A stretch of DNA of 64,000 nucleotides from assembly GCA_035606695.1 (NCBI GenBank), contig DATNEW010000013.1, positions 62,001 to 126,000 on the forward strand, read 5' to 3'. This DNA is from Gemmatimonadaceae bacterium (lineage in GTDB: Bacteria; Gemmatimonadota; Gemmatimonadetes; Gemmatimonadales; Gemmatimonadaceae). The translations under genes and the position numbers were made by a program. The notes beneath the pieces are model-generated. The model was not told where the DNA came from and made no database searches. It was given only the letters and a program-made list of their open reading frames with translations. Positions 1-64,000 of the stretch are shown piece by piece (position 1 is the stretch's first letter; every line of letters starts with the position of its first letter).

Positions 1-125
1 CGGAGTGTGCCGGCGAGGTTGTAGATCGAAACGCGGTCGCCGGTCAAGGTGCGCTGTTCCGTTTGCGCGGAGAGCGTGACCGCGGCGGCGGCGACGAGGA
101 GGAGCGGACGAATGAAGAGGCGCAT
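1..125 (-). CDS. Secreted protein, N-terminal fragment (cut by window edge)
   Basis: Reading the minus strand from the ATG at 125 gives about 41 residues before the window ends. They begin with a classic signal peptide (MRLFIRPLLLVAAAAVTLSA, cleavage expected near the following Gln) and continue into a segment with GDRVSIYNLAG. That segment resembles the start of secreted beta-strand-repeat proteins of the DUF4097 type, from memory. The protein is exported, but its function cannot be judged from this fragment. Confidence 0.6.
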   Translation of the reverse strand, partial: MRLFIRPLLLVAAAAVTLSAQTEQRTLTGDRVSIYNLAGTL

Positions 126-192
126 GCCGGGGAGGGGGAGGGACATGCGGATAGACACAGGGAGGCCGGGGAAGGTTTGAACGACAACGACC

Positions 193-999
193 TCAGTGAA
201 TATGCGTAATCGCCCAGGTCCAATACACCGCATCCTCCGGCGACATGTTGCCGCGCGGCGCGAGGCGCGCATCCTGATAGCCGTACCGCCCGATGTCGAG
301 CAGATACTGGCCACGCGACGTCAGCGTGCCGCGGCACACGCGGTCTTCGCTCGGCGGACTATTCATCTCGGTCTGCAATCGCGTCAGCAGCTCGTTCATG
401 ATGCGCGGCGGCAAGCGGTGGCGCTCCGAGGGATAAATGAACGCGAACAGCGTGAGATACGAGAGCAGCAATTGCCAATGCGGGTCAAAGCGCTGCATCA
501 CACGATCCCAATCCAGCGTTTCCGCGCACGAGCGAATGACGTGCGCGACGTCGGCGCCGTCATATCGCTCACGTTCCATCACGAACGCCTTCTGCCAGAG
601 CAGCTCCTCGACCGGCGCGATCTTCACCGGCATGCCGAGGACGTCGGCTTCGATCGCGTTGTTGAACCAGTGGTCGTCGACGCGGCACACACCGTTGCCC
701 GAGCTGAAGACAAGATCGACGACGTCATTGCCTTGCTTGGCCTTCGCGAGCCAATGCGGAAACGTGATCTCCGTGTGATAGCCCGCCTCGCGCAGCGCCT
801 CGAGTCCCGCTTCGAGATCGTCGTGGCGGATGAACAGATCGAAGTCCTTGGTCTCGCGCACGATGCCCGTGTAGTTGAGCAGCGCATGCGAGCCGCCGAC
901 GAGAAAAGGCACCTGCGCATCGCTCAGCACGTGCAGCGTTCGGCGGTAAAACGCGTTGGTGTCTTTTCCCGGATGATCGAAGGTCGATTGGTAGGCCAT
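193..999 (-). CDS. Nucleotidyltransferase-fold protein
   Basis: The 268-residue protein starts MAYQSTFDHPG. An in-frame extension to 1104 exists but overlaps the divergent phosphoesterase start, so the ATG at 999 is preferred. An early VGGSHAL segment followed by ETKDFDLFIR matches the GG...DxD signature of the nucleotidyltransferase superfamily (MNT/AbiEii-like). The rest is rich in Trp and His and has no recognisable second domain. The fold is supported by the motif; the substrate is unknown. No HEPN partner gene is adjacent, so a toxin-antitoxin role is not supported. Confidence 0.75.
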   Translation of the reverse strand: MAYQSTFDHPGKDTNAFYRRTLHVLSDAQVPFLVGGSHALLNYTGIVRETKDFDLFIRHDDLEAGLEALREAGYHTEITFPHWLAKAKQGNDVVDLVFSSGNGVCRVDDHWFNNAIEADVLGMPVKIAPVEELLWQKAFVMERERYDGADVAHVIRSCAETLDWDRVMQRFDPHWQLLLSYLTLFAFIYPSERHRLPPRIMNELLTRLQTEMNSPPSEDRVCRGTLTSRGQYLLDIGRYGYQDARLAPRGNMSPEDAVYWTWAITHIH

Positions 1000-1057
1000 G
1001 CGAGCCGGACAGTGCAAGATTTGCAGCACTGGCCCAAATCCTTCAGTACGGCCCGGT

Positions 1058-1912
1058 ATGCCCAATACCGGCGATACCGTGCGCCTCGCGGCGCTCAGCG
1101 ACATCCACTACACCAAGAGCTCGGCCGGCGCGATGGCGCCGCTCTTCGCGCAGATCGCCGAAACCGCGGACGTGCTCGTGCTCGGCGGCGACCTCACCGA
1201 CTATGGGTTGGCCGAGGAAGCGCGCGTGCTCGCGAAGGATTTGGCGCCGGTGAAAATCCCGGTTGTCGGCGTGCTCGGCAATCACGACTTCGAGGCGGGG
1301 CAGGAAGGCGACATCGTGCGCATCCTCACCGACGTCGGCGTGCACATGCTCGACGGCGATACGTGGGAATTCCGCGGAGTCGGCTTCGCCGGTGTGCGCG
1401 GCTTCTGCGGCGGCTTCGGCCGCGGCGCGCTCGGGCCGTGGGGCGAGAAAATCATCAAGGACTTCGTGCACGAAGCGGTGCAGGAGGCGCTCAAACTCGA
1501 GGCCGCCTTGGCGAGGCTGGGCACGGATCAACGCATCGTGCTCATGCATTACGCCCCGATTCGTGAGACGGTCGAAGGCGAGCCGCCCGAGATCTTCGCG
1601 TTCCTGGGCTCGAGTCGTTTCGAGGATCCGCTCACGCGCTTCGAGGTGACCGCGGTCTTTCACGGTCATGCACACAAGGGCGCGCCGGAGGGAAAGACGT
1701 CGTCCGGAATTCCCGTGTTCAACGTCGCACACGCGGTGTTGAAGGCGAACTATCCGGATCGGCCGCCGTTCAGATTGTTCGAGGTGCCCACCTCCGGTCC
1801 GAAGGACCACACCGTGACGCCGATCGGCGATCGCCGGCAGTGGGGTCGCCGGTCGGGCGATCGCTCGGCGGAATCGCAGAGTGCATCGGGGCCGGCGAAT
1901 CCTTCGTCGTGA
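1058..1912 (+). CDS. Metallophosphoesterase
   Basis: The 284-residue protein carries the calcineurin-type phosphoesterase motifs in order: DIHYTK near residue 14, GGDLTDYG, GNHDFEAG, an isolated His in VLMHYAP, and HGHAHKG near the C-terminus. These are the expected dinuclear metal ligands. No signal peptide is present, so the enzyme is probably cytoplasmic. The ATG at 1058 is preferred to 998 because family members begin just before the first metal motif. It is transcribed divergently from the nucleotidyltransferase gene. The substrate (phosphodiester, cyclic nucleotide or phosphoprotein) cannot be told. Confidence 0.88.
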   Translation: MPNTGDTVRLAALSDIHYTKSSAGAMAPLFAQIAETADVLVLGGDLTDYGLAEEARVLAKDLAPVKIPVVGVLGNHDFEAGQEGDIVRILTDVGVHMLDGDTWEFRGVGFAGVRGFCGGFGRGALGPWGEKIIKDFVHEAVQEALKLEAALARLGTDQRIVLMHYAPIRETVEGEPPEIFAFLGSSRFEDPLTRFEVTAVFHGHAHKGAPEGKTSSGIPVFNVAHAVLKANYPDRPPFRLFEVPTSGPKDHTVTPIGDRRQWGRRSGDRSAESQSASGPANPSS

Positions 1913-1932
1913 GCGTCGGCGCGCGTTGGTAA

Positions 1933-2301
1933 TCAACGCGCGTTCAGCAGCTCCGACGTCAGTTGATCGAACAGGGCGCCGAACGAAACGCCCGGCGGTT
2001 CGTAGTCGATCTCGATGCGCGCTTCAGTCGCGGTGTCGGCCGTCTCGTGCACGTTCACGGATCCGGCGTGAGAGACCTTCGAGTCGCGCTTGGTCTTCCA
2101 GGCAATGACTTCGTTCTTCTTGTCGTTGACGATCTCGACGTCGGGTAGATCGCTGACCCACTGGCGCGCGACAGCATAGACGTCGGCGCTCGGCCGATTC
2201 ACCGTGACGATGTGTTTGGCTTTGACCGCCCGACGCGCATCGACCGTTGCCGCGGCGCTGACGAGCTCGCCCGGAGCGCGTGCTGGAATTCTCGAGTCCA
2301 T
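1933..2301 (-). CDS. SRPBCC (polyketide cyclase/dehydrase-like) small protein
   Basis: The 122-residue protein follows a strong ribosome-binding site (GGAGGA, six bases before ATG). The core resembles START/SRPBCC lipid-binding proteins: KHIVTVNRPSADVYAVARQW, then VEIVNDKKNEVIAWKT, then an alternating AGSVNVHET...ARIEIDYEPPG strand pair. It is shorter than the usual 140-150 residues and lacks the full C-terminal helix. A ligand-binding or stress role is typical of the family; the ligand is unknown. It ends 20 bases from the convergent phosphoesterase stop. Confidence 0.7.
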   Translation of the reverse strand: MDSRIPARAPGELVSAAATVDARRAVKAKHIVTVNRPSADVYAVARQWVSDLPDVEIVNDKKNEVIAWKTKRDSKVSHAGSVNVHETADTATEARIEIDYEPPGVSFGALFDQLTSELLNAR

Positions 2302-2390
2302 TCAGTATCCTCCGGGCACGGAGCAGAGCAAGAGGTGTGCACTCTAACTCCTCCCCGAACGGGCCACGGACGAGCGACGGACCAACCCTT

Positions 2391-2609
2391 TACCACGGAC
2401 GAACATCCGACGACGGCGGACCGGCACGGAGACGGCGTGCAAACGGTACCCAACGGCGTTTCAAGTCGAATGCTTTCTTTTGAACACCCTCGGGATGCTT
2501 CGCGAATCTCTGCGTCCTGAGGTGTTCTAAAAAGTCATTCAACAGCAGTTGACTGCAGTTGACGCCGTCTCCGTGCCTGTCCGCAGTGGTCCGCCGTTTG
2601 TCCGTGGTA
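2391..2609. repeat. Imperfect inverted repeat, about 49-bp arms, in a gene-free stretch
   Basis: The 340-base space between 2302 and 2642 has no credible gene. It holds two arms, 2391-2439 and 2561-2609, that are close reverse complements: the left begins TACCACGGACGAAC and the right ends GTCCGTGGTA, and both contain GCACGGAGACGGCGT. Near-copies of CCACGGACG/GCGACGGACC also occur at 2364-2385. The centre (about 2480-2530) contains a CTCTGCGTCCTGAGGTGTTC segment of the kind often seen in dispersed repeats of environmental genomes. Confidence 0.7.
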
Positions 2610-2642
2610 ATGCTTGTGCCGGTACGCCAGTAGGCTCTGTAC

Positions 2643-3746
2643 TCACCGGGCGACAAACGCGTCCATCTTCTCCAGCGCGACACCCATGTCCTGGCGTCCG
2701 TACCCAAGACGGAAGTGATTTCCCGAATACCCAAACTGTGACGCCGGCAAAAGCAGTACGCCTTCCCGCTCGACGAGCCGCGCGCTGAATTCATCGACGT
2801 TGCCGCCGAGATACTCGGGAAAGCACACGCTGCCGGCGCGCGGCCGTACCCAGCGAAAGCGGCCGCCGCCACGAGAGAAAAATTTATCCAGCAGAGACAA
2901 ATTTTTGTCTATGATCCCGCGCGCCCGCGCGATTACACGATCCTGCGCGCGTAGCGCAATGAGCGACAACACTTCGCTCGGGGCGCTGCTGCAAATCGTC
3001 GTGTAATCCTTGAGTGACGCAACGCGTTTTCTGAGTGACGCATCACGCGTCGTAATCCACCCAATTCGTAGTCCGGCGAGCGCGAACGACTTCGACATCA
3101 CGCCGAGGCTGATCGCGCGTTCCGAGCAATCGGCGGCCGCGGGCAGCCGTGGCGCGCTGTGCTCGAGCAAGCGATACACCTCGTCCGAAAAGAGATGCGC
3201 CCCGTGCAGCTCGGCGATCGCAACGACGCGCGCCAGCTGATCGGCGCCGACCTGCGCACCTGTTGGACTGTGCGGGAAGTTGATGACGATGACTTTGGTA
3301 TTCGGCTGCATCGACGCGGCGATTGCATCCACGTCCAGCGACCAGTCGCGCGGCGAGAGCGGCACCATCGTGACGGAGGCGCCGATCGACTTCGCGACTT
3401 CGTACAGCGATTGATACGCCGGCCACACGACGACCGCGTGGTCACCGGCCCCGAGCAGCGCGTGCATCGTCAGAAACACGCCTTCCTCGGCGCCCGCGAA
3501 CGTGAGCACGTCGTCGGCGCTCGCCGTGTCGTACAATCGCGCGATCTCTTCGCGCAGCGCGGGCAGGCCAAGCGATTCGGTGTACCCGAGACTCAGATGC
3601 TCCCAGCGTTGCCGCGCGTCGTCGTCGGCCAGCTCCAACAATTCGGAGAGACTGTACGGCTCGACGTCCGACGCGCACAACACGTGGCGCACCGCGAACT
3701 CCCAACGCGCGAAGTAGCGCTCGAGCGTAAAGTCCGCGATGCGCAC
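2643..3746 (-). CDS. PLP-dependent aminotransferase, class I/II
   Basis: The 367-residue protein starts at GTG (3746), 16 bases after the sodC-like stop. It shows fold-type I aminotransferase landmarks: SLGYTESLGLPALREEIA, a cofactor-binding AGAEEGVF, NFPHSPTGAQV (the usual NPxNPTG with H replacing N), SDEVYRLL, and the PLP lysine in SKSFALAGLRIGW. It is probably cytosolic. The substrate is not evident; several such enzymes are annotated as capreomycidine-synthase-like or general aminotransferases. It is the last gene of the purE-purK-sodC run on this strand. Confidence 0.88.
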   Translation of the reverse strand: MRIADFTLERYFARWEFAVRHVLCASDVEPYSLSELLELADDDARQRWEHLSLGYTESLGLPALREEIARLYDTASADDVLTFAGAEEGVFLTMHALLGAGDHAVVVWPAYQSLYEVAKSIGASVTMVPLSPRDWSLDVDAIAASMQPNTKVIVINFPHSPTGAQVGADQLARVVAIAELHGAHLFSDEVYRLLEHSAPRLPAAADCSERAISLGVMSKSFALAGLRIGWITTRDASLRKRVASLKDYTTICSSAPSEVLSLIALRAQDRVIARARGIIDKNLSLLDKFFSRGGGRFRWVRPRAGSVCFPEYLGGNVDEFSARLVEREGVLLLPASQFGYSGNHFRLGYGRQDMGVALEKMDAFVAR

Positions 3747-3761
3747 GACTCGCTAATTCTA

Positions 3762-4343
3762 CTAATTCGCCGTGATCACACCGCAGGCGACGCGGCCGCC
3801 CGAGTTGCCCGCGGGATCGGTCTTGTAGTCGTCGCGGCCGGCATGCACCACGACGGCCGAACCGTCGGCATCGAGCAAGGCGTTCTGTCCTTTCAGCGTG
3901 ACGTTCGGCAGCAGCGCCTCGAAGTGCAGCGAGCTCGAGGCGGGCGTGTCGAGATTCGGCAGATCGCCGAGATGCGGCCCATGCTGATTCAGGTATCCGT
4001 GCTGCCGTTGGCCGGGATTGAAATGGCCGCCCGCGGTTGTGAATGGCGGTTCACATTTTCCAATCGCGTGAATGTGAATGCCGTGCGAGCCCAGTCCCAG
4101 GTCGTTCACCGTTCCGTCGACGACGACGCCGGCATAGCTGTCGGCGAACGTCACGCGTCCAACCTGCTTGCCGCTGGCGTCGTGCAGTATCGCGGTGGCC
4201 GACGAGAATGTCTCGGGCACGACGACCTGCATTGGCGCGGCCGCGGGGTTGGCCGACGAGGGATTGACCGCGGGCGAGCCGGATGTCTTGCAGGCGACGA
4301 GCGTTACAACTGCAGCGAGCGAAGCGAGAGAGGTCTTGATCAT
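3762..4343 (-). CDS. sodC: Cu/Zn superoxide dismutase-like lipoprotein
   Basis: The 193-residue protein has a lipoprotein signal (lipobox VACK near residue 17). The dismutase domain has GIHIHAIGKCEPP, GGHFNPGQRQHG, HGPHLGDLPN, VVHAGRDDYKTDPAGNSGGRVACGVI. These give the copper and zinc His ligands, the Asp and the disulfide cysteines of the SodC family. The role would be periplasmic or surface superoxide removal. The ATG overlaps the purK stop by four bases (ATGA), so translation is probably coupled to purine genes, an unusual pairing. Confidence 0.92.
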   Translation of the reverse strand: MIKTSLASLAAVVTLVACKTSGSPAVNPSSANPAAAPMQVVVPETFSSATAILHDASGKQVGRVTFADSYAGVVVDGTVNDLGLGSHGIHIHAIGKCEPPFTTAGGHFNPGQRQHGYLNQHGPHLGDLPNLDTPASSSLHFEALLPNVTLKGQNALLDADGSAVVVHAGRDDYKTDPAGNSGGRVACGVITAN

Positions 4344-5479
4344 GATGGAGTTCCGGTGAGTTCTGCGTATGCGGCGCGCACGCGATCCAACGCTTCCTCG
4401 GGTGTGCGGCCGGTGGCTGACAGATGGCCCATCTTGCGTCCGGGACGCGCCCCGCGTTTGCCGTAGAGATGAAGCCGCACGCCAGGATGCGCCAGCACCG
4501 CGTCGAAGCGCGGTGATCCAGATTCCCACAGATCGCCAAACAAATTGTAGATCGCGCCCGGCCGCAGCACCGACGTGTCGCCAAGCGGGAGATCGCACGC
4601 GGCGCGCACGAGTTGCTCGAACTGGCTCGTCGAACACGCGACTTCGGTTTCATGAAACGAATTGTGCGGACGCGGCGCGAGCTCGTTCACGAGCAGCTGA
4701 CCATCGGCGAGCAGGAACATTTCGACGGCGAGAATTCCCTCGAGCTGAAATCCATCCGCGATCGTGCGCGCGATCGACTCCGCCTCGGCGACGACGGCGG
4801 GGGGCAGCGGCGCCGGAAGCACCGACCACGAGAGAATCTGATTCTCGTGATAGTTGAGTGCCGGCGGATAAAACTTGATCTCACCGCTCGGGCGACGGCA
4901 GACCATGATCGACAGCTCGAGATCGAGCGGCAACGCCTGCTCGGCCACCGAGTGCCGCTCACCGAGCGAGAGCCATGCTTCGGCGATGCCGTCGAGGCTC
5001 GTCACGCGTGCCTGGCTCCGACCGTCGTAGCCGCCGTGGCACGCTTTCACGAACAACGGCCCGAGTGATTGGTACGTCTCGACGAGATCCGCGGTGGTGC
5101 GCACTTCGCGATACGGCCCGATCGGCACGCCGATCTCGGTGAGCCACGCTTTCTGCTTCGCGCGATCCTGGATGATTTCGAGAATTCTCGCGCCGGGACG
5201 CAGCGGCGCGTGACGCTGCGTGGCAGCCAGCGCGTCGCGTCCGATCTGCTCGATCTCGAGCGTGACGACGTCACACTGACGCGCGAGATCCTCAGCGGCG
5301 TCCGCATCGTCGAACTTCGCGGCGACGACGCGATCGGCCACGGCGCTGGCCGCGCAGTTCGCGTCGGGATCGAGAATGTGCACGTTGTAGCCGAGCGTGC
5401 GCGCCGCCATCGCCGTCATGCGGCCAAGCTGGCCGCCGCCGAGAATGCCGATGGTTGCGCCGGGAAGGATCGGTGCCAT
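4340..5479 (-). CDS. purK: 5-(carboxyamino)imidazole ribonucleotide synthase
   Basis: The 379-residue ATP-grasp enzyme carboxylates AIR to N5-CAIR in purine synthesis. It starts GATIGILGGGQLGRMTAMAA, the hallmark PurK N-terminus, and contains FVKACHGGYDGRSQ, the ATP-grasp EMFLLADGQLLVNELAPRPH and NSFHETEVACSTSQFEQ. Its ATG (5479) shares one base with the purE stop (TGATG). The reading frame is open far upstream, but that extension only overlays purE. The C-terminus is complete. Confidence 0.96.
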   Translation of the reverse strand: MAPILPGATIGILGGGQLGRMTAMAARTLGYNVHILDPDANCAASAVADRVVAAKFDDADAAEDLARQCDVVTLEIEQIGRDALAATQRHAPLRPGARILEIIQDRAKQKAWLTEIGVPIGPYREVRTTADLVETYQSLGPLFVKACHGGYDGRSQARVTSLDGIAEAWLSLGERHSVAEQALPLDLELSIMVCRRPSGEIKFYPPALNYHENQILSWSVLPAPLPPAVVAEAESIARTIADGFQLEGILAVEMFLLADGQLLVNELAPRPHNSFHETEVACSTSQFEQLVRAACDLPLGDTSVLRPGAIYNLFGDLWESGSPRFDAVLAHPGVRLHLYGKRGARPGRKMGHLSATGRTPEEALDRVRAAYAELTGTPS

Positions 5480-6021
5480 CAGCTCCGCGCGACGTTGGTG
5501 TTCGCGAGCACGTCGTCCGTGCGCCGCTTGCGCCACTCTGAGAGGCGCGAGCGAAGCTCGCGCCGTTGAATGGACACGATCGACGTCGCGAGCAGCGCGG
5601 CGTTGATCGCACCCGGCTCGCCAATCGCGAGCGTGCCGACGGGAACTCCCTTCGGCATCTGCACGATCGACAGCAGCGAATCGAGTCCGTTGAGCATCGT
5701 CGCGGGAATCGGCACGCCGAGGACCGGCACGGAGGTCTTGGCGGCGACCATGCCGGGCAAATGCGCCGCGCCGCCGGCCGCCGCGATGATGACTTCGATA
5801 CCGCGCGCCTCGGCGGTCGATGCGTACTCGAACATCCAGTCCGGTGTGCGATGCGCCGAGACGATGCGTGCTTCGTGCGGCACTCCGAGCTCGGCGAGAA
5901 GGTCGATCGCCGGCTGCATGTATTTCAAGTCCGATGCGCTGCCCATGATCACGCCGACGATGGCCTTCGAAGCGCCGCTGTCGGTTGGGTGACCGGTGGG
6001 TGAGGTAGTCTGGTTCGGCAT
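5479..6021 (-). CDS. purE: N5-CAIR mutase, class I PurE
   Basis: The 180-residue enzyme converts N5-CAIR to CAIR, the step after PurK. It contains [16 protein letters not shown] (phosphate-binding loop), [13 protein letters not shown] with the class I catalytic His, and [11 protein letters not shown]. The ATG at 6021 is chosen; a further in-frame ATG at 6069 would add a run of residues not typical of the family. A roughly 20-residue Thr/Ser/Pro-rich leader precedes the domain. It is the first gene of the purE-purK-sodC-aminotransferase run and is divergent from the outer-membrane gene at 6100. Confidence 0.95.
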
Positions 6022-6099
6022 TTGGGGGAGTGCGGTCGGGAGGAAATATACGCGGGCAGTTGCGCCCACGCTCGTTCACCATTTGCTGAAGAGGTGTGC

Positions 6100-7566
6100 A
6101 TGCGGTCGTGTTTTGTCAGACACGCGGGTCGTTGTACGTTCGTCGCCGTACCGATGCTGCTCGGCGCGCTGTCAACGGCGCGCGGCCAGCTCGTGACGCC
6201 CAAGACGGTACCGATCCACCAGGACGAGCAGTTCTCGATCATCCCGTCGGCGCGCGCGGGCATGGCCGGCGTATCGATCGCGCTCGACGACACGCTGGCC
6301 GACCCATTCGTGAATCCCGCGAAGGCGACGAACGTGAAGGTGGGAACGATCTTCACGAATCCGTTCTCGCACGGCATCAGCGCGGGCCGCGGCGGGGGAC
6401 ACACGCTGCCGCTTGGCGGACTCGGAGCCATGGGCAATTGGTCGGGCGGGGTCGTGTTCGCGTTGCAAGAGCTGGATCATGGTCCGGGGAACGCGATCAG
6501 CGATCGCACGGCGTCGAATCAATACGCCACGGTCGTGCTCGCGCGGCGACTGCCGGGCGACGTCTCAGTTGGCGCGTCGGCGTACGTGGCCGGACTGAAC
6601 GCGCTCGACGGCGTCGATCTGTTGTACGCGGGCAGCGATCGCATCGTGCAATCCGGAACGCTCACGGACTTCCGGCTAGGGTTGACGAAGATGTGGGGCG
6701 CGCGGCGATTGGAGGTGTTGCTGCTGAACAACAACACCAACATGAGTGAAGACGTGCACTACACGACGTTCACGTTCACGCCGACGAGCTCGACGACGAC
6801 GCAGCGGACGGATCACAACGCGGATCATACGAAGATCTGGGGCCTGCACACGCAGTACGTGCAGCCGGTTGGCGAGGAGGGATGGCGCGTGGGTTGGCTC
6901 GCGACGGTCAACCGGTTGTCGCATCCCGAAATCCCGAATTATCAGATTCAGAACATTCCGCGCGATCCCGGAACGACGTACGGGTTCAACGCCGGCATCG
7001 GCGCCGCTCGGATGTTCGGCCACACGACGTTCGGCGCGGACGTGATCGAGGAGCCGATGGTCAGCAACACGTGGGGCACGGCGGCGCGCGATACCGCGAT
7101 CGTCGGTGGCGGTACGCTGCTCGCCGGCGCGCGAACGGTCGATAACCACTTCACGTTCACGAATGCGAAGATGCGCATCGGCATCGGCCACGACATTCTG
7201 ATCCACGACGACACGGCCTCGGTGTTCACGTGGCAGCTCGGCCTCGGCGTGTATGCGATCAACTATCGACTGCATCAGGTGAATCACGTGCAGGCGAACG
7301 ATCGCTTCGACGACGAAGGGTGGACGGAGTGGACGCCAAGTCTCGGGCTGCGCTGGAGAACGAAGGAGATGACGGTGCAGTACACCTACCGGCGCACGTG
7401 TGGGCCGAGCGATTGCACGGACTTTTCGTTTTTTGCGAGCGGGGACAAGGTCACGGTGCCCGCGGCGTCGACCGGCGGGGTGATCGCGGCGCCGAGCTCA
7501 CCGCTCACGATCGAGACCGGGGTATCGCACGTCCATCAGATCATGGTGGCGATACCGATCCGGTAG
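6100..7566 (+). CDS. Outer-membrane beta-barrel-like protein
   Basis: The 488-residue protein starts at ATG 6100 behind a GAAGAGG ribosome site and has a signal peptide (hydrophobic VAVPMLLGALSTARG). The mature part alternates short amphipathic strands (VGASAYVAGLN, GWRVGWLATVNRLSH, VFTWQLGLGVYAINY, LGLRWRTKEMTVQYTYR), typical of surface barrels. An N-terminal segment (PSARAGMAGVSIALDDT..FVNPAK) recalls PorV/FadL-type barrels. A CGPSDC pair may form a loop disulfide. Location is supported by pattern; cargo is unknown. Confidence 0.65.
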   Translation: MRSCFVRHAGRCTFVAVPMLLGALSTARGQLVTPKTVPIHQDEQFSIIPSARAGMAGVSIALDDTLADPFVNPAKATNVKVGTIFTNPFSHGISAGRGGGHTLPLGGLGAMGNWSGGVVFALQELDHGPGNAISDRTASNQYATVVLARRLPGDVSVGASAYVAGLNALDGVDLLYAGSDRIVQSGTLTDFRLGLTKMWGARRLEVLLLNNNTNMSEDVHYTTFTFTPTSSTTTQRTDHNADHTKIWGLHTQYVQPVGEEGWRVGWLATVNRLSHPEIPNYQIQNIPRDPGTTYGFNAGIGAARMFGHTTFGADVIEEPMVSNTWGTAARDTAIVGGGTLLAGARTVDNHFTFTNAKMRIGIGHDILIHDDTASVFTWQLGLGVYAINYRLHQVNHVQANDRFDDEGWTEWTPSLGLRWRTKEMTVQYTYRRTCGPSDCTDFSFFASGDKVTVPAASTGGVIAAPSSPLTIETGVSHVHQIMVAIPIR

Positions 7567-7573
7567 AGCAACT

Positions 7574-7735
7574 GCGAAGGGCGAACCGAACGGGCGAACC
7601 GAAACAACGAACTGAACGAGCGAACCGAAACAGCGAACGGAAACGGCGATCTTTCCAATCGCTGTTTCGGTTCGCTGTTTCGGTTCGCTCTCTCGGTTCG
7701 CTCTCTCGGTTCGCCGTTTCCATTCGCCGGTCTAT
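7574..7735. repeat. Mirror-image tandem array, 13-bp period (giant hairpin)
   Basis: Five 13-bp units with consensus GCGAACCGAAACA run from 7581 to 7645, each differing at 1-4 positions. After a 14-base centre, five inverted units with consensus CGCTGTTTCGGTT run from 7660 to 7724. The outer flanks also partly mirror. The array fills the whole space between the stop codons of two convergent genes (7566 and 7745). It could act as a bidirectional transcription barrier; it has no oligo-U tail. Confidence 0.9.
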
Positions 7736-7744
7736 CGCCTTCAG

Positions 7745-9004
7745 CTATCTCTTGTCAACCACCACCTGCCCGCCCTTCATGACCCATTTCACTCCATTAA
7801 TGAGTACACTCATATCCCTCAACGGATCTCCGTCGACCGCGACGATGTCGGCGTAGTACCCCGGTTGAAGCCGGCCGAGCGACTTCTCCATTCCGAGAAT
7901 CTCGGCGCCGTTGACCGTCGCCACCCCGAGCGCCTGCGCCGGTGTGAGTCCGGCTTCGACGAGCCAGTGGAGCTCGTGCGTATTTTGCCCGAACATCTCG
8001 TGCACCGCGTCCGAACCCATTCCGAGCTTGACGCCGGCTTTGATCGCGCGACGAGCCGTCTCGATGTTGAGCAGCCGGAAAGAGTCGAGTCCCGCGACCT
8101 GCCGCGGCGTATAGCGATACTCCTTCGCGTACTCGGCGTAGTAGCGATTGTGGTCGATCGTCGGCACGTAGTAGATGCCGCGCCGCGCCATCTCGGCCAG
8201 CGTGGCGTCATCGAGACTCACCGAATGCTCGAGCGTGTTGGTGCCCGCGCGCACCGCATCGCGGCCGCCCTCCGGGCCGTAGGAGTGAATCGCGATGCGC
8301 TTGCCGTACTGATGCGCGGCATCCACGGCGGCTTTGATCTCGTCGGCGGAGAAGGTTTCGTTGCCCGACACGTCGGCGCCGGTGCCCGTTGACGCATACA
8401 TCTTGATGTAGTCGACGCCCGCATCCACCTGCTGCTTCACGGCGTCGGGGATTTGCGAGATGTTGAACACGCGGCCGCGTGCGGTCTTCGTCGTGTCCGT
8501 GTTCGGTCGATACGGTGGGCGCGCGCGCTGTAGCCCGTACCCCGCGGCGAAGATGCGCGGCCCCACGAAGACGCCCTTGTTCACCGAGTCGCGCAGCGCG
8601 AGATCCGCATAGTTCGACGCGCCGAGGTCGCGGACGGTCGTCACGCCGGTTTCGAGCGTGTGAATCAAGTTCTGGCGCTGCAGCTTGAACGTCAGCTCGA
8701 GCGGACGTTGCGGCTGGCGCCACGGATCGCCGCCCGCGTCGGGATCGTACGCGTAGGTGATGTGCGTGTGCACGTCGATCATGCCTGGAACCGCGGTGTA
8801 GCGCGTCAGGTCGATGACCTGGGCATTCGCGGGGATGGCGTCGCGCGGACCGGCGATTCGTGTGATCTTGTCGCCGTCGACAATGATGACACCGTTTCGT
8901 GTGACGAGACCGTTGCCGTCGACGACGTTCTTGAACTCGAGGACTTTCGTTTGCGCCTGAACCGACGTGGCCAGCGCGAGGAGGATGAGGCTATGGAGTC
9001 GCAT
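7745..9004 (-). CDS. Secreted metal-dependent amidohydrolase
   Basis: The 419-residue protein has a signal peptide (MRLHSLILLALATSVQAQ) and an amidohydrolase TIM barrel. Motifs are PGMIDVHTHITYAYD (first metal HxH), DYIKMYASTG with the lysine usually carboxylated, AIHSYGPEG and LEHS (later His ligands), and GMGSDAVHEMFG with the catalytic Asp. The C-terminal YADIVAVDGDP closes the composite domain. It resembles secreted Xaa-Pro dipeptidase/imidazolonepropionase-like hydrolases. It probably acts in the periplasm on peptides or amides; the substrate is unassigned. Confidence 0.9.
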   Translation of the reverse strand: MRLHSLILLALATSVQAQTKVLEFKNVVDGNGLVTRNGVIIVDGDKITRIAGPRDAIPANAQVIDLTRYTAVPGMIDVHTHITYAYDPDAGGDPWRQPQRPLELTFKLQRQNLIHTLETGVTTVRDLGASNYADLALRDSVNKGVFVGPRIFAAGYGLQRARPPYRPNTDTTKTARGRVFNISQIPDAVKQQVDAGVDYIKMYASTGTGADVSGNETFSADEIKAAVDAAHQYGKRIAIHSYGPEGGRDAVRAGTNTLEHSVSLDDATLAEMARRGIYYVPTIDHNRYYAEYAKEYRYTPRQVAGLDSFRLLNIETARRAIKAGVKLGMGSDAVHEMFGQNTHELHWLVEAGLTPAQALGVATVNGAEILGMEKSLGRLQPGYYADIVAVDGDPLRDMSVLINGVKWVMKGGQVVVDKR

Positions 9005-9019
9005 GCTTGTAACAATGGC

Positions 9020-9730
9020 ATGTCATCCCGAGCGACGCGAGGGATCTTCCGTGTTGGTCTGAGAGCCCGCCCACTCTACCGTGACGCCAGATTCCTCGCT
9101 GCGCTCGGAATGACGGTCGCGGCGAGTTGCCACTCCGCGCCGCTCCTTCACCCGAATGTCGAATACTGGCGGCAGCGCGCCCCCGACCTCTACGACGCAA
9201 CCGTCTCGACGACGAAGGGGGACTTCGTGCTCGAGATTCACCGCGACTGGGCGCCGCACGGCGCCGATCGATTCTATCAACTCGCGCGCGCTCGGTACTT
9301 CGATGACTCGCGCTTCTCGCGGGTGGTGCCGAACTTCATCGTCCAGTTCGGCATCGCCGGCGATCCGCGCGTGAATGCCGTCTGGGCGACTCGCACGTTC
9401 GCGGACGATTCCGTGAAGCAGAGCAACGTGCGCGGCACGATCGGGTTCGCAATGACCGGCCCGAACGCGCGCACGACGCAGCTCTACATCAGCCTCGTCG
9501 ACAACTCACGCCTCGACGCGCAGGGCTTTTCGCCGATCGGCCGCGTGGTGCGCGGCATGGACGTCGTGGATCGACTGTACTCAGGGTACGGCGAGACGTC
9601 GGGCGGCGGCGTGAGAGCGGGGAAGCAGGGACCGTTGGTCGCGGGCGGCAACGCGTACGTCGATCGAACATATCCACTGCTCGATCATCTCATTCGTGTG
9701 ACGATAAACGACGTCAGCGATCCACGCTGA
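9020..9730 (+). CDS. Peptidyl-prolyl cis-trans isomerase, cyclophilin type
   Basis: The 236-residue form starts at ATG 9020; a shorter form starts at ATG 9110. The cyclophilin domain (TVSTTKGDFVLEIHRDWAP, FYQLARARYFDDSRFSRVVPNFIVQFG, GTIGFAMTGPNARTTQLYI, FSPIGRVVRGMDVVDRL) would catalyse proline isomerisation in the envelope. The N-terminus is odd: residues 1-31 are encoded by a dispersed repeat, and the short form begins MTVAASCHSA, a weak lipobox-like leader. No ribosome site precedes either start. The 3' end overlaps the convergent LpxR-like gene by 17 bases. Confidence 0.88.
   Translation: MSSRATRGIFRVGLRARPLYRDARFLAALGMTVAASCHSAPLLHPNVEYWRQRAPDLYDATVSTTKGDFVLEIHRDWAPHGADRFYQLARARYFDDSRFSRVVPNFIVQFGIAGDPRVNAVWATRTFADDSVKQSNVRGTIGFAMTGPNARTTQLYISLVDNSRLDAQGFSPIGRVVRGMDVVDRLYSGYGETSGGGVRAGKQGPLVAGGNAYVDRTYPLLDHLIRVTINDVSDPR
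9021..9114. repeat. Dispersed inverted repeat (GTCATCC-type), copy 1
   Basis: The left arm 9021-9047 (TGTCATCCCGAGCGACGCGA...) is mirrored by the right arm 9089-9114 (...GCTGCGCTCGGAATGAC). The element lies exactly over the 5' end of the cyclophilin gene: one ATG straddles its left end (9020) and the other, ATGACG at 9110, is its right end. Confidence 0.88.
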
Positions 9731-10757
9731 CGCCGCCCACGAGCGTCGCCCACGGATGCCACTTCGGGCCAAGCGCGTAGGCGCGTGAATCGCTCTGCGC
9801 GCGGTACCCGAGTGTGAACTCCTCGTAGCGCAGCTCGATACCGGCGTTGCCCGACAACACGAAAGGCTCATGGCCCACGTGAACACTTCGCTTGAACGTG
9901 TTGCCGTCGAGAAAGAGATTGCGCGCGACGGCTTGTCCACTCGCGCCGGCGCTGAGTGTCAGCGCGAATCGATTCGCCTCGACCAGCCACGGATGCGGCA
10001 GATGCACGCCAACCCGCGTATCGAGCCCGAGCTCGGCGTTCGTGATCACGTTGCCGACGGACGCGGCGACTCGCGGAAGTATGTCGGCACCGAATGCGTC
10101 GCTCTCGATGAGCGAGACGCGGCGTCGTTCCTCGACGCGCGCAACAATGCCGGGCTCGAATCCCAGCTGCCGCGACCAATCCGTGGGGCGGTTGAACGCG
10201 GGCCCCGCCCGATGTGCCAACGCCTGCATGTAGCGCGCGAGCGACGGAGCGCCCGTGACGCCGGCCGTGAGCGTGAATTCATCGCTTCGGTGCTCGTCGA
10301 GCGCACGCGCGGTCTGCGACAGGAACAACCAGCCCGCGTTGGGACGCGAACCGGGAGCGGCATGGGCGCTGTCGACACTCACCGACGGCGTATAGATGTC
10401 CTGTCCGAGCTCCATGCGCGCCGAACGACAACTCCGCGCGCCGACCACGCATGATTCGCGGCCGCCAAGAAACGCGCGCGCCCAGATCGGCGCATCGCCA
10501 CCGTCGTAGTCGATGTGCACGCCGCTCGTGTACTCGTCGTCCGGACGATTCCACGGCAGCATCCAGAAATCGAACGCGTCGTTGTCGATGCGCAGCGTCA
10601 GCGAATGCCGCTCGGTCGCCGATGCCGGCGAGAGTGGCGCCGATTGCGAAATGGCCGCCCCAATCGGGACGGCCATAGAGCAAAGAATTATCGCTACCCG
10701 CGGAATTCCGAGCGAAGGTGCGAAGCGCCGTAGTGAGGAACCATGTTCAAAACTCAC
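9714..10757 (-). CDS. LpxR-like outer-membrane lipid A deacylase family protein
   Basis: The 347-residue protein is read from a GTG at 10757 that shares one base with the upstream TAG (TAGTG); a shorter form could start at ATG 10676. The mature part has LRIDNDAFDFWMLPWNRPDDEYTSGVHI, matching the DND...D.YTSG signature of the LpxR/DUF2219 barrel that removes 3'-linked acyl chains of lipid A. It has many beta strands and ends with TLVGGVSVDR. The signal region LRRFAPSLGIPRVAIIL is encoded by what looks like a decayed dispersed repeat. Catalytic residues beyond DND were not checked by alignment. Confidence 0.75.
   Translation of the reverse strand: MSFEHGSSLRRFAPSLGIPRVAIILCSMAVPIGAAISQSAPLSPASATERHSLTLRIDNDAFDFWMLPWNRPDDEYTSGVHIDYDGGDAPIWARAFLGGRESCVVGARSCRSARMELGQDIYTPSVSVDSAHAAPGSRPNAGWLFLSQTARALDEHRSDEFTLTAGVTGAPSLARYMQALAHRAGPAFNRPTDWSRQLGFEPGIVARVEERRRVSLIESDAFGADILPRVAASVGNVITNAELGLDTRVGVHLPHPWLVEANRFALTLSAGASGQAVARNLFLDGNTFKRSVHVGHEPFVLSGNAGIELRYEEFTLGYRAQSDSRAYALGPKWHPWATLVGGVSVDR
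10690..10742. repeat. Decayed copy of the dispersed repeat in a gene 5' end
   Basis: Read on the minus strand, the segment around CTACGGCGCTTCGCACC then TTCGCTCGGAATTCC aligns closely with the intact arm at 46824-46866 (CTCCGGCGCTACGCGCC then TTCGCTCGGGATGAC). About 33 of 41 positions agree by eye. Only one arm is recognisable. It codes for the basic start of the LpxR-like signal peptide. Confidence 0.5.
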
Positions 10758-11920
10758 TACTGATATTGGATGTACAGGGGCTTCGGAAGCAAGCGGAGCA
10801 CCTCGAGCGGCGTCAGCAAGGCGTCGCCTTTCCGGACGTCGTTGTGGTAGAAGAGCTTGAATCCCGTGAATTCGACCGGGTGCGCGACGATGTAGTCGCG
10901 GTACGAATCGAACTTGAGCCACGGCGGACCCCAGCCGTCCATGTCCATCACCACCTGCACGTGCGGCGTGGGCTTGATGCTCTCGGCATCGGGCACCATG
11001 TCGGAGCGGAAGCGATGCACGATCAGGATCTTCGGCGGCAGATTGTGTTCGGTGACCAGCTTGTCGAGCGTTTGAATCGCATAGTTCACGTCGCTCGCCA
11101 TCATCTGTCCGACCTTCGCGCTCGGCCGAACGCCTTCGCGCTTGTAGTGCATGTAGAACTCGGGATCGACGCCCAGATGGACGTCCGGCCGCTCGAGATA
11201 CTTGAGGAGCAGCGGCAACTCGGTTTGCAGCGTGCTGTGCCCCGCTTGGATATCGACGAACAGCAGCCCTTTGCGGCTCTTCGCCCAGTTGTACGCCTTC
11301 TCGATCGTCTGCGGGTTCTCGCGCCGGCGCCAGCCGCCGTCCGCGCCCGGATCACCCGATGCGACGACGGTCACGAGGTGAATCGCGGGAATGACCGGCG
11401 TCGTCGGATCGGCCTTGCGCCACTCGGCAACGGTCTTGTCGAGCATCGACAACATCTGATCCTCGGGATACTCGCCGAGCACGCCCATCTTCTTCGAGTG
11501 CGGGTTGCCGTAGTAGGCGACGATGCGGTTTTCCGGCAGCAGCGAGCCGGCGAGACGCGTCGGGCCTTTCGGCCACGTGTCGACCTTCTTCGCCCCGGCG
11601 CGAATAGCCGAGCGATACTCGGCCTCATCGGCTTTGGTGCGACCGGGGTTCAAGTTCATGCTGTTCGTATCGCCCTTGAGGAACGCGGTGAGCGATACAG
11701 GCCCGGCGATCGCGGACGCGCGCGATGCGGCGGCGGAGTCGCTGCTGACGACGTCGCCGCCGGCGGTGCCGTTCGAGCCGTTGCCGGCGGGCGAACTGCT
11801 CGCGTGCGCGCTGGTGCTGTCGGGCGTGGCCGCTTTGGCGCTCGGCTTCCCGCTGCATGCGGCGAGCGCGACGGCGCCGGCTGCGGCGAAGGAGAGCATC
11901 AATTCACTGCGATACGTCAT
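10757..11920 (-). CDS. Putative secreted lipoprotein of unknown function
   Basis: The 387-residue protein starts MTYRSELMLSFAAAGAVALA and has a lipobox (LAAC, Cys near residue 22), followed by a Ser/Ala/Gly-rich linker of about 55 residues. The globular part has barrel-like strand/helix alternation: LPENRIVAYYGNPHSKKMG, KGLLFVDIQAGHSTLQTE, RPDVHLGVDPEFYM, ILIVHRFRSDM, VQVVMDMDGWGPPWLKFD. This suggests a TIM-barrel, perhaps glycosidase-like, fold, but I do not recognise the family. Its stop overlaps the start of the LpxR-like gene, so the two are probably co-translated. Confidence 0.75.
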   Translation of the reverse strand: MTYRSELMLSFAAAGAVALAACSGKPSAKAATPDSTSAHASSSPAGNGSNGTAGGDVVSSDSAAASRASAIAGPVSLTAFLKGDTNSMNLNPGRTKADEAEYRSAIRAGAKKVDTWPKGPTRLAGSLLPENRIVAYYGNPHSKKMGVLGEYPEDQMLSMLDKTVAEWRKADPTTPVIPAIHLVTVVASGDPGADGGWRRRENPQTIEKAYNWAKSRKGLLFVDIQAGHSTLQTELPLLLKYLERPDVHLGVDPEFYMHYKREGVRPSAKVGQMMASDVNYAIQTLDKLVTEHNLPPKILIVHRFRSDMVPDAESIKPTPHVQVVMDMDGWGPPWLKFDSYRDYIVAHPVEFTGFKLFYHNDVRKGDALLTPLEVLRLLPKPLYIQYQ

Positions 11921-12018
11921 GTTCTCGAGGTCTCTGCGCGGGGTGTGCGGGGTGTGATGTGGTACACCAACGAAGACAAATGGGCACCGTACGTGCCAGC
12001 GCGACGGCGTGTTCAGCG

Positions 12019-13233
12019 TTACGGCGGCGTAGCGGGCGCAACGGCAACTCTGGTGACGCGAAGCAGCGCCCCCATCGTCGTTCCCTGCAGCAACAACGAG
12101 AGGACCACGACGCCGACGCTCATCGCCACGATGAGGTCGCGCCGCGGGACGCTCGCCGGCAGCGACAGCGCCAACACCATCGACAGCGCACCGCGCAGTC
12201 CGCCCCACAGCAAAATGTGCGACCAGCCCCTCGGCCACGCTCGCGTCGTGCGCTGGCTCAGCGCATCGACGAGATAAACGACGCCGGCCCGCGCCACGGT
12301 CATCGCCACGTACGCGATCGCGATCTCTCTCCAGAATCTCGCGAGATCGCCAAGCGGCACCGCGAACCCGATCAACAGGAACACCACCGAGTTCAGCGCG
12401 AAGGCGATGTATTCCCAGAACGACGATACCGCGACGCGCGTCGTTTCCGACATCGCCACGGGGCGCGTGTAGCTGCCGCAAAGCAGGCCGGCGGCCACCG
12501 TGGCGATCACGCCGGAGACGTGGAAGCGCTCGCCGACGACGAAGGAGCCGTAGGCCGCGATCATCGTCAGCGTGATCTCGATCATGGGATCGTCGATGCG
12601 GCGAATGGCCTGCGTGATGATCCAGGCGATGGCGACACCGACGACCACTCCGCCTCCCGCGACGAGCATGAAGCTCGCCCCGAGCCGCGGGACGCTGGCC
12701 GGGGCTCCAGTGACGACACCGAGAATGAGCGCGAGCAGGACGATCGACGTGCCGTCGTTGACGAGGCTCTCGCCTTCGATCAGCACCGCCAGCTCGACGG
12801 GGACGCGCATCTGGCGGAACAGCGCCGTCACCGCGACGGGATCGGTCGCGGCGACGATCGCGCCGAACACGAACGCCAGCGTCATCGAGAATCCAACCGT
12901 CAACCCGAGCGTCGAGAGCGCGACCTCGGTGAGCGCGCCCGTGATCGCGATCGTGGCGATGACGCCGGGGACCGCGAGGAGCAGGATCCCGATGAGGTGC
13001 CGGCGGAAGGCAATCCAGTTCAGCGCGTAGGACGCCTCGAACAGCAATCCCGGCAGGAAGATGGTGAACAGCAGCTCGCGTGTGAGATGCGGCGGTTCCA
13101 CCACGTGCAGCGCGCCGAGCGCGATGCCGGCGACGACGAGCGAGACGGTGTAGGGGAAGCCGAAGCGTCGCGCGACGATCGCGACGACCATCGCGACGGA
13201 CAGGAGAACGATGAACACGCTGTCGACGGTCAT
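12019..13233 (-). CDS. Na+/H+ antiporter, CPA1 family
   Basis: The 404-residue polytopic membrane protein has about 12 hydrophobic segments. It contains FTIFLPGLLFEASYAL in TM3-4, FVFGAIVAATDPVAVTALFR (the CPA1 TDP motif, ion-binding Asp), LVNDGTSIVLLALILG, and WGGLRGALSMVLALSLP near the end, all characteristic of NhaP/NHE exchangers. The start at ATG 13233 is preferred; a TTG at 13260 adds nine residues. There is no long cytoplasmic C-tail. The role is sodium or pH homeostasis at the inner membrane. It is divergent from the HTH/Fic cassette. Confidence 0.92.
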   Translation of the reverse strand: MTVDSVFIVLLSVAMVVAIVARRFGFPYTVSLVVAGIALGALHVVEPPHLTRELLFTIFLPGLLFEASYALNWIAFRRHLIGILLLAVPGVIATIAITGALTEVALSTLGLTVGFSMTLAFVFGAIVAATDPVAVTALFRQMRVPVELAVLIEGESLVNDGTSIVLLALILGVVTGAPASVPRLGASFMLVAGGGVVVGVAIAWIITQAIRRIDDPMIEITLTMIAAYGSFVVGERFHVSGVIATVAAGLLCGSYTRPVAMSETTRVAVSSFWEYIAFALNSVVFLLIGFAVPLGDLARFWREIAIAYVAMTVARAGVVYLVDALSQRTTRAWPRGWSHILLWGGLRGALSMVLALSLPASVPRRDLIVAMSVGVVVLSLLLQGTTMGALLRVTRVAVAPATPP

Positions 13234-13311
13234 CTCGGCGGAGTGTCGCGCGGAATGCAAACTCCCCGGCGGGAGGGCGGTGGTGGGACAGCGAACGGAT
13301 ATGTTCGCCCT

Positions 13312-13469
13312 TAAAGCAAAAAACAGTTATTTTTCGGCGAGTAAAGTAAAAAATAACTTGCTTTTGTGCGATTTAAAGCAAAATATTATATGCTTTTTTC
13401 GTACTTAAAGCAAATGGTCAATTGCTTAAATTCTATGTAAAGCAAGTGTTTCTTTGCTCAAAATCTGCT
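13312..13469. repeat. AT-rich array of five palindromic ~32-bp units (operator/iteron-like)
   Basis: Five units start with TAAAG(C/T)AA at 13312, 13342, 13374, 13406 and 13438, spaced 30, 32, 32 and 32 bases. Four units also carry the inverted half (TTGCTTTT 13359, ATGCTTTT 13390, TTGCTTAA 13423, TTTGCTCA 13453), giving imperfect palindromes with 7-9 base centres that differ between units. The block is strikingly AT-rich in a GC-rich window. It lies 37 bases upstream of the HTH gene, so it is most simply a multi-site operator, although an iteron or recombination-site role cannot be excluded. Confidence 0.85.
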
Positions 13470-13506
13470 GAGAAGGACACGAAAAACAGGTCTCCGCCAT
13501 CCCAAT

Positions 13507-14022
13507 ATGGGTACTCGAGCAATGTCACGGAAGCCAAAGCGCGGTCGCCCAAGCCAGCCGCCGGTTGAGTTCGCAACGTTGCAGCTTCGACAGCTCGACC
13601 GGCATTTCAGCGAACTGAGTCGCTTGGCGTTGAGAGCCCTTGCCGCCCCTCCTGGGGGGTGGATCAAGGCAATTCGAACCGCACTAGGGATGAGCCAGGA
13701 GCAGCTCGCGCGCCGACTCGACGTGACGCGCCAGAGCGTTGCCTCACTCGAGCGCGGCGAAAGCAGCGGCAAAGTGACGTTACGCGCCCTGCGAAACGCA
13801 GCCGAGGCTCTCAATTGCGAACTCGTTGTCGCACTGGTACCGAGGCAGCCGCTCGAACACGCCGTCAATGATCGGGCTCGTGCGAAGGCCCTGGCTGAGA
13901 GAGACAGGCTCATCCACACGATGCGACTCGAGGCGCAGGACGAATCCGTCGGAGACGCGTTAAGCCTCGACGCGGATACTGCGAAATGGCTGACCGAGCG
14001 CCGCTCAGAGCTTTGGGATTAG
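13507..14022 (+). CDS. HTH regulator, mobile mystery protein A-like
   Basis: The 171-residue protein (alternative ATG at 13522) has a basic N-terminus, then LRQLDRHFSELSRLALRALAAPPGGWIKAIRTALGMSQEQLARRLDVTRQSVASLERGE, a clear XRE-type helix-turn-helix at about residues 54-85. The layout and the Fic partner six bases downstream match the TIGR 'mobile mystery protein A' family, which is always paired with protein B. By analogy it is the DNA-binding, probably autoregulatory and antitoxin-like half. The palindromic array just upstream is its likely binding site (inference). No strong ribosome site is seen. Confidence 0.85.
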   Translation: MGTRAMSRKPKRGRPSQPPVEFATLQLRQLDRHFSELSRLALRALAAPPGGWIKAIRTALGMSQEQLARRLDVTRQSVASLERGESSGKVTLRALRNAAEALNCELVVALVPRQPLEHAVNDRARAKALAERDRLIHTMRLEAQDESVGDALSLDADTAKWLTERRSELWD

Positions 14023-14028
14023 GCCGGA

Positions 14029-14628
14029 TTGACTGAGCCTGCAGACGAAGTCGTCGAGGGAGCCACTCCGCTTGATGAAGATGAGCAAGAAGGGCTGCGA
14101 GTCGCTGCCAAGACACGCGGGGACTTGAACCAGCTCGAGGCTGTGAACATTCAAGCTGCCACGGAGTGGGCCGCAAAAAAGCGAAATTTCGATCCCTTCT
14201 CCGTGAACGACCTGCGTGACCTGCACCGCCGCATGTTCGGATCCGTTTGGGACTGGGCAGGGACGTTCCGACAAACGATGAAGAACCCGTCTCCTTTACC
14301 TGCCCACGCGGTTCAGAACGCGATGCACGACTTTGCGGCGAACTTCAAGGCTCAGTATGAGTCTGCCAATCGGTCGCCTGAAGACTTGGATCGTATCGCG
14401 GCGCGCTATCACCACGAGCTGGTTCGAATTCACCCGTGGCCCAACGGAAACGGTCGCCACGCAAGACTTGCGACGGACCTGCTGCTGCGACGAATGGGGC
14501 GTCCGCCATTTACGTGGGGAAATAGCGATCTCCTTAAAGTCACCGCCGCTCGATCGGCCTATCTCGCTGCGCTCCGCGCGGCGGATGGATACGACCTGAC
14601 GCTGCTTTATGATTTTGTGCGCTCCTAA
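14029..14628 (+). CDS. Fic-domain protein, mobile mystery protein B-like
   Basis: The 199-residue protein starts at TTG 14029 (AGG five bases before), right after the HTH gene stop. The N-terminus TPLDEDEQEGLRVAAKTRGDLNQLE is typical of mobile mystery protein B. The Fic core HPWPNGNGRHAR at about residue 137 has all active-site residues of HxFx(D/N)GNGRxxR, with Trp for Phe. Fic enzymes transfer AMP or other phosphate groups to hydroxyl side chains. Target and toxicity are unknown. No classic (S/T)xxxE(G/N) inhibitory helix was seen here or in the partner, so control may be transcriptional. Confidence 0.9.
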   Translation: MTEPADEVVEGATPLDEDEQEGLRVAAKTRGDLNQLEAVNIQAATEWAAKKRNFDPFSVNDLRDLHRRMFGSVWDWAGTFRQTMKNPSPLPAHAVQNAMHDFAANFKAQYESANRSPEDLDRIAARYHHELVRIHPWPNGNGRHARLATDLLLRRMGRPPFTWGNSDLLKVTAARSAYLAALRAADGYDLTLLYDFVRS

Positions 14629-14710
14629 GCCGCTCCGAGGGTGAACGGGTTGGATTGTCGTTCTTTCCGTCTAGCTTCGCTCATGGGGCCGTTGGACCAC
14701 CTCGCGAAAA

Positions 14711-14748
14711 AGAAAAGGGCCCGGCGATTGACTCGCCGGACCCTTTTG
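14711..14748 (-). terminator. Intrinsic terminator after tRNA-Asn
   Basis: On the minus strand, just past the tRNA 3' end, AAAAGGGTCCGGCGA pairs across a short loop with TCGCCGGGCCCTTTT and is followed by CTTTTT. The stem is GC-rich with a U-rich tail, a good Rho-independent terminator for the tRNA transcript. Confidence 0.8.
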
Positions 14749-14750
14749 TA

Positions 14751-14823
14751 CTCCCCGAGTAGGACTCGAACCTACGACCACTCGATTAACAGTCGAGCGC
14801 TCTACCAACTGAGCTATCGGGGA
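14751..14823 (-). tRNA. tRNA-Asn: tRNA-Asn (GTT)
   Basis: Read on the minus strand, the 73-base gene begins TCCCCGATAGCTCAGTTGG. It has a D-arm with GGTAGAGC, an anticodon loop CTGTTAA (anticodon GTT), a T-arm GGTTCGAGTCC, a 7-bp acceptor stem closed by TCGGGGA, and discriminator G73, as in other tRNA-Asn. CCA is not encoded. Its 3' end faces the HTH/Fic cassette. Confidence 0.97.
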
Positions 14824-14899
14824 TCAGACAAGGAAAAGTAGCGAGGCGAAGGACCAAGTCAACTGCGTCCAACCGCAAGGAGCATCGTTACTTATGCTC

Positions 14900-14939
14900 T
14901 GTCATCCTGAGCGAAGCGGAGCGCAGCGAAGGATGACAG
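14900..14939. repeat. Dispersed inverted repeat, short copy
   Basis: The segment runs from TGTCATCCTGAGCGAAGC to GCAGCGAAGGATGACA. Its two ends are GTCATCC and GGATGAC, with almost no inner sequence. It lies between tRNA-Asn and the 3' end of uvrA. Confidence 0.75.
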
Positions 14940-14946
14940 CTTGCGC

Positions 14947-17847
<2,901 letters not shown>

Positions 17848-17897
17848 TCGTCGAAATTTAGCGGAATGCGGGGGACCGAAGAAAGGGCGAAGCGACG

Positions 17898-18000
17898 GTC
17901 ATCCTCGCGAGCGAGTGGAGCGAGCGAATCGAGGATCTGCTTGTGTGAACGCTGTTCCGAAGAGCAGATCCTCGACTCGCCTTCGGCTCGCGAGGATGAC
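17898..18000. repeat. Dispersed inverted repeat, copy between uvrA and a GlsB-like gene
   Basis: The left end GTCATCCTCGCGAGCGAG is mirrored by the right end GCTCGCGAGGATGAC. An inner pair, GAGGATCTGCT and AGCAGATCCTC, extends the stem to nearly the full 100 bases. It occupies most of the space upstream of uvrA and downstream of the GlsB-like gene. Confidence 0.85.
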
Positions 18001-18007
18001 AGGGGTG

Positions 18008-18271
18008 CTACTTCCGTCGCCTCGCCAACCTGCCAATCACCAGCAGTATGATCGCCCCAAACGTCGCGATCCCGATGTCTCGGAGATCGAGCGTTCCTGC
18101 ATCGACCGTCCCCCAGCCCAGCTTCGTCCCGATCCACCCGCCGAGCAGTGCGCCAACGATCCCCAGGAAGATCGTGAAGATGCAGCCCGCGGGATCGCGC
18201 CCCGGCATGAGGAACTTGGCCAGCGAGCCGGCGATCAGGCCGAGAAGAATCCAAGAGAGCCAGAGAGGCAT
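18008..18271 (-). CDS. GlsB/YeaQ/YmgE-family membrane protein (paralogue 1)
   Basis: The 87-residue protein has three hydrophobic helices (LSWILLGLIAGSLAKFLMPG, CIFTIFLGIVGALLGGWIG, IGIATFGAIILLVIGRLA) and the MPGRDP motif of the small GlsB/YmgE stress-associated family. It is an inner-membrane protein of unclear molecular role. A heptamer array begins two bases before the start codon, so no ribosome site is visible. The related gene at 18412 lies just upstream on the same strand. Confidence 0.9.
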   Translation of the reverse strand: MPLWLSWILLGLIAGSLAKFLMPGRDPAGCIFTIFLGIVGALLGGWIGTKLGWGTVDAGTLDLRDIGIATFGAIILLVIGRLARRRK

Positions 18272-18273
18272 GT

Positions 18274-18411
18274 GCGCTGGGCGATGAGCGATGGGCGCTG
18301 GGCGTCACTTAGCGGAGAGTGGTCAGCACCGACTCACCAACTCTAACGACGAAGCGGGAGCCGCGGATTCACCGCAACTCCCGCCCATCGCCCAACGCCC
18401 ATCGCCCAGCG
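18274..18411. repeat. Two-arm heptamer array between GlsB-like paralogues
   Basis: Arm one (18274-18304) has 7-bp units GCGCTGG, GCGATGA, GCGATGG, GCGCTGG. Arm two (18382-18411) has the reverse-complement units CGCCCAT, CGCCCAA, CGCCCAT, CGCCCAG. The 77-base middle has no gene. The array runs from next to one gene's start codon to the TAG stop of the upstream gene. The same heptamer recurs at 45610. Confidence 0.88.
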
Positions 18412-18681
18412 CTAGATCGTTGTCGTCCCGCGCGTCCGAGTGACCGCACGATAGATCCACAACAGCACCAACGATCCCACGATCGCGAGCAGAATGCTCC
18501 ACAGCGAGAAACCGTTCAGTCCGGCACCGGTGATTGCGTTGCCGATGATGCCGCCGAGGAATGCGCCGACGATCCCGATCAGAATCGTCACGATGATGCC
18601 ACCCGGATCCTTCCCCGGCATGATCGCCTTGGCGATCGCGCCCGCGATCAGGCCGAGCACGATCCACGCGATGAAACCCAT
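18412..18681 (-). CDS. GlsB/YeaQ/YmgE-family membrane protein (paralogue 2)
   Basis: The 89-residue protein starts MGFIAWIVLGLIAGAIAKAI behind a GGAGGA ribosome site. It has the family MPGKDPGGIIVTILIGIVGAFLGG core and a third helix before a basic tail (AVTRTRGTTTI). It is clearly paralogous to the 18008 gene and likely arose by tandem duplication. The role is inferred from the family only: a small stress-related inner-membrane protein. The stop codon adjoins a heptamer repeat. Confidence 0.92.
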   Translation of the reverse strand: MGFIAWIVLGLIAGAIAKAIMPGKDPGGIIVTILIGIVGAFLGGIIGNAITGAGLNGFSLWSILLAIVGSLVLLWIYRAVTRTRGTTTI

Positions 18682-18788
18682 AGCTGATCCTCCGATAAGG
18701 GGGTCGACACCACCTAGAGCAACGGACATACCAGACGCGGCAGACGCGGGCGGAAAGCCCGCCCAACACGTCGGTTAGCTTTGGACCA

Positions 18789-20690
18789 ATGCACGAAGAA
18801 GACGTCGTCGGCAAAGCGTACGACTCGCGCCTCATGCGCCGGCTGGGCGCCTACGTGCGGCCATACGGATGGCTCGTCGTGGCGGCGCTTGCGTGCCTGA
18901 TGATCGACGGACTCACACAGCTCGTCGGCCCGTTGATGACGCAGCGCGTCATTGACGTCGCGCTGCCCGCGCACGACGTCCACATCGTCGTCCAGGCCGC
19001 GCTGTTCTTCGCGGCATCGCTCGTCGTGGCGTTCTGCTGCCAGTACGGCGAGACGATGCTCACCAGCCTCCTGGGCCAGCGCGTGATGCGCGATCTGCGT
19101 CGCGACATCTTCGCCCACGTCCAGCGTCTGCCCGTGCCGTTCTTCGATCGGAATCCGGTCGGCCGTCTCGTCACGCGCGTGACGTCCGACGTCGAATCGC
19201 TCAATGAGCTCTTCACCTCGGGAGTCGTCGCCGGACTCGGCGACCTGTTCACGCTGCTCGCGATCAGCGTGATGATGCTCGTGACCGATTGGCGGCTGTC
19301 GCTCGCATCGTTCGCCGTCATCCCGTTCGTGTACTGGGTGTCGCACGTGTTTCGGATGAAGGTGCGCGAATCGTATCGCGACATTCGAGCGAAGCTCGCG
19401 CGCATCAACGCGTATTTGCAGGAGCGCATTACGGGCATGCGCATCGTGCAGCTGTTCGGGCGCGAGCGCGACGAAGCGGCGCGCTTCGACGAATTGAATC
19501 GCGGCCATCTCGACGCGAACCTCGAGTCGATCACGTATTACGCGTTGTATTTCCCGGCGATCGAAATCCTGACGTCGATCGCGCTGGCGCTGCTGATCGT
19601 CACGGGCGCGCACCGTGTCGAGATCCATTCGCTGACCGTGGGCACCGTCGCCGCGTTCTTGCAACTCGTTCGTCGCTTCTTCCAGCCGCTGCAGGATCTG
19701 TCGGACAAGTTCAATACGCTGCAGCAGGCGATGGCGGCGAGCGAGAGAGTCTTCGTACTTCTCGATACACCTGGCGTCGAGGCGTCGGGGCGTCGGGGCG
19801 TCGGACCTGCCGTCACGAACGCCCCGACGCCTCGGCGCCTCGACGCCCCGACGCCCGGCGTCAGCGTCCAATTCGACAACGTCTGGTTCGCATACGATAC
19901 GGGCCATGTCGCACGCAATGACGGCCAGTTTGCGTCGCCGGAGTGGGTCCTCAAGGGTGTGAGCTTTAACGTCGAGGCCGGTCGGTCGCTGGCGCTCGTG
20001 GGTCACACCGGCGCTGGCAAGACGACGATCATCAACCTCTTGCTCCGTTTCTATGAACCGCAGCGCGGCCGCATTCTCGTGGACGGCGTGGACGCACGAG
20101 AGATCCCGCTCGAGCGGTTGCGCGCGCTCATTGGCTACGTCCAACAGGACATCTTTCTGTTTGCCGGCGACGTGCTGAGCAACATTAGACTTTCTAATCC
20201 GCTGACCGACGAACAGGTCGCGGAAGCAGCGTCGCGCGTCGGCGCCGATCGCATCGTTCGACGGCTGCCGCATGGCTACGCGCAGGTGCTGGGCGAGCGC
20301 GGCGCGTCGATCAGCGTGGGCGAACGCCAACTGTTGTCGTTCGCGCGCGCGGTGGCGGCGGATCCCGCGCTGCTCGTCCTCGACGAGGCCACGAGCGCCG
20401 TCGACAGCGAGATCGAGGCGGAAATTCAGAGTGCACTCGCGGCGCTGATGCAAGGGCGCACGACGATCGCGGTCGCCCACCGATTGAGTACAATTGTCGA
20501 TTCCGACGAGATCCTCGTGCTGCATCACGGTGTCGTGCGCGAGCGTGGGACGCATCGTGAATTGATGGCGAAGCGCGGACTCTACGACCGATTGTATCGC
20601 TTGCAGGCCGGCGCGGTGCGCGACGCGTTGCGCGATGTATCATCCGCTGCATCATCCGCTGCATCATCCGCATCGTCAGCGGGCTCATGA
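18789..20690 (+). CDS. ABC exporter, fused permease-ATPase (MdlB-like)
   Basis: The 633-residue protein has a six-helix exporter domain (about 1-320) and an ATPase domain from about 360. Walker A is GHTGAGKTTIINLL, the signature SVGERQLLSFARA (MdlB-type rather than LSGGQ), Walker B LLVLDEATSAVD, and the switch AHRLSTIVDSDEI. It probably works as a homo- or heterodimer; no partner half is adjacent. Residues about 329-356, in the permease-ATPase linker, come from a mirror-image octamer array, and the Ser/Ala tail from a 12-bp repeat. Substrate is unknown. Confidence 0.92.
   Translation: MHEEDVVGKAYDSRLMRRLGAYVRPYGWLVVAALACLMIDGLTQLVGPLMTQRVIDVALPAHDVHIVVQAALFFAASLVVAFCCQYGETMLTSLLGQRVMRDLRRDIFAHVQRLPVPFFDRNPVGRLVTRVTSDVESLNELFTSGVVAGLGDLFTLLAISVMMLVTDWRLSLASFAVIPFVYWVSHVFRMKVRESYRDIRAKLARINAYLQERITGMRIVQLFGRERDEAARFDELNRGHLDANLESITYYALYFPAIEILTSIALALLIVTGAHRVEIHSLTVGTVAAFLQLVRRFFQPLQDLSDKFNTLQQAMAASERVFVLLDTPGVEASGRRGVGPAVTNAPTPRRLDAPTPGVSVQFDNVWFAYDTGHVARNDGQFASPEWVLKGVSFNVEAGRSLALVGHTGAGKTTIINLLLRFYEPQRGRILVDGVDAREIPLERLRALIGYVQQDIFLFAGDVLSNIRLSNPLTDEQVAEAASRVGADRIVRRLPHGYAQVLGERGASISVGERQLLSFARAVAADPALLVLDEATSAVDSEIEAEIQSALAALMQGRTTIAVAHRLSTIVDSDEILVLHHGVVRERGTHRELMAKRGLYDRLYRLQAGAVRDALRDVSSAASSAASSASSAGS
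19773..19855. repeat. Mirror-image octamer array inside the ABC exporter gene
   Basis: Units GGCGTCGA, GGCGTCGG, GGCGTCGG, GGCGTCGG (19773-19804) are followed by a 19-base centre and inverted units CCGACGCC, TCGGCGCC, TCGACGCC, CCGACGCC (19824-19855). The array is in frame and encodes a Gly/Arg/Pro-rich linker (EASGRRGVG ... TPRRLDAPTPG) just before the ATPase domain. It can fold as a hairpin in the mRNA. Confidence 0.9.
20640..20675. repeat. 12-bp tandem repeat at the ABC exporter 3' end
   Basis: TCATCCGCTGCA is repeated at 20640 and 20652, with a third partial copy at 20664. It codes for the Ser/Ser/Ala/Ala tail of the exporter. No mirrored arm was seen. Confidence 0.8.
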
Positions 20691-20814
20691 CGCTTGCCAG
20701 TCCAAGGCCCGATGGGGTAGTTTCTGCCGGAGTACCTCCTGTTCCCGACGCCGGCCGCGGAATGGTTGCCTGCGCCGCGTTCCTCCTGCTCGGACCGTAG
20801 CGCTGAGCGCACAC

Positions 20815-22080
20815 ATGCCGGTCATCAAGGTCAACGATCAGCAGTATTCGCTGCGGCCGGGTCCCAACAGGGTCGGCGCAGGCATGGACGCCGACGTCCG
20901 GGTTGACGAAAACCCGGACCTCGGCGTTCAGGCGATCGTTGACGTTGCCATCGACAGCCAGGCGGTAATTCGTCGCGCGGGGACGAGTGCGGCGGTGCGC
21001 GTGAACGGCGTGCCGCTCGTCGATCCAACGCCGCTCATTCACGGCGACAAAGTCGAGATCGGAGGACGCGAGCTCTTCTTCGCCGACGACACCAAGGCCG
21101 GTGCCACGCAGTACGTGTCGGCGAACGACGTCGCGGCGTTGGCGCAGAAGCGCAGCGGTCCCGCGCGCGCGACGGCGGCAACGGGTGGTCGTCTCGTGTC
21201 GCTCGTCGACGGAAAGGAATACGCGGTCCCGTCCGGCGGTTTGATCATCGGCCGTGATGCGGCATCGGGCGTCGTCGTGGCGCAGAACGAAGTGTCGCGC
21301 AAGCACGCCGAAGTCGTGGCGGTCGATACGGGCTACGAGGTGCGCGACTTCAGCGCGAACGGCGTCTTCGTGAACGGCAACCGCGTCGATCAGGCGTTCG
21401 TGCTCTCGCGCGCCGATGTGATTCGCGTGGGCAGCGAGGAATTCCGCTTCTACGCCGACGTGCCGGCATCCGCTCCAAAAGCCGCACCGGCACCCGCCCC
21501 CGAACCGCCGCCCGCCGCGACGCCGGAAGTGGTGTCGGCAGTACCGGAGGCACCGCCGGCCAAATCCACCGCGCCGGTTCTCGCTGTGCTCGAGATCACG
21601 AACGAAGGACCGACCAAGGGAACGGAATACGAGATTCGCGTTCCGCTCGCGCATGTCGGCCGCGGCGCGCACAACGACGTGGTGATCGCGGACGACAGCG
21701 TCTCGGACACCCACGCCAAGCTGCAACGGCGAGACGACGGCTGGTATCTCGTGGACGTTGGCTCGACGAACGGCACCTACGTCGGCGGCCAGCGCATTGC
21801 GGCCGAGCGGCGGTTGGATGGCGCACCTGATATAAGATTTGGCGGTGTGAAGGCGGTATTTCGGGCCAAGGACTCTGGGGCCGATACCAACAAGGGGACT
21901 CGCGCCATCGCGAGCGTCGACCGTTCCGTGCTGCGGGAGACCGCGGCTCGTCCGGCCGCGCCGCAGCAGACGGTGGCAGTTGCAACACCGGAACCACGCA
22001 AGGGGTTGCCGGGATGGATCTGGGGTGTCGTCGTACTCGCCATCGGGGCGGCTGCCGCTTTCTTCCTGCTGAATCGCTAA
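20815..22080 (+). CDS. FHA-domain protein with C-terminal membrane anchor
   Basis: The 421-residue protein has three forkhead-associated-like modules. The first (about 1-85) is degenerate. The second (LIIGRDAASGVVVAQNEVSRKHAEV...NGVFVNG) and third (HVGRGAHNDVVIADDSVSDTHAKL...STNGTYVGG) keep the GR, S..H and NG phosphothreonine-binding residues. A Pro/Ala linker separates modules two and three. One transmembrane helix (IWGVVVLAIGAAAAFFLL) ends the protein, so the FHA part is cytoplasmic. The stop TAA directly abuts the start of the PP2C gene, implying phosphopeptide signalling at the membrane. Confidence 0.9.
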   Translation: MPVIKVNDQQYSLRPGPNRVGAGMDADVRVDENPDLGVQAIVDVAIDSQAVIRRAGTSAAVRVNGVPLVDPTPLIHGDKVEIGGRELFFADDTKAGATQYVSANDVAALAQKRSGPARATAATGGRLVSLVDGKEYAVPSGGLIIGRDAASGVVVAQNEVSRKHAEVVAVDTGYEVRDFSANGVFVNGNRVDQAFVLSRADVIRVGSEEFRFYADVPASAPKAAPAPAPEPPPAATPEVVSAVPEAPPAKSTAPVLAVLEITNEGPTKGTEYEIRVPLAHVGRGAHNDVVIADDSVSDTHAKLQRRDDGWYLVDVGSTNGTYVGGQRIAAERRLDGAPDIRFGGVKAVFRAKDSGADTNKGTRAIASVDRSVLRETAARPAAPQQTVAVATPEPRKGLPGWIWGVVVLAIGAAAAFFLLNR

Positions 22081-22830
22081 ATGGTCCGTCTGCTTCACGC
22101 CGCTCGCACCGACGTCGGGATGATCCGGTCGGGAAACGAAGACAATTTCGCCGTCAACGCGTCGCGCGACCGTGGGCTGTTCATCGTCGCCGACGGGATG
22201 GGCGGTCACGCCGCCGGCGAAGTCGCGAGTGAGATGGCGGTGCAGACCGTCGAGCGCGAGCTGCAGGGTGTGGTGCGGGATCTCGAGGACAAGTCGGCGG
22301 CGGCGAAGTTGACCGACGCGCTGCGGAAGGCCAATCGCACCATTCACGATCGCACGCTCACGGAAGTCGACAAGCAGGGGATGGGCACCACGGCGTCGGT
22401 GCTGATGCTCTCGCCGACGAAGTATCTCATCGGCCAGGTCGGCGACTCACGCGTGTATCTCCTGCGCGACGGCGCGTTGTCGCAGCTCACGAAGGATCAC
22501 TCGTACGTGCAGGAGCAGGTCGACGCGGGATTCCTGACGCCGGAACAGGCGCGGTATCATCCCTACAGCAACGTGATCACGCGCTGCGTCGGCGCGAGCC
22601 CGGACGTCGAGCCGGACGTCTATCAGGGCGAAGTGAAGGTGGGCGACATTTACCTCGTCGCGAGCGACGGTCTCACGGGCATGGTGGACGACCGGCGGCT
22701 GCAGATGCTCCTGATGTCGCGCGCGGAGCCCGAGCGGAAGGTGTATTCGCTGATTCAGGAAGCGAACGGGCGCGGCGGACTGGACAACATCACGGCGATC
22801 GTGGTGCAGGTGATGGCGGACGAAGCGTAG
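22081..22830 (+). CDS. PP2C-type serine/threonine phosphatase
   Basis: The 249-residue enzyme has the bacterial PP2C (Stp/PrpC) motifs: ARTDVGMIRSGNEDNF, FIVADGMGGHAAGEVAS with metal-binding Asp and Gly, MGTTASVLM, GQVGDSRVYLLRDG, LTKDHSY, YLVASDGLTGMV, and GGLDNITAIVV with the last Asp. It is soluble and complete. The start follows the FHA gene stop with no gap. Stp enzymes reverse Hanks-type kinase phosphorylation; no kinase gene is in this window. Confidence 0.95.
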   Translation: MVRLLHAARTDVGMIRSGNEDNFAVNASRDRGLFIVADGMGGHAAGEVASEMAVQTVERELQGVVRDLEDKSAAAKLTDALRKANRTIHDRTLTEVDKQGMGTTASVLMLSPTKYLIGQVGDSRVYLLRDGALSQLTKDHSYVQEQVDAGFLTPEQARYHPYSNVITRCVGASPDVEPDVYQGEVKVGDIYLVASDGLTGMVDDRRLQMLLMSRAEPERKVYSLIQEANGRGGLDNITAIVVQVMADEA

Positions 22831-22930
22831 GCAGGCGCGGGCGGGCCCTTCCGCTCTCCGTGACAGCACTGCATCTCTAGTGGGCGTAGTAAGGTGAGTC
22901 CCCACTCTCTCCTCCCTCCAGGCGTACCCT

Positions 22931-25621
22931 ATGCGCTACACCGCATCCGTCGCCCTCCTGGCGCTCGCGGCATTGCCACTTGCCGCCCCACTCGCCGCCC
23001 AGGAGCACGCGAACAAGGCCAATTGGCAGCTTGCCGAAAAATTCTCGCCGCAGAATCTGCGGTCACGCGTCTACACGACCGCGGTGAATCCGCGCTGGCT
23101 CGGGCAGAGCGATTCGCTCTGTTATGACTGGAAGGATCACACCGGCAATACGTTCTTCCTCGTCGTGCCGACGACGAAGACGAAGAAGCCGCTGTTCGAT
23201 CACGGCAAGCTCGCGGCGCAGCTGTCGGAAGAGAGCCATCACGCGCACGATCCACAGAGTCTTCCGTTCAACTCGCTGACGTTCGCGAAGGATCGGAAGA
23301 CGTTCACGTTCGTCGCGGACAGCTCGCGCTGGGAATGGACCGTCGCGACGGAAACGCTCAAGCGCCTCGGTCCGGCAGGGCCGCAGGGTGGCGCGGGACG
23401 CGGCGGACGTGGCGGGCGCGGCCAACAAGTGGTGACCGCCGATTCCGTTCCGGGCACGGGCGCCGACTCGCTCAGCACGTGCGGCGGCGCGGGTGGCGGA
23501 CGCGGCGCCGGCGGCGGTGGCGGCGGCGGGCAGTTCGGCGGCGGCCGCGGCGGCGACTTCCACAACTATTCGCCCGACAGCTCGATGTTCGCGTTCGCGC
23601 GCGATCACAACCTGTTCATCGTCAACGCGAAGACGAAGGACACCGTGCAGCTCACGCGCGACGGCGCGAAGTACTACAGCTTCGGCGCGCGCGATACGCT
23701 GCAGGAGCGGCAGCAGCAGGAGCTGACGCAGCAGGGCCAGAATCAGAATCTGATCGACGACATCGGCGACCAGCAGGGCGGCGGCGGACGCGGCGGCGTG
23801 AATCGCGACCCGCGTGTGCGTGCCCAGGTCGTGTGGGCGCCCGACTCGAAGTCGTTCGCGGTGACGCGCATGGATCAGCGCGGCGTGAAGGAGCTCTACC
23901 TCGTCAACAACACTCACAGCCCGCGCCCCGAGCTGATGGAGTACACCTACGCCATGCCCGGCGAGGAGAACGTCGGTCAGGAAGAGCTCTTCGTGTGGCG
24001 GAGCGGCGACACGAAGCTCGCGCCCGTCAACATCAAGAAGTGGAAGGACCAGCGGCTGTTCGACATCCACTGGAACGGCAAGGGCTCGGATCATCTGCGG
24101 CTGGTGCGCCGCGACCGCACGCAGCGGCACTTCGAGCTGCTCGACATCACGCTGCCGACGCAGGCGATTTCGCAAATTCTCAAGGAAGACGTCACCGACA
24201 ACTCGAGCGAGCGGCAGAACGTTCGCTACATCACCGCCGGCGGCGACTTCCTGTGGTGGTCGGAGCGCTCGGGCTGGGGACACTACTACCTCTACGACAA
24301 CGGCGGGCATCTCAAGAACGCCGTGACGAGCGGGGCGTGGCGCGCCGAGCGGATCGTGGACATCGATTCGGTGAAGCGCGTGGCGTACATCGCCGGCGTG
24401 GGCCGCGAAGCGGGCGAGAATCCGTATTACACGCACACGTATCGCGTGAATCTCGACGGCAGCATGCTGACGCTCGTCGATGCGGGCAACGGCACGCACA
24501 CGACCGCGCTCTCGCCGAACAAGAAGTGGCTCGTCGACAGCTATTCGCGCATCGACCTGGTGCCGAAATCCGTGCTGCGCGACGCGTCGGGCAAGCCGGT
24601 GATGGACCTGCAGGAGATGGACATCTCGCGCATCAAGGAGCTTGGCTTCCGGATGCCCGAGACGTTCGTCACGAAGGCGGCGGACGGCGTCACCGACATC
24701 TACGGCAACATGTGGAAGCCGGTCGATTTTGATTCGACGAAAAAATATCCGATCATCGCGAACGTGTACCCGGGCCCGCAAACGGAGTCCGTGACGTACC
24801 CGTTCAGCGCGAGCAACGTGCCGCAGCAGTTGGCGCAGCTGGGCTTCATCGTGATTCAGATCGGCAACCGCGGGGGCAGCCCGCAGCGCTCGCAGGAATA
24901 TCAGGGCTTCGGCTATTACAACCTTCGCGACTACGCGCTGGCCGACAAGAAGGCGGGTATCGAGCAGCTGGCGGCGCGCCACGGCTACATCGATCTCAAT
25001 CGCGTCGGCATCTACGGCCACTCGGGCGGCGGCTTCCTCACCGCGGCCGCCATGCTCCTGCCGCCCTACAACGAGTTCTTCAAGGTCGGCGTGAGCGAAT
25101 CAGGAAATCATGATAACAATATTTATAATCAGAACTGGAGCGAGCAGTATCACGGGCTGAAGATCATCGCCAAGAACGCGCCGCGCGGCGGCCGGAACAT
25201 CGTGCAGTCGGGCGCCGCGGCGGGTGGTCCGCGGAACGACGGCAACGGCAATCCCGCGGTGCGCGACGGCGCCGGGATGTCGGCGGTGGCGGCGTTGATG
25301 GACGGCTCGATCGCGGCCGACGACACGACGAACACGTTCCAGATTCACGTGCCGACGACGGTGGATCTCGCGGCCAATCTCAAGGGCAACCTGCTCCTCG
25401 AGACGGGCGACATGGACAACAACGTGCATCCGGCGAACACGATTCGGCTGGTGCAGGCGCTCATCAAGGCGGACAAGCGCTTCGACTTCATGATGCTGCC
25501 CGGGAAGCCGCATTCGTACGGCGACATGACGCCCTATACCAATAGGCTCATGTTCGAGTACTTCGCGGAGCATCTGCTCGGAGATTATTACCGGCAGGAT
25601 GCGGCATATAAAAACAAGTAA
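22931..25621 (+). CDS. Secreted S9-family prolyl oligopeptidase/DPP-IV-like peptidase
   Basis: The 896-residue protein has a signal peptide (ALLALAALPLAAPLAAQ), a beta-propeller region (about 60-600) and a C-terminal alpha/beta-hydrolase domain. The nucleophile is Ser698 in YGHSGGGF; the acid lies in GDMDNNVHP (about 828) and the His in GKPHSYGD (about 860). It would cut oligopeptides in the periplasm. An unusual Gly/Arg-rich insert at about residues 150-215 (GGAGRGGRGGRG, GGGRGAGGGGGGGQFGGGRG) interrupts the propeller, and a second Gly-rich loop lies near 280. The stop codon meets a 15-bp mirror array. Confidence 0.93.
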   Translation: MRYTASVALLALAALPLAAPLAAQEHANKANWQLAEKFSPQNLRSRVYTTAVNPRWLGQSDSLCYDWKDHTGNTFFLVVPTTKTKKPLFDHGKLAAQLSEESHHAHDPQSLPFNSLTFAKDRKTFTFVADSSRWEWTVATETLKRLGPAGPQGGAGRGGRGGRGQQVVTADSVPGTGADSLSTCGGAGGGRGAGGGGGGGQFGGGRGGDFHNYSPDSSMFAFARDHNLFIVNAKTKDTVQLTRDGAKYYSFGARDTLQERQQQELTQQGQNQNLIDDIGDQQGGGGRGGVNRDPRVRAQVVWAPDSKSFAVTRMDQRGVKELYLVNNTHSPRPELMEYTYAMPGEENVGQEELFVWRSGDTKLAPVNIKKWKDQRLFDIHWNGKGSDHLRLVRRDRTQRHFELLDITLPTQAISQILKEDVTDNSSERQNVRYITAGGDFLWWSERSGWGHYYLYDNGGHLKNAVTSGAWRAERIVDIDSVKRVAYIAGVGREAGENPYYTHTYRVNLDGSMLTLVDAGNGTHTTALSPNKKWLVDSYSRIDLVPKSVLRDASGKPVMDLQEMDISRIKELGFRMPETFVTKAADGVTDIYGNMWKPVDFDSTKKYPIIANVYPGPQTESVTYPFSASNVPQQLAQLGFIVIQIGNRGGSPQRSQEYQGFGYYNLRDYALADKKAGIEQLAARHGYIDLNRVGIYGHSGGGFLTAAAMLLPPYNEFFKVGVSESGNHDNNIYNQNWSEQYHGLKIIAKNAPRGGRNIVQSGAAAGGPRNDGNGNPAVRDGAGMSAVAALMDGSIAADDTTNTFQIHVPTTVDLAANLKGNLLLETGDMDNNVHPANTIRLVQALIKADKRFDFMMLPGKPHSYGDMTPYTNRLMFEYFAEHLLGDYYRQDAAYKNK

Positions 25622-25632
25622 GAGCGAGGGCT

Positions 25633-25812
25633 AACGGCGCCAGCCCGAACGGCGCCAGCCCGAACGGCGCCAGCCCGAAGATCGCCAGCCCGAGCTACGC
25701 AAATTCGAACGCCGCAGCGTCGCTCGAATTTGCGTAGTTCGGGTTGGCGCTTTATGGGTTGGCGCTTCATGGGTTGGCGCTTCATGAGCTGGCGCTTTAT
25801 GGGCTGGCGCCG
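25633..25812. repeat. Mirror-image tandem array, 15-bp period (giant hairpin)
   Basis: Six 15-bp units run 25633-25722, the first three identical (AACGGCGCCAGCCCG) and the last three divergent. They are followed at once by six inverted units 25723-25812 (for example TATGGGTTGGCGCTT). The innermost pair, CTACGCAAATTCG and CGAATTTGCGTAG, matches perfectly. The flanks AGAGCGAGGG and CGTTCGCTCT continue the mirror, so the hairpin spans nearly the whole 213 bases between two convergent stop codons. Confidence 0.92.
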
Positions 25813-25834
25813 TTCGGTTTCGCGCCCGTTCGCT

Positions 25835-27112
25835 CTACCCGAGCAATGCTTTCCCTTCCGCGATCCGTCCCGCAACCTCCTCTCTATTCATGTTCGCGAG
25901 CGTGATAACCGCCGTTGGCTTCACCGCCACCCTCGGCGTCGTGAACACCCTCAACCACCGCGCCGAGCGATAGAACTCGTCCGATAGCTTGGGAAGGTTG
26001 ACCGCACCTTCCCATCCTTCCGCCGTCAGCCGCCGCACTTCGCCATACGGCCGCTGCACGAGCAGATCGAGTCCCAGCATCTGCGTCTTCACCGGATAGT
26101 CGAGCAGCACGTCACCCGGCTGTAATCCGCACTCGCGCGCGATCGCATTCTCGACGGCCACGGTGAGCGCACGGTCGTCCGCGATCCATTCGCCGCCGCC
26201 CGGCGCGAGATCCGCGGCGGGACACTCGAACGCGCGCTTGTAGAGCTTTCGCTCGCGCAGCGCCCGCAACATCGGACTCGGCGCGCGTTGCGCGAGGTCG
26301 TGCAGAAGGCCCTCGTCCGTAAAGCCGGCGAGCGTCCGCGCGGCGAGCGTTCCCGCATCGAGCGCGTCGCCCACGAGCCGCTTGTACATCGCCGTCGCGC
26401 TGCGCACCGCGTGGTGCCAGTACACGTTGCGATACATCTGATACTTCGCGAAGAGCAGGCTCTCGAGCGCGGAGAGTCCCTTCTCGATCATGCCGACGCG
26501 CGGCGCGTTCGTATCCGGATCGCGCACGACCGCGAGCGCGTTGATCAGCCGATCGACGTCGATCTCGCCGTAGCTCACGCCGCACATGAAGGCGTCGCGG
26601 CGCAGATAGTCGAGCTTGTCGAGATCGATCGAGCCGGAGATCAGTCCCTGAAGCGGCGCATCACTCTCGCCGCGAATGAGCGCGATGATGCGCTCCGGTG
26701 CGTCGCGGCCCAGCTCGCGGCGCAGGATTTCGGCGACCTCGCCGTCGACGATGAGTGGACGCGCGACTTCCTCGTGATGCAGCGCGCCGATCTCCTCGAG
26801 CGCATGTGAGAACGGGTAGTGGCCAATGTCGTGCAGCAGCGCCGCGATACGCGTGAGCTGACAGTGCTCGGGACCAACCGCGTCGAAGTCGCTCTGCTCC
26901 TCGAAGAGGCCGAGCGTGCGCCGCGCCAGATGGTACGTGCCGAGCGCGTGCTCGAATCGCGAGTGCGTGGCGCCCGGATAGACGAGGAAGGCCAGGCCCA
27001 GCTGGCGGACGTAGCGCAGGCGTTGAAAGGCCGGTGTATCGATCAGCTCCGACGCCAGCGGATCGAGCCGGATGTTGTTCCAGAGCGGGTCCCGGATGAT
27101 TTCCACGGCCAT
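25835..27112 (-). CDS. HD-domain phosphohydrolase (dNTPase/SAMHD1-like)
   Basis: The 425-residue protein starts MAVEIIRDPLWNNIRLDPL and has THSRFEHALGTYHLA, LLHDIGHYPFSHALEEIG (HD metal pair) and, later, GSIDLDKLDYLRRDAFMCGVSYG with the last metal Asp. This order is typical of HD superfamily triphosphohydrolases related to dGTPase and SAMHD1. The ATG at 27112 is chosen because longer forms start in poor, Arg/Cys-rich sequence. It is divergent from the coiled-coil membrane protein. Substrate (dGTP or another nucleotide) is not shown. Confidence 0.9.
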   Translation of the reverse strand: MAVEIIRDPLWNNIRLDPLASELIDTPAFQRLRYVRQLGLAFLVYPGATHSRFEHALGTYHLARRTLGLFEEQSDFDAVGPEHCQLTRIAALLHDIGHYPFSHALEEIGALHHEEVARPLIVDGEVAEILRRELGRDAPERIIALIRGESDAPLQGLISGSIDLDKLDYLRRDAFMCGVSYGEIDVDRLINALAVVRDPDTNAPRVGMIEKGLSALESLLFAKYQMYRNVYWHHAVRSATAMYKRLVGDALDAGTLAARTLAGFTDEGLLHDLAQRAPSPMLRALRERKLYKRAFECPAADLAPGGGEWIADDRALTVAVENAIARECGLQPGDVLLDYPVKTQMLGLDLLVQRPYGEVRRLTAEGWEGAVNLPKLSDEFYRSARWLRVFTTPRVAVKPTAVITLANMNREEVAGRIAEGKALLG

Positions 27113-27169
27113 GGGGCGTATGATACTCGGGACCGGAAACCCGCGCGTCACCTGGCCGTAGGGAGTCGC

Positions 27170-27895
27170 ATGCAGACATCGTCGTCGCCAGCCGCACCAT
27201 CGGCATCCGCGCCGCAAACGCCGTCCGCTCCGCCGGCGCCGGCTTCGTCAACCCCGCAAGCTCGAGCGAAGCCAGGCCAGGCCGGCACGATCGACACGCC
27301 GTCGCTTCGCGCACAGCTCGGCGATCTGAACGTGCAGCTGGCGGCGCTCAAGGCGGAATGGCGCGGCCTTCAGAATCAGCTGAACACCATGCGCCTCGAC
27401 AATCCGGCGCGGGCCGGTGTGCAGCAGAAGGCGGCGGACATTGGCGTGCAGATCGCGAAGGTGCAGGGCGACATCGCGCGGCTGCAAGCGCAGATCGATC
27501 AGCGTGAAGGCGGTCCAGGTACGCTCGTTCCGCCGCCGGTGCCGCGCGGCCGCGGGTTCGACCCGGATCTCGCGGCGGGGTTGATGTTCGCGTTCATCTT
27601 CGCCGTGCTCATGCCGATTTCGATCGCGATGGCTCGGCGCCTGTGGCGCGGCCGCCCGCCGGCGGCGCCGATGACGGATCCGTCGATCGCGCCGCGGCTC
27701 GACCGGATAGAGCAAGCGGTGGACGCCGTCGCGATCGAGATCGAGCGCGTGTCCGAGGGACAGCGCTTCGTGACCAAGATTCTGGCGGAGCGGCCGGCGA
27801 ACGACGGCTCATCGATTCGCGCGTTGGGTGCCGGGCCGGCGGAGCCGATTCAGACGCCCGAACGCGAGGCGATGCGGCAGCAGCGGAATAGTTGA
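27170..27895 (+). CDS. Coiled-coil membrane protein of unknown function
   Basis: The 241-residue protein begins at ATG 27170 after AGGGAG. Residues 1-40 are Pro/Ala/Ser-rich; residues about 42-110 form a heptad-like coiled coil (LRAQLGDLNVQLAALKAEW, VQIAKVQGDIARLQAQID). One transmembrane helix (LAAGLMFAFIFAVLMPISIAMA) follows, then a second short helical segment (RLDRIEQAVDAVAIEIERVSEGQRF). I do not recognise a family; similar single-pass coiled-coil proteins are common as lineage-specific membrane proteins. Confidence 0.75.
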   Translation: MQTSSSPAAPSASAPQTPSAPPAPASSTPQARAKPGQAGTIDTPSLRAQLGDLNVQLAALKAEWRGLQNQLNTMRLDNPARAGVQQKAADIGVQIAKVQGDIARLQAQIDQREGGPGTLVPPPVPRGRGFDPDLAAGLMFAFIFAVLMPISIAMARRLWRGRPPAAPMTDPSIAPRLDRIEQAVDAVAIEIERVSEGQRFVTKILAERPANDGSSIRALGAGPAEPIQTPEREAMRQQRNS

Positions 27896-27902
27896 ACGCC
27901 GC

Positions 27903-27977
27903 TGTCATCCTGAGCGTACGAAGGACCCCAATCCTCGGCGGAAAGGGGTCCTTCGTCGCTTCGCTCCTCAGGATGAC
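27903..27977. repeat. Dispersed inverted repeat, copy between convergent genes
   Basis: TGTCATCCTGAGCG...AAGGACCCC is mirrored by GGGGTCCTT...CTCAGGATGACA. The 75-base element sits between the stops of the coiled-coil protein and pckA and could serve as a terminator-like hairpin. Confidence 0.88.
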
Positions 27978-27987
27978 AATGAGGTGA

Positions 27988-29607
27988 TTACCGCGGTCCC
28001 GCGTTCCTCACGGGCTCAGACACGAACTTCTCATACTTCGCGAAGTTCTCCTTGAACATGCCGGCGAGCTTCTTCGCCTGCTCGTCGTACGCGTTCTTGT
28101 CCGTCCACGTGTCGCGCGGATCGAGCACGTCGAGCGGCACATCCGGGATCGTCTTCGGCACTTGCAGGCCGAACAACGGATCGGTGTGGAGCGGCACGGA
28201 CTTGAGATCGCCCCGGAGAAGGGCGGCGACCATCGCGCGCGTGTGCGACAGCTTCATGCGCTTGCCGATGCCGAATGCGCCGCCGGTCCAGCCGGTGTTG
28301 ACGAGCCACACGTCGGAGCCGTGCTGGTCGATCAACTTGCCAAGCATGTCGGCGTACTTCGTCGGATGCCACACGAGAAACACGGCTCCGAAGCACGATG
28401 AGAAGGTGGCCTGCGGTTCTTTGACACCACGCTCGGTGCCCGCCACCTTCGCCGTGTACCCCGAGAGGAAGTAGTACATCGCCTGTTCGCGGGTGAGCTT
28501 GGCGATCGGCGGCAACACGCCGAACGCGTCGGCGGTGAGGAATACGATGTTCTTCGGATGTCCGCCGCGACCTGACGGCACGAAGTTCGGGATGTAGTGC
28601 AGCGGATACGACGCGCGGGTATTCTCGGTGATCGACTGATCCTCGAACTTCACTTTGCGCGTGAGCTCGTCCAGCACGACGTTCTCGAGAATCGTGCCGA
28701 ACATCTGCGTCGTGTTGTAGATGTCGGGCTCGCCCTCGGGCGAGAGGTTGATCACCTTCGCGTAGCAGCCGCCCTCGTAGTTGAACACGCCGTCGGGCGA
28801 CCACCCATGCTCGTCGTCGCCGATGAGCGCGCGCTCGGGATTGGCGGAGAGCGTCGTCTTGCCGGTGCCGGAGAGGCCGAAGAAGAGCGCGGTGTCGCCT
28901 TCCTTGCCGATGTTCGCCGAGCAGTGCATGGAGAGCACGCCCTGCTTCGGCATGTAATAGTTCATCACGGTGAACATCGCCTTCTTGAGCTCACCGGCGT
29001 AGCGCGTCCCGCCGATCATGATCATGCGCTTGGCGAGATTGAGCACGATGAACGTGCCGGAGCGGGTTCCGTGCTTCGCCGGATCGGCCTGGAACTCCGG
29101 GGCGTGCAGCACCGTGAAGTTCGGCTCGAACGTCGGCAGCTCGGTGGGCTCGGGGCGGATGAACATGTTGCGCACGAACGCCATCTGCCAGGCATTCGGC
29201 GAGACGTAGCGCACCGACAGGCGATACTTGGGATCGGCGCCGCAATAGAGATCCTGAATGAACAGCTCGCCCTGGCCGTCGAGGTAGGCGCGCACGTCGG
29301 CGAGCAGCGTCTCGAACTGCTGCTCGCTGAACGGCTGGTTCACCTTGCCCCAGTCGACGTCCTGCTCCGATGATGGATCTTTAACGAGGAATTTGTCATT
29401 GGGCGACCGGCCGGTGTGCGGCGCGGTCACGCTGCAGAACGGACCCATGTCGGCGAACCGGCCCTCGCCGCGCCGGGCCGCCTGCTCGATCAACACCGGT
29501 GCCTGGAGATTCCAGTGCACCTCGCCGCGCGGCTTGAGCCCCTGCGCGGCCAAGCCAATCTTTCCCTGCAAACCGGCGTCGTCCTGCGGCGTCGTTTGAG
29601 TGGCCAT
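27988..29607 (-). CDS. pckA: Phosphoenolpyruvate carboxykinase (ATP)
   Basis: The 539-residue enzyme converts oxaloacetate and ATP to phosphoenolpyruvate. It has the substrate loop HTGRSPNDKF, GGTRYAGELKK, kinase-1a loop GLSGTGKTTLSA, kinase-2 motif LIGDDEHGWSPDGVFNYEGGCYAK, and adenine-binding NTGWTGGAFG, all of the ATP-type family; length is normal. It starts nine bases after the maeB stop, with an AGGGG ribosome site inside that gap. Together the two genes form a C4-to-C3 node for gluconeogenesis. Confidence 0.97.
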   Translation of the reverse strand: MATQTTPQDDAGLQGKIGLAAQGLKPRGEVHWNLQAPVLIEQAARRGEGRFADMGPFCSVTAPHTGRSPNDKFLVKDPSSEQDVDWGKVNQPFSEQQFETLLADVRAYLDGQGELFIQDLYCGADPKYRLSVRYVSPNAWQMAFVRNMFIRPEPTELPTFEPNFTVLHAPEFQADPAKHGTRSGTFIVLNLAKRMIMIGGTRYAGELKKAMFTVMNYYMPKQGVLSMHCSANIGKEGDTALFFGLSGTGKTTLSANPERALIGDDEHGWSPDGVFNYEGGCYAKVINLSPEGEPDIYNTTQMFGTILENVVLDELTRKVKFEDQSITENTRASYPLHYIPNFVPSGRGGHPKNIVFLTADAFGVLPPIAKLTREQAMYYFLSGYTAKVAGTERGVKEPQATFSSCFGAVFLVWHPTKYADMLGKLIDQHGSDVWLVNTGWTGGAFGIGKRMKLSHTRAMVAALLRGDLKSVPLHTDPLFGLQVPKTIPDVPLDVLDPRDTWTDKNAYDEQAKKLAGMFKENFAKYEKFVSEPVRNAGPR

Positions 29608-29616
29608 GTCTAACCC

Positions 29617-31932
29617 CTATAACCTCGAGAAAACCGTCGGTGTGGGCCCGCTGCCATTCGGGCGGGCCGCTGATTCGATGGGAGAAGTGCGTTCCTGCGC
29701 GTCCACCACCGCGACCGCGGCCATGTGGACGATGTCCTGCACGTCGGCACCGCGCTCCAGCACGTGCACCGGGCGGCTCATGCCGACGAGAATCGGCCCG
29801 ATGGCCGTCGCGCCGCCCAGGTGATGCAACAACTTGTACGCAATGTTTCCCGCGCTCAGGTTCGGGAAGATCAGCACGTTCGCCTGCTCCTTGAGCGCGC
29901 TGAACGGGTAATCCCGCTGAATGATCTCGGGATCGAACGCGGTGTCCGCCTGCATCTCGCCGTCGACCGTCAGCGAGGGATCGCGCTGCCGCAGCAACTG
30001 AACGGCGCGCGCCATCTTTTCGGCTTCGGGATGACGAACCGACCCGAAATTGGAGAAAGACAACATCGCGATCCGCGGTTCCAGCCCCATCGTCCGCGCG
30101 ATGCGCGACGCCGAAAACGCGATCTGCGCCACTTGCTCGGCCGTGGGATCGATGTTCACGGTCGTGTCCGCGCAGAACACGAGCTGCTTCTCGAATACCA
30201 GCATGTACATGCCGCTAACGAGACCCGCTTTCGGATGCGCGCCAATCACTTCGAGCGCGGGACGGATCGTCTCGGGGTAGTGCAGGTTGACGCCCGACAC
30301 GAGTGCGTCGGCATCGCCGCGCGCCACCATGCATGAACCGAAATAATTGCCGTTGAACAATCGGCGGCGCGCTTCGTCGAGGCTCATGCCTTTGCGCTGC
30401 CGGCGCGAATACATGAATTGCGCGTACGCCTCACGCTTGGGCGACGACGACGGATCCTCGATCGCGATCTCGTCGAGTGGAACGTTCATCGCGTGCGCTT
30501 CGGTCTCGATCGTTTCGCGATCACCAAGGAGAATGGGGAACGCGATGCCTTCCTCGATGCAGATGCGCGCCGCACGAATGACTTTCGGCTCTTCGCCTTC
30601 GGGGAAGACGACGCGCTTCGGGTTGCCGACGGCGCGATTCATCAGCCCGCGCATGACGCCGCGCGCACCGCCCAGCCGCACCTCGAGCCGTTCACGATAG
30701 TCGTCGAGATCGATGAAGTCGTTCGCCGCGCCCGAGGCGACCGCCGCCCACGCGACCGCCGGCGCAACCCACAGCAGCACGCGCGGATCGAACGGGAAGG
30801 GAATGAGATACTCGGCGCCGAAGCACACGTCCTGAAGACCGTACAGCGCCGCGACCGAGTTCGGCACGTTCTCCTTGGCGAGCAACGCGAGTGCACGCGT
30901 CGCCGCCATCTTCATCTCTTCATTGATTTCGGTCGCGCGGACATCCAACGCGCCGCGGAAAATGAACGGGAAGCCGAGGACGTTGTTGACCTGATTGGGA
31001 TAGTCGCTGCGTCCCGTCGCGATGATCGCGTCGTCCCGCACCGCGCGTACTTCTTCCGGCAGAATTTCCGGAACGGGATTCGCCAGCGCGAAGATGATCG
31101 GATGCTCGGCCATCGCCTTGATCATCTTGCCCGTGACGGCGCCGGCAACCGAGAGGCCGACGAACACGTCGGCGCCGACGAGCGCGTCCTCGATCGTGCG
31201 CGCGTCCGTTTCATTTTGAAAGCGCGCCTTGTACGGGTCCATGTCATCGTTGCGACCCTTGAAGATGACGCCCTTCCGGTCGCACATGATGATGTTCTCG
31301 CGCTGCACGCCCAGGCGGATGTAGTGCTCCGCCGTCGAGATGGCGGCGGCGCCGGCGCCGGAGAACACGACGCGAACGTCCTCGATCTTCTTGCCGACGA
31401 TCTCGACGGCGTTGATCAGCGCCGCGCCGGAGATGATCGCGGTGCCATGCTGATCGTCATGGAAGACGGGAACCTTCATCGTCTTCCTGAGCGTCTCTTC
31501 GATGTAGAAGCAGTCGGGCGCCTTGATGTCCTCGAGGTTGATGCCGCCAACCGTGGGCTCGAGGAGTTGACAAAATTTTATCACGTCGTCGGGATTCTCG
31601 GAGCCTACCTCGAGATCGAACACGTCGAGGTCGGCGAACTGCTTGAAGAGATTCCCTTTGCCTTCCATCACCGGCTTGCCGGCCACCGCGCCGATGTTGC
31701 CGAGCCCGAGCACGGCGGTGCCGTTGGTGACGACCGCGACGAGGTTGCCCTTGGCGGTGTACGTATACGCGAGATCGGGATCCTTCTTGATCTCGAGGCA
31801 CGGCTCGGCGACTCCGGGGGAGTACGCGAGCGAGAGGTCCCGCTGGTTGGTGAGCGGCTTCGTTGGAACGACGGCGATCTTCCCCGGCCGTCCGTTCGCG
31901 TGATAATCGAGGGCGTCCTGGCGTTTGGTCAC
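29617..31932 (-). CDS. maeB: NADP-dependent malic enzyme with phosphotransacetylase-like domain
   Basis: The 771-residue protein starts at GTG. Residues 1-430 are the malic enzyme ([55 protein letters not shown] site). Residues about 440-760 resemble phosphate acetyltransferase ([48 protein letters not shown]), the standard MaeB architecture in which the second domain is regulatory. It makes pyruvate and NADPH from malate and is upstream of pckA in one operon. Confidence 0.96.
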
Positions 31933-32057
31933 AGACCTGAAAAATAGCCGGTTCTGCGGCCTAAGTCAGTGCGCCAACGATGGCTAGAAGTTGACCTCTA
32001 TGCTGGAGTAGATCACATAGCCGTTGCCCGCGACCGCGTACGGCAACGACAGCCGTC

Positions 32058-32654
32058 TCACTCCGTGAACGCGCGGGCTGGATTTTCGACGCACGCCTTC
32101 ACGGGCCGAGGCTCGCTCGGCGCGTTGGTACCGTTCCAGCACTCGCCGTAGAGCGAGCAGTAGCAGACGAACGTTTCGAGGCGATTGTTATTCAGCGCGG
32201 TGCGCCACACGCGTACGTCGGCCGAATCCGGCAGGGAGAGCAGATCCATTTCGGCGCCGACCGGAGCGACGAGGCCGCGGGCGAATGTGGTTTGCTTGTG
32301 GTCGCGCCACGTGAGCGTGATGTGCATCGAATCGGCGGCTTCCTTCCAGGAGCGCACGGGATGGCCATTCACGTGCACTTCGAACGAGCGAATGATCGCC
32401 GGACCGAGGCCCAGGTTCTGGACGATGCGCGCGTAGCCGTGTTCTCCGGAGTTTCCGAGAATCAAGTAGGGCCACACGGCGGCGTGGGCTTGATCGCGCG
32501 CGAGTTTTGTCTGATAGATCGCGGTGACCAGCGCGGCAATCGCGATCAATGACGCGGAGGCCGAGATCACGCCGGTCGTCACGCGCTCCAAACGCAGCGT
32601 TCGCAGAATGCTGCGTCGCTCGGTGGCTTCGGCTTCTTCTTCTGATGGATTCAT
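32058..32654 (-). CDS. Single-pass membrane protein of unknown function
   Basis: The 198-residue protein has an acidic N-terminus, one transmembrane helix (TGVISASASLIAIAALVTAIY, about residues 27-47) and an external domain of about 140 residues. Segments AAVWPYLILGNSG, YARIVQNLGLGPAIIRSFEVHVNG and CYCSLYGECW suggest a small beta-rich domain with two possible disulfides. I do not recognise the family. It is divergent from the small membrane protein at 32667. The 125 bases between this gene and maeB hold no supported gene. Confidence 0.65.
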   Translation of the reverse strand: MNPSEEEAEATERRSILRTLRLERVTTGVISASASLIAIAALVTAIYQTKLARDQAHAAVWPYLILGNSGEHGYARIVQNLGLGPAIIRSFEVHVNGHPVRSWKEAADSMHITLTWRDHKQTTFARGLVAPVGAEMDLLSLPDSADVRVWRTALNNNRLETFVCYCSLYGECWNGTNAPSEPRPVKACVENPARAFTE

Positions 32655-32666
32655 CGGCGTAGGTTT

Positions 32667-32966
32667 GTGGCTGTGACCAATCCATTGGGCGACGCCGTCG
32701 ATCGTGCGCGGACGCGGCGCATCATCATCATCGCGGTGATCACCGTCATCGTCGAGGGTGCGCTATTCGCGATCGCGCGGATTGCGCCGGCGCTGGCGGG
32801 GCTCATTCGGCCGGTCTATCTGGTGGTACTGGCGTGTACGGCGATCACGGGGTGGCATGCGCTGCGCCGGCGTCCCGGGCACGATCGCCGGCATTCCGAC
32901 CGGCGCAATCATGCAGGGCTAGCCGCTCCGACCAACGACCCAACCGATCACCGCGCCCCCGACTGA
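32667..32966 (+). CDS. Small two-helix membrane protein
   Basis: The 99-residue protein starts at GTG 32667 or GTG 32673. Two hydrophobic segments (IIIIAVITVIVEGALFAIARI and LIRPVYLVVLACTAITGWHAL) are followed by a His/Arg/Asp-rich tail (RRRPGHDRRHSDRRNHAG). The last 48 bases overlap the convergent gene at 32919. Function is unknown. The tail coincides with the overlap and may be a by-product of it. Confidence 0.5.
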   Translation: MAVTNPLGDAVDRARTRRIIIIAVITVIVEGALFAIARIAPALAGLIRPVYLVVLACTAITGWHALRRRPGHDRRHSDRRNHAGLAAPTNDPTDHRAPD

Positions 32967-33245
32967 GCCGATCACGATGAGCGGTGCGTAGGCTTTCGTG
33001 ATGATGGCGTCGGACGCGCTCACGAGAAAACCGACGGCCGCGCCGATCGCCCACGGCGGAACGCCAACGGCCACGAGCTGCGGCGCGCCGATCATCGCTC
33101 CGATGAGAAACCCGATCGTCATGCGGTTGAGAAAGGCGCCGGTGAGCGCGGCGGTTTTGTCGGGGAACTGCATGGGCAGCATCGCCGCCGCCGCGAGGGC
33201 GCCGAAGACGCCGCCGCTCACGGCGCCCGCAAGAAGTCTGGACAT
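32919..33245 (-). CDS. Small Gly/Ala-rich membrane protein
   Basis: The 108-residue protein is almost wholly hydrophobic, with three or four helices (LLAGAVSGGVFGALAAAAML, IGFLIGAMIGAPQLVAVG, AIGAAVGFLVSASDAI, LIVIGSVGGAVIGWVVG). Gly-zipper-like spacing (GGVFGALA, GSVGGAVIG) is typical of small glycine-rich inner-membrane proteins. No specific family is recognised. It overlaps the convergent gene by 48 bases. Confidence 0.65.
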   Translation of the reverse strand: MSRLLAGAVSGGVFGALAAAAMLPMQFPDKTAALTGAFLNRMTIGFLIGAMIGAPQLVAVGVPPWAIGAAVGFLVSASDAIITKAYAPLIVIGSVGGAVIGWVVGRSG

Positions 33246-33283
33246 GGCGCAATAGTACAGGCCGGTTGGGGAGCGTCAAGCCG

Positions 33284-33396
33284 TCGTGATCCCGAGCGGA
33301 GGCGCGGAGCGCCGAAGTCGAGGGACACCGTCCGGGCGGAGGAGTTCTCCCCGAGTGAAGGGGGTCCCTCGACTCGCTCCGCTCGCTCGGGATGAC
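33284..33396. repeat. Dispersed inverted repeat, long copy
   Basis: GTGATCCCGAGCGGAGGCG at the left is mirrored by CGCTCGCTCGGGATGAC at the right, with an inner GTCGAGGGAC/GTCCCTCGAC stem and a loop containing GGGCGGAGGAG. It fills the space between the small membrane protein start and the RND gene stop. Confidence 0.9.
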
Positions 33397-33409
33397 ACGC
33401 GATCACTCG

Positions 33410-36400
33410 CTACACCTCGAGGTGATCGCCCTCGCGCGCCGAGATCAGGTACAGCACCGGCATTAAGAATACGCTAATGAGTAATCTGGAAAAAAGCCCG
33501 CCGACGATCACGAGCGCGAACGGCTTCTGCGTATCCGAGCCGACGCCGGTCGACAGCGCGGCCGTCAACAGGCCCAGCGCGGCGACGAGCGCGGTCATCA
33601 TGATCGGCCGCAAGCGCAGCAGCGCGGCCGTGCGGGTCGCATCGGGAATGGTGAATCCCCCCAGTCGCAGCTCGTTCGCGTACGAGATGTAGACCACGGC
33701 GGTTTGTACCGACACACCGAAGAGCGCCAGGAAACCAATCATCGACGACACCGAGAACGGCGTGTCGGTGATCCACATCGCGACCAGGCCGCCGAGTGGC
33801 GCCGAGAGCAGCACGCCGACGACGGTGATGAGCGGAAACTTGAAGTTGTGGTACAGCACGAAGAGAATCGCGAAGATCGCGATGATCGTGAGCGGCAACA
33901 CCACGTTCATCTGCGCGCGCGAGGCCGTGTACTGCTCGAACTCGCCACCCCACCGCGTCGTGTAGCCGATCGGCAGCTTCATCTGCTTCGCCACCGCCGC
34001 TTGCGCTTCAGCCACGGCGCTCGACAGATCGCGCCCTTCGACCGCGTACTGCACGCCGATGTACCGCGAGTTGTCCTGGCGGTAGATGAACGCCGCGCCG
34101 TTCGCCACCTGAATGTCGGCGACTTCGCGCAACGGTACCTCGCTGCCGTCCGGCGTCGAGATCAGGATGTTGCCGATCTCCTCCGGCGTCGCGCGATACT
34201 GCGGCTGCAATCGCACCACGAGATCGAAGGTGCGCTCGCCCTGCACGACTTCCGTCGTCGCCGCGCCGCCCACCGCGGCCTCGATCAATCCGTTGAGCGC
34301 GTCCGACGTCAGGCCGTACCGCGCCATGCGCTCTCGATTGGCGCTGATCGTCAAGCTGGGCTGCCCAAGCTCCTGCACCAGCACCACGTGATTGATGCCC
34401 GGCACTTTCTCGATGATCGCCTTGAGCTGCTTGCCCTTCTCCTCGAGCACGTTCAGGTCGGTGCCGAAGATCTTCACGTCGAGCGACGACTTGAGGCCCG
34501 TCAGCGCTTCGTCGACGGCATCTTCGGCCGGCTGCGTGTAGTTGAAGATGATGCCGGGGAAGCTCGAGAGCTTTTTCTGAATGGCGTCGATCAGGTCCTG
34601 CTTCGAGTGAAACGAGCTCCGCCACTCGCCATACGGGCGCAAGCCGACGTAAAACTCGGCGTTGAAGAAACCGGTCGGGTCGGTGCCGGCGTCGTCGCGT
34701 CCGTGCTCGGACGCGACGGTCGTCACTTCGGGAAAGCTCCGCAACACTTGCCGGATCTGCGGGACGATGGCCGACGACGCCTCGAACGAGATGGTGTACG
34801 GCATCGTCGCGCGCACCCAGATCGCGCCTTCGTCGAGATGCGGCATGAACTCGCCGCCGCGCGACATGGCGATGAACGCCGAGAACGCGAAGATGACGAG
34901 CGATGCGACGATGGTCGCGCGGCTGTGCGTCAGACACCAGTCGAGGCCTGACGCATAGCGGTCGCGAATCCACTCGAATGCGTGATTCGTCCGTTCCTTC
35001 ACTCCCTTGCGCATTACCCACGCGCACAGCGCGGGGACGACGGTGAGCGTGAGAAAGAGCGCGCCAAGCAATGCGTAGATCGTCGTGTCGGCCATGGGGC
35101 GAAACAGCTTGCCCGATGGACCGGTGAGCGCGTAGATGGGCAGGAATCCGGCGACGATCACGGCGATCGCGTACACGATCGGACGATTGACCTCGGACGC
35201 CGCCTCGAAGATGACTTCGCGAACGCTGTACTCGGTCCCATGGCGGCGCGCGAGCTGTCGATAGATGTTCTCGACCATCACCACCGCGCCGTCGACCAGA
35301 ATGCCGAAGTCGATCGCGCCGATCGACAGCAGGTTCGCCGGAATGTTTCGAAGGTCGAGACACATGAACGCGATCAGGAGCGACAGCGGAATCGTCACCG
35401 CGACGATCAGCCCCGACCGGATGTCGAACAGAAAGAAGATCAGCACCACGATGACGAGTGCGATGCCGCGGAACAAATTGTCGGCGACGGTATGCGTCGT
35501 GAGCGCGATCAGGTCGCTGCGGTCGTAATAGGGAACGACCTTCACGTCTTTCGGCAGCACGTGATCGTTCAGCTCGCGCGTCTTCGCCTCGACGCGCTTG
35601 AGCACCACCTGCGCCTGCTCGCCCGTGCGCATGAGGATGATGCCTTCGACCGCGTCGTTCTGATCGTTGTACCCGAACTGCCCGAGCCTCGGCGCATGTC
35701 CGATCTCGACGGTGGCGACGTCCTTCACCAGCACCGGCACGTGATTCTTCACCGCGATGACGAGATTGCCGATGTCCTCGAGCGTCACCACGCGGCCGAG
35801 ACCGCGCACGTAGAAGAACTGTCCGCCCTCGGAGTAGAACCCGCCGCCGCCGTTGCTGTTGTTGGTATTCAGGGCGGACTGCATGTCGTCGATCGAGAGG
35901 CCGGCGCCGGCGAGCTTGGTGGGATCGACGAGCACTTGGTACTGCATCGTCTCGCCGCCGAGCGACGCGACGTCGGCGACGCCGGGCACGCTGCGGAATG
36001 CCTTGTCCAGCACCCAGTCCTGCAGCACGTGCAGGTCCATCGGCGAGCGATCGCTGCTCTGCACGACGTAGCGATACACGAGGCCCGAAGGCGAGAACGG
36101 GGCTTCCATGTCGCCGGACACGCCGTCCGGCAGGCTCGCACCGCCGAGTCGCTCGAAGACTTGCTCGCGCGCGAAGTAGAGATCGGTGCCTTCATCGAAC
36201 GTCACACGAATGCTCGACAATCCGTACAGCGACACCGAGCGCATGACGACGAGATTCGGGAGGCCGTTCAGCTCCGTCTCGATCGGGACGGTGATCAACC
36301 GTTCGACTTCTTCCGCCGCGTGACCTTCCCACTGCGTCGTGATCTCCACCGCGGGCGGCGAGACGTCGGGATACGCGTCGACGGGCAAACGATTCAGCGA

Positions 36401-36565
36401 AAAAATGCCGCCGACGATGAGCGCGATGGCGACGACCGCGATGACGAGCGGTGCCTTGACCGATGCTTCGACGAGTCGCTGGATCGGACCGCGACTGCCT
36501 TCGACGACGCCGGTTGGTACAGGCTCGCGCGGCGGCCTGGGTTCGGAGGTATTCTGGCCGGTCAC
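33410..36565 (-). CDS. RND efflux pump inner-membrane subunit (heavy-metal CusA/CzcA type)
   Basis: The 1051-residue protein has the 12-helix, two-loop RND layout. N-terminal FSLNRLPVDAYPDVSPPAVEI and TM4 DFGILVDGAVVMVENIYRQL (charged proton-relay residue) are typical of the heavy-metal efflux branch. The C-terminal MIGFLALFGVSVQTAVVY and RLRPIMMTALVAALG match the second repeat. It would drive proton-coupled export across both membranes with the adaptor and TolC-like proteins encoded just upstream. Its ATG overlaps the adaptor stop by four bases. The ion is not deducible here. Confidence 0.95.
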   Translation of the reverse strand: MTGQNTSEPRPPREPVPTGVVEGSRGPIQRLVEASVKAPLVIAVVAIALIVGGIFSLNRLPVDAYPDVSPPAVEITTQWEGHAAEEVERLITVPIETELNGLPNLVVMRSVSLYGLSSIRVTFDEGTDLYFAREQVFERLGGASLPDGVSGDMEAPFSPSGLVYRYVVQSSDRSPMDLHVLQDWVLDKAFRSVPGVADVASLGGETMQYQVLVDPTKLAGAGLSIDDMQSALNTNNSNGGGGFYSEGGQFFYVRGLGRVVTLEDIGNLVIAVKNHVPVLVKDVATVEIGHAPRLGQFGYNDQNDAVEGIILMRTGEQAQVVLKRVEAKTRELNDHVLPKDVKVVPYYDRSDLIALTTHTVADNLFRGIALVIVVLIFFLFDIRSGLIVAVTIPLSLLIAFMCLDLRNIPANLLSIGAIDFGILVDGAVVMVENIYRQLARRHGTEYSVREVIFEAASEVNRPIVYAIAVIVAGFLPIYALTGPSGKLFRPMADTTIYALLGALFLTLTVVPALCAWVMRKGVKERTNHAFEWIRDRYASGLDWCLTHSRATIVASLVIFAFSAFIAMSRGGEFMPHLDEGAIWVRATMPYTISFEASSAIVPQIRQVLRSFPEVTTVASEHGRDDAGTDPTGFFNAEFYVGLRPYGEWRSSFHSKQDLIDAIQKKLSSFPGIIFNYTQPAEDAVDEALTGLKSSLDVKIFGTDLNVLEEKGKQLKAIIEKVPGINHVVLVQELGQPSLTISANRERMARYGLTSDALNGLIEAAVGGAATTEVVQGERTFDLVVRLQPQYRATPEEIGNILISTPDGSEVPLREVADIQVANGAAFIYRQDNSRYIGVQYAVEGRDLSSAVAEAQAAVAKQMKLPIGYTTRWGGEFEQYTASRAQMNVVLPLTIIAIFAILFVLYHNFKFPLITVVGVLLSAPLGGLVAMWITDTPFSVSSMIGFLALFGVSVQTAVVYISYANELRLGGFTIPDATRTAALLRLRPIMMTALVAALGLLTAALSTGVGSDTQKPFALVIVGGLFSRLLISVFLMPVLYLISAREGDHLEV

Positions 36566-37704
36566 TGGCTCTCCGCGAACTCGAGGAAGAGCGCGCCCTC
36601 AGCCACGACCTTGTCGCCCGGCGCAATGCCGGCCGTAATCTCGTACTGGTCGCCGATGCGCGAACCGAGCGTAATCCGTCGCCGCGCGAACGAGTTGCCG
36701 GTCGCGGCAAGGAACACGTAGGGCAAGTTCTGATCGTCGCGCATGACGGACGACACGGGAATCAGAATTCCTGTCCGTTCACGCGCCGCCTTGATCTGCA
36801 CGCGCACGAACATGTCGCGCCGCAGCACCTGGTTGTTGTTCGGCGCCACGACGCGCACCTGCACCGCCTTGGTATTCGGATCGGCGAGCGATGCGATGTA
36901 GTCGACACGCCCCGGAATCGGCGCGCGCCCGACATCGGTGATGACGTCGGCGACTTCGCCCGTCGAGACATCCGGCAGGTCATTCGCGTAGACGTTCGCC
37001 AGGACCCACATCGAGCTCAAATCAGCGATGGTGAAGCAGGGCGTGCTTCCAGCCTGCAGCAGCTGGCCGTCGGCGATGAGCTTCTCGACGATCGTCCCGT
37101 CGATCGGCGAACGAACGATCGCGGCGATCGACGTCGTCTTGCCGTCGCGCACGGACTGAATTTGCGACTCGTCGACGCCGAGTGCGCGCATGGCTTCGAC
37201 GGCGGCTTCGACGTCGGCCTCCGCGGAGGCCAAATCAGTTTGCGCCTGCTCCAGATCCCCACGCGCGAGCGCGTCATTCTTGAACAGGGCCGAGTCGCGC
37301 TCCGCGATTCGCTTCGCGTTGCGCCACCCTGTCTGCGCCTTGCGATAGTCCGCGACGGCCGACGCGAAGTCGGGCGACGACACGTACGCGAGCGGATCGC
37401 CCTTGTGAACGACCATGCCGGTATTGCCGACGACGCGCGTCGCCGGACCCGACACCGGTGACAGCACTTGCGTCGAGCGATCGCCGTTGAACGCAACGTT
37501 GCCCGTTGCCTCGATCACCGGCCGGAACGACGTCTGCGCGACCGGCACGAGATGGATGCGTTGGCGCTGGTCTTCGGTGACGGCGATGTTGACCGGCTTC
37601 GGCGAGGCAGTATCCGCCGGCTTCGGTGCGCTCTTCGAGCACGCAGCGGCGAGCGAGAGCACGACGCTCGCGAGAGCCGCGCGGCGTGAATGAGTCATCG
37701 TCAT
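36562..37704 (-). CDS. RND efflux periplasmic adaptor lipoprotein
   Basis: The 380-residue membrane-fusion protein starts MTMTHSRRAALASVVLS and has a lipobox (LAAAC, Cys near 22). The domain order is barrel-sandwich (VLSPVSGPATRVVGNTGMVVHKGDPL), helical hairpin (about 110-185, Ala/Glu-rich), lipoyl return (VRSPIDGTIVEKLIADGQLL), beta-barrel (LSSMWVLANVYANDLP) and membrane-proximal domain. It overlaps the upstream TolC-like gene and the downstream pump gene by ATGA at both ends, so the three are a translationally coupled unit. Confidence 0.94.
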   Translation of the reverse strand: MTMTHSRRAALASVVLSLAAACSKSAPKPADTASPKPVNIAVTEDQRQRIHLVPVAQTSFRPVIEATGNVAFNGDRSTQVLSPVSGPATRVVGNTGMVVHKGDPLAYVSSPDFASAVADYRKAQTGWRNAKRIAERDSALFKNDALARGDLEQAQTDLASAEADVEAAVEAMRALGVDESQIQSVRDGKTTSIAAIVRSPIDGTIVEKLIADGQLLQAGSTPCFTIADLSSMWVLANVYANDLPDVSTGEVADVITDVGRAPIPGRVDYIASLADPNTKAVQVRVVAPNNNQVLRRDMFVRVQIKAARERTGILIPVSSVMRDDQNLPYVFLAATGNSFARRRITLGSRIGDQYEITAGIAPGDKVVAEGALFLEFAESQ

Positions 37705-38978
37705 GGAACGCGGGCTCCGGCAGTGGGGATGAGCCCGAGCGCGCGATCGAGATCGGCGCGGGCGGTATTGGCGGCGGCGAGTGCATCGGCGAGCTGCGAT
37801 TCGGCCTGCAGCAATGCCTGGCGCGCGGTGAGGACTTCGAGTGCGGACGAGCCGCCGAGCGAATAGCTCGTGGCGGCGACTTGATACGCCTGGCGCGCGG
37901 CGGGCACGAGCTCGTCGCGGATGAATTCGACTTGCCGCATTGCCGTACTGGCGTTGGCGTATGCGGCGCGGACATCCTGCGTGACCTGGGCGCGCGCGTC
38001 GCGGTATGTCGCCTCGAGCTCGCGCTCGAAGTGCTGCGACTGCGCGATGTCGCCTTTCGAGTGCTGCCAATAAAACGTCGGCAGCGGAAGAGAGATTCCG
38101 GTCGTGAACAGCGCCGGAGAACCTGGCTGTACGTAGTCGCGCTGCACCGCGAACGTCAGATCGGGCAGCCAGAATTCCTTCGTCAGACTGGTCGTCGCGT
38201 GCGCGCCGAGTTGCTGTTGGCGAAGCATCTCGAGCTCGGGGCGATTTTGCAGCGCGATCTGCTCGATGCTCGCCGAGTCAGGGAGCGCGGGCGGCATGTC
38301 GAGCGAGTCGGTCGGCGCGATTGGGGCGCCGATGATGCGTCCGAGCGTCCGATTGAGCGATGCCTGTGCGTTGGCGATGTCGCGCTCGTTGGCGATCAGA
38401 TCGTTCCCGGCCTGCGCGACGGCGACCTGCGCCTGGATGACGTCGAGCTTCGCGGCGGTGCCGGCGTCATACCGAATCTGCGTTCGCTTGAGGAAGTCGT
38501 TCGCCAGATCGCGTGCTTCGACGAGAATTCCGCGATGCTTGAGCCCAACGACCAGCGAGTCGTACGTCGACGAGGCTTGCAGCGCGATGGTCTGCTGTTG
38601 CAGCCGGTAATTCGATTCGCTGTTGCGAATGTCCGCCAGGCCAATCCGGTTGTTCAACCGGAACTTGTCAGGGAAGGGAATCGAGAGACCGATGCCGACT
38701 GGTCGTGCGCCGGCGCTGCCGAACGTGAATGGGCCCGCGGCCTGATCGAACGCGGCGCTGAGCGAGGGATCAGGTATCGCGGTCGCGGTGACGCGACGAG
38801 CCCGCGCTTGCGCGGTCTGCTCTCGTGCCACATCGAGCTGTGCGTTGCGAGTGAGCGCCTCGGCCACTGCTTGGCGGCGAGAGAGGCGAAGCGAATCGGT
38901 AGGAGCACTGCTACTGGCCTGCGCGAGCGCGGCGCCGCTCAACGGCGCGAGCGCACACAATCCGAACAATAGACGCAT
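37701..38978 (-). CDS. TolC-family outer-membrane efflux channel
   Basis: The 425-residue protein has a signal peptide (FGLCALAPLSGAALAQ) and two OEP repeats of long Ala/Gln-rich helices (LTRNAQLDVAREQTAQARARR; LDVIQAQVAVAQAGNDLIANERD; and SALEVLTARQALLQAESQLADALAA in the second half). It would form the trimeric duct for the RND pump. An AGGGA ribosome site lies before the ATG. Gene order (channel, adaptor, pump) is the classical cus/czc-like order. Confidence 0.93.
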   Translation of the reverse strand: MRLLFGLCALAPLSGAALAQASSSAPTDSLRLSRRQAVAEALTRNAQLDVAREQTAQARARRVTATAIPDPSLSAAFDQAAGPFTFGSAGARPVGIGLSIPFPDKFRLNNRIGLADIRNSESNYRLQQQTIALQASSTYDSLVVGLKHRGILVEARDLANDFLKRTQIRYDAGTAAKLDVIQAQVAVAQAGNDLIANERDIANAQASLNRTLGRIIGAPIAPTDSLDMPPALPDSASIEQIALQNRPELEMLRQQQLGAHATTSLTKEFWLPDLTFAVQRDYVQPGSPALFTTGISLPLPTFYWQHSKGDIAQSQHFERELEATYRDARAQVTQDVRAAYANASTAMRQVEFIRDELVPAARQAYQVAATSYSLGGSSALEVLTARQALLQAESQLADALAAANTARADLDRALGLIPTAGARVP

Positions 38979-39026
38979 GTTGTCCCTGAAGGGTGAAACT
39001 GAGAAATGCCGATGACGGCAGAGAGC

Positions 39027-39383
39027 TCAGATCACCGAGGGAGGTGCGCGCGGATTGGCTTGGCGGGGGCAGGCGGAAGATGCGCCGAACGCGACGACGT
39101 CGACGACGGCGGTGGCGCGAATGGCCGCGCAAACCACGGGAACATCCGGCTTGGCGGTCGTTCCGTGAATGGAGCGCGCCTGACACGCGGGGCAGGTCGC
39201 CTCGTCGTGGACGTAGTGCGCGCGCGTGCCCGTGCCTGTCGCCTCGACATGCGACGCCATACGCGAATCGCGCCCCTCGGCGAGAGGCGCGAACGCGACA
39301 ACGAGCTGCACCGACATCGCAACGAGCGCGAGGAGGCGGTGCAGCCAGTGGCGTGTGGTCAAAGGCGATCTAAGTGGCGACAT
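39027..39383 (-). CDS. Small secreted His/Cys protein heading the efflux operon
   Basis: The 118-residue protein has a signal-like segment (LHRLLALVAMSVQLVVAFAP), then a region with several His and paired Cys (HYVHDEATCPACQARSIHG) and a C-terminal AFGASSACPRQANPRAPP. Small proteins with such a HxxH..CxxC pattern often precede metal efflux genes (DUF2946-like, from memory). A periplasmic metal-binding role is inferred from context. It is 48 bases upstream of the TolC-like gene on the same strand. Confidence 0.65.
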   Translation of the reverse strand: MSPLRSPLTTRHWLHRLLALVAMSVQLVVAFAPLAEGRDSRMASHVEATGTGTRAHYVHDEATCPACQARSIHGTTAKPDVPVVCAAIRATAVVDVVAFGASSACPRQANPRAPPSVI

Positions 39384-39516
39384 GCGTCTTTAATGCTACG
39401 GATGACACTGTCAAATCGCTAGCTTGGCCAGCCGGTCATAGGTCGCGATGGTTCATTCGATGGCCGAGCACGTCCTGGAGCTTGACGCCGTCGTCTCCTA
39501 GGGCAGTGTTACTTCC

Positions 39517-40833
39517 ATGAAGAGACACCTGTTCCCAAGCGCCGCGTGCGCGCTCGTCGTTGCCGCCGGCACCATCCCCATGGCCGGCCACGTGCACGAC
39601 CCGGTCAGCGAAGTCGACGCGCAGTATCCGCGGTCCGAAGCGCTGTACCTCGATTTGCACCGGCATCCGGAGCTCTCGTTTCACGAAACGGAAACGGCGG
39701 CGAAGTTGGCCGCGGCGTTGCGCGAGGCCGGGTTCGATGTAACAACCGGCGTCGGACGCACCGGCATCGTCGGCGTGCTGAAGAATGGCGCCGGCCCAAC
39801 CGTGTTGCTCCGAACGGAGCTCGATGCGCTTCCGGTCACGGAGAATACCGGTCTGCCATATGCGAGCACCGTCCGCACGAAAGACGATGCCGGGAACGAC
39901 GTCGGTGTGATGCACGCCTGCGGGCACGACGCGCACATGGCCGCATGGATCGGAACGGCGCGGATCATGGCGGCGACGCGCAACCAGTGGCGGGGCACGC
40001 TCGTCGTCATCGGACAGCCGGCCGAAGAAACAGTGGCCGGCGCGCGCGCGATGATCGCCGATGGATTGCTCACACGCTTTCCGCATCCCGATTACGCCAT
40101 CGCGGTTCATGACGATGCACGCTTGCCGGCGGCGTTGATCGGCTATCACGCCGGGCCAATTCTCACCAACGCCGACGCGGTGACGATCAAGATTTTCGGC
40201 CGCGGCGGTCACGGCGCGCGGCCGGACGCGACGATCGATCCGGTCGTCATCGCGGCGCGGACGGTGTTGTCGCTGCAAACGATCGTGTCGCGCGAGATCT
40301 CGCCGTTCGATCCCGCCGTCGTGACCGTCGGATCGATTCACGGCGGCACGAAGAACAACATCATTCCCGACGACGTCACCCTGCAGCTCACGGTGCGCTC
40401 GTACACCGACCCGGTGCGGAAGCATCTGCTCGCGAGCATCGAGCGCATCACCAAGGCCGAAGCGATGGCCGCGGGCGCGCCACGCGAGCCCTCGATCACG
40501 TACGGGCCGCCGACCAACGCGCTGGTGAACGACAGCGCGCTCACGCGGCGCGTGGCCGCGGCGCTCGAGAAACAGCTCGGTACCACGCGCGTGAAAGACG
40601 CGCCGCCGGAAATGGCGAGTGAAGATTTCGCGGAATTCCAGGGTGCGGGGATTCCGACGCTGATGCTCCGCGTTGGCGCGGTGGAGCAGAGCAAATACGA
40701 CGCGGCCATGCGGTCGGGAGCCCAGCTGCCGTCGCTCCACTCGGCACAGTTCGCTCCGGATCGCGAGCCGACGATCAAGTCGGCGATGCTGGCCGAGCTC
40801 GTGGCGCTTCGGGAGTTGATGCCGGTGAAATAG
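39517..40833 (+). CDS. Secreted M20 amidohydrolase/carboxypeptidase
   Basis: The 438-residue protein has a signal peptide (AACALVVAAGTIPMAG) and an M20D (HipO/AbgA-like) domain: LHRHPELSFHETET, LLRTELDALPVTENTGLPYAS, MHACGHDAHMAAWIG with metal ligands, GQPAEETVAGARAMI, the dimerisation insert GRGGHGARPDATIDP, and final MASEDFAEF. It would hydrolyse N-acyl amino acids or peptides in the periplasm. Family members use a binuclear metal centre. It lies 51 bases before the M1 peptidase gene, so the two may form a peptide-degrading pair. Confidence 0.93.
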   Translation: MKRHLFPSAACALVVAAGTIPMAGHVHDPVSEVDAQYPRSEALYLDLHRHPELSFHETETAAKLAAALREAGFDVTTGVGRTGIVGVLKNGAGPTVLLRTELDALPVTENTGLPYASTVRTKDDAGNDVGVMHACGHDAHMAAWIGTARIMAATRNQWRGTLVVIGQPAEETVAGARAMIADGLLTRFPHPDYAIAVHDDARLPAALIGYHAGPILTNADAVTIKIFGRGGHGARPDATIDPVVIAARTVLSLQTIVSREISPFDPAVVTVGSIHGGTKNNIIPDDVTLQLTVRSYTDPVRKHLLASIERITKAEAMAAGAPREPSITYGPPTNALVNDSALTRRVAAALEKQLGTTRVKDAPPEMASEDFAEFQGAGIPTLMLRVGAVEQSKYDAAMRSGAQLPSLHSAQFAPDREPTIKSAMLAELVALRELMPVK

Positions 40834-40884
40834 TCGTGATGGAACCGCATAGATTGCTCGGGTCCCCTCGACCCGAGCCGATCG

Positions 40885-43344
40885 ATGCGCCAACGGAATC
40901 TGTTCGTCGTTCTCGTGCTCGCCGCACTGACGGCTGTTCGTGCGCCCGCGCAGCTATCTGCGCAGCAGCCGTCCAATCCGAATCTGGAGCGGATGAGCAA
41001 CGACACGTACACGCGGTCGCACGACTACGACCTCGTGCACCAGCGCATCAGCGTGCGCGACTTCGACTGGGATTCGCTGTCGTTCGCGGGACGGGTAGCG
41101 ACGACGCTCGTCGCGCGGCGCGCCGCGATGGACTCCGTGATCCTGGACATGGGCGCGCGCCTGCGCGTGCGGACGATCACCGCATCCTCCGGCGGCGCGC
41201 TACGCGGCGATCGGCATGGCGATACGCTCGTCCTGCACCTGGCGCGCCCCGCCGCATTCGGTGATACGCTGCGCTTCACGATCGATTACGACGGGCGCAT
41301 CGATAACGGGCGCGGCCTCACGTTCATCGATCGGCGCCCGACCTCGCCTCGCCAGCTCTGGAGCCAGGGCGAGGACATGGACAATCATTTCTGGTTTCCC
41401 ACGTACGACTTTCCGAATGACAAGGCCACGTGGGAGCTGGACGCCACCGTGCCGCGCGGATTCATGGCTATCTCGAACGGCGCGCTGGTTGGCGATACGC
41501 CGGAGCCGAACGGTTCACATACGCTGCACTGGAGCCAATCGCGTCCGAGCGCGACGTATCTCGTCTCGTTGATCGTGGAGCCGCTGGTGAAGGTGCACGA
41601 CGCGTGGCACAACGTGCCCGTCGACTACTACGTGTACCCGAAAGACAGCGCGCTGGCGTGGCGGCTCTTCCACGAGACGCCGGACATGATCGACGTCTAC
41701 TCGACGCTCACCGGCATTCCGTATCCGTGGCAGAAGTACGCGCAGACGACGGTCGCCGACTTCTTCGGCGGCATGGAAAACGTGAGTGCCACGACGCTCG
41801 TCGACTGGCTGCCCGACGCGCGCGCGTACCAGGATCGCCCGTGGTATCAGTATATCCTCATACCGCACGAGCTGGCGCACCAATGGTTCGGCGACTACGT
41901 CACGACGGAGAATTGGGCGAACACGTGGCTCAATGAAGGATTCGCCGAGTTCATGCCGGGCCAGTATTGGGGTCGGAAACGCGGCGCGCATGCCGAGCAG
42001 GACTACTATGCGGATGAGTATCACCAGTTTTTGAACATCGAGCGGGCGCGGCCCATGCCGCTGGCATCGATGGGATCGAACAACATTTATCCCAAAGGCG
42101 CGCTCGTGCTCGAGATGCTCGAGCACTATCTCGGCGACGATCGGTTCTGGGCCGGCGTGCATCGCTATCTCGTCAATCATGCGTACGCCGTGGCGACGAC
42201 CGACGACCTTCGCCAGGCATTTCTCGACGCGACCGGCGAAAATCTCGACTGGTTCTGGCGCGAGTGGATGTACAGCGCGGGCTATCCGGCGTTCACCGTC
42301 ACGTCGAGCTATGACGCATCAGCGCACCGCGTGACGCTCGTCGCGCGGCAGACGCAGCGTGACTCGCTCCAAGCCGACAGCACCGGCATGCGCTACGTCA
42401 TTCCCGAGACGTTCACGATGCCCATCGACGTCCGCGTGGGAACGGCAAGCGGCGACGTCGTGAAGCACGCCTGGATTCGCCAGCGCGAAGACACGATCGT
42501 GGTGGACAACATACGCTCCGAGCCGACCATGATCGTGTTCGACGATGGCAATCGCATGCTCAAGTCGCTGACCTTCGAGCAGCCGACGGCGCAGCTTGCG
42601 ACGCAATTGCAACATGACGCCCATCTGTGGGATCGTGAGTGGGTATTGAGCGAGCTCGTGAAGCGGCCTACGGATGCCGCCGCGGCGCGTGCGGTCGCCG
42701 ATGCGTTGACGAACGCGGATTATCCCTACACGCGTGCCGTCGCGGCGACCGGGATGGACGCGTTTCCGGCCGACGTCGCAATTCCCGCATTCACGCGCGC
42801 CCTCCGCGACACGTCGGCACAGGTGCGCGCCGCGGCCGCCGGCGCACTCGGCGGCATGAAGGATCCACGAGCGCTGGCGCTGGCGCGCGCCGCCTGGGAT
42901 CACGACTCGAGCTACGCGGTGCGCGCGGCGGCGGTGAACGCGATCGCGCAGCTCGACCCGAGTGCGCGGCGAGATATCGCGCGCCAAGCACTCGCCACGC
43001 GCTCGTACCAGGATGTGATTCAGCAGGCCGGGCTTGGGGTCGTCGCGCGCAGCAACGATACGACGCTCATCGACGACGTCGAGCGCATCGCTGGTGAACA
43101 ATCATTGCCGTCTCGCGTCATCGAGATTTTTGCGGCGCGCGGCAATCAGCACGCGATGGACTTGGTGGTGAAGAATCTCAACGACGATCGCGGATGGGTG
43201 CGCGACTGGATGCTGACCGCGCTGCGCTCCCTCGATGGGACGAGGCGGCGCTCATTCCTCGAGGGCATCCTGCCAAGGATCACCCGATCGGATTCACGAG
43301 CCGCGATACAACGCGCGCTGGCCGCGGCGCCACCGGGCTCGTGA
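40885..43344 (+). CDS. Secreted M1 aminopeptidase with C-terminal HEAT repeats
   Basis: The 819-residue protein has a signal peptide (NLFVVLVLAALTAVRAPAQ), an N-terminal beta domain, the substrate motif GGMENVSATT, the zinc site H328ELAH332 with E351 (LNEGFAEF), and catalytic-domain helices to about residue 460. From about 575 the sequence becomes HEAT-like helical repeats (AIPAFTRALRDTSAQVRAAAAGALG, ALARAAWDHDSSYAVRAAAVNAIAQL). It would trim N-terminal residues from peptides in the periplasm. The M1 plus HEAT arrangement is known. Confidence 0.94.
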   Translation: MRQRNLFVVLVLAALTAVRAPAQLSAQQPSNPNLERMSNDTYTRSHDYDLVHQRISVRDFDWDSLSFAGRVATTLVARRAAMDSVILDMGARLRVRTITASSGGALRGDRHGDTLVLHLARPAAFGDTLRFTIDYDGRIDNGRGLTFIDRRPTSPRQLWSQGEDMDNHFWFPTYDFPNDKATWELDATVPRGFMAISNGALVGDTPEPNGSHTLHWSQSRPSATYLVSLIVEPLVKVHDAWHNVPVDYYVYPKDSALAWRLFHETPDMIDVYSTLTGIPYPWQKYAQTTVADFFGGMENVSATTLVDWLPDARAYQDRPWYQYILIPHELAHQWFGDYVTTENWANTWLNEGFAEFMPGQYWGRKRGAHAEQDYYADEYHQFLNIERARPMPLASMGSNNIYPKGALVLEMLEHYLGDDRFWAGVHRYLVNHAYAVATTDDLRQAFLDATGENLDWFWREWMYSAGYPAFTVTSSYDASAHRVTLVARQTQRDSLQADSTGMRYVIPETFTMPIDVRVGTASGDVVKHAWIRQREDTIVVDNIRSEPTMIVFDDGNRMLKSLTFEQPTAQLATQLQHDAHLWDREWVLSELVKRPTDAAAARAVADALTNADYPYTRAVAATGMDAFPADVAIPAFTRALRDTSAQVRAAAAGALGGMKDPRALALARAAWDHDSSYAVRAAAVNAIAQLDPSARRDIARQALATRSYQDVIQQAGLGVVARSNDTTLIDDVERIAGEQSLPSRVIEIFAARGNQHAMDLVVKNLNDDRGWVRDWMLTALRSLDGTRRRSFLEGILPRITRSDSRAAIQRALAAAPPGS

Positions 43345-43359
43345 TCGATCGATGAGGCG

Positions 43360-44244
43360 CTAGCGCTTCGACTTCGTCTGATCGAGCGCCGCGCGCAGAC
43401 CCCGTGCGAGCTTCACCGCGTCGTCATTCGCCCAGAAGTGCATGAAGTACAGCTTGGGCTCTTCGTCGATGAGATGGCTATGGAGCGCCACGGGCTGAAT
43501 TCCCGCGGCCTGCAGTGCGCGGATCACGGCATTGACCTCGTTACCGCGCATGACGAAATCACCGCTGATCGCCGCCTTCCCGCCGCCGGTCGGCTGGAAA
43601 TTGATCGACGTGGCGAGGCCCATTGACGACGGTATCTCCATGCCCATCTCGCTGATGGTCTCGGTGCGCGGAACGCCGACCTGGTACACCACGCCGTTCA
43701 GGCGCCCTGCAACGCCCAGCGCTCGTGCAATGCCGGCTGTGTCGAGATCCGCGGCACTCGGCGCGGCCGCCGGACCTGGAGTGCCGAGCGGCGTCGCACT
43801 TTTCGCCAACGCGGCGCGAATGGTCGCGGCGATCTTCGCGGCGTCGCCATGCGCCATGATGTGCATGTACATCACATGCGGCGACTCGCCCAGCAAGTGA
43901 TTGTGCAGCGCCGATTGTTCGACGCCGCCGGCCTGCAGTGCGGACATGACGGCACCGACTTCGGATTCGAGCAACACGAGATCGCCCATGGCGATTGACT
44001 GGCCGTCACTCGCTCGTTTGAACGCGACCCAGCCGCCGAGCGCAAGCGCCGGCTTGAGCGTCACGCCGCCGACGGTCACCGTGAGATCGGAGCGCGGAAA
44101 ATTGAATCGCGCCACGTCGCCGGGCTGCATGACGGCGGAACGGCCCATGGCGGACTCGACCGCGCTCCAGGCCGACTGCTGCGCGTTCGCGGTCGAACAC
44201 ATGAACGCGAGAAGGACGAAGAATGCCGACGTGCTGCGGTGCAT
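43360..44244 (-). CDS. DUF1259 (LppY/LpqO-like) secreted protein, two repeats
   Basis: The 294-residue protein has a signal peptide (SAFFVLLAFMCSTANAQ) and two copies of the DUF1259 unit (about 24-145 and 165-288). Each contains an aromatic/basic strand, a GDFVMRGNEVNAVIRALQAAGI-type helix and a histidine loop (ALHNHLLGESPHVMYMHIMAHG; ALHSHLIDEEPKLYFMHFWAN). The His-rich loops suggest metal binding, but the family has no established function. Neighbours are the M1 peptidase (convergent, 15 bases apart) and nfo upstream. Confidence 0.88.
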   Translation of the reverse strand: MHRSTSAFFVLLAFMCSTANAQQSAWSAVESAMGRSAVMQPGDVARFNFPRSDLTVTVGGVTLKPALALGGWVAFKRASDGQSIAMGDLVLLESEVGAVMSALQAGGVEQSALHNHLLGESPHVMYMHIMAHGDAAKIAATIRAALAKSATPLGTPGPAAAPSAADLDTAGIARALGVAGRLNGVVYQVGVPRTETISEMGMEIPSSMGLATSINFQPTGGGKAAISGDFVMRGNEVNAVIRALQAAGIQPVALHSHLIDEEPKLYFMHFWANDDAVKLARGLRAALDQTKSKR

Positions 44245-44261
44245 GGAGTCTCCTGGAAGTA

Positions 44262-45392
44262 TTACGCGCGGCTGACGTAGCTCCGCAGCCGCTCGAGCAT
44301 CTTCGCGTCGGTCGCGGTCGGATCGGTGCCTTTCGGTGTCTCGATGATCTTAGGAACCCGCGCAAGTCGCTCGTCGTTCATGACGTTGCGAAAGCCGCGT
44401 TCGCCGATCGAGCCTTCGCCGATCAGCTCGTGGCGGTCGCGCTTCGAATTGAACGGGGTCTTCGAATCGTTCAAGTGCATGACCTTCAGGCGATCGAGGC
44501 CGAGCGTGTCGTCGAAGCGACGCATGACGTCGTCGTAGGCGTCGACGATGTCGTAGCCGGCGGAGTACGCGTGGCAGGTGTCGACGCACACGCCCATGCG
44601 CCCGCGCAATGCGCTGGGGACGCCGTCGATGAGCGCGGCGAGATCCTCGAACGTCGAGCCGATCGCCGTGCCGCTGCCCGACGTGATCTCCATGCAGAGA
44701 ATCGTGTGGCCTGGCACGCGGGACAGCGCTTCCGCGATGCCGTCGGCGTTGCGGCGAATGCCACTCTCGCGGTCGTCGATATAGTTGCCCGGGTGCGACA
44801 CGAGATACGTCAGCCCGAGCGCCTCGCACCGCTCGAACTCGGCCACGAAGGACTCCACGGATTGCCGCCGCAACTTCTCGTCGGGGCTCGCGAGATTGAT
44901 CAAATACGAATCGTGGGCGACAGTGTCGCGCACGCGCGTGTCGCCGAGCGCAGCGCGAAACGCGCGGCATTCGTCGTCGGCGCAGATCCGCTCGGCCCAG
45001 CGATTGGCCATCTTCGTGAAGATCTGCATGGCCGAGGCGCCGATGGCGCGTGCGCGCCGCGGCGCTTCGTGGGTGCCTCCGGCAATCGAGACATGCGCGC
45101 CGAGCAGCACGTCGTCGTCCCACGCCGGCGCGACCCAGTTCGGATCGTTGGCGCTGTCCGTCTTGGGATTGAACGCCGGCTTCTTCATCTGCTTCTTCGC
45201 CGCGGGGTGCAGCTTGACCGCGGACGATTTTTTTGCCGCCGATTTTCTTGCGGGCGTCTTTTTCACCGCCGCTTTTCTTGCGGGCGCTTTCTTCGCGGGC
45301 GTCTTCTTGGCGCTTCGCTTTTTCGCGGCCACAGATTTTTTCTTGGCGCCGCGCGCGCCGGCCTTCTTAGTCGAACTCCGACGACTTGCCAT
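44262..45392 (-). CDS. nfo: Endonuclease IV with histone-H1-like N-terminal tail
   Basis: The 376-residue protein carries an apurinic/apyrimidinic endonuclease domain from about residue 95: GAHVSIAGGTHEAP, MQIFTKMANRW, YLVSHPGNYIDD, LCMEITSGSGTAIG, GVCVDTCHAYSAGYD, VMHLNDSKTPFNSKRDRHE, IIETPKGTD. These supply the three-zinc site. Residues 1-72 are Lys/Ala/Arg/Pro repeats of the AKK(T/S)PAKK type, as in histone H1 and bacterial HU/HctB tails, and would bind DNA non-specifically. The start overlaps the zinc-ribbon gene by 26 bases. Confidence 0.95.
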   Translation of the reverse strand: MASRRSSTKKAGARGAKKKSVAAKKRSAKKTPAKKAPARKAAVKKTPARKSAAKKSSAVKLHPAAKKQMKKPAFNPKTDSANDPNWVAPAWDDDVLLGAHVSIAGGTHEAPRRARAIGASAMQIFTKMANRWAERICADDECRAFRAALGDTRVRDTVAHDSYLINLASPDEKLRRQSVESFVAEFERCEALGLTYLVSHPGNYIDDRESGIRRNADGIAEALSRVPGHTILCMEITSGSGTAIGSTFEDLAALIDGVPSALRGRMGVCVDTCHAYSAGYDIVDAYDDVMRRFDDTLGLDRLKVMHLNDSKTPFNSKRDRHELIGEGSIGERGFRNVMNDERLARVPKIIETPKGTDPTATDAKMLERLRSYVSRA

Positions 45393-45579
45393 GGAATGAT
45401 TTCCCGCAGCGCGGGCAGTGGAGGGGGCCGTCTTCCTTCAGCGCATAGCTGAAGTCACGCCCGCAGCTGCACTCGGCTTCGAGTGTGTCGTGGCCGCAGC
45501 CGATGCAGTATTGGTCGTCTGCGTCGTATTGGCGAAAGCGTCCGCAGACGGTGCAGCGCTTGGTGACCTGCGTGGGCAT
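45367..45579 (-). CDS. Small double zinc-ribbon protein
   Basis: The 70-residue protein MPTQVTKRCTVCGRFRQYD has four CxxC/CxC-type knuckles (CTVCG, YCIGCGH, CSCG, CPRCGKSF), enough for two zinc sites. Such small ribbons bind nucleic acid or protein; no family name can be given. It lies upstream of nfo on the same strand and overlaps its start by 26 bases, suggesting co-expression. Confidence 0.75.
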   Translation of the reverse strand: MPTQVTKRCTVCGRFRQYDADDQYCIGCGHDTLEAECSCGRDFSYALKEDGPLHCPRCGKSFHGKSSEFD

Positions 45580-45609
45580 TGCTGAAAGATACGACGCACT
45601 CTCCCGCAC

Positions 45610-45644
45610 CGCCCACCGCCCACCGCCCATCGCCCATCGCTCAG
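45610..45644. repeat. Single-arm heptamer array at the EnvC-like stop codon
   Basis: Units CGCCCAC, CGCCCAC, CGCCCAT, CGCCCAT and CGCTCAG run without gaps. They match the heptamer at 18382. The EnvC-like TGA (complement of 45641-45643) falls inside the last unit, so the array begins exactly at that stop. Confidence 0.88.
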
Positions 45645-46828
45645 CGCTGATCCCTCAACCACGTCGCCGGGTCCACCGACTCCGGCCGGCCGTCGCGGCC
45701 CGCATGACGAATCTCGAAATGGAGGTGTGCCGGCAGCTCGGGATCCGAAACCCCGACGTAGCCAAGCGTCTGCCCCTTCGCGATCGTCTGCTGCTCCCGG
45801 ACCTCGGCGCGTGACAGCGAGCCGTAGATCGAGTAGTCGCCGCCGCCGTGATCGACGATCACCGTGAGCCCGTAGGTTCCAAGCGGCTTGACGCTCACGA
45901 CCTTGCCCGCGGCGACGGAATGTACGGGCGCGTCCGCGTTCGCCTTGATGCCGACGCCGTTCCAGCGAATCGTCGTGTTGCTCGCCGTCTGGGCCTTGCC
46001 GAACGTGTAGAGCAGTTGGCCTTCGACGGGCCAATCCAGCTTGCCGTAATCGTTGGTCTTGATGGTGCTGGCGCTGCGCGGAGCGCTCGGCCGCGCGCTT
46101 TCGGTGCGCCGGCGCTCGGCGTCGATGCTGGCGATGGTATTCGTCAACTGCGCCTCGGTGGCCTTGAGGCGAGCGAGACGATCCTGGACTTGCTTCGCCT
46201 GCTGCCGCGTGCGCGAGAGGTTGCCTTCGCGCTCGCGCTCGAGGCCGCGCAGGCGCTCCTCTTCCTTGGCCTTGTCGCTGCGATTCTCCTCGAGCGCATT
46301 CTGCAAGACGACCAGCCGGTCGTGGTCTCGCTGGACTTCATCGCGCAACTCTTGCACGCGTCCGACGAGCGCCCGGTCGTGCAGGGCCAGCGTATGCAGA
46401 TACTTATAACGCGCCACCAGCTCGCCGAACGAGCGCGCCGACAGCAGCGCCTCGGTGGAGTGCATCGGTCCGCGCTTATAGATGTCGACGAGCCGGCGGT
46501 GCAGGGCGGTACGCTTGGCGGCGAGCTCACCTTCGGCTTCAGCCACCTTCGACGTCGCGATCTCGACGTCCGCGCTGATGCTCGCGAGCTGCGCGTCCAG
46601 CGTCTTCACGATGCGCGCCGTGGCGTCCGCGCGCTGGTCGAGGTTGGAGACTTCCTCGTTCAGATCGTGAACGGAATTCGCCAGCTCGCTCGCGCGGCGT
46701 TCGAGATCCTCGCGCTCGCGGCGGATGCGCTCCAGCGTGTCGCGCTGCGCGCGAATGCGCGTGGCGGGATCCTGGGCGTGCAAGGCCAACGGCGTCGCGA
46801 AGAGGGCAACGACGAAGGCGATCGTCAT
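45641..46828 (-). CDS. EnvC-type murein hydrolase activator (degenerate LytM domain)
   Basis: The 395-residue form starts MTIAFVVALFATPLALHAQ, a good signal peptide, then a long coiled coil (about 25-235) and a C-terminal LytM/M23 fold (about 285-390). LytM zinc ligands are mostly lost: RWNGVGIKA replaces HxGxD and SIYGSLS replaces the YAHL His; only HLHFEIR remains. This matches catalytically inactive EnvC-like activators of cell-division amidases, and the ftsE-ftsX genes lie just upstream. An in-frame ATG at 46975 overlaps the ftsX stop (ATGA), but a dispersed repeat separates it from the signal peptide. Confidence 0.92.
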   Translation of the reverse strand: MTIAFVVALFATPLALHAQDPATRIRAQRDTLERIRREREDLERRASELANSVHDLNEEVSNLDQRADATARIVKTLDAQLASISADVEIATSKVAEAEGELAAKRTALHRRLVDIYKRGPMHSTEALLSARSFGELVARYKYLHTLALHDRALVGRVQELRDEVQRDHDRLVVLQNALEENRSDKAKEEERLRGLEREREGNLSRTRQQAKQVQDRLARLKATEAQLTNTIASIDAERRRTESARPSAPRSASTIKTNDYGKLDWPVEGQLLYTFGKAQTASNTTIRWNGVGIKANADAPVHSVAAGKVVSVKPLGTYGLTVIVDHGGGDYSIYGSLSRAEVREQQTIAKGQTLGYVGVSDPELPAHLHFEIRHAGRDGRPESVDPATWLRDQR

Positions 46829-46944
46829 CCCGAGCGAAGGCGCGTAGCGCCGGAGTCGAGGGACCCCCTTCTCAGCGGACCGCTGCCTATGACTCCTCCG
46901 TCGGGCCGGGGGTCCCTCGACTCGCTCCGCTGGCTCGGGATGAC
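46824..46944. repeat. Dispersed inverted repeat at the EnvC-like 5' end
   Basis: GTCATCCCGAGCGAAGGCG is mirrored by CGCTGGCTCGGGATGAC, with an inner GTCGAGGGACCCCC/GGGGGTCCCTCGAC pair. The minus-strand copy of the left end reads GCTCGGGATGACG and supplies the probable ATG start of the EnvC-like gene. Confidence 0.93.
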
Positions 46945-46971
46945 AACACGCTGCGCTGGTCACGCGTCGCG

Positions 46972-47823
46972 TCATACCCGCCGCAGATGGCGGCCGACGG
47001 ACACCGCGCTGCCGAGCAGTCCCATCAGCGCGCCGAAGAGAATGCCAAGCGTGGCCAGGCGCTGATCGAAGAACGCCGTCTGGAAATGGAGGTATTGCTC
47101 GAGCACGCGCATCGCGAAGTACGTGAGCACGAGCGCCATCGTGCCGCCCAGAATGCCCGTGATCGACCCTTCGATGAGGAACGGCCGGCGAATGAACCCG
47201 TCGGTCGCTCCGACGAGCCGCATGATCGAGATCTCGCGGCTGCGCGACAGGACGGCCATGCGAATCGTCGCGCCGATGATGATCACGGCGACGGCCGCGA
47301 AGGCGAGACCGAGCGCCATGCCGGCGATGCCCGCGATGTTCCGGATGCGGTAGAGCTGCGTGATCCACTCTTCGCCGAACCGGATGTCATCAACAAACTC
47401 ATATGAGCGAATTCTATCAGCCACCTTGCGGACGGTCGCCGGATCGCGAAAGCCCGGCTTGAGCTTCACGTCGAGCGAGGCGGGCAGAAACTCGCCCTCG
47501 AACACGTCCTTGAATTCGCCGAGCTCCTTGCGGGCGCGCTCGAGCGCCTGGTCCTGCGTGACGATCTCGACCTTCGCGACTTCGGGATAGCGTGCGATCG
47601 AATCCGACACGAGTGTGATCCGCTCGACCGGCGTACCGTCGGCGACGAAGGCGCGAATCTCGACGCGCTCCTCCACCTGGCGCAGCGCGTTGCGGATGTT
47701 GAGCGCGACGAGGCCGAACAGGCCGAACGCGAAGAGCGAGAAGGCGATCGTCGTGACGCTGAGCGCGCTCAACAGCGGCGCGCGACGAAAGGCGGTGAGT
47801 GCCGTCTTGAACGAGTGCATCAT
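46972..47823 (-). CDS. ftsX: Cell-division ABC permease FtsX
   Basis: The 283-residue protein has an N-terminal helix (LSVTTIAFSLFAFGLFGLVALNI), a periplasmic domain (about 45-165) and three further transmembrane helices, as in FtsX. It ends VSVGRHLRRV. With FtsE it transmits ATPase state across the membrane to an EnvC-type activator, controlling septal peptidoglycan cleavage. The start overlaps the ftsE stop by ATGA. Confidence 0.93.
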   Translation of the reverse strand: MMHSFKTALTAFRRAPLLSALSVTTIAFSLFAFGLFGLVALNIRNALRQVEERVEIRAFVADGTPVERITLVSDSIARYPEVAKVEIVTQDQALERARKELGEFKDVFEGEFLPASLDVKLKPGFRDPATVRKVADRIRSYEFVDDIRFGEEWITQLYRIRNIAGIAGMALGLAFAAVAVIIIGATIRMAVLSRSREISIMRLVGATDGFIRRPFLIEGSITGILGGTMALVLTYFAMRVLEQYLHFQTAFFDQRLATLGILFGALMGLLGSAVSVGRHLRRV

Positions 47824-48587
47824 TTGCCTCCGGCCGTCGCGGCGGGCACGCCCGACGCGGGCGTCACGCCCGGAATCGCCGGTACGACGGCTTCGGCCGA
47901 ATCAAACACGATCGCGCCATGGTTGAGCTCGATGCACCGGAAATCCGAGCTGCGGACGAGCTCCAGATTGTGCGTCGCCATCAGCACGGCGGTGCCTGAG
48001 GAGTTGATCTCGCGCAGCAGCTGGAAGATGCCGCGCGTCGCACGCTCGTCCAGATTGCCCGTCGGCTCGTCGGCGATGAGCACGAATGGATCGTTCACCA
48101 GCGCGCGCGCGAACGCGACGCGCTGCTGCTCCCCGCCTGACAGCTCCTTGGGGAACGCGGTCGCTTTCGAAGCGAGCCCAACCTGCGTCAGTACGCGGGC
48201 GACTTTGTCCGGGATTTTCGATCGCGGCGCGCCGGTCACCTCGAGCGCGAAGGCGACGTTCTGCTCCGCCGTGCGATCCTCGAGCAACCGGAAATCCTGA
48301 AACACGATGCCAAGGCGCCGCCGCAGCTGCGCGACTTCGCGGCGCTTGATCTCCGTCGAGGAGTAGCCGCTGATGCGTACTTCGCCGGCCGTCGGACGCT
48401 CATCCATGTAGATGAGCTTGAGGATCGTGCTCTTGCCGGCGCCGCTCGGGCCCGTCAAAAAGACGAACTCGCCCTTGTTGACGCGAAAGCTGACGTCGCG
48501 CAGCGCGGGCGCTCCGCCGGCGGCGCGCGGATAGGTGTGCGTGACTTTGTCGAAGCGAATCACTGGAACGTTGAGCTCGGGGAACAT
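47820..48587 (-). CDS. ftsE: Cell-division ATP-binding protein FtsE
   Basis: The 255-residue ABC ATPase has Walker A GPSGAGKSTILKLIY, Q-loop VFQDFRLLED, signature LSGGEQQRVAFARAL, Walker B VLIADEPTGNLD and the switch MATHN. The IRFDKVTHTYP start and RLLEDRTAEQNVAFALEV are FtsE-like. An extra tail of about 30 Ala/Pro/Val-rich residues after the ATPase core is longer than usual. It is first in the ftsE-ftsX-activator operon. Confidence 0.94.
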   Translation of the reverse strand: MFPELNVPVIRFDKVTHTYPRAAGGAPALRDVSFRVNKGEFVFLTGPSGAGKSTILKLIYMDERPTAGEVRISGYSSTEIKRREVAQLRRRLGIVFQDFRLLEDRTAEQNVAFALEVTGAPRSKIPDKVARVLTQVGLASKATAFPKELSGGEQQRVAFARALVNDPFVLIADEPTGNLDERATRGIFQLLREINSSGTAVLMATHNLELVRSSDFRCIELNHGAIVFDSAEAVVPAIPGVTPASGVPAATAGGK

Positions 48588-48674
48588 CGCGAGTGCCGCC
48601 GTCGCGGCAGCTGTCTCACCTGTTCTCTGGACGGCTCAACGCGTTACAGAGTCACTGCCTACACTCGCGAACAC

Positions 48675-49811
48675 TCAATTCTGCGGCGAAGCGAGCACGA
48701 CGTCCGCCCCGCTCTCGCCCCAGTTCCAGCCCGGCTGCGACGTGATCGTATCGAGAATCGCTTTCAGCAGCCCGATCAACATGGGGCCAAGCAGGATGCC
48801 GACGAGGCCGAACGTGTAGACGCCCGTGATGAGCGCCACGAGCATCCAGTAGAAATTCAGCACCTTCGACCGTTCAGCGGCGATCTTCGGCCGCAGGAAC
48901 GTCGAGATGTACACCGTATTGACGAAGAAGCCGATCACCACCATCGCGATGCCGCGCCCGGGCGAGTCGGCGAAGATCGCGAGCCACGCCGCGACCGGCA
49001 GGTACACGCTCCACGAGCCGACGATCGGGAAGAACCCGATGATGAACGACAATATGGCCAGCACGCCGGCGAGCGGAACGCCGAAGATCAGGCACATCAC
49101 CAGGATGATCACCGACTTCACGGTCTGCGTGAGGAACGTCGAGTAGATCGCGCCGTACAACACGCCGCGCAGATTGTTCTCGAGCGCCGTCGAGAGCTCG
49201 CCGTACCGCGGCGGAATTCGCTGCCGCAGATAGTCACCGATCTCCTCGGCGTCGCCCATCACGTAGTAGACGGTGAAGACGAAGATCGTCGCGGCGATCG
49301 AGATGCTCACGATCGCCGACCGCAGCGAGCCCAGGATGTTGGTGCCGTAGTTGGACGCGACGATGACGTAATGCTTGACCGCCGCGCCCGTGTTGGCGTT
49401 CTGAAGAAACGGCAGCCGATGGAGCGACGCGTCGATCTTGGTCGCGATCTCGTCCTGGTGCGTGTCGATGTAGCCCGCGACGTCCGCGATCTCTTCGTAG
49501 CTATACGCGGTGAGCGCCGCGATGGGAACGATCAGCATGAGCAGCGTGATCGTCGCGGACACGACCTTGTTGGGAATTCGTCGCAGCAGCCGGCCGTAGA
49601 TGGGCCGCATGTACATCGCGACGATGATCCCGAGGATCGCGGCGATGATGACGGTCTTCACCATCCACAGGAAGAGCACGACGATGATCACGAACAGGAT
49701 CGTCGTGACCATCATCCGGCGAAGCTCGGGCAGCGTGAGCTCGGCCAGCGTGGGTGCGGTGCGGCGTTCGACCCGTCGGCGCTCGGGCGCGACGGACAAT
49801 GGTTCGGCCAT
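48675..49811 (-). CDS. AI-2E family (UPF0118) membrane permease
   Basis: The 378-residue protein has about seven hydrophobic segments and the AI-2E family pattern: an early paired-helix region, a central amphipathic domain (about 100-190), ILVMCLIFGVPLAGVLAILSFIIGFFPIVGSW, and a final VALITGVYTFGLVGILLGPMLIGLL. Family members include TqsA and several Na+/H+ antiporters, so substrate is open. The N-terminal 30 residues are basic and cytoplasmic. It lies 87 bases upstream of ftsE on the same strand. Confidence 0.9.
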   Translation of the reverse strand: MAEPLSVAPERRRVERRTAPTLAELTLPELRRMMVTTILFVIIVVLFLWMVKTVIIAAILGIIVAMYMRPIYGRLLRRIPNKVVSATITLLMLIVPIAALTAYSYEEIADVAGYIDTHQDEIATKIDASLHRLPFLQNANTGAAVKHYVIVASNYGTNILGSLRSAIVSISIAATIFVFTVYYVMGDAEEIGDYLRQRIPPRYGELSTALENNLRGVLYGAIYSTFLTQTVKSVIILVMCLIFGVPLAGVLAILSFIIGFFPIVGSWSVYLPVAAWLAIFADSPGRGIAMVVIGFFVNTVYISTFLRPKIAAERSKVLNFYWMLVALITGVYTFGLVGILLGPMLIGLLKAILDTITSQPGWNWGESGADVVLASPQN

Positions 49812-49838
49812 AAGGGCCCGTGAAGGGCGCGAGGAGGA

Positions 49839-50987
49839 CTAGGTCAGAGCTTGTTCGATGTCTCCGATCAGGTCGTTTGCACTTTCGATGCCTATGCTCA
49901 GCCGTAGAAATCCGTCTGGAATGCCCGCCGCGGCCCGTCCTTCCGGCGTCAGATGCGCATGCGACGTGAACCTGGGCTCCGAAACAATTGAATCGACTCC
50001 GCCCAGGCTCGGCGCGTGTCGAATGAGCTGGAGCTTGTTCAGGAATCGTTCGGCTGCCTTGGCGCCGCCTTCGAGCTCGATCGCCAGCATGCCGCCGAAG
50101 CCGTCCATGAGCTCGCGCGCGACCGCGTGATCGGGATGCGACGGCAATCCTGAATAGTGCACGCGCCGAATGTCCGTCCGATCGCTGCACCACACGGCCA
50201 CGCGCATGGCGTTCTCGTTCTGACGGCGGACGCGCACGTCGAGGGTCTTGAGGCCTCGCTCGAGCAGCCACGCGGCGAAGGGATCGGGCGCCTGGCCCCA
50301 CAGCATCATCTTGCCCTTCACTTCGTCGCAGTATGACGCGGTGCCGCACACGACGCCGGCGAGAATGTCGTGGTGGCCATTGAGATATTTCGTGGCCGAG
50401 TGAATGACGACGTCCGCGCCATGTTCGAGCGGCCGCAGGTTGATCGGACTGGCGAACGTCGAGTCGACGACGAGCGCGATCCCCGCGTCCTTCGTGATGT
50501 AGCTGACCGGCCGCAGATCGAGCACGCGGCACGTGGGGTTCACCGGTGTCTCGAGGAAGATCGCGCGCGTCTGCTTCCGCAGATGATTGCGCCAGACGCG
50601 CGTCTCCGTCGGATCGACCAGCGAAACGTCGATGCCGAGCGCGGCGAACTCGCGGCTCAAGAGCGCGCTGACGCCGCCGTAAATCCACGCGCTCGCGATG
50701 ATGTGATCGCCGGGGCGGAGCAGCGCGAGCAGCGCGCACGCGGCGGCGCCCATGCCGCTGCCAAGAAGCACCGCGGCCTCGCTGCCCTCGAGCGCGGCGA
50801 TGCGCGCCTGCACGACTTCGGCGTTGGGATTGTTGCCGTAGCGCGGATAGCGCAGCCCTTCGCCGCTGCCGATTTCCTGAACGAAGTTGACGGATTGATA
50901 CAACGGCGCGACGACCGGCGTGTCCGCGGCGTGTTCGTCGATGCCGCCGTGAATCGCGATCGTGGCGCGGTCGAGTGGAGTGGTCAT
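49839..50987 (-). CDS. Cys/Met-metabolism PLP-dependent enzyme (cystathionine gamma-synthase-like)
   Basis: The 382-residue protein has the family features ATIAIHGGIDEHAADTPVVAPLYQSVNF, YPRYGNNPNAEVVQARIAALEG, VVDSTFASPINLRPLEHGADVVIHSATKYLNGHHD (PLP lysine) and LRLSIGIESANDLIGDIEQAL. It could be cystathionine gamma-synthase, gamma-lyase or methionine gamma-lyase; motifs alone do not decide. The start lies nine bases after the TAA of the small upstream gene, so it is in the same transcript as the STAS/HATPase genes. Confidence 0.93.
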   Translation of the reverse strand: MTTPLDRATIAIHGGIDEHAADTPVVAPLYQSVNFVQEIGSGEGLRYPRYGNNPNAEVVQARIAALEGSEAAVLLGSGMGAAACALLALLRPGDHIIASAWIYGGVSALLSREFAALGIDVSLVDPTETRVWRNHLRKQTRAIFLETPVNPTCRVLDLRPVSYITKDAGIALVVDSTFASPINLRPLEHGADVVIHSATKYLNGHHDILAGVVCGTASYCDEVKGKMMLWGQAPDPFAAWLLERGLKTLDVRVRRQNENAMRVAVWCSDRTDIRRVHYSGLPSHPDHAVARELMDGFGGMLAIELEGGAKAAERFLNKLQLIRHAPSLGGVDSIVSEPRFTSHAHLTPEGRAAAGIPDGFLRLSIGIESANDLIGDIEQALT

Positions 50988-50996
50988 GAGGGTCCG

Positions 50997-51308
50997 TTAG
51001 GCGAGTGCGGTGCCGCGTCGTCCACGCGTGTCGAGATCGGGTTTGACCACACGAACGGTTTCCGACGGCGCGACGCCGACGATGTCTCGCACGATGACGT
51101 CGCCCAGGCGCACGTCGCCCGTAATGCGAACGACGGCGAGCTCGCCGCGGCGCGGACCGTACACCCACGCGAGCTCGCCGTCGTCGAGGAGGCGTGCGCG
51201 GGCGTCGCGCTCGTTCATCATCACCACGGGGCCGCGGTCGTCGTCGCCTTTCCGCGTGGCGATGAACGATGCGATGCGCAGCGGACGGTTCAACAGTTCA
51301 CTGTCCAA
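50997..51308 (-). CDS. Small conserved-looking protein of unknown function
   Basis: The reading frame is open from about 51497, but the credible protein starts at TTG 51308 (MDSELLNRPLRIASFIATR), just after the STAS-like gene stop, giving 103 residues. It has a beta-rich pattern (GPVVMMNERDARARLLDDG, LAWVYGPRRGELAVVRITGDV, LGDVIVRDIVGVAPSETVRVV). I do not recognise the family. Position between the STAS-like gene and a PLP enzyme in one run supports a real gene. Confidence 0.55.
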   Translation of the reverse strand: MDSELLNRPLRIASFIATRKGDDDRGPVVMMNERDARARLLDDGELAWVYGPRRGELAVVRITGDVRLGDVIVRDIVGVAPSETVRVVKPDLDTRGRRGTALA

Positions 51309-51331
51309 TGCTCGACCCCGCGCTGGAGAGG

Positions 51332-51889
51332 CTATCCCCGCAGATTTCCGACGACGACATACTGTCCGTCGGCCTTCATCATCACTCGCCGCCGGCAGAG
51401 CGATTCGAGCGCCTCTTCGGCGATCGCGATGCCTTCGTCCATGCGCAAGGCGATTTCCATCGCGTCGGCGCGACCCAGTTCGTACGCGGCTTCCCACGCG
51501 CGGCGTTCGTCATCGCGCAGGACGCCCATGAGGCGCACGCGACCGTCATCCTCGACCGCGGCCGCGAGATCGTGGCGCTCGAGCACCGCCTCGATCGCGT
51601 CGCAGTGATCCTCCGTGACGCCGCGGAACAGGAAGTACGCGTCGCACGGCGGATCGTCCGACAGGTAGCGCATCAAGAGCTTCGCCACGACTTCGTCGGC
51701 GCACGAGAAGTCGATCATCGACACGCGCGAAAAATCGATCACGGTCAGCGCGCGCTCGGACGAGTCGCTCAGCAGCAGCTCGATCTGATTGCGCACTGCG
51801 GCGCCCGTCGGGCGCGTGACGAGATTCGAGTACAGATCGCAGGCGAGCGTCTGCCGCAGCACGCTGCTGACGTCGATGTGATTCAACAC
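51332..51889 (-). CDS. STAS-domain-like protein
   Basis: The 185-residue protein starts at GTG 51889. Residues about 25-110 form a STAS-like fold: ERALTVIDFSRVSMIDFSCADEVVAKLLMRYL places a Ser-rich loop (MIDFSCADE) where anti-sigma antagonists carry their phosphoserine. The remainder is helical (LRDDERRAWEAAYELGRADAMEIALRM). It sits 73 bases downstream of the HATPase gene. A partner-switching role is inferred from family and neighbour. Confidence 0.75.
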   Translation of the reverse strand: MLNHIDVSSVLRQTLACDLYSNLVTRPTGAAVRNQIELLLSDSSERALTVIDFSRVSMIDFSCADEVVAKLLMRYLSDDPPCDAYFLFRGVTEDHCDAIEAVLERHDLAAAVEDDGRVRLMGVLRDDERRAWEAAYELGRADAMEIALRMDEGIAIAEEALESLCRRRVMMKADGQYVVVGNLRG

Positions 51890-51962
51890 CGGCTCACGCT
51901 CGCCACGTCATTGTTCCTTGCTGCGGCGCTTCGCACCTTGCCTCGGAATTCTTCATCCATAG

Positions 51963-52850
51963 TCACGCCCCGGAAACGCCTTCTGGAATGATGACCTGCA
52001 CCTGGCTGCCTTGGAAAGGCGGCAACTGCTCGGCGAGCGGTACATCGTCGTCCCAACTCGGGACGATCGAGATACGTGCCGTGCCGCTTCGGACCGACAA
52101 TTTTCCGTTCCAACGTCCAACGTAGTTGCGTGCGCCCGCGAGCCCTTGTCCGCGGCCGCGGTCGCGAAACCGGCTGACGCCGCGAATCACCGCCTCTTCG
52201 AGCGCCGCGGCGTCGTCCCACCGCGAGCTCGGCATGTGTCCCGGCGTAGTCTCGAGCGATTTACGGAAGCCGAGCCCGGCGTCGCACACCGCAATCACGA
52301 CGACGCGCCGCCCGAGACGCTTCGTCCATCGATAGCTCTGCACCGCCACCCAACCGCCCTGTCCGGCGTGCTCGATGATGTTCTGGCAGACCTCGGACAA
52401 TGTCATCGCGAAGCCGATGATCGCCTTCGATTCGAGCTTGAGCTCGTTCTTGATGATCTTCTGCGCGCGCTCCTGCACGCGGCCGACGACGTCGTGCACG
52501 TCGTCGCTCTTGGTGATCGGCGTGATGTCGAGGAGCGAGTTCGACTCACCGCTGTCGCGCCGCTTTGGGTAGCTGCCATGCAGATCGTACAACGACTCGG
52601 CGTGCTGGAAAAACGCGGCGCGCGCCCAGTACGACGCGGTCTCTTCCAGTTCCGGCACGGCCAGCGCGGGACGTTCGGTGCGCGTCTGCGCGAGCGTCAA
52701 CAGCGCGGTGAGACCATACGGCGACGACCAGCGCGCATGCCGCGCGTCCACGAGAATCTTGGTGTCGGCCGGAAGAGGAGCCACCTGCTCCAGCACCTGT
52801 TCGAAGGAGTGGTCGTCGAGCGAGGGCGGAACGGTGATGACGTGAGTCAC
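51963..52850 (-). CDS. HATPase (RsbW/histidine-kinase-like) protein with N-terminal STAS-like part
   Basis: The 295-residue protein starts at GTG 52850, overlapping the sugar-kinase stop (GTGA). Residues about 1-90 are STAS-like (TKILVDARHARWSSPYGLTALLTL). Residues about 130-290 have a GHKL ATPase core: the N-box SEVCQNIIEHAG, G1 VVIAVCDAGLGF, and G2 RGRGQGLAGARNY. No histidine-phosphorylation domain is present. The neighbouring STAS-like protein is an expected phosphorylation or binding partner by analogy with RsbW/RsbV. Confidence 0.8.
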   Translation of the reverse strand: MTHVITVPPSLDDHSFEQVLEQVAPLPADTKILVDARHARWSSPYGLTALLTLAQTRTERPALAVPELEETASYWARAAFFQHAESLYDLHGSYPKRRDSGESNSLLDITPITKSDDVHDVVGRVQERAQKIIKNELKLESKAIIGFAMTLSEVCQNIIEHAGQGGWVAVQSYRWTKRLGRRVVVIAVCDAGLGFRKSLETTPGHMPSSRWDDAAALEEAVIRGVSRFRDRGRGQGLAGARNYVGRWNGKLSVRSGTARISIVPSWDDDVPLAEQLPPFQGSQVQVIIPEGVSGA

Positions 52851-53824
52851 GTGAGGCTGATCTTTCCTCTGAGATGGTTCGCGAGGCCCGTGGCACCCCG
52901 GTGCCCGACGTTGCGCGCCGCGGCGCGATGCGCGGCGAGGATGGCGGCGTTCAAGTTATCACCGGCGAGCAGCCTGGAGAAATAGGTTGCACCCCAGACA
53001 TCTCCACATCCTGTCGGGTCGCCGTGATTTGTGATGTGTTCCGCCGGAATGAGAGAGGTTTTGATGGGCGTATGGGCGTACGGGCGTGTGGGCGTATGGG
53101 CGTGACGGAGATCAGAGATCGAATCAAAATCAGACGGCGCGAAATAGACGGCGCCCTTCTTTCCGAGCGTCACGACCAGGGACTTCACGCCTTCGTGCAA
53201 CGCGGTCGCGGCCAGCGCCATCGGATCGGGCGCGAGCATCGACATCTCGTCCTCGTTCACCTGGAGAAAATCGAACGAGGCACACCACTCGCGCACGTTC
53301 GGAATGGGGCGCAGCGTTCGCAATCCATCCGGCTGCACGGCCCACGCGAGCATGTGCAGGTCGCAGTAGATCGGTCCGCGAAAGTGTTGTCTGATCAGCT
53401 GCACCGTCTCGAGATCGAGCTCCCATCCGCTCAGGAAATTGACATAGAGCGCGTCGAGACGCGCGCTCTCGAGGACGGGTTTGAGACCGAGCCACGTCCA
53501 TCCGGGCACGCCGCCCGAGAGAATCTCGCTGCGGCGCTCGTCGTCGTAGTAGCGCAGCTCGACGCGATTGTTCGGATACGGCACGGCGATGAGCGCCGCG
53601 TCGTCGGCGATGTGCTCGAGCGATTGGGTGAAGCGCGTCGCGCGATCGGCGAGATCGTCGCCCACCTTGATGATCGGCACGATCGACCAATCGTCGGCCA
53701 GCGCGGCATCGAGACCGCCGAGCGCGTAGGTGATGCCGCCCCACTCCTCGATTTTCGTGTTGTGCGGCGGACGGCCGTAGATCACGTCCCACACGATCGA
53801 ACCGATGACGCCGACGCGCTTCAT
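52847..53824 (-). CDS. PfkB-family carbohydrate kinase
   Basis: The 325-residue protein starts MKRVGVIGSIVWDVIYG. The ribokinase-fold features are GGITYALGGLDAALADDW (the GG switch), VNEDEMSMLAPDP, VVTLGKKGAVYF, and the PfkB signature GDPTGCGDVWGATYFSRLL with the catalytic Asp. Residues about 240-253 (AHTPTRPYAHTP) are encoded by an octamer array also present in uvrA and probably lie in a surface loop. The sugar substrate is not clear. Upstream is the ROK kinase; downstream the HATPase. Confidence 0.9.
   Translation of the reverse strand: MKRVGVIGSIVWDVIYGRPPHNTKIEEWGGITYALGGLDAALADDWSIVPIIKVGDDLADRATRFTQSLEHIADDAALIAVPYPNNRVELRYYDDERRSEILSGGVPGWTWLGLKPVLESARLDALYVNFLSGWELDLETVQLIRQHFRGPIYCDLHMLAWAVQPDGLRTLRPIPNVREWCASFDFLQVNEDEMSMLAPDPMALAATALHEGVKSLVVTLGKKGAVYFAPSDFDSISDLRHAHTPTRPYAHTPIKTSLIPAEHITNHGDPTGCGDVWGATYFSRLLAGDNLNAAILAAHRAAARNVGHRGATGLANHLRGKISLT
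53066..53105. repeat. Octamer array (GGGCGTAT-type x5) inside the PfkB-family gene
   Basis: Units GGGCGTAT, GGGCGTAC, GGGCGTGT, GGGCGTAT and GGGCGTGA occupy 40 bases, the same length, unit and orientation relative to coding as the uvrA array at 17074-17113. Confidence 0.9.
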
Positions 53825-53843
53825 GACCGAGGATGACCGCTGG

Positions 53844-54854
53844 TCACAGCTCCCCGACATGTTCCATCTTGAACGTCGCCACCGCGCCGACCACGCCCGC
53901 GGTTCCCGGGAGCTCGCCCGGCACGATCCGCGTCGCCTCGACCGCCGGCCGGAACGCACGCCGCCGCACCTCGGCGCGCAGCGGCACGAAGAGCGCGTCG
54001 CCCGCCGCGCGAACACCGCCCGCCACGACCACGACGTCGGCGTTGATGATGTTGAGCAAATTGGCAATACCAACGCCCAGGTAGCGCGCCGTGTCGCGCA
54101 CGATCTCGCTTGCCACCGCGTCGCCGCGCTGTGCGGCGTCATACACGGTGGCGGCGGTGAGCGCGTCGAGGTTGCCGTTCACGAGCGACGGCAGCAGCGA
54201 CGCCGTCTCTTCGCGAACCAGGACTTCGCGCGCCCGCACCGCGATCGCCGGCCCCGACGCGTACGCCTCGAGGCATCCATAGTTGCCGCATTTGCAGTGG
54301 CGGCCATTGAGATCGATCGTCGTGTGGCCGATCTCGCCCGCGACATCCGACGCGCCGTGAAAGAGCTTGCCGTCGATGATCAGTCCACCGCCGATGCCCG
54401 TGCCGATCGTCATGCCGATGACGATGTTGCCGCCGCGCGCGGCGCCCTGCCACCATTCGCCGACCGTCGCACAGTTCGCGTCGTTGTCGAGCGTCGCGGG
54501 CAAGTGGAGCCGCGAGGTGATGTGATCGCGCAGCGGAAAGTCGCGCCAGCCCAAGTTCGGCGCGACGATCACGATGCCCTTCTCGCGATCGAGCGGGCCT
54601 GGTGCGCCAAGGCCGACGCCAATGAAATCGCCCCGATGTGCGTCCGTCGCGGCCATCGTATCGAGAATCACGCCCTCGATCAAACCGACGATGCGGTCCG
54701 CGACGCCTTCGGCGCCCAGCTCCGCGCTCGTCGGAATGGAGCGCATTCCGTAACTGTGTTTTCCATCGGCCGACATCGCGCCCGCGACGATGTTGGTGCC
54801 GCCGAGATCGACGCCCACGATGTAATGCTGCGACGACTTCTTCTTGGCGGCCAT
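53844..54854 (-). CDS. ROK-family glucokinase
   Basis: The 336-residue protein starts MAAKKKSSQHYIVGVDLGGTNIVAGAMS (phosphate-1 loop). It has the catalytic LDNDANCATVGEWW, GTGIGGGLIIDG, the ROK zinc/sugar motif EIGHTTIDLNGRHCKCGNYGCLEAY, and the adenosine site VVVAGGVRAAG. It would phosphorylate glucose or a related hexose with ATP. The Lys-rich leader is short. It lies between the heptosyltransferase and PfkB-type kinase genes on the same strand. Confidence 0.92.
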   Translation of the reverse strand: MAAKKKSSQHYIVGVDLGGTNIVAGAMSADGKHSYGMRSIPTSAELGAEGVADRIVGLIEGVILDTMAATDAHRGDFIGVGLGAPGPLDREKGIVIVAPNLGWRDFPLRDHITSRLHLPATLDNDANCATVGEWWQGAARGGNIVIGMTIGTGIGGGLIIDGKLFHGASDVAGEIGHTTIDLNGRHCKCGNYGCLEAYASGPAIAVRAREVLVREETASLLPSLVNGNLDALTAATVYDAAQRGDAVASEIVRDTARYLGVGIANLLNIINADVVVVAGGVRAAGDALFVPLRAEVRRRAFRPAVEATRIVPGELPGTAGVVGAVATFKMEHVGEL

Positions 54855-54860
54855 TCGGAA

Positions 54861-54954
54861 AGGTCCTTCGCTTCGCTCAGGATGACAGGATGTCGCTCAG
54901 GATGACAGGATGTCGCTCGAGCGGACAGGATGTCGGTCAGGAGGACAGGATCGT
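54861..54954. repeat. 20-bp tandem repeats derived from the dispersed-repeat end
   Basis: GGTCCTTCGCTTCGCTCAGGATGACA is followed by repeats of about 20 bp, GATGACAGGATGTCGCTCAG at 54881, near-copies at 54901 and 54921, and a partial one at 54941. The last copies overlap the stop and final codons of the heptosyltransferase gene. Confidence 0.85.
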
Positions 54955-55899
54955 GCGCGACAGATCGGCGACGTGCGCTGCCGTAATTTCGCGCATGCAC
55001 CGCCAATGGCCTAGCGGGCATTTCTGCGGGCCATGTCTGTCACATGGGCGGCAAGCCAGACCGAGGTGGCCGGCGACCGCCGCGCGTTCGGCGAGAGGGC
55101 CGAATCCAAATTCCGGCACCGTTGGACCGAAGACGGCAACGGTGGGTGTGTTCATCGCCGACGCGAGATGATCCGGCGCGGAGTCGTTCGTGACCAGTAG
55201 AGCGCAGCGGCCGATCAGCTCGGCCGACGCGAGCAGCGACAACTTTCCAGTGGCGTCGATCGCGCGGCCGTTCGTCGCCGCGACGATCGCGGTCGCGAGC
55301 TCGCGATCCCCCTCGCCGCCCACGATGACAATTCTCGCATCATCGCGCAGCAGCGCGGAGAGCTCGGCGTAGTAAGGCCAGCGCTTCGTGGCCCAGACGC
55401 TGCCGGGCGCGAGCGCGACGAGCCGATCGCCCCGTGCGGCGCCGAGCAATGCATCGACAGCCGCGCGCTCCGATTCACCGGGATAGAGTCGGGGCCGCAG
55501 CTGCTCGCGCGGCATGGCAGCGAGCGGATCTCGCGTGCCGAGCGACAGCAGGCGCGCGGCGTGATGCATGTTGTCGATGGGCGCGATTCTCGTCGTGTAC
55601 AGCAGGCGCCCCGCCGACGTCGCGAAGCCGACGCGATCGCGAATGCGCGCCGCGGTGCTCAAGGCGCTCGAGCGCGACGAACCCTGCGCGTGGTACGCCG
55701 CGTCGTAGTGCCGCGCGCGCAGCGTCGAGGCCAGACGCATGAAGCCGCCGACTCCGCGGTCCGCCGCGCGCTTGTCGTAGACGATCGTCTCGCGAACGTA
55801 TGGGTTGTTCGAGAGCAGCGCGCTCGCCGCCGGGGTGCAGACCACGTCGGTCGGTCCTCGCGCGGCGAGGTAGGCAATCAATGGTGTGGTCAGCACCAT
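54937..55899 (-). CDS. Glycosyltransferase family 9 (LPS heptosyltransferase-like)
   Basis: From ATG 55899 the protein has 320 residues: MVLTTPLIAYLAARG, AYHAQGSSRSSALSTAARIRDRVGFATSAG, LVALAPGSVWATKRWPYYAELSALL, LLVTNDSAPDHLASAMNTPTVAVFGPTVPEFGFGP, and LACRPCDRHGPQKCPLGHWRCM, typical of GT9 ADP-heptose transferases. Codons before this ATG encode VIQTSFLGD, the conserved family start, but offer only a CTG (55938, after GAGGAA) as a start. The stop is inside a 20-bp repeat array. Likely role: LPS core assembly. Confidence 0.9.
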   Translation of the reverse strand: MVLTTPLIAYLAARGPTDVVCTPAASALLSNNPYVRETIVYDKRAADRGVGGFMRLASTLRARHYDAAYHAQGSSRSSALSTAARIRDRVGFATSAGRLLYTTRIAPIDNMHHAARLLSLGTRDPLAAMPREQLRPRLYPGESERAAVDALLGAARGDRLVALAPGSVWATKRWPYYAELSALLRDDARIVIVGGEGDRELATAIVAATNGRAIDATGKLSLLASAELIGRCALLVTNDSAPDHLASAMNTPTVAVFGPTVPEFGFGPLAERAAVAGHLGLACRPCDRHGPQKCPLGHWRCMREITAAHVADLSRTILSS

Positions 55900-55960
55900 G
55901 TCGCCGAGGAAGGAGGTTTGGATGACGAGGGAGGTCAGAAGGTTCCTCGTTCGTGAAGGA

Positions 55961-55986
55961 GATCCCTCGCTACGCTCGGGATGACA
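55961..55986. repeat. Dispersed repeat fragment upstream of the heptosyltransferase gene
   Basis: GATCCCTCGCTACGCTCGGGATGACA is one arm of the dispersed repeat. It lies seven bases from the lepA stop and just before the heptosyltransferase frame, which stays open through it. The other arm is absent or decayed. Confidence 0.8.
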
Positions 55987-55992
55987 TGCGCG

Positions 55993-57801
55993 CTACTCGA
56001 CCTGAAGGACCGCCAAGAACGCCTCCTGCGGAATCTCCACCGCGCCGACCTGCTTCATGCGCTTCTTGCCTTCCTTCTGCTTCTCGAGAAGTTTGCGCTT
56101 TCGCGTGATGTCGCCGCCGTAGCACTTCGCGAGCACGTCCTTGCGCAGCGCCTTCACGCTCGAGCGGGCGATGACCTTGTTGCCGATCGCCGCCTGAATG
56201 GCGACCTCGAACAGCTGCCGCGGAATGAGCTCCTTCAGCTTGTCGGCGATCTTGCGGCCCCACTCGTACGACTTGTCACGGTGGATGATGACCGAGAACG
56301 CGTCGATCGGATCGCCGTTGATCAGCATGTCGAGCTTCACGAGATTCGACTCGCGGTACTCGAGCATGTCGTAGTCGAGACTGGCGTAGCCCCGGCTGAT
56401 CGTCTTCAGCTTATCAAAGAAGTCTAAAATGATCTCGGCGAGCGGAAACTCCCAGTCGAACTCGACGCGGCTGGTGTCGAGGTACGTCATGTTCTTGTAG
56501 ACGCCGCGGCGCTCGGTGCCGAGCGTCATGATCGGCCCGATGTACTCGGCGGGCGCCATGATGCGCGCCTTGACGTACGGCTCCTCGATGCGGTCGATCA
56601 CGCCGGGGTCGGGCAGCTTGGCCGGGCTCTCCAGCAGCTCCATCGTCCCGTCGGTATGATACACGTGATATTCAACGTTTGGAACAGTCGTGACGAGATC
56701 CAGATCGAACTCGCGCTCGAGCCGCTCCTGGACGATTTCCATGTGCAGCAGTCCGAGAAACCCGCAGCGAAAACCGAAGCCCAGCGCCGTCGACGTTTCC
56801 GGCTCGTAGTTCAACGACGCGTCGTTGAGCTGGAGCTTCTCGAGCGCGTCGCGCAGGGTCTCGTACTGCGTGGTGTCCGTCGGATACAGGCCGGAGAACA
56901 CCATCGAGTGCACGTCCTTGTAGCCGGGCAGCGGCTCGACGTAAGGGCCCAGCGCGTCGATGACCGTATCGCCAGCACGCGTCTCCTTCACGGTCCGAAC
57001 GTTCGCGACGACGTAACCGACTTCGCCCGGCCCGAGCTCGTCGGCCGTGACCTGGCGCAGCTGGTTGTAGCCGACTTCCGCCACTTCGTAGACTTGCCCC
57101 GACCCCGCGGCGAATTTGATCTTCGAGCCCTTCGCGATCACCCCGTCGACGACGCGCACGCTCGGAATGGCGCCGCGATACCGATCGTAGTACGAGTCGT
57201 AGATCAGCGCGCGCAGGGGGGCCTTTGCGTCGCCGCGCGGCGCGGGGACGCGTGCAACGATCGCTTCAAGGAGTTCGGGGATTCCGATTCCTTCCTTGGC
57301 GCTCACGAGAATGATCTCGTCCAGGGGCGTGCCGATCAGATCGTGCACTTCCTGCTTCCGGCGCTCCGGCTCGGCGCCCGGCAGATCGATCTTGTTGAGG
57401 ATCGGAATGATCTCGAGCCCCGCGTCCATGGCGAGGAAGAGATTCGACAGCGTCTGCGCCTGAATACCTTGCGACGCGTCGACGACGAGGATGGCGCCTT
57501 CGCATGCCGCCAGCGAGCGCGAGACTTCGTACGTGAAGTCGACGTGCCCCGGCGTGTCGATGAGATTGAACTCGTAGCTCTGCCCGTTCTTCGCCGTGTA
57601 CGTCATCCGCACGGCGTTGAGCTTGATCGTGATGCCGCGCTCGCGCTCCAGGTCGAGCGTATCGAGCACCTGCTCCTTCATCTCGCGCTTCTGGAGCATG
57701 CCGGTGGACTCGATCAGCCGGTCGGCCAGCGTGGACTTCCCGTGGTCGATGTGGGCGACGATGCAGAAGTTGCGGATGTGATCGAGCTTCACGGCAGTCA
57801 A
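55993..57801 (-). CDS. lepA: Elongation factor 4 (LepA)
   Basis: The 602-residue GTPase begins [22 protein letters not shown] (G1), with [14 protein letters not shown] (G3), [11 protein letters not shown] (G4), and the LepA-specific C-terminal domain ending [18 protein letters not shown]. Length and domain order are those of EF4, which acts on ribosomes under stress. No deletion is visible. The TAG stop shares the frame of the heptosyltransferase that follows. Confidence 0.97.
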
Positions 57802-57886
57802 AGCGGACTCAACGGAAGAGACGGCGAAAGGCGGGAACTGGTTGTGCCGCCGGAATATAGCGCACCGTCTTCGCGCGAAGGCGCCC

Positions 57887-57987
57887 TGTCATCCTGAGGC
57901 GTGAAACGCCGAAGGACCCCTGTCCCGACGGAGGAGTCCTCTCCGGGGACAGGGGTCCTTCACTCGCTGCGCTCGTTCAGGATGACA
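57887..57987. repeat. Dispersed inverted repeat upstream of lepA
   Basis: TGTCATCCTGAGGCGTGAAACGCC and the right end GCGCTCGTTCAGGATGACA are mirrored, with a strong inner GACCCCTGTCCC/GGGACAGGGGTC stem. It lies between the lepA start and the next upstream gene's stop. Confidence 0.9.
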
Positions 57988-58011
57988 AATGCGCTTCGTT
58001 CGCGCGACTCG

Positions 58012-59643
58012 CTATTTCGCGGGCGGCTTGACCGGCGCGCCGCCGGCGCCCGTCGAGGACGAGGATGATGCGGGTTCAGACCGCGCGACCGGTGCGGGTG
58101 CCGGCGGAGGCGACGGCGGAGCAACGCGCGCCGCCGGAACTTCCATGCGAGGCGTGGGCTCCGAGCGCGTCGCCGGCGCGCGATTGATGTCACCCGAACC
58201 GCGATTGAATCCGGTGTCGCCGCGCGGATTGGTGTAGGTCGAGCCCTGACCACTGTTCTCGGTCCGCATGCGCGGCGGGTTGTAGCCGCTGTTACTGCCG
58301 TTGGTGCTGTTGCTGCCACCCGACTGATTCGCGGCGTGCGACCAGCCGCGATTGCCGGCGTCGCTCGCCTGGCCGCGGAATGCGCGCGACCAACCTTCAT
58401 TGTTACCCGCGTTGCTCGCGTCCTGCGCATGGCGCTCGACCATCTGCTGAATCGTCGGGCGCGTGTGGCTGCCGTCGATCGGTTGTGCATGCGGGTCGGC
58501 ACGGCGCGGACTCGTGAGTCCCTCTTCCTCGGTGATCAATCCACGCTGCCGATACGTCGGCGAGAAGTGCGCATTTCCCGAGGCGCCCACGTCCTGCGCC
58601 GTCACCTGGCCGTGCTGCCGTCCCGTGGGCTTGCCCGGCTCGAGCGGATTGCGTTGCGTGTCGGTGGCCGTCATCGTGCGCGGGCGAGACGGTGGAGCGG
58701 GCGGTACGCTCGCGATCGTGAACGGGTTGCCGACGTAGATCGGCGAGCGATAGTAGCAGTCGCCGACCGAGTCATACAGGTAGTTCGAGCCGCGATAGGA
58801 GAAATCGAGTCCATTCGCGATCTCGAATCCGAACATGCCCAAGGCGATCGACGAGAACGGGCTTGCGCCCCATCCGGTCGAGAGGGCGTTGCTGACGCCG
58901 TAGCCAAATCCGCATTGCGCGGCGCCGTAGCCGAAGGACGAGTAGCTGCTGTACGGCGCGCTGTTGAGCGTATTGAAATACCTGGCGAATTGCACCGTAT
59001 ATGCTTCGCGATTTTCTCCGGCGAGGAGAGCGGCCATCTCGTAGATGGCGGGCTTGGGATCGCGCAGCGATTGCTCATCGGCGAGATCGAAGCTGTCCCA
59101 CACGCCGTCGCTCGAGACCTTGTCGAAGTGCATCGGCCGCCACGACGCCACGATGAACAGGTATCCGACGCCGCCGTCATATGCGTCCGGATGGTAGGAG
59201 CCCGCGTAGTAGCGCGAGTAATCGAAGCGATAGCGGAATTGATTGGTGAAGCCGGCGAAGAAATCCGCCGTCTCGTATCGCTTGCCGCCGCGCACGAATC
59301 CATCGTCGCGCGGATCGGTGGGGAAGACGATGCGCACGGTACCGCCCGCGTCGACCTGGCCGATCATCACGTAGGAATCGTCTTCGACGTTGAACGCCGC
59401 GCGCACTCGTCGGCTGGAGCTGACCTGCGTCACTTCGGCGCGAACGCTGACGTGCGGTCCTTCACGATCCGCGATCGCCTGCGCGGCCATCGAGTCGCGC
59501 TCCGCGGTCGTGACTGGTCGTCGCTCCGCAGTGGGGCCGAACGCTGTCGGCGACCCGGAACCCGTGCCGGAACCCGTGGACGTGGCGCATGCACCCGCCA
59601 GAGCGAGGACGCCAACCGAGACTGCGACAAGCCGTGGACGCAT
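58012..59643 (-). CDS. Lipoprotein with DUF4384-like domain and low-complexity tail
   Basis: The 543-residue protein starts MRPRLVAVSVGVLALAGACA (lipobox LAGAC, Cys about 19). A Gly/Ser linker follows, then a region (about 70-180: YVMIGQVDAGGTVRIVFPTDPRDDGFVRGGKRYE) resembling DUF4384-type domains. Residues about 210-300 are Tyr/Gly/Ser-rich, and the last 170 are Asn/Ser/Gly/Pro/Arg-rich, so probably disordered at the cell surface. Function is unknown. A candidate promoter with a palindrome lies just upstream. Confidence 0.75.
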   Translation of the reverse strand: MRPRLVAVSVGVLALAGACATSTGSGTGSGSPTAFGPTAERRPVTTAERDSMAAQAIADREGPHVSVRAEVTQVSSSRRVRAAFNVEDDSYVMIGQVDAGGTVRIVFPTDPRDDGFVRGGKRYETADFFAGFTNQFRYRFDYSRYYAGSYHPDAYDGGVGYLFIVASWRPMHFDKVSSDGVWDSFDLADEQSLRDPKPAIYEMAALLAGENREAYTVQFARYFNTLNSAPYSSYSSFGYGAAQCGFGYGVSNALSTGWGASPFSSIALGMFGFEIANGLDFSYRGSNYLYDSVGDCYYRSPIYVGNPFTIASVPPAPPSRPRTMTATDTQRNPLEPGKPTGRQHGQVTAQDVGASGNAHFSPTYRQRGLITEEEGLTSPRRADPHAQPIDGSHTRPTIQQMVERHAQDASNAGNNEGWSRAFRGQASDAGNRGWSHAANQSGGSNSTNGSNSGYNPPRMRTENSGQGSTYTNPRGDTGFNRGSGDINRAPATRSEPTPRMEVPAARVAPPSPPPAPAPVARSEPASSSSSTGAGGAPVKPPAK

Positions 59644-59664
59644 GATTCGGCTCCGTTTGCGTGT

Positions 59665-59700
59665 GTGTATACAAATAAGCATACACTGTACCGCTGTCAA
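59665..59700 (-). promoter_or_regulatory. Candidate promoter with overlapping palindrome
   Basis: On the minus strand, TTGACA (59695-59700) is followed 17 bases later by TATTTG (59672-59677), a weak sigma-70-type pair. The inverted repeat GTGTATAC-6-GCATACAC (59665-59686) overlaps the -10 and could be an operator. The start codon is 22 bases downstream of the palindrome. Confidence 0.35.
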
Positions 59701-59761
59701 GACTTTCTTGATGCGCCTGTCTCTTGTGCTACGAGGCAATCTGACGCTTCGCTGACCGAAC

Positions 59762-59800
59762 GCCAGGGGCCTCCGAGGGGCCTCTCGGGGGACCCCTGGC
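59762..59800. other. GC-rich hairpin between divergent genes
   Basis: GCCAGGGG (59762-59769) pairs with CCCCTGGC (59793-59800), with an inner CCGAG/CTCGG stem. There is no U-tract, and it lies upstream of the DUF58 gene, so it is not an obvious terminator. Role unknown. Confidence 0.5.
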
Positions 59801-59830
59801 CGAGAACCTCCAATTAGGTTTGCATGACCG

Positions 59831-60775
59831 ATGCTAGACTCTACTCGCGCCGACCTGTTCGACCCGGCGAGCCTTGCGGCATTGGGTCGAATCGAGATCG
59901 TCGCCCGCTGGATCGTCGACGGCTTCATGTCAGGGCTTCACCGGTCCCCACGGAAGGGATTTTCGGTGGAGTTCGCGGAGTATCGCGCCTATCAGTCTGG
60001 CGACGACCCGCGCTACGTCGATTGGAAGATCGCGGCGCGCTCCGACCGGTGGGTCGTGCGGCAATATGAAGAAGAGACCAACCTCCGCTCGACGATCGTG
60101 CTGGACGTCAGCAAGTCGATGGACTGGAGCGGCGCGCGCGTCGCCCAATTTCGCGGTGCCGCGGAGCCGGGCGCGAACGGCCGTCTCACCAAGTTGGAGT
60201 ACGCCGAGCGATTGACCGCGGCGCTGGCGTTGTTGCTGCTGCGCCAGCGCGACGCCGTGGGCCTGGTGCGCTTCGACGACCGCGTACGCTCCTCGATTCC
60301 ACCCCGCGCCCGCCACGGGCAGTGGCGGCGCGTCGTCGCGGCGCTCGAGGAGCCGGGCATCGGCCGTGCGTCGAGCGCGCCCGACGCGTTGCATCAGGCG
60401 GCGCGCCTCATCAACCGGCGCGGAATGATCGTGCTCATCTCCGACTTGCTCATGGACATGGAAGACGTCGAGCGGGCGATGCGCGGCCTGCGCGCCGGTG
60501 GGCACGACGTCACGGTGCTGCACGTGATGGATCCCGCGGAGCGCGATCTGCCGTCGAGCGGCGAGGCGCTGTTCGTCGATCCGGAGAGCGACCTGTCGGT
60601 GCCCGCGAGCATCGCTGACGTGCGCACGGCATACAAGAATACGGTCGACGAAGTGATCGGCGAGTGGCGCAGCATGTTCGGCGCGCTCGGAATTGGCTAC
60701 GAGGTGATTTCCACGGATGCACCGTTCGGCGTTCCGCTCCGGCGCGCGTTCGCGGCGCGGCAGGCGTTGCCGTGA
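59831..60775 (+). CDS. DUF58 (vWA-like) protein
   Basis: The 314-residue protein has the DUF58 signature EFAEYRAYQSGDDPRYVDWKIAARSDRWVVRQYEEETN, followed by a von Willebrand A-like domain with a MIDAS-type LDVSKSMDW (about residue 94) and GMIVLISDLLMDMEDV. DUF58 proteins usually accompany MoxR ATPases and BatA-like proteins; here a BatA-like gene follows, but no MoxR gene is in the window. The start at 59831 is the first ATG in frame. Confidence 0.9.
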   Translation: MLDSTRADLFDPASLAALGRIEIVARWIVDGFMSGLHRSPRKGFSVEFAEYRAYQSGDDPRYVDWKIAARSDRWVVRQYEEETNLRSTIVLDVSKSMDWSGARVAQFRGAAEPGANGRLTKLEYAERLTAALALLLLRQRDAVGLVRFDDRVRSSIPPRARHGQWRRVVAALEEPGIGRASSAPDALHQAARLINRRGMIVLISDLLMDMEDVERAMRGLRAGGHDVTVLHVMDPAERDLPSSGEALFVDPESDLSVPASIADVRTAYKNTVDEVIGEWRSMFGALGIGYEVISTDAPFGVPLRRAFAARQALP

Positions 60776-60802
60776 AGCGCCTTCGCGTGGGGGTGCTCCT
60801 CA

Positions 60803-60924
60803 TGTCATCCCGAGCGGAGGCGCGTAGCGCCGGAGTCGAGGGACCCCCGTCCCGGCGGAGGAGCCGCACGCAGCGCACCGCGGAGAAGGGGGTCCCTCGA
60901 CTCGCTCCGCTCGCTCGGGATGAC
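60803..60924. repeat. Dispersed inverted repeat upstream of the BatA-like gene
   Basis: TGTCATCCCGAGCGGAGGCG is mirrored by CGCTCCGCTCGCTCGGGATGAC, with an inner GTCGAGGGACCCCC/GGGGGTCCCTCGAC stem. Its right end is five bases before the ATG of the BatA-like gene. Confidence 0.93.
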
Positions 60925-60929
60925 ATGCG

Positions 60930-62753
60930 ATGAGCTTTCTTGCCCCCCTCTATCTCGCCCTCGCGGCCAGCATTGCCGTCCCGCTCCTCATTCATCTCCT
61001 GCGCCGCCGCATGGGGGCGAAGGTGGAGTTTCCAGCCGCGCGCTACCTCGCGCGGGCCGAGCGTGAGCACAGCCGTACGCTGCGCATTAGAAATCTCTTA
61101 TTGATGCTGCTGCGCATTCTCGCGCTGCTGGCGATCGCCGTCGCCGCCGCGCGGCCCGTCGCTCGCTGGGTGGGCTCCGGCCACGCGCCGACCGCGGTCG
61201 CGATCCTCGTCGACAACTCGATGAGCAGCTCCGTGGTCGTGAACGGCCATCCGCTGCTCGACGACTTCAAGCGGATGGCGGGCGACGTGCTCTCGAGCGC
61301 GAACGCGTCGGACCGGTTGTGGCTCGTCACGATCGACGGACGCGTGCGCGGCGGCACGGTCGGCGTGCTGCGCGACGAAGTCGGTCGCATCGAAGCGATT
61401 GCCGGCGCGGGCGACCCTGCCGGTGCGCTCGCCCGTGCCACCGGTGTGCTGCGCGGCTCGGGGCTCGAGGCGCGGCAGGTCGCCCTCGTCACCGACGGCC
61501 AGCGCTCCGAATGGGCGCATGTCACGCCGCCCAGTGACGCGCAGATCGTCGTGTACGCACCGACCACGGCGCCGCCGCCGAATCGGGCGGTGACGCTCGC
61601 CGAAGCGCGGCCGACGCGCTGGACGCCGCGCGGCGCCGTCGCGACGCGATTTCTCTCGCACGATTCGACGACGTACCGCGTGACGCTCAACGGCCGCACG
61701 TTCGGCCGCGGCACCGCGGCGCCGAACGAAGAGGTGACGCTGCGCGCCGCGCCGACGGAGCGCGGTTGGGTCGCGGGCACCGTCGAGCTCGAGCCTGACG
61801 AATTGACGGCCGACAACATTCGTCATTTCGCGGTGTGGATTGGATCGGCGCCGGGGGTGAACGTGTCGCCGGCGGCCGGGCCGTTCATCAAGAACGCCAT
61901 CGACGTGCTGCGCGCGTCGGAGCGCGTGACCGACGGGCACGATATCAACGTCGTTCCCGGCGACGAAGTCTCGACGCTGCCGGCGCTCATTACCGCGCCG
62001 ACCGATCCCGTACGCATTGGCGCGGCGAATCGCGCGCTCGAGCGCGCCGGCATTCCGTGGCGCTTCGGCACGCGCCGTTTGGGCGAGGCGCCGGCGCACG
62101 GCACGGGCTTCGACGCGGTCACCGTCAGCTCGCGGTTCGATCTCGTCTCGCAAGCCGGCGCGCAGGCGGAAACGCTGGCCGTCGTCGGGCGCGATGCATG
62201 GATCGTCGCCGGGCCGCGCTATGTGATCGTGGGCTCTCCACTCACGCCGGATGCAACGTCGCTCCCCGTGCGCGCCACGTTCGTTCCGTGGCTGGGCGGC
62301 GTGCTTTCCGAACGCCTCGTCGGCGATCCCGGACAGGTGATCGATGCAGTGCCCGGCGCATCACTGCCGAGGCCTCGGTGGGCCGACGCCATCCAACTCG
62401 GCGACCGCCAACCGACGCCGCTTGGCGAAACACTCGATGTTCCCGCGCGCGCCGGGACGTTCTTCCTGCTGCGCGGCACGACGCGCGTGGGTGCGGTCGT
62501 CGTGAATCCGCCGCCGGACGAGTCCACGCTCGAGCGATACACCGCCGGCGATCTCCGCGCACGCCTCGGCGGCCGGCATGCGTCGGTCGCGCAGGACGCG
62601 GCCACGTGGGCCGCGATGGCCTTTCGCGGCGCGGCGCGGCGCTCGCTCATTCAGCCCGTCCTGCTGTTTGCCCTGCTGATGCTCGTCGTCGAAGCGATCG
62701 CCATCGGCGCGCGCATGCGGTATCCGGGGTTCCTTGGGCGGCGAACCGCCTGA
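60930..62753 (+). CDS. BatA-like N-terminal membrane / vWA-like protein
   Basis: The 607-residue protein starts MSFLAPLYLALAASIAVPLLIHLLRRR, the BatA (aerotolerance regulator N-terminal) domain, with a second helix (LLLMLLRILALLAIAVAAARPVA). A vWA-like domain follows (AVAILVDNSMSSSVVV), then a large periplasmic-type region and a last helix (LIQPVLLFALLMLVVEAIAIGA). Together with DUF58 it suggests a MoxR-associated membrane complex. A dispersed repeat occupies its leader, so no ribosome site is visible. Confidence 0.88.
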   Translation: MSFLAPLYLALAASIAVPLLIHLLRRRMGAKVEFPAARYLARAEREHSRTLRIRNLLLMLLRILALLAIAVAAARPVARWVGSGHAPTAVAILVDNSMSSSVVVNGHPLLDDFKRMAGDVLSSANASDRLWLVTIDGRVRGGTVGVLRDEVGRIEAIAGAGDPAGALARATGVLRGSGLEARQVALVTDGQRSEWAHVTPPSDAQIVVYAPTTAPPPNRAVTLAEARPTRWTPRGAVATRFLSHDSTTYRVTLNGRTFGRGTAAPNEEVTLRAAPTERGWVAGTVELEPDELTADNIRHFAVWIGSAPGVNVSPAAGPFIKNAIDVLRASERVTDGHDINVVPGDEVSTLPALITAPTDPVRIGAANRALERAGIPWRFGTRRLGEAPAHGTGFDAVTVSSRFDLVSQAGAQAETLAVVGRDAWIVAGPRYVIVGSPLTPDATSLPVRATFVPWLGGVLSERLVGDPGQVIDAVPGASLPRPRWADAIQLGDRQPTPLGETLDVPARAGTFFLLRGTTRVGAVVVNPPPDESTLERYTAGDLRARLGGRHASVAQDAATWAAMAFRGAARRSLIQPVLLFALLMLVVEAIAIGARMRYPGFLGRRTA

Positions 62754-64000
62754 TGGCGCTCGACGCTCTGCTGGATGCCGTCGAGCGACTGCCGGCATTT
62801 CAAAGAATACTCAATACGCTCCCGGCGCCGGGCGGCCGTTTGTCCGTCGGCGGCCTGCCGGGATCGTCCGACGCCGTGCTGGTCGCCGCGCTCGCGCGTC
62901 GCCTGCCGACGCGCTTCTTCGCGATCGCGGCCGAAGGCGTCGGCGCGGCGGAACGCTGGCTCGCGGACCTCGAGACGCTGTTCGGCGACGAGACGCCGCT
63001 GGCGCTCTACCCGGCGCGGGAAGGATTTGGTGAAGCCGAACCGCACATGGAGATCGCCGGCGAGCGCGTCGAGACGCTGGAGAAGCTGACGCGCGGCGAG
63101 CTCCGCGTGCTGCTCACCACCGCGCGGGCGCTCCTCGAGAAGACGCGTATGCCGCGCGCGCTCAAGGATCTGCGCGTCGAGCTCCGCAAAGGGGCGTCGT
63201 ACCGGCTGCGCGAGCTCGCCGACCATCTCGAGGCGATCGGTTTCGAGCGTGTGACGCTCGTCGAAGACGTCGCGCAGTTCAGCATTCGGGGCGGCATCTT
63301 CGACGTTTATAGTTTTGGTATGACAGAACCAGTACGTGCCGAATTCTGGGGCGACGAGATTGTCGACCTGCGGCACTTCGATCTGGTATCCCAGCGCTCG
63401 AGCCGTGCCGTGGACTACGCGCTCGTTCTTCCCGTGGACGGCCACGTGCGCGAAGACGCGGGCGGCGAGTACGATCGCGCGTCGATCGCGACGCTCTTTC
63501 CGCCGGACACGCTGCTGATCGTGCCGCGGGGCGAGCACATCGAGCCGGAACTGCGGCGCACGTGGCAGGACGCGGCGCACCACATCGAGCTGGCGCGGAA
63601 GCGCGGCGAAGACATCATCCGGCGCGAGGAGCTCTTCGAGACGCCGGAGACGACGCTCGCCGCGTTGAGCCGGCTCGGAACGCTCACGGCGGTCGAAGCT
63701 GACGGTGCCGCCGAAGTCACGCTGCCGCTTCGCTCGCCCGAGGCGGTCGATCGCGACATCAAGCAGCTCAAGCGATTGGTGCGCGACGGCACGCCGACCG
63801 TGATTCTGTGCGACAACGAAGGCCAATGCGAACGACTCGATGAGCTGTTGAGCGACGAGTTCATCGGACCGTCGCCCGCCGCGCTGTCGATCGGCGTGCT
63901 CGATGGCGGCTTCATCGTGCCGCCGGCCGGTGGATTCAACGGTCTGCGCATTCTCACCGACCACGAGATCTTCCGGCGCGAGCGGCGCATTCGTCGCGCG
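62753..64000 (+). CDS. mfd: Transcription-repair coupling factor, N-terminal part (cut by window edge)
   Basis: The ATG at 62753 shares one base with the BatA-like stop (TGATG), and the frame stays open for 416 codons to the window end. It reads MALDALLDAVERLPAFQRIL and then the UvrB-like Mfd region: ELADHLEAIGFERVTLVEDVAQFSIRGGIFDVYSFGM, PVRAEFWGDEIVDLRHFD, SQRSSRAVDYALVLPV. Mfd removes stalled RNA polymerase and recruits UvrA, whose gene is also in this window. The RNA-polymerase-binding and helicase domains lie beyond the edge. Confidence 0.93.
   Translation, partial: MALDALLDAVERLPAFQRILNTLPAPGGRLSVGGLPGSSDAVLVAALARRLPTRFFAIAAEGVGAAERWLADLETLFGDETPLALYPAREGFGEAEPHMEIAGERVETLEKLTRGELRVLLTTARALLEKTRMPRALKDLRVELRKGASYRLRELADHLEAIGFERVTLVEDVAQFSIRGGIFDVYSFGMTEPVRAEFWGDEIVDLRHFDLVSQRSSRAVDYALVLPVDGHVREDAGGEYDRASIATLFPPDTLLIVPRGEHIEPELRRTWQDAAHHIELARKRGEDIIRREELFETPETTLAALSRLGTLTAVEADGAAEVTLPLRSPEAVDRDIKQLKRLVRDGTPTVILCDNEGQCERLDELLSDEFIGPSPAALSIGVLDGGFIVPPAGGFNGLRILTDHEIFRRERRIRRA

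What the first reader, a model, noticed from the sequence alone, without database searches (positions are those of the whole stretch)
13312..13469. Five palindromic AT-rich units with an almost exact 32-bp period upstream of an HTH/Fic pair
Unit starts (TAAAGCAA-type) are spaced 30, 32, 32 and 32 bp, about three helical turns. Four units end in the inverted half TTGCTTTT or a close variant, while the centres differ. This is more regular than a normal antitoxin operator, and the AT content contrasts with everything around it. The simplest reading is a co-operative binding array for the adjacent HTH protein on one face of the DNA. An iteron/origin or recombination-site role is the alternative.
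Basis: partly seen in the sequence, partly recalled or inferred. Interest (0 to 1): 0.75.

Follow-up and report, generated by a model that had tools for sequence, protein, structure and literature searches.

The report
Phased operator array of Fic toxin-antitoxin pair
Upstream of a gene pair long called "mobile mystery A/B" lie five evenly spaced mirror-image DNA sites; comparable rows of sites spaced 32-33 bases apart precede most of the relatives examined, with letters that change along with the DNA-reading part of protein A, so they are very probably the landing strip through which A controls its own toxin-antitoxin operon.

Summary
The array is real: five 22-bp units (centres 30, 32, 32, 32 bp apart, form AAGCAA-N8-TTGCTT, unit 1 a weak half) at 13313-13460, GC 0.34 in DNA of 0.58-0.69. 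It is not chance (z about 20 against shuffles), and strong matches occur nowhere else in the 5.9-Mb genome except one isolated hit. The adjacent genes are mobile mystery A (TIGR02612, Xre HTH) and B (TIGR02613, Fic). Thirty unrelated Xre promoters show no such peak. Twelve plasmid loci fetched afterwards gave 30/32 steps of 32-33. Half-sites differ between lineages and covary with A's recognition helix beyond overall divergence (p=0.0005). A also carries a near-invariant [ST]MxLExQ motif at a helix end, fitting the Fic inhibition motif [ST]xxxE. Best reading: a class-I-like Fic toxin-antitoxin operon whose HTH antitoxin binds its own phased multi-operator array. Cooperativity, bridging by B and toxicity are inferred. 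The library searched holds no description of the array.

The parts
13313..13334 (.). array unit 1 (left half AAAGCAA good, right half degenerate)
13343..13364 (.). array unit 2 AAAGTAA-N8-TTGCTTT
13375..13396 (.). array unit 3 AAAGCAA...ATGCTTT
13407..13428 (.). array unit 4, perfect AAGCAA-N8-TTGCTT
13439..13460 (.). array unit 5 AAAGCAA...TTGCTC; centre 72 bp upstream of the ATG at 13522 (57 bp upstream of the ATG at 13507)
13507..14022 (+). mobile mystery A (TIGR02612): Xre HTH protein, predicted antitoxin/autorepressor; alternative in-frame ATG at 13522
13918..13938 (+). TMRLEAQ in A (residues 138-144), fits Fic inhibition motif [ST]xxxE at the end of helix 116-141
   Evidence: motif definition PMC5033356
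14029..14628 (+). mobile mystery B (TIGR02613): Fic-fold protein, predicted toxin; TTG start 6 nt after the stop of A
14431..14466 (+). Fic loop HPWPNGNGRHAR of B (Asn where the consensus has Asp/Glu; R2 kept)

Best explanation
The array is the multi-operator promoter region of a two-gene Fic toxin-antitoxin operon. Protein A, an Xre-type helix-turn-helix dimer, binds each 22-bp palindrome with one half-site per monomer; three to five dimers sit side by side at a fixed 32-33 bp step (about three helical turns) and repress transcription of A and B, probably co-operatively. The C-terminal helix of A, ending in [ST]MxLExQ, probably plugs the Fic active site of B by pairing its Glu with the second Arg of the Fic loop, as class I Fic antitoxins do. 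The fixed step most likely reflects contacts between neighbouring A dimers, directly or bridged by B as Doc bridges Phd. Shown by computation: array, conserved step, specificity covariation, conserved motifs. Inferred: binding, repression, co-operativity, bridging, inhibition, toxicity.
For: Array in own locus far above shuffles and unique in the genome. Lag spectrum of 61 non-redundant A homologues: 39 have a repeat at 33 bp (shuffles 4.7, z=16), 21 at 32 (z=7.6), echoes at 66 (z=11), 65 and 64, and no other comparable peak. Free-step chains: 40 arrays, 94/103 steps of 32 or 33 vs 7.7% in shuffled sequence. Thirty unrelated Xre upstreams: no peak. Later-fetched plasmid loci: 8/12 above every shuffle, 30/32 steps of 32-33. 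Half-site distance vs six recognition-helix residues, controlling for the rest of the protein: partial r=0.357, p=0.0005; none of 300 random column sets reaches it. Motif in A: S/T plus E/D in 58 of 68 proteins, E/D in 65 of 68; R2 of the Fic loop in 53/53 B proteins. Fold of A nearest HipB, HigA2 and C-proteins (weak hits); B is Fic. Xre-Fic pairing was listed as a TA association in PMC2701414.
Against: No binding or expression data. No sigma-70-like promoter found at the array, so what is repressed cannot be placed. About a third of homologues (21/61) have no significant array. Own units lack the TATA core that most family units have, and the first step is 30. The fused A-B model (pTM 0.55, coordinates not available) does not show whether the motif of A docks in B. 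B has Asn in place of the acidic Fic residue in 50/53, so ordinary AMPylation is doubtful.
Confidence: 0.87

Rival explanations
1. The array is a centromere- or stability-like site: A coats it, and the nucleoprotein array helps the carrying element to persist (partition or pairing), with B as addiction component.
For: Regular multi-site arrays beside an HTH gene resemble partition sites that double as operators (own knowledge); A relatives are common on plasmids (230 records) and the pair lies on a genomic island in PMC4886054.
Against: No partition NTPase recognised beside the pair in the own locus (ORFs read by eye) or annotated in the plasmid loci inspected; arrays also precede copies in assembled genomes of three phyla; no second array in the genome.
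Confidence: 0.06
2. The array is an iteron origin or a recombination/transposition end of a mobile element.
For: Regular direct spacing; the pair lies next to a tRNA-Asn whose 3' end borders variable DNA.
Against: No replication initiator or recombinase recognised among the ORFs beside it (by eye); only one array and no partner end; no direct repeats >=9 bp flanking the pair; half-sites covary with A.
Confidence: 0.03
3. AT-rich low-complexity DNA that looks periodic by chance or by compositional bias.
For: The region is AT-rich in GC-rich DNA.
Against: Dinucleotide-preserving shuffles of each half do not give it; same step in unrelated half-site sequences.
Confidence: 0.01

Closest known systems
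hipBA (HipB multi-operator promoter; PDB 4yg1, 5k98)
   Same: Xre antitoxin gene before toxin gene; several palindromic operators in one promoter; HipB is among the nearest folds to A; half-site-N8-half-site geometry resembles HipB TATCC-N8-GGATA (own knowledge)
   Different: Toxin is a kinase, not Fic; no fixed 32-33 bp step across diverging half-sites is described in what I read; A has an extra C-terminal helix with a Fic-type motif
Phd-Doc (P1)
   Same: Fic-fold toxin with DNA-binding antitoxin; two adjacent palindromes engaged co-operatively because Doc offers two antitoxin-binding faces (PMC13034048)
   Different: Phd is not an Xre HTH protein; two sites instead of three to five; bridging by B is not tested here
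Class I FicTA (VbhTA, EcFicTA)
   Same: Inhibition motif [ST]xxxE[GN] at the end of an antitoxin helix facing R2 of the Fic loop (PMC5033356); antitoxin gene first; B matches the VbhT fold with TMt 0.77
   Different: A has a full HTH domain and an operator array; last motif position is not G/N; Fic loop has Asn instead of Asp/Glu
AbiE / Rv2827c antitoxins
   Same: Antitoxin autoregulates through several repeats in its promoter; four repeats in Rv2827c (PMC7319586)
   Different: Repeats of 23 bp with 13- and 4-bp gaps, type IV system with nucleotidyltransferase-like toxin

Membership tests
mobile mystery A (TIGR02612) | score above curated cut-off | tested here: met
   138.3 bits vs cut-off 122.6
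mobile mystery B (TIGR02613) | score above curated cut-off, directly downstream of A | tested here: met
   176.4 bits vs 124.4; B starts 6 nt after the stop of A
class I Fic toxin-antitoxin | inhibition motif [ST]xxxE[GN] supplied by the antitoxin | tested here: inconclusive
   [ST]xxxE met (TMRLE), position after E is A, not G/N; docking not testable with the model returned
class I Fic toxin-antitoxin | Fic loop HPFx[DE]GN[GK]RxxR | tested here: not met
   HPWPNGNGRHAR: Asn at the acidic position, as in 50/53 homologues; R2 met
type II toxin-antitoxin operon | toxic B neutralised by A through protein contact | not testable with these tools
   needs expression experiments
type II toxin-antitoxin operon | DNA-binding antitoxin autoregulates through operators in its own promoter | tested here: inconclusive
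   operators and specificity covariation found; binding and repression not measured
iteron origin | replication initiator gene beside the repeats | tested here: not met
   ORFs around 9-19 kb include an antiporter-like protein, A, B and a UvrA-like protein; no initiator recognised by eye; families of A and B

The most novel reading that the evidence does not exclude
A (with B as bridge) polymerises on the array into a continuous, geometrically fixed nucleoprotein filament of 33 bp per repeat that stores inactive Fic protein on DNA and releases it in one step when the filament breaks, a switch whose geometry is conserved while its sequence code drifts with the recognition helix.
Probability: 0.12. 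Interest if true: 0.8.

Novelty: new variant of a known kind. Interest (0 to 1): 0.62.

Why it matters
A pair of widespread genes has carried the label 'mystery' with hardly any study (four papers in the library mention the name; the two I read do so in passing). The array, the conserved step, the specificity code and the Fic inhibition motif together give it a testable function. The natural variation (40 arrays, paired recognition helices and half-sites) is a ready data set for decoding Xre-type DNA recognition and for asking why operator phasing is kept while operator sequence drifts.

Tried and rejected
Searching relatives for the own half-site sequence: almost none has it; the conserved thing is the spacing, not the letters. 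Loci on the minus strand are returned unturned and first looked as if B lay upstream of A; re-orientation corrected this. A sigma-70 scan gave nothing at the array. Rfam found only the tRNA. Test 'array depends on B': L057 and L063 lack B and array, but L076 lacks B and keeps the array, and too few true orphans exist. Fused A-B fold by reading the TAG as Gln: confident domains (pLDDT 89.9), but overall pTM 0.55 and no coordinates, so docking is undecided. Synteny: antiporter neighbours too diverged to define the empty site; the uvrA side gave the tRNA border only.

Full report
WHAT IS THERE. Five AT-rich 22-bp units start at 13313, 13343, 13375, 13407 and 13439. Units 2 to 5 follow AAGCAA-N8-TTGCTT with at most one mismatch of twelve; unit 1 has only a good left half. 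The stretch 13300-13499 has GC 0.335 in a neighbourhood of 0.58-0.69. The array scores 35.5 against a shuffle maximum of 10.1 (z=19.7). In the genome of 5.9 Mb, sites with at most one mismatch occur at five places, four of them in the array; at two mismatches there is no excess over the reversed-pattern control (49 vs 157). So any regulation through this motif is local.

THE GENES. The ORF at 13507-14022 is mobile mystery A (TIGR02612, 138.3 bits, cut-off 122.6), an Xre HTH protein; the ORF at 14029-14628 is mobile mystery B (TIGR02613, 176.4 bits, cut-off 124.4), a Fic protein. Foldseek places B with Fic structures (VbhT TMt 0.77) and A weakly nearest HipB, HigA2 and restriction-modification C-proteins.

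THE FAMILY RULE. A homologues were drawn from three phyla: the phylum of the window (29 of 298 genomes over cut-off), the phylum of a record titled Proteobacteria (16 of 399) and that of a record titled Sphingobacteriia (26 of 248). After removal of near-identical upstreams 61 loci remained. Counting 8-mers repeated (7 of 8) at each lag in the 200 bp before A, 39 loci have a repeat at lag 33 (shuffles 4.7, z=16) and 21 at 32 (z=7.6), with echoes at 64-66; no other lag from 12 to 80 comes near. A second method, chaining palindromes with the step left free between 20 and 45 bp, gave 40 arrays of two to six units with 103 steps: 69 of 33, 25 of 32, 4 of 30, 3 of 34, 2 of 29 (arrays kept at z of 3.5 or more with neighbouring steps of 29-35). 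In shuffled sequence 7.7% of free steps are 32 or 33. The step is the same in all three phyla.

CONTROLS. Upstreams of 30 other Xre genes (TIGR03070 search) show no peak at 32, 33 or 66 (2, 3 and 0 of 30). After the rule had been stated, twelve plasmid-borne homologues were fetched: eight exceed every shuffle and 30 of their 32 free steps are 32 or 33. Limits: loci are related by descent, start codons were chosen by rule, and the chain method picks the best chain, which is why shuffles went through the same procedure.

SPECIFICITY. Averaged over the family a unit has a TATA core (T and A about 80% at -2 and -1) and palindromic but variable outer positions 5-10 bp from the centre. Half-sites differ: TATAG types (L003-L006), CGTATG (L014, L015, L020), GTCAA (L046, L049 and others), AAAGCAA here. 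Half-site distance between loci correlates with distance in six residues around the start of A's recognition helix when overall divergence of A is controlled for (partial r=0.357, permutation p=0.0005), and none of 300 random six-column sets does as well. The own protein (TRQS) and L010 (SRQS) share GCA at the same offset. This is the strongest evidence that A itself reads the array. A partial Mantel test does not remove all effects of descent.

LINK TO FIC CONTROL. Aligned A proteins share a near-invariant [ST]MxLExQ (Met139 invariant; Leu141, Glu142 and Gln144 at least 90%); AlphaFold2 puts it at the end of helix 116-141. Class I Fic antitoxins carry [ST]xxxE[GN], the Glu pairing with R2 of the Fic loop, and in EcFicA it lies at the C-terminal end of a helix (PMC5033356). 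R2 is kept in 53 of 53 B proteins. The two B proteins with HPFE[LR]GNGR are paired with A proteins that read SMKLDAH (Glu to Asp, Gln to His), as if the two sites change together, on only two pairs. B has Asn in place of the acidic residue of the Fic loop in 50 of 53, so its chemistry may not be plain AMPylation. The fused A-B model cannot decide docking.

MECHANISM. Best reading: A dimers occupy successive palindromes three helical turns apart and repress the A-B operon, and A plugs B. Operators in a row suggest co-operation; the conserved step suggests a contact of fixed geometry, either A to A or through B, as Doc does for Phd on two adjacent palindromes (PMC13034048). These last steps are inference. 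At 10.5 bp per turn a 32-bp step is nearly in phase; a 33-bp step advances about 51 degrees per unit unless the DNA is unwound to 11 bp per turn.

KNOWN OR NEW. Multi-operator autoregulation is known for HipBA (own knowledge; PDB entries), Phd-Doc and AbiE-like systems. Xre next to Fic/Doc was listed as a TA association in 2009 (PMC2701414). The library holds four papers naming mobile mystery proteins; the two I read mention them in passing, and a search for a 33-bp Xre operator array found nothing. Most subscription papers are not held, so novelty is provisional. I file it as a new variant of a known kind.

Noticed in passing
L061, L064 (genome-search hits G341, G519): An A-type HTH stretch lies in one ORF with further sequence; in L061 this shows a GSAARGKLKDESDINLL nucleotidyltransferase-like signature. 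No array upstream.
   Followed up: partly
window 14751-14823: tRNA-Asn next to uvrA is kept in relatives, and similarity ends about at the tRNA 3' end, so the A/B pair and the antiporter lie in variable DNA beside a likely insertion hot spot.
   Followed up: partly
L009, L013, L016: Sub-branch with SMKLDAH in A and HPFE[LR]GNGR in B (B read for L009 and L016) has no regular array; L009 and L013 seem to have two sites about 34 bp apart by eye.
   Followed up: partly
window 14431-14466 and homologues: Fic loop with Asn instead of Asp/Glu in 50 of 53 B proteins: possible different chemistry or inactive enzyme.
   Followed up: partly
plasmid records of Agrobacterium, Rhizobium, Sinorhizobium, Vibrio: 230 plasmid records encode an A relative, 101 of them Agrobacterium.
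   Followed up: no
window 14029-14628: B matches PADLOC candidate defence family PDC-S04 (E 1e-27), so a phage-defence role is possible.
   Followed up: no
window 25737-25833: ARAGORN reports a 97-base tRNA-Ala with the anticodon at position 40, longer than usual.
   Followed up: no
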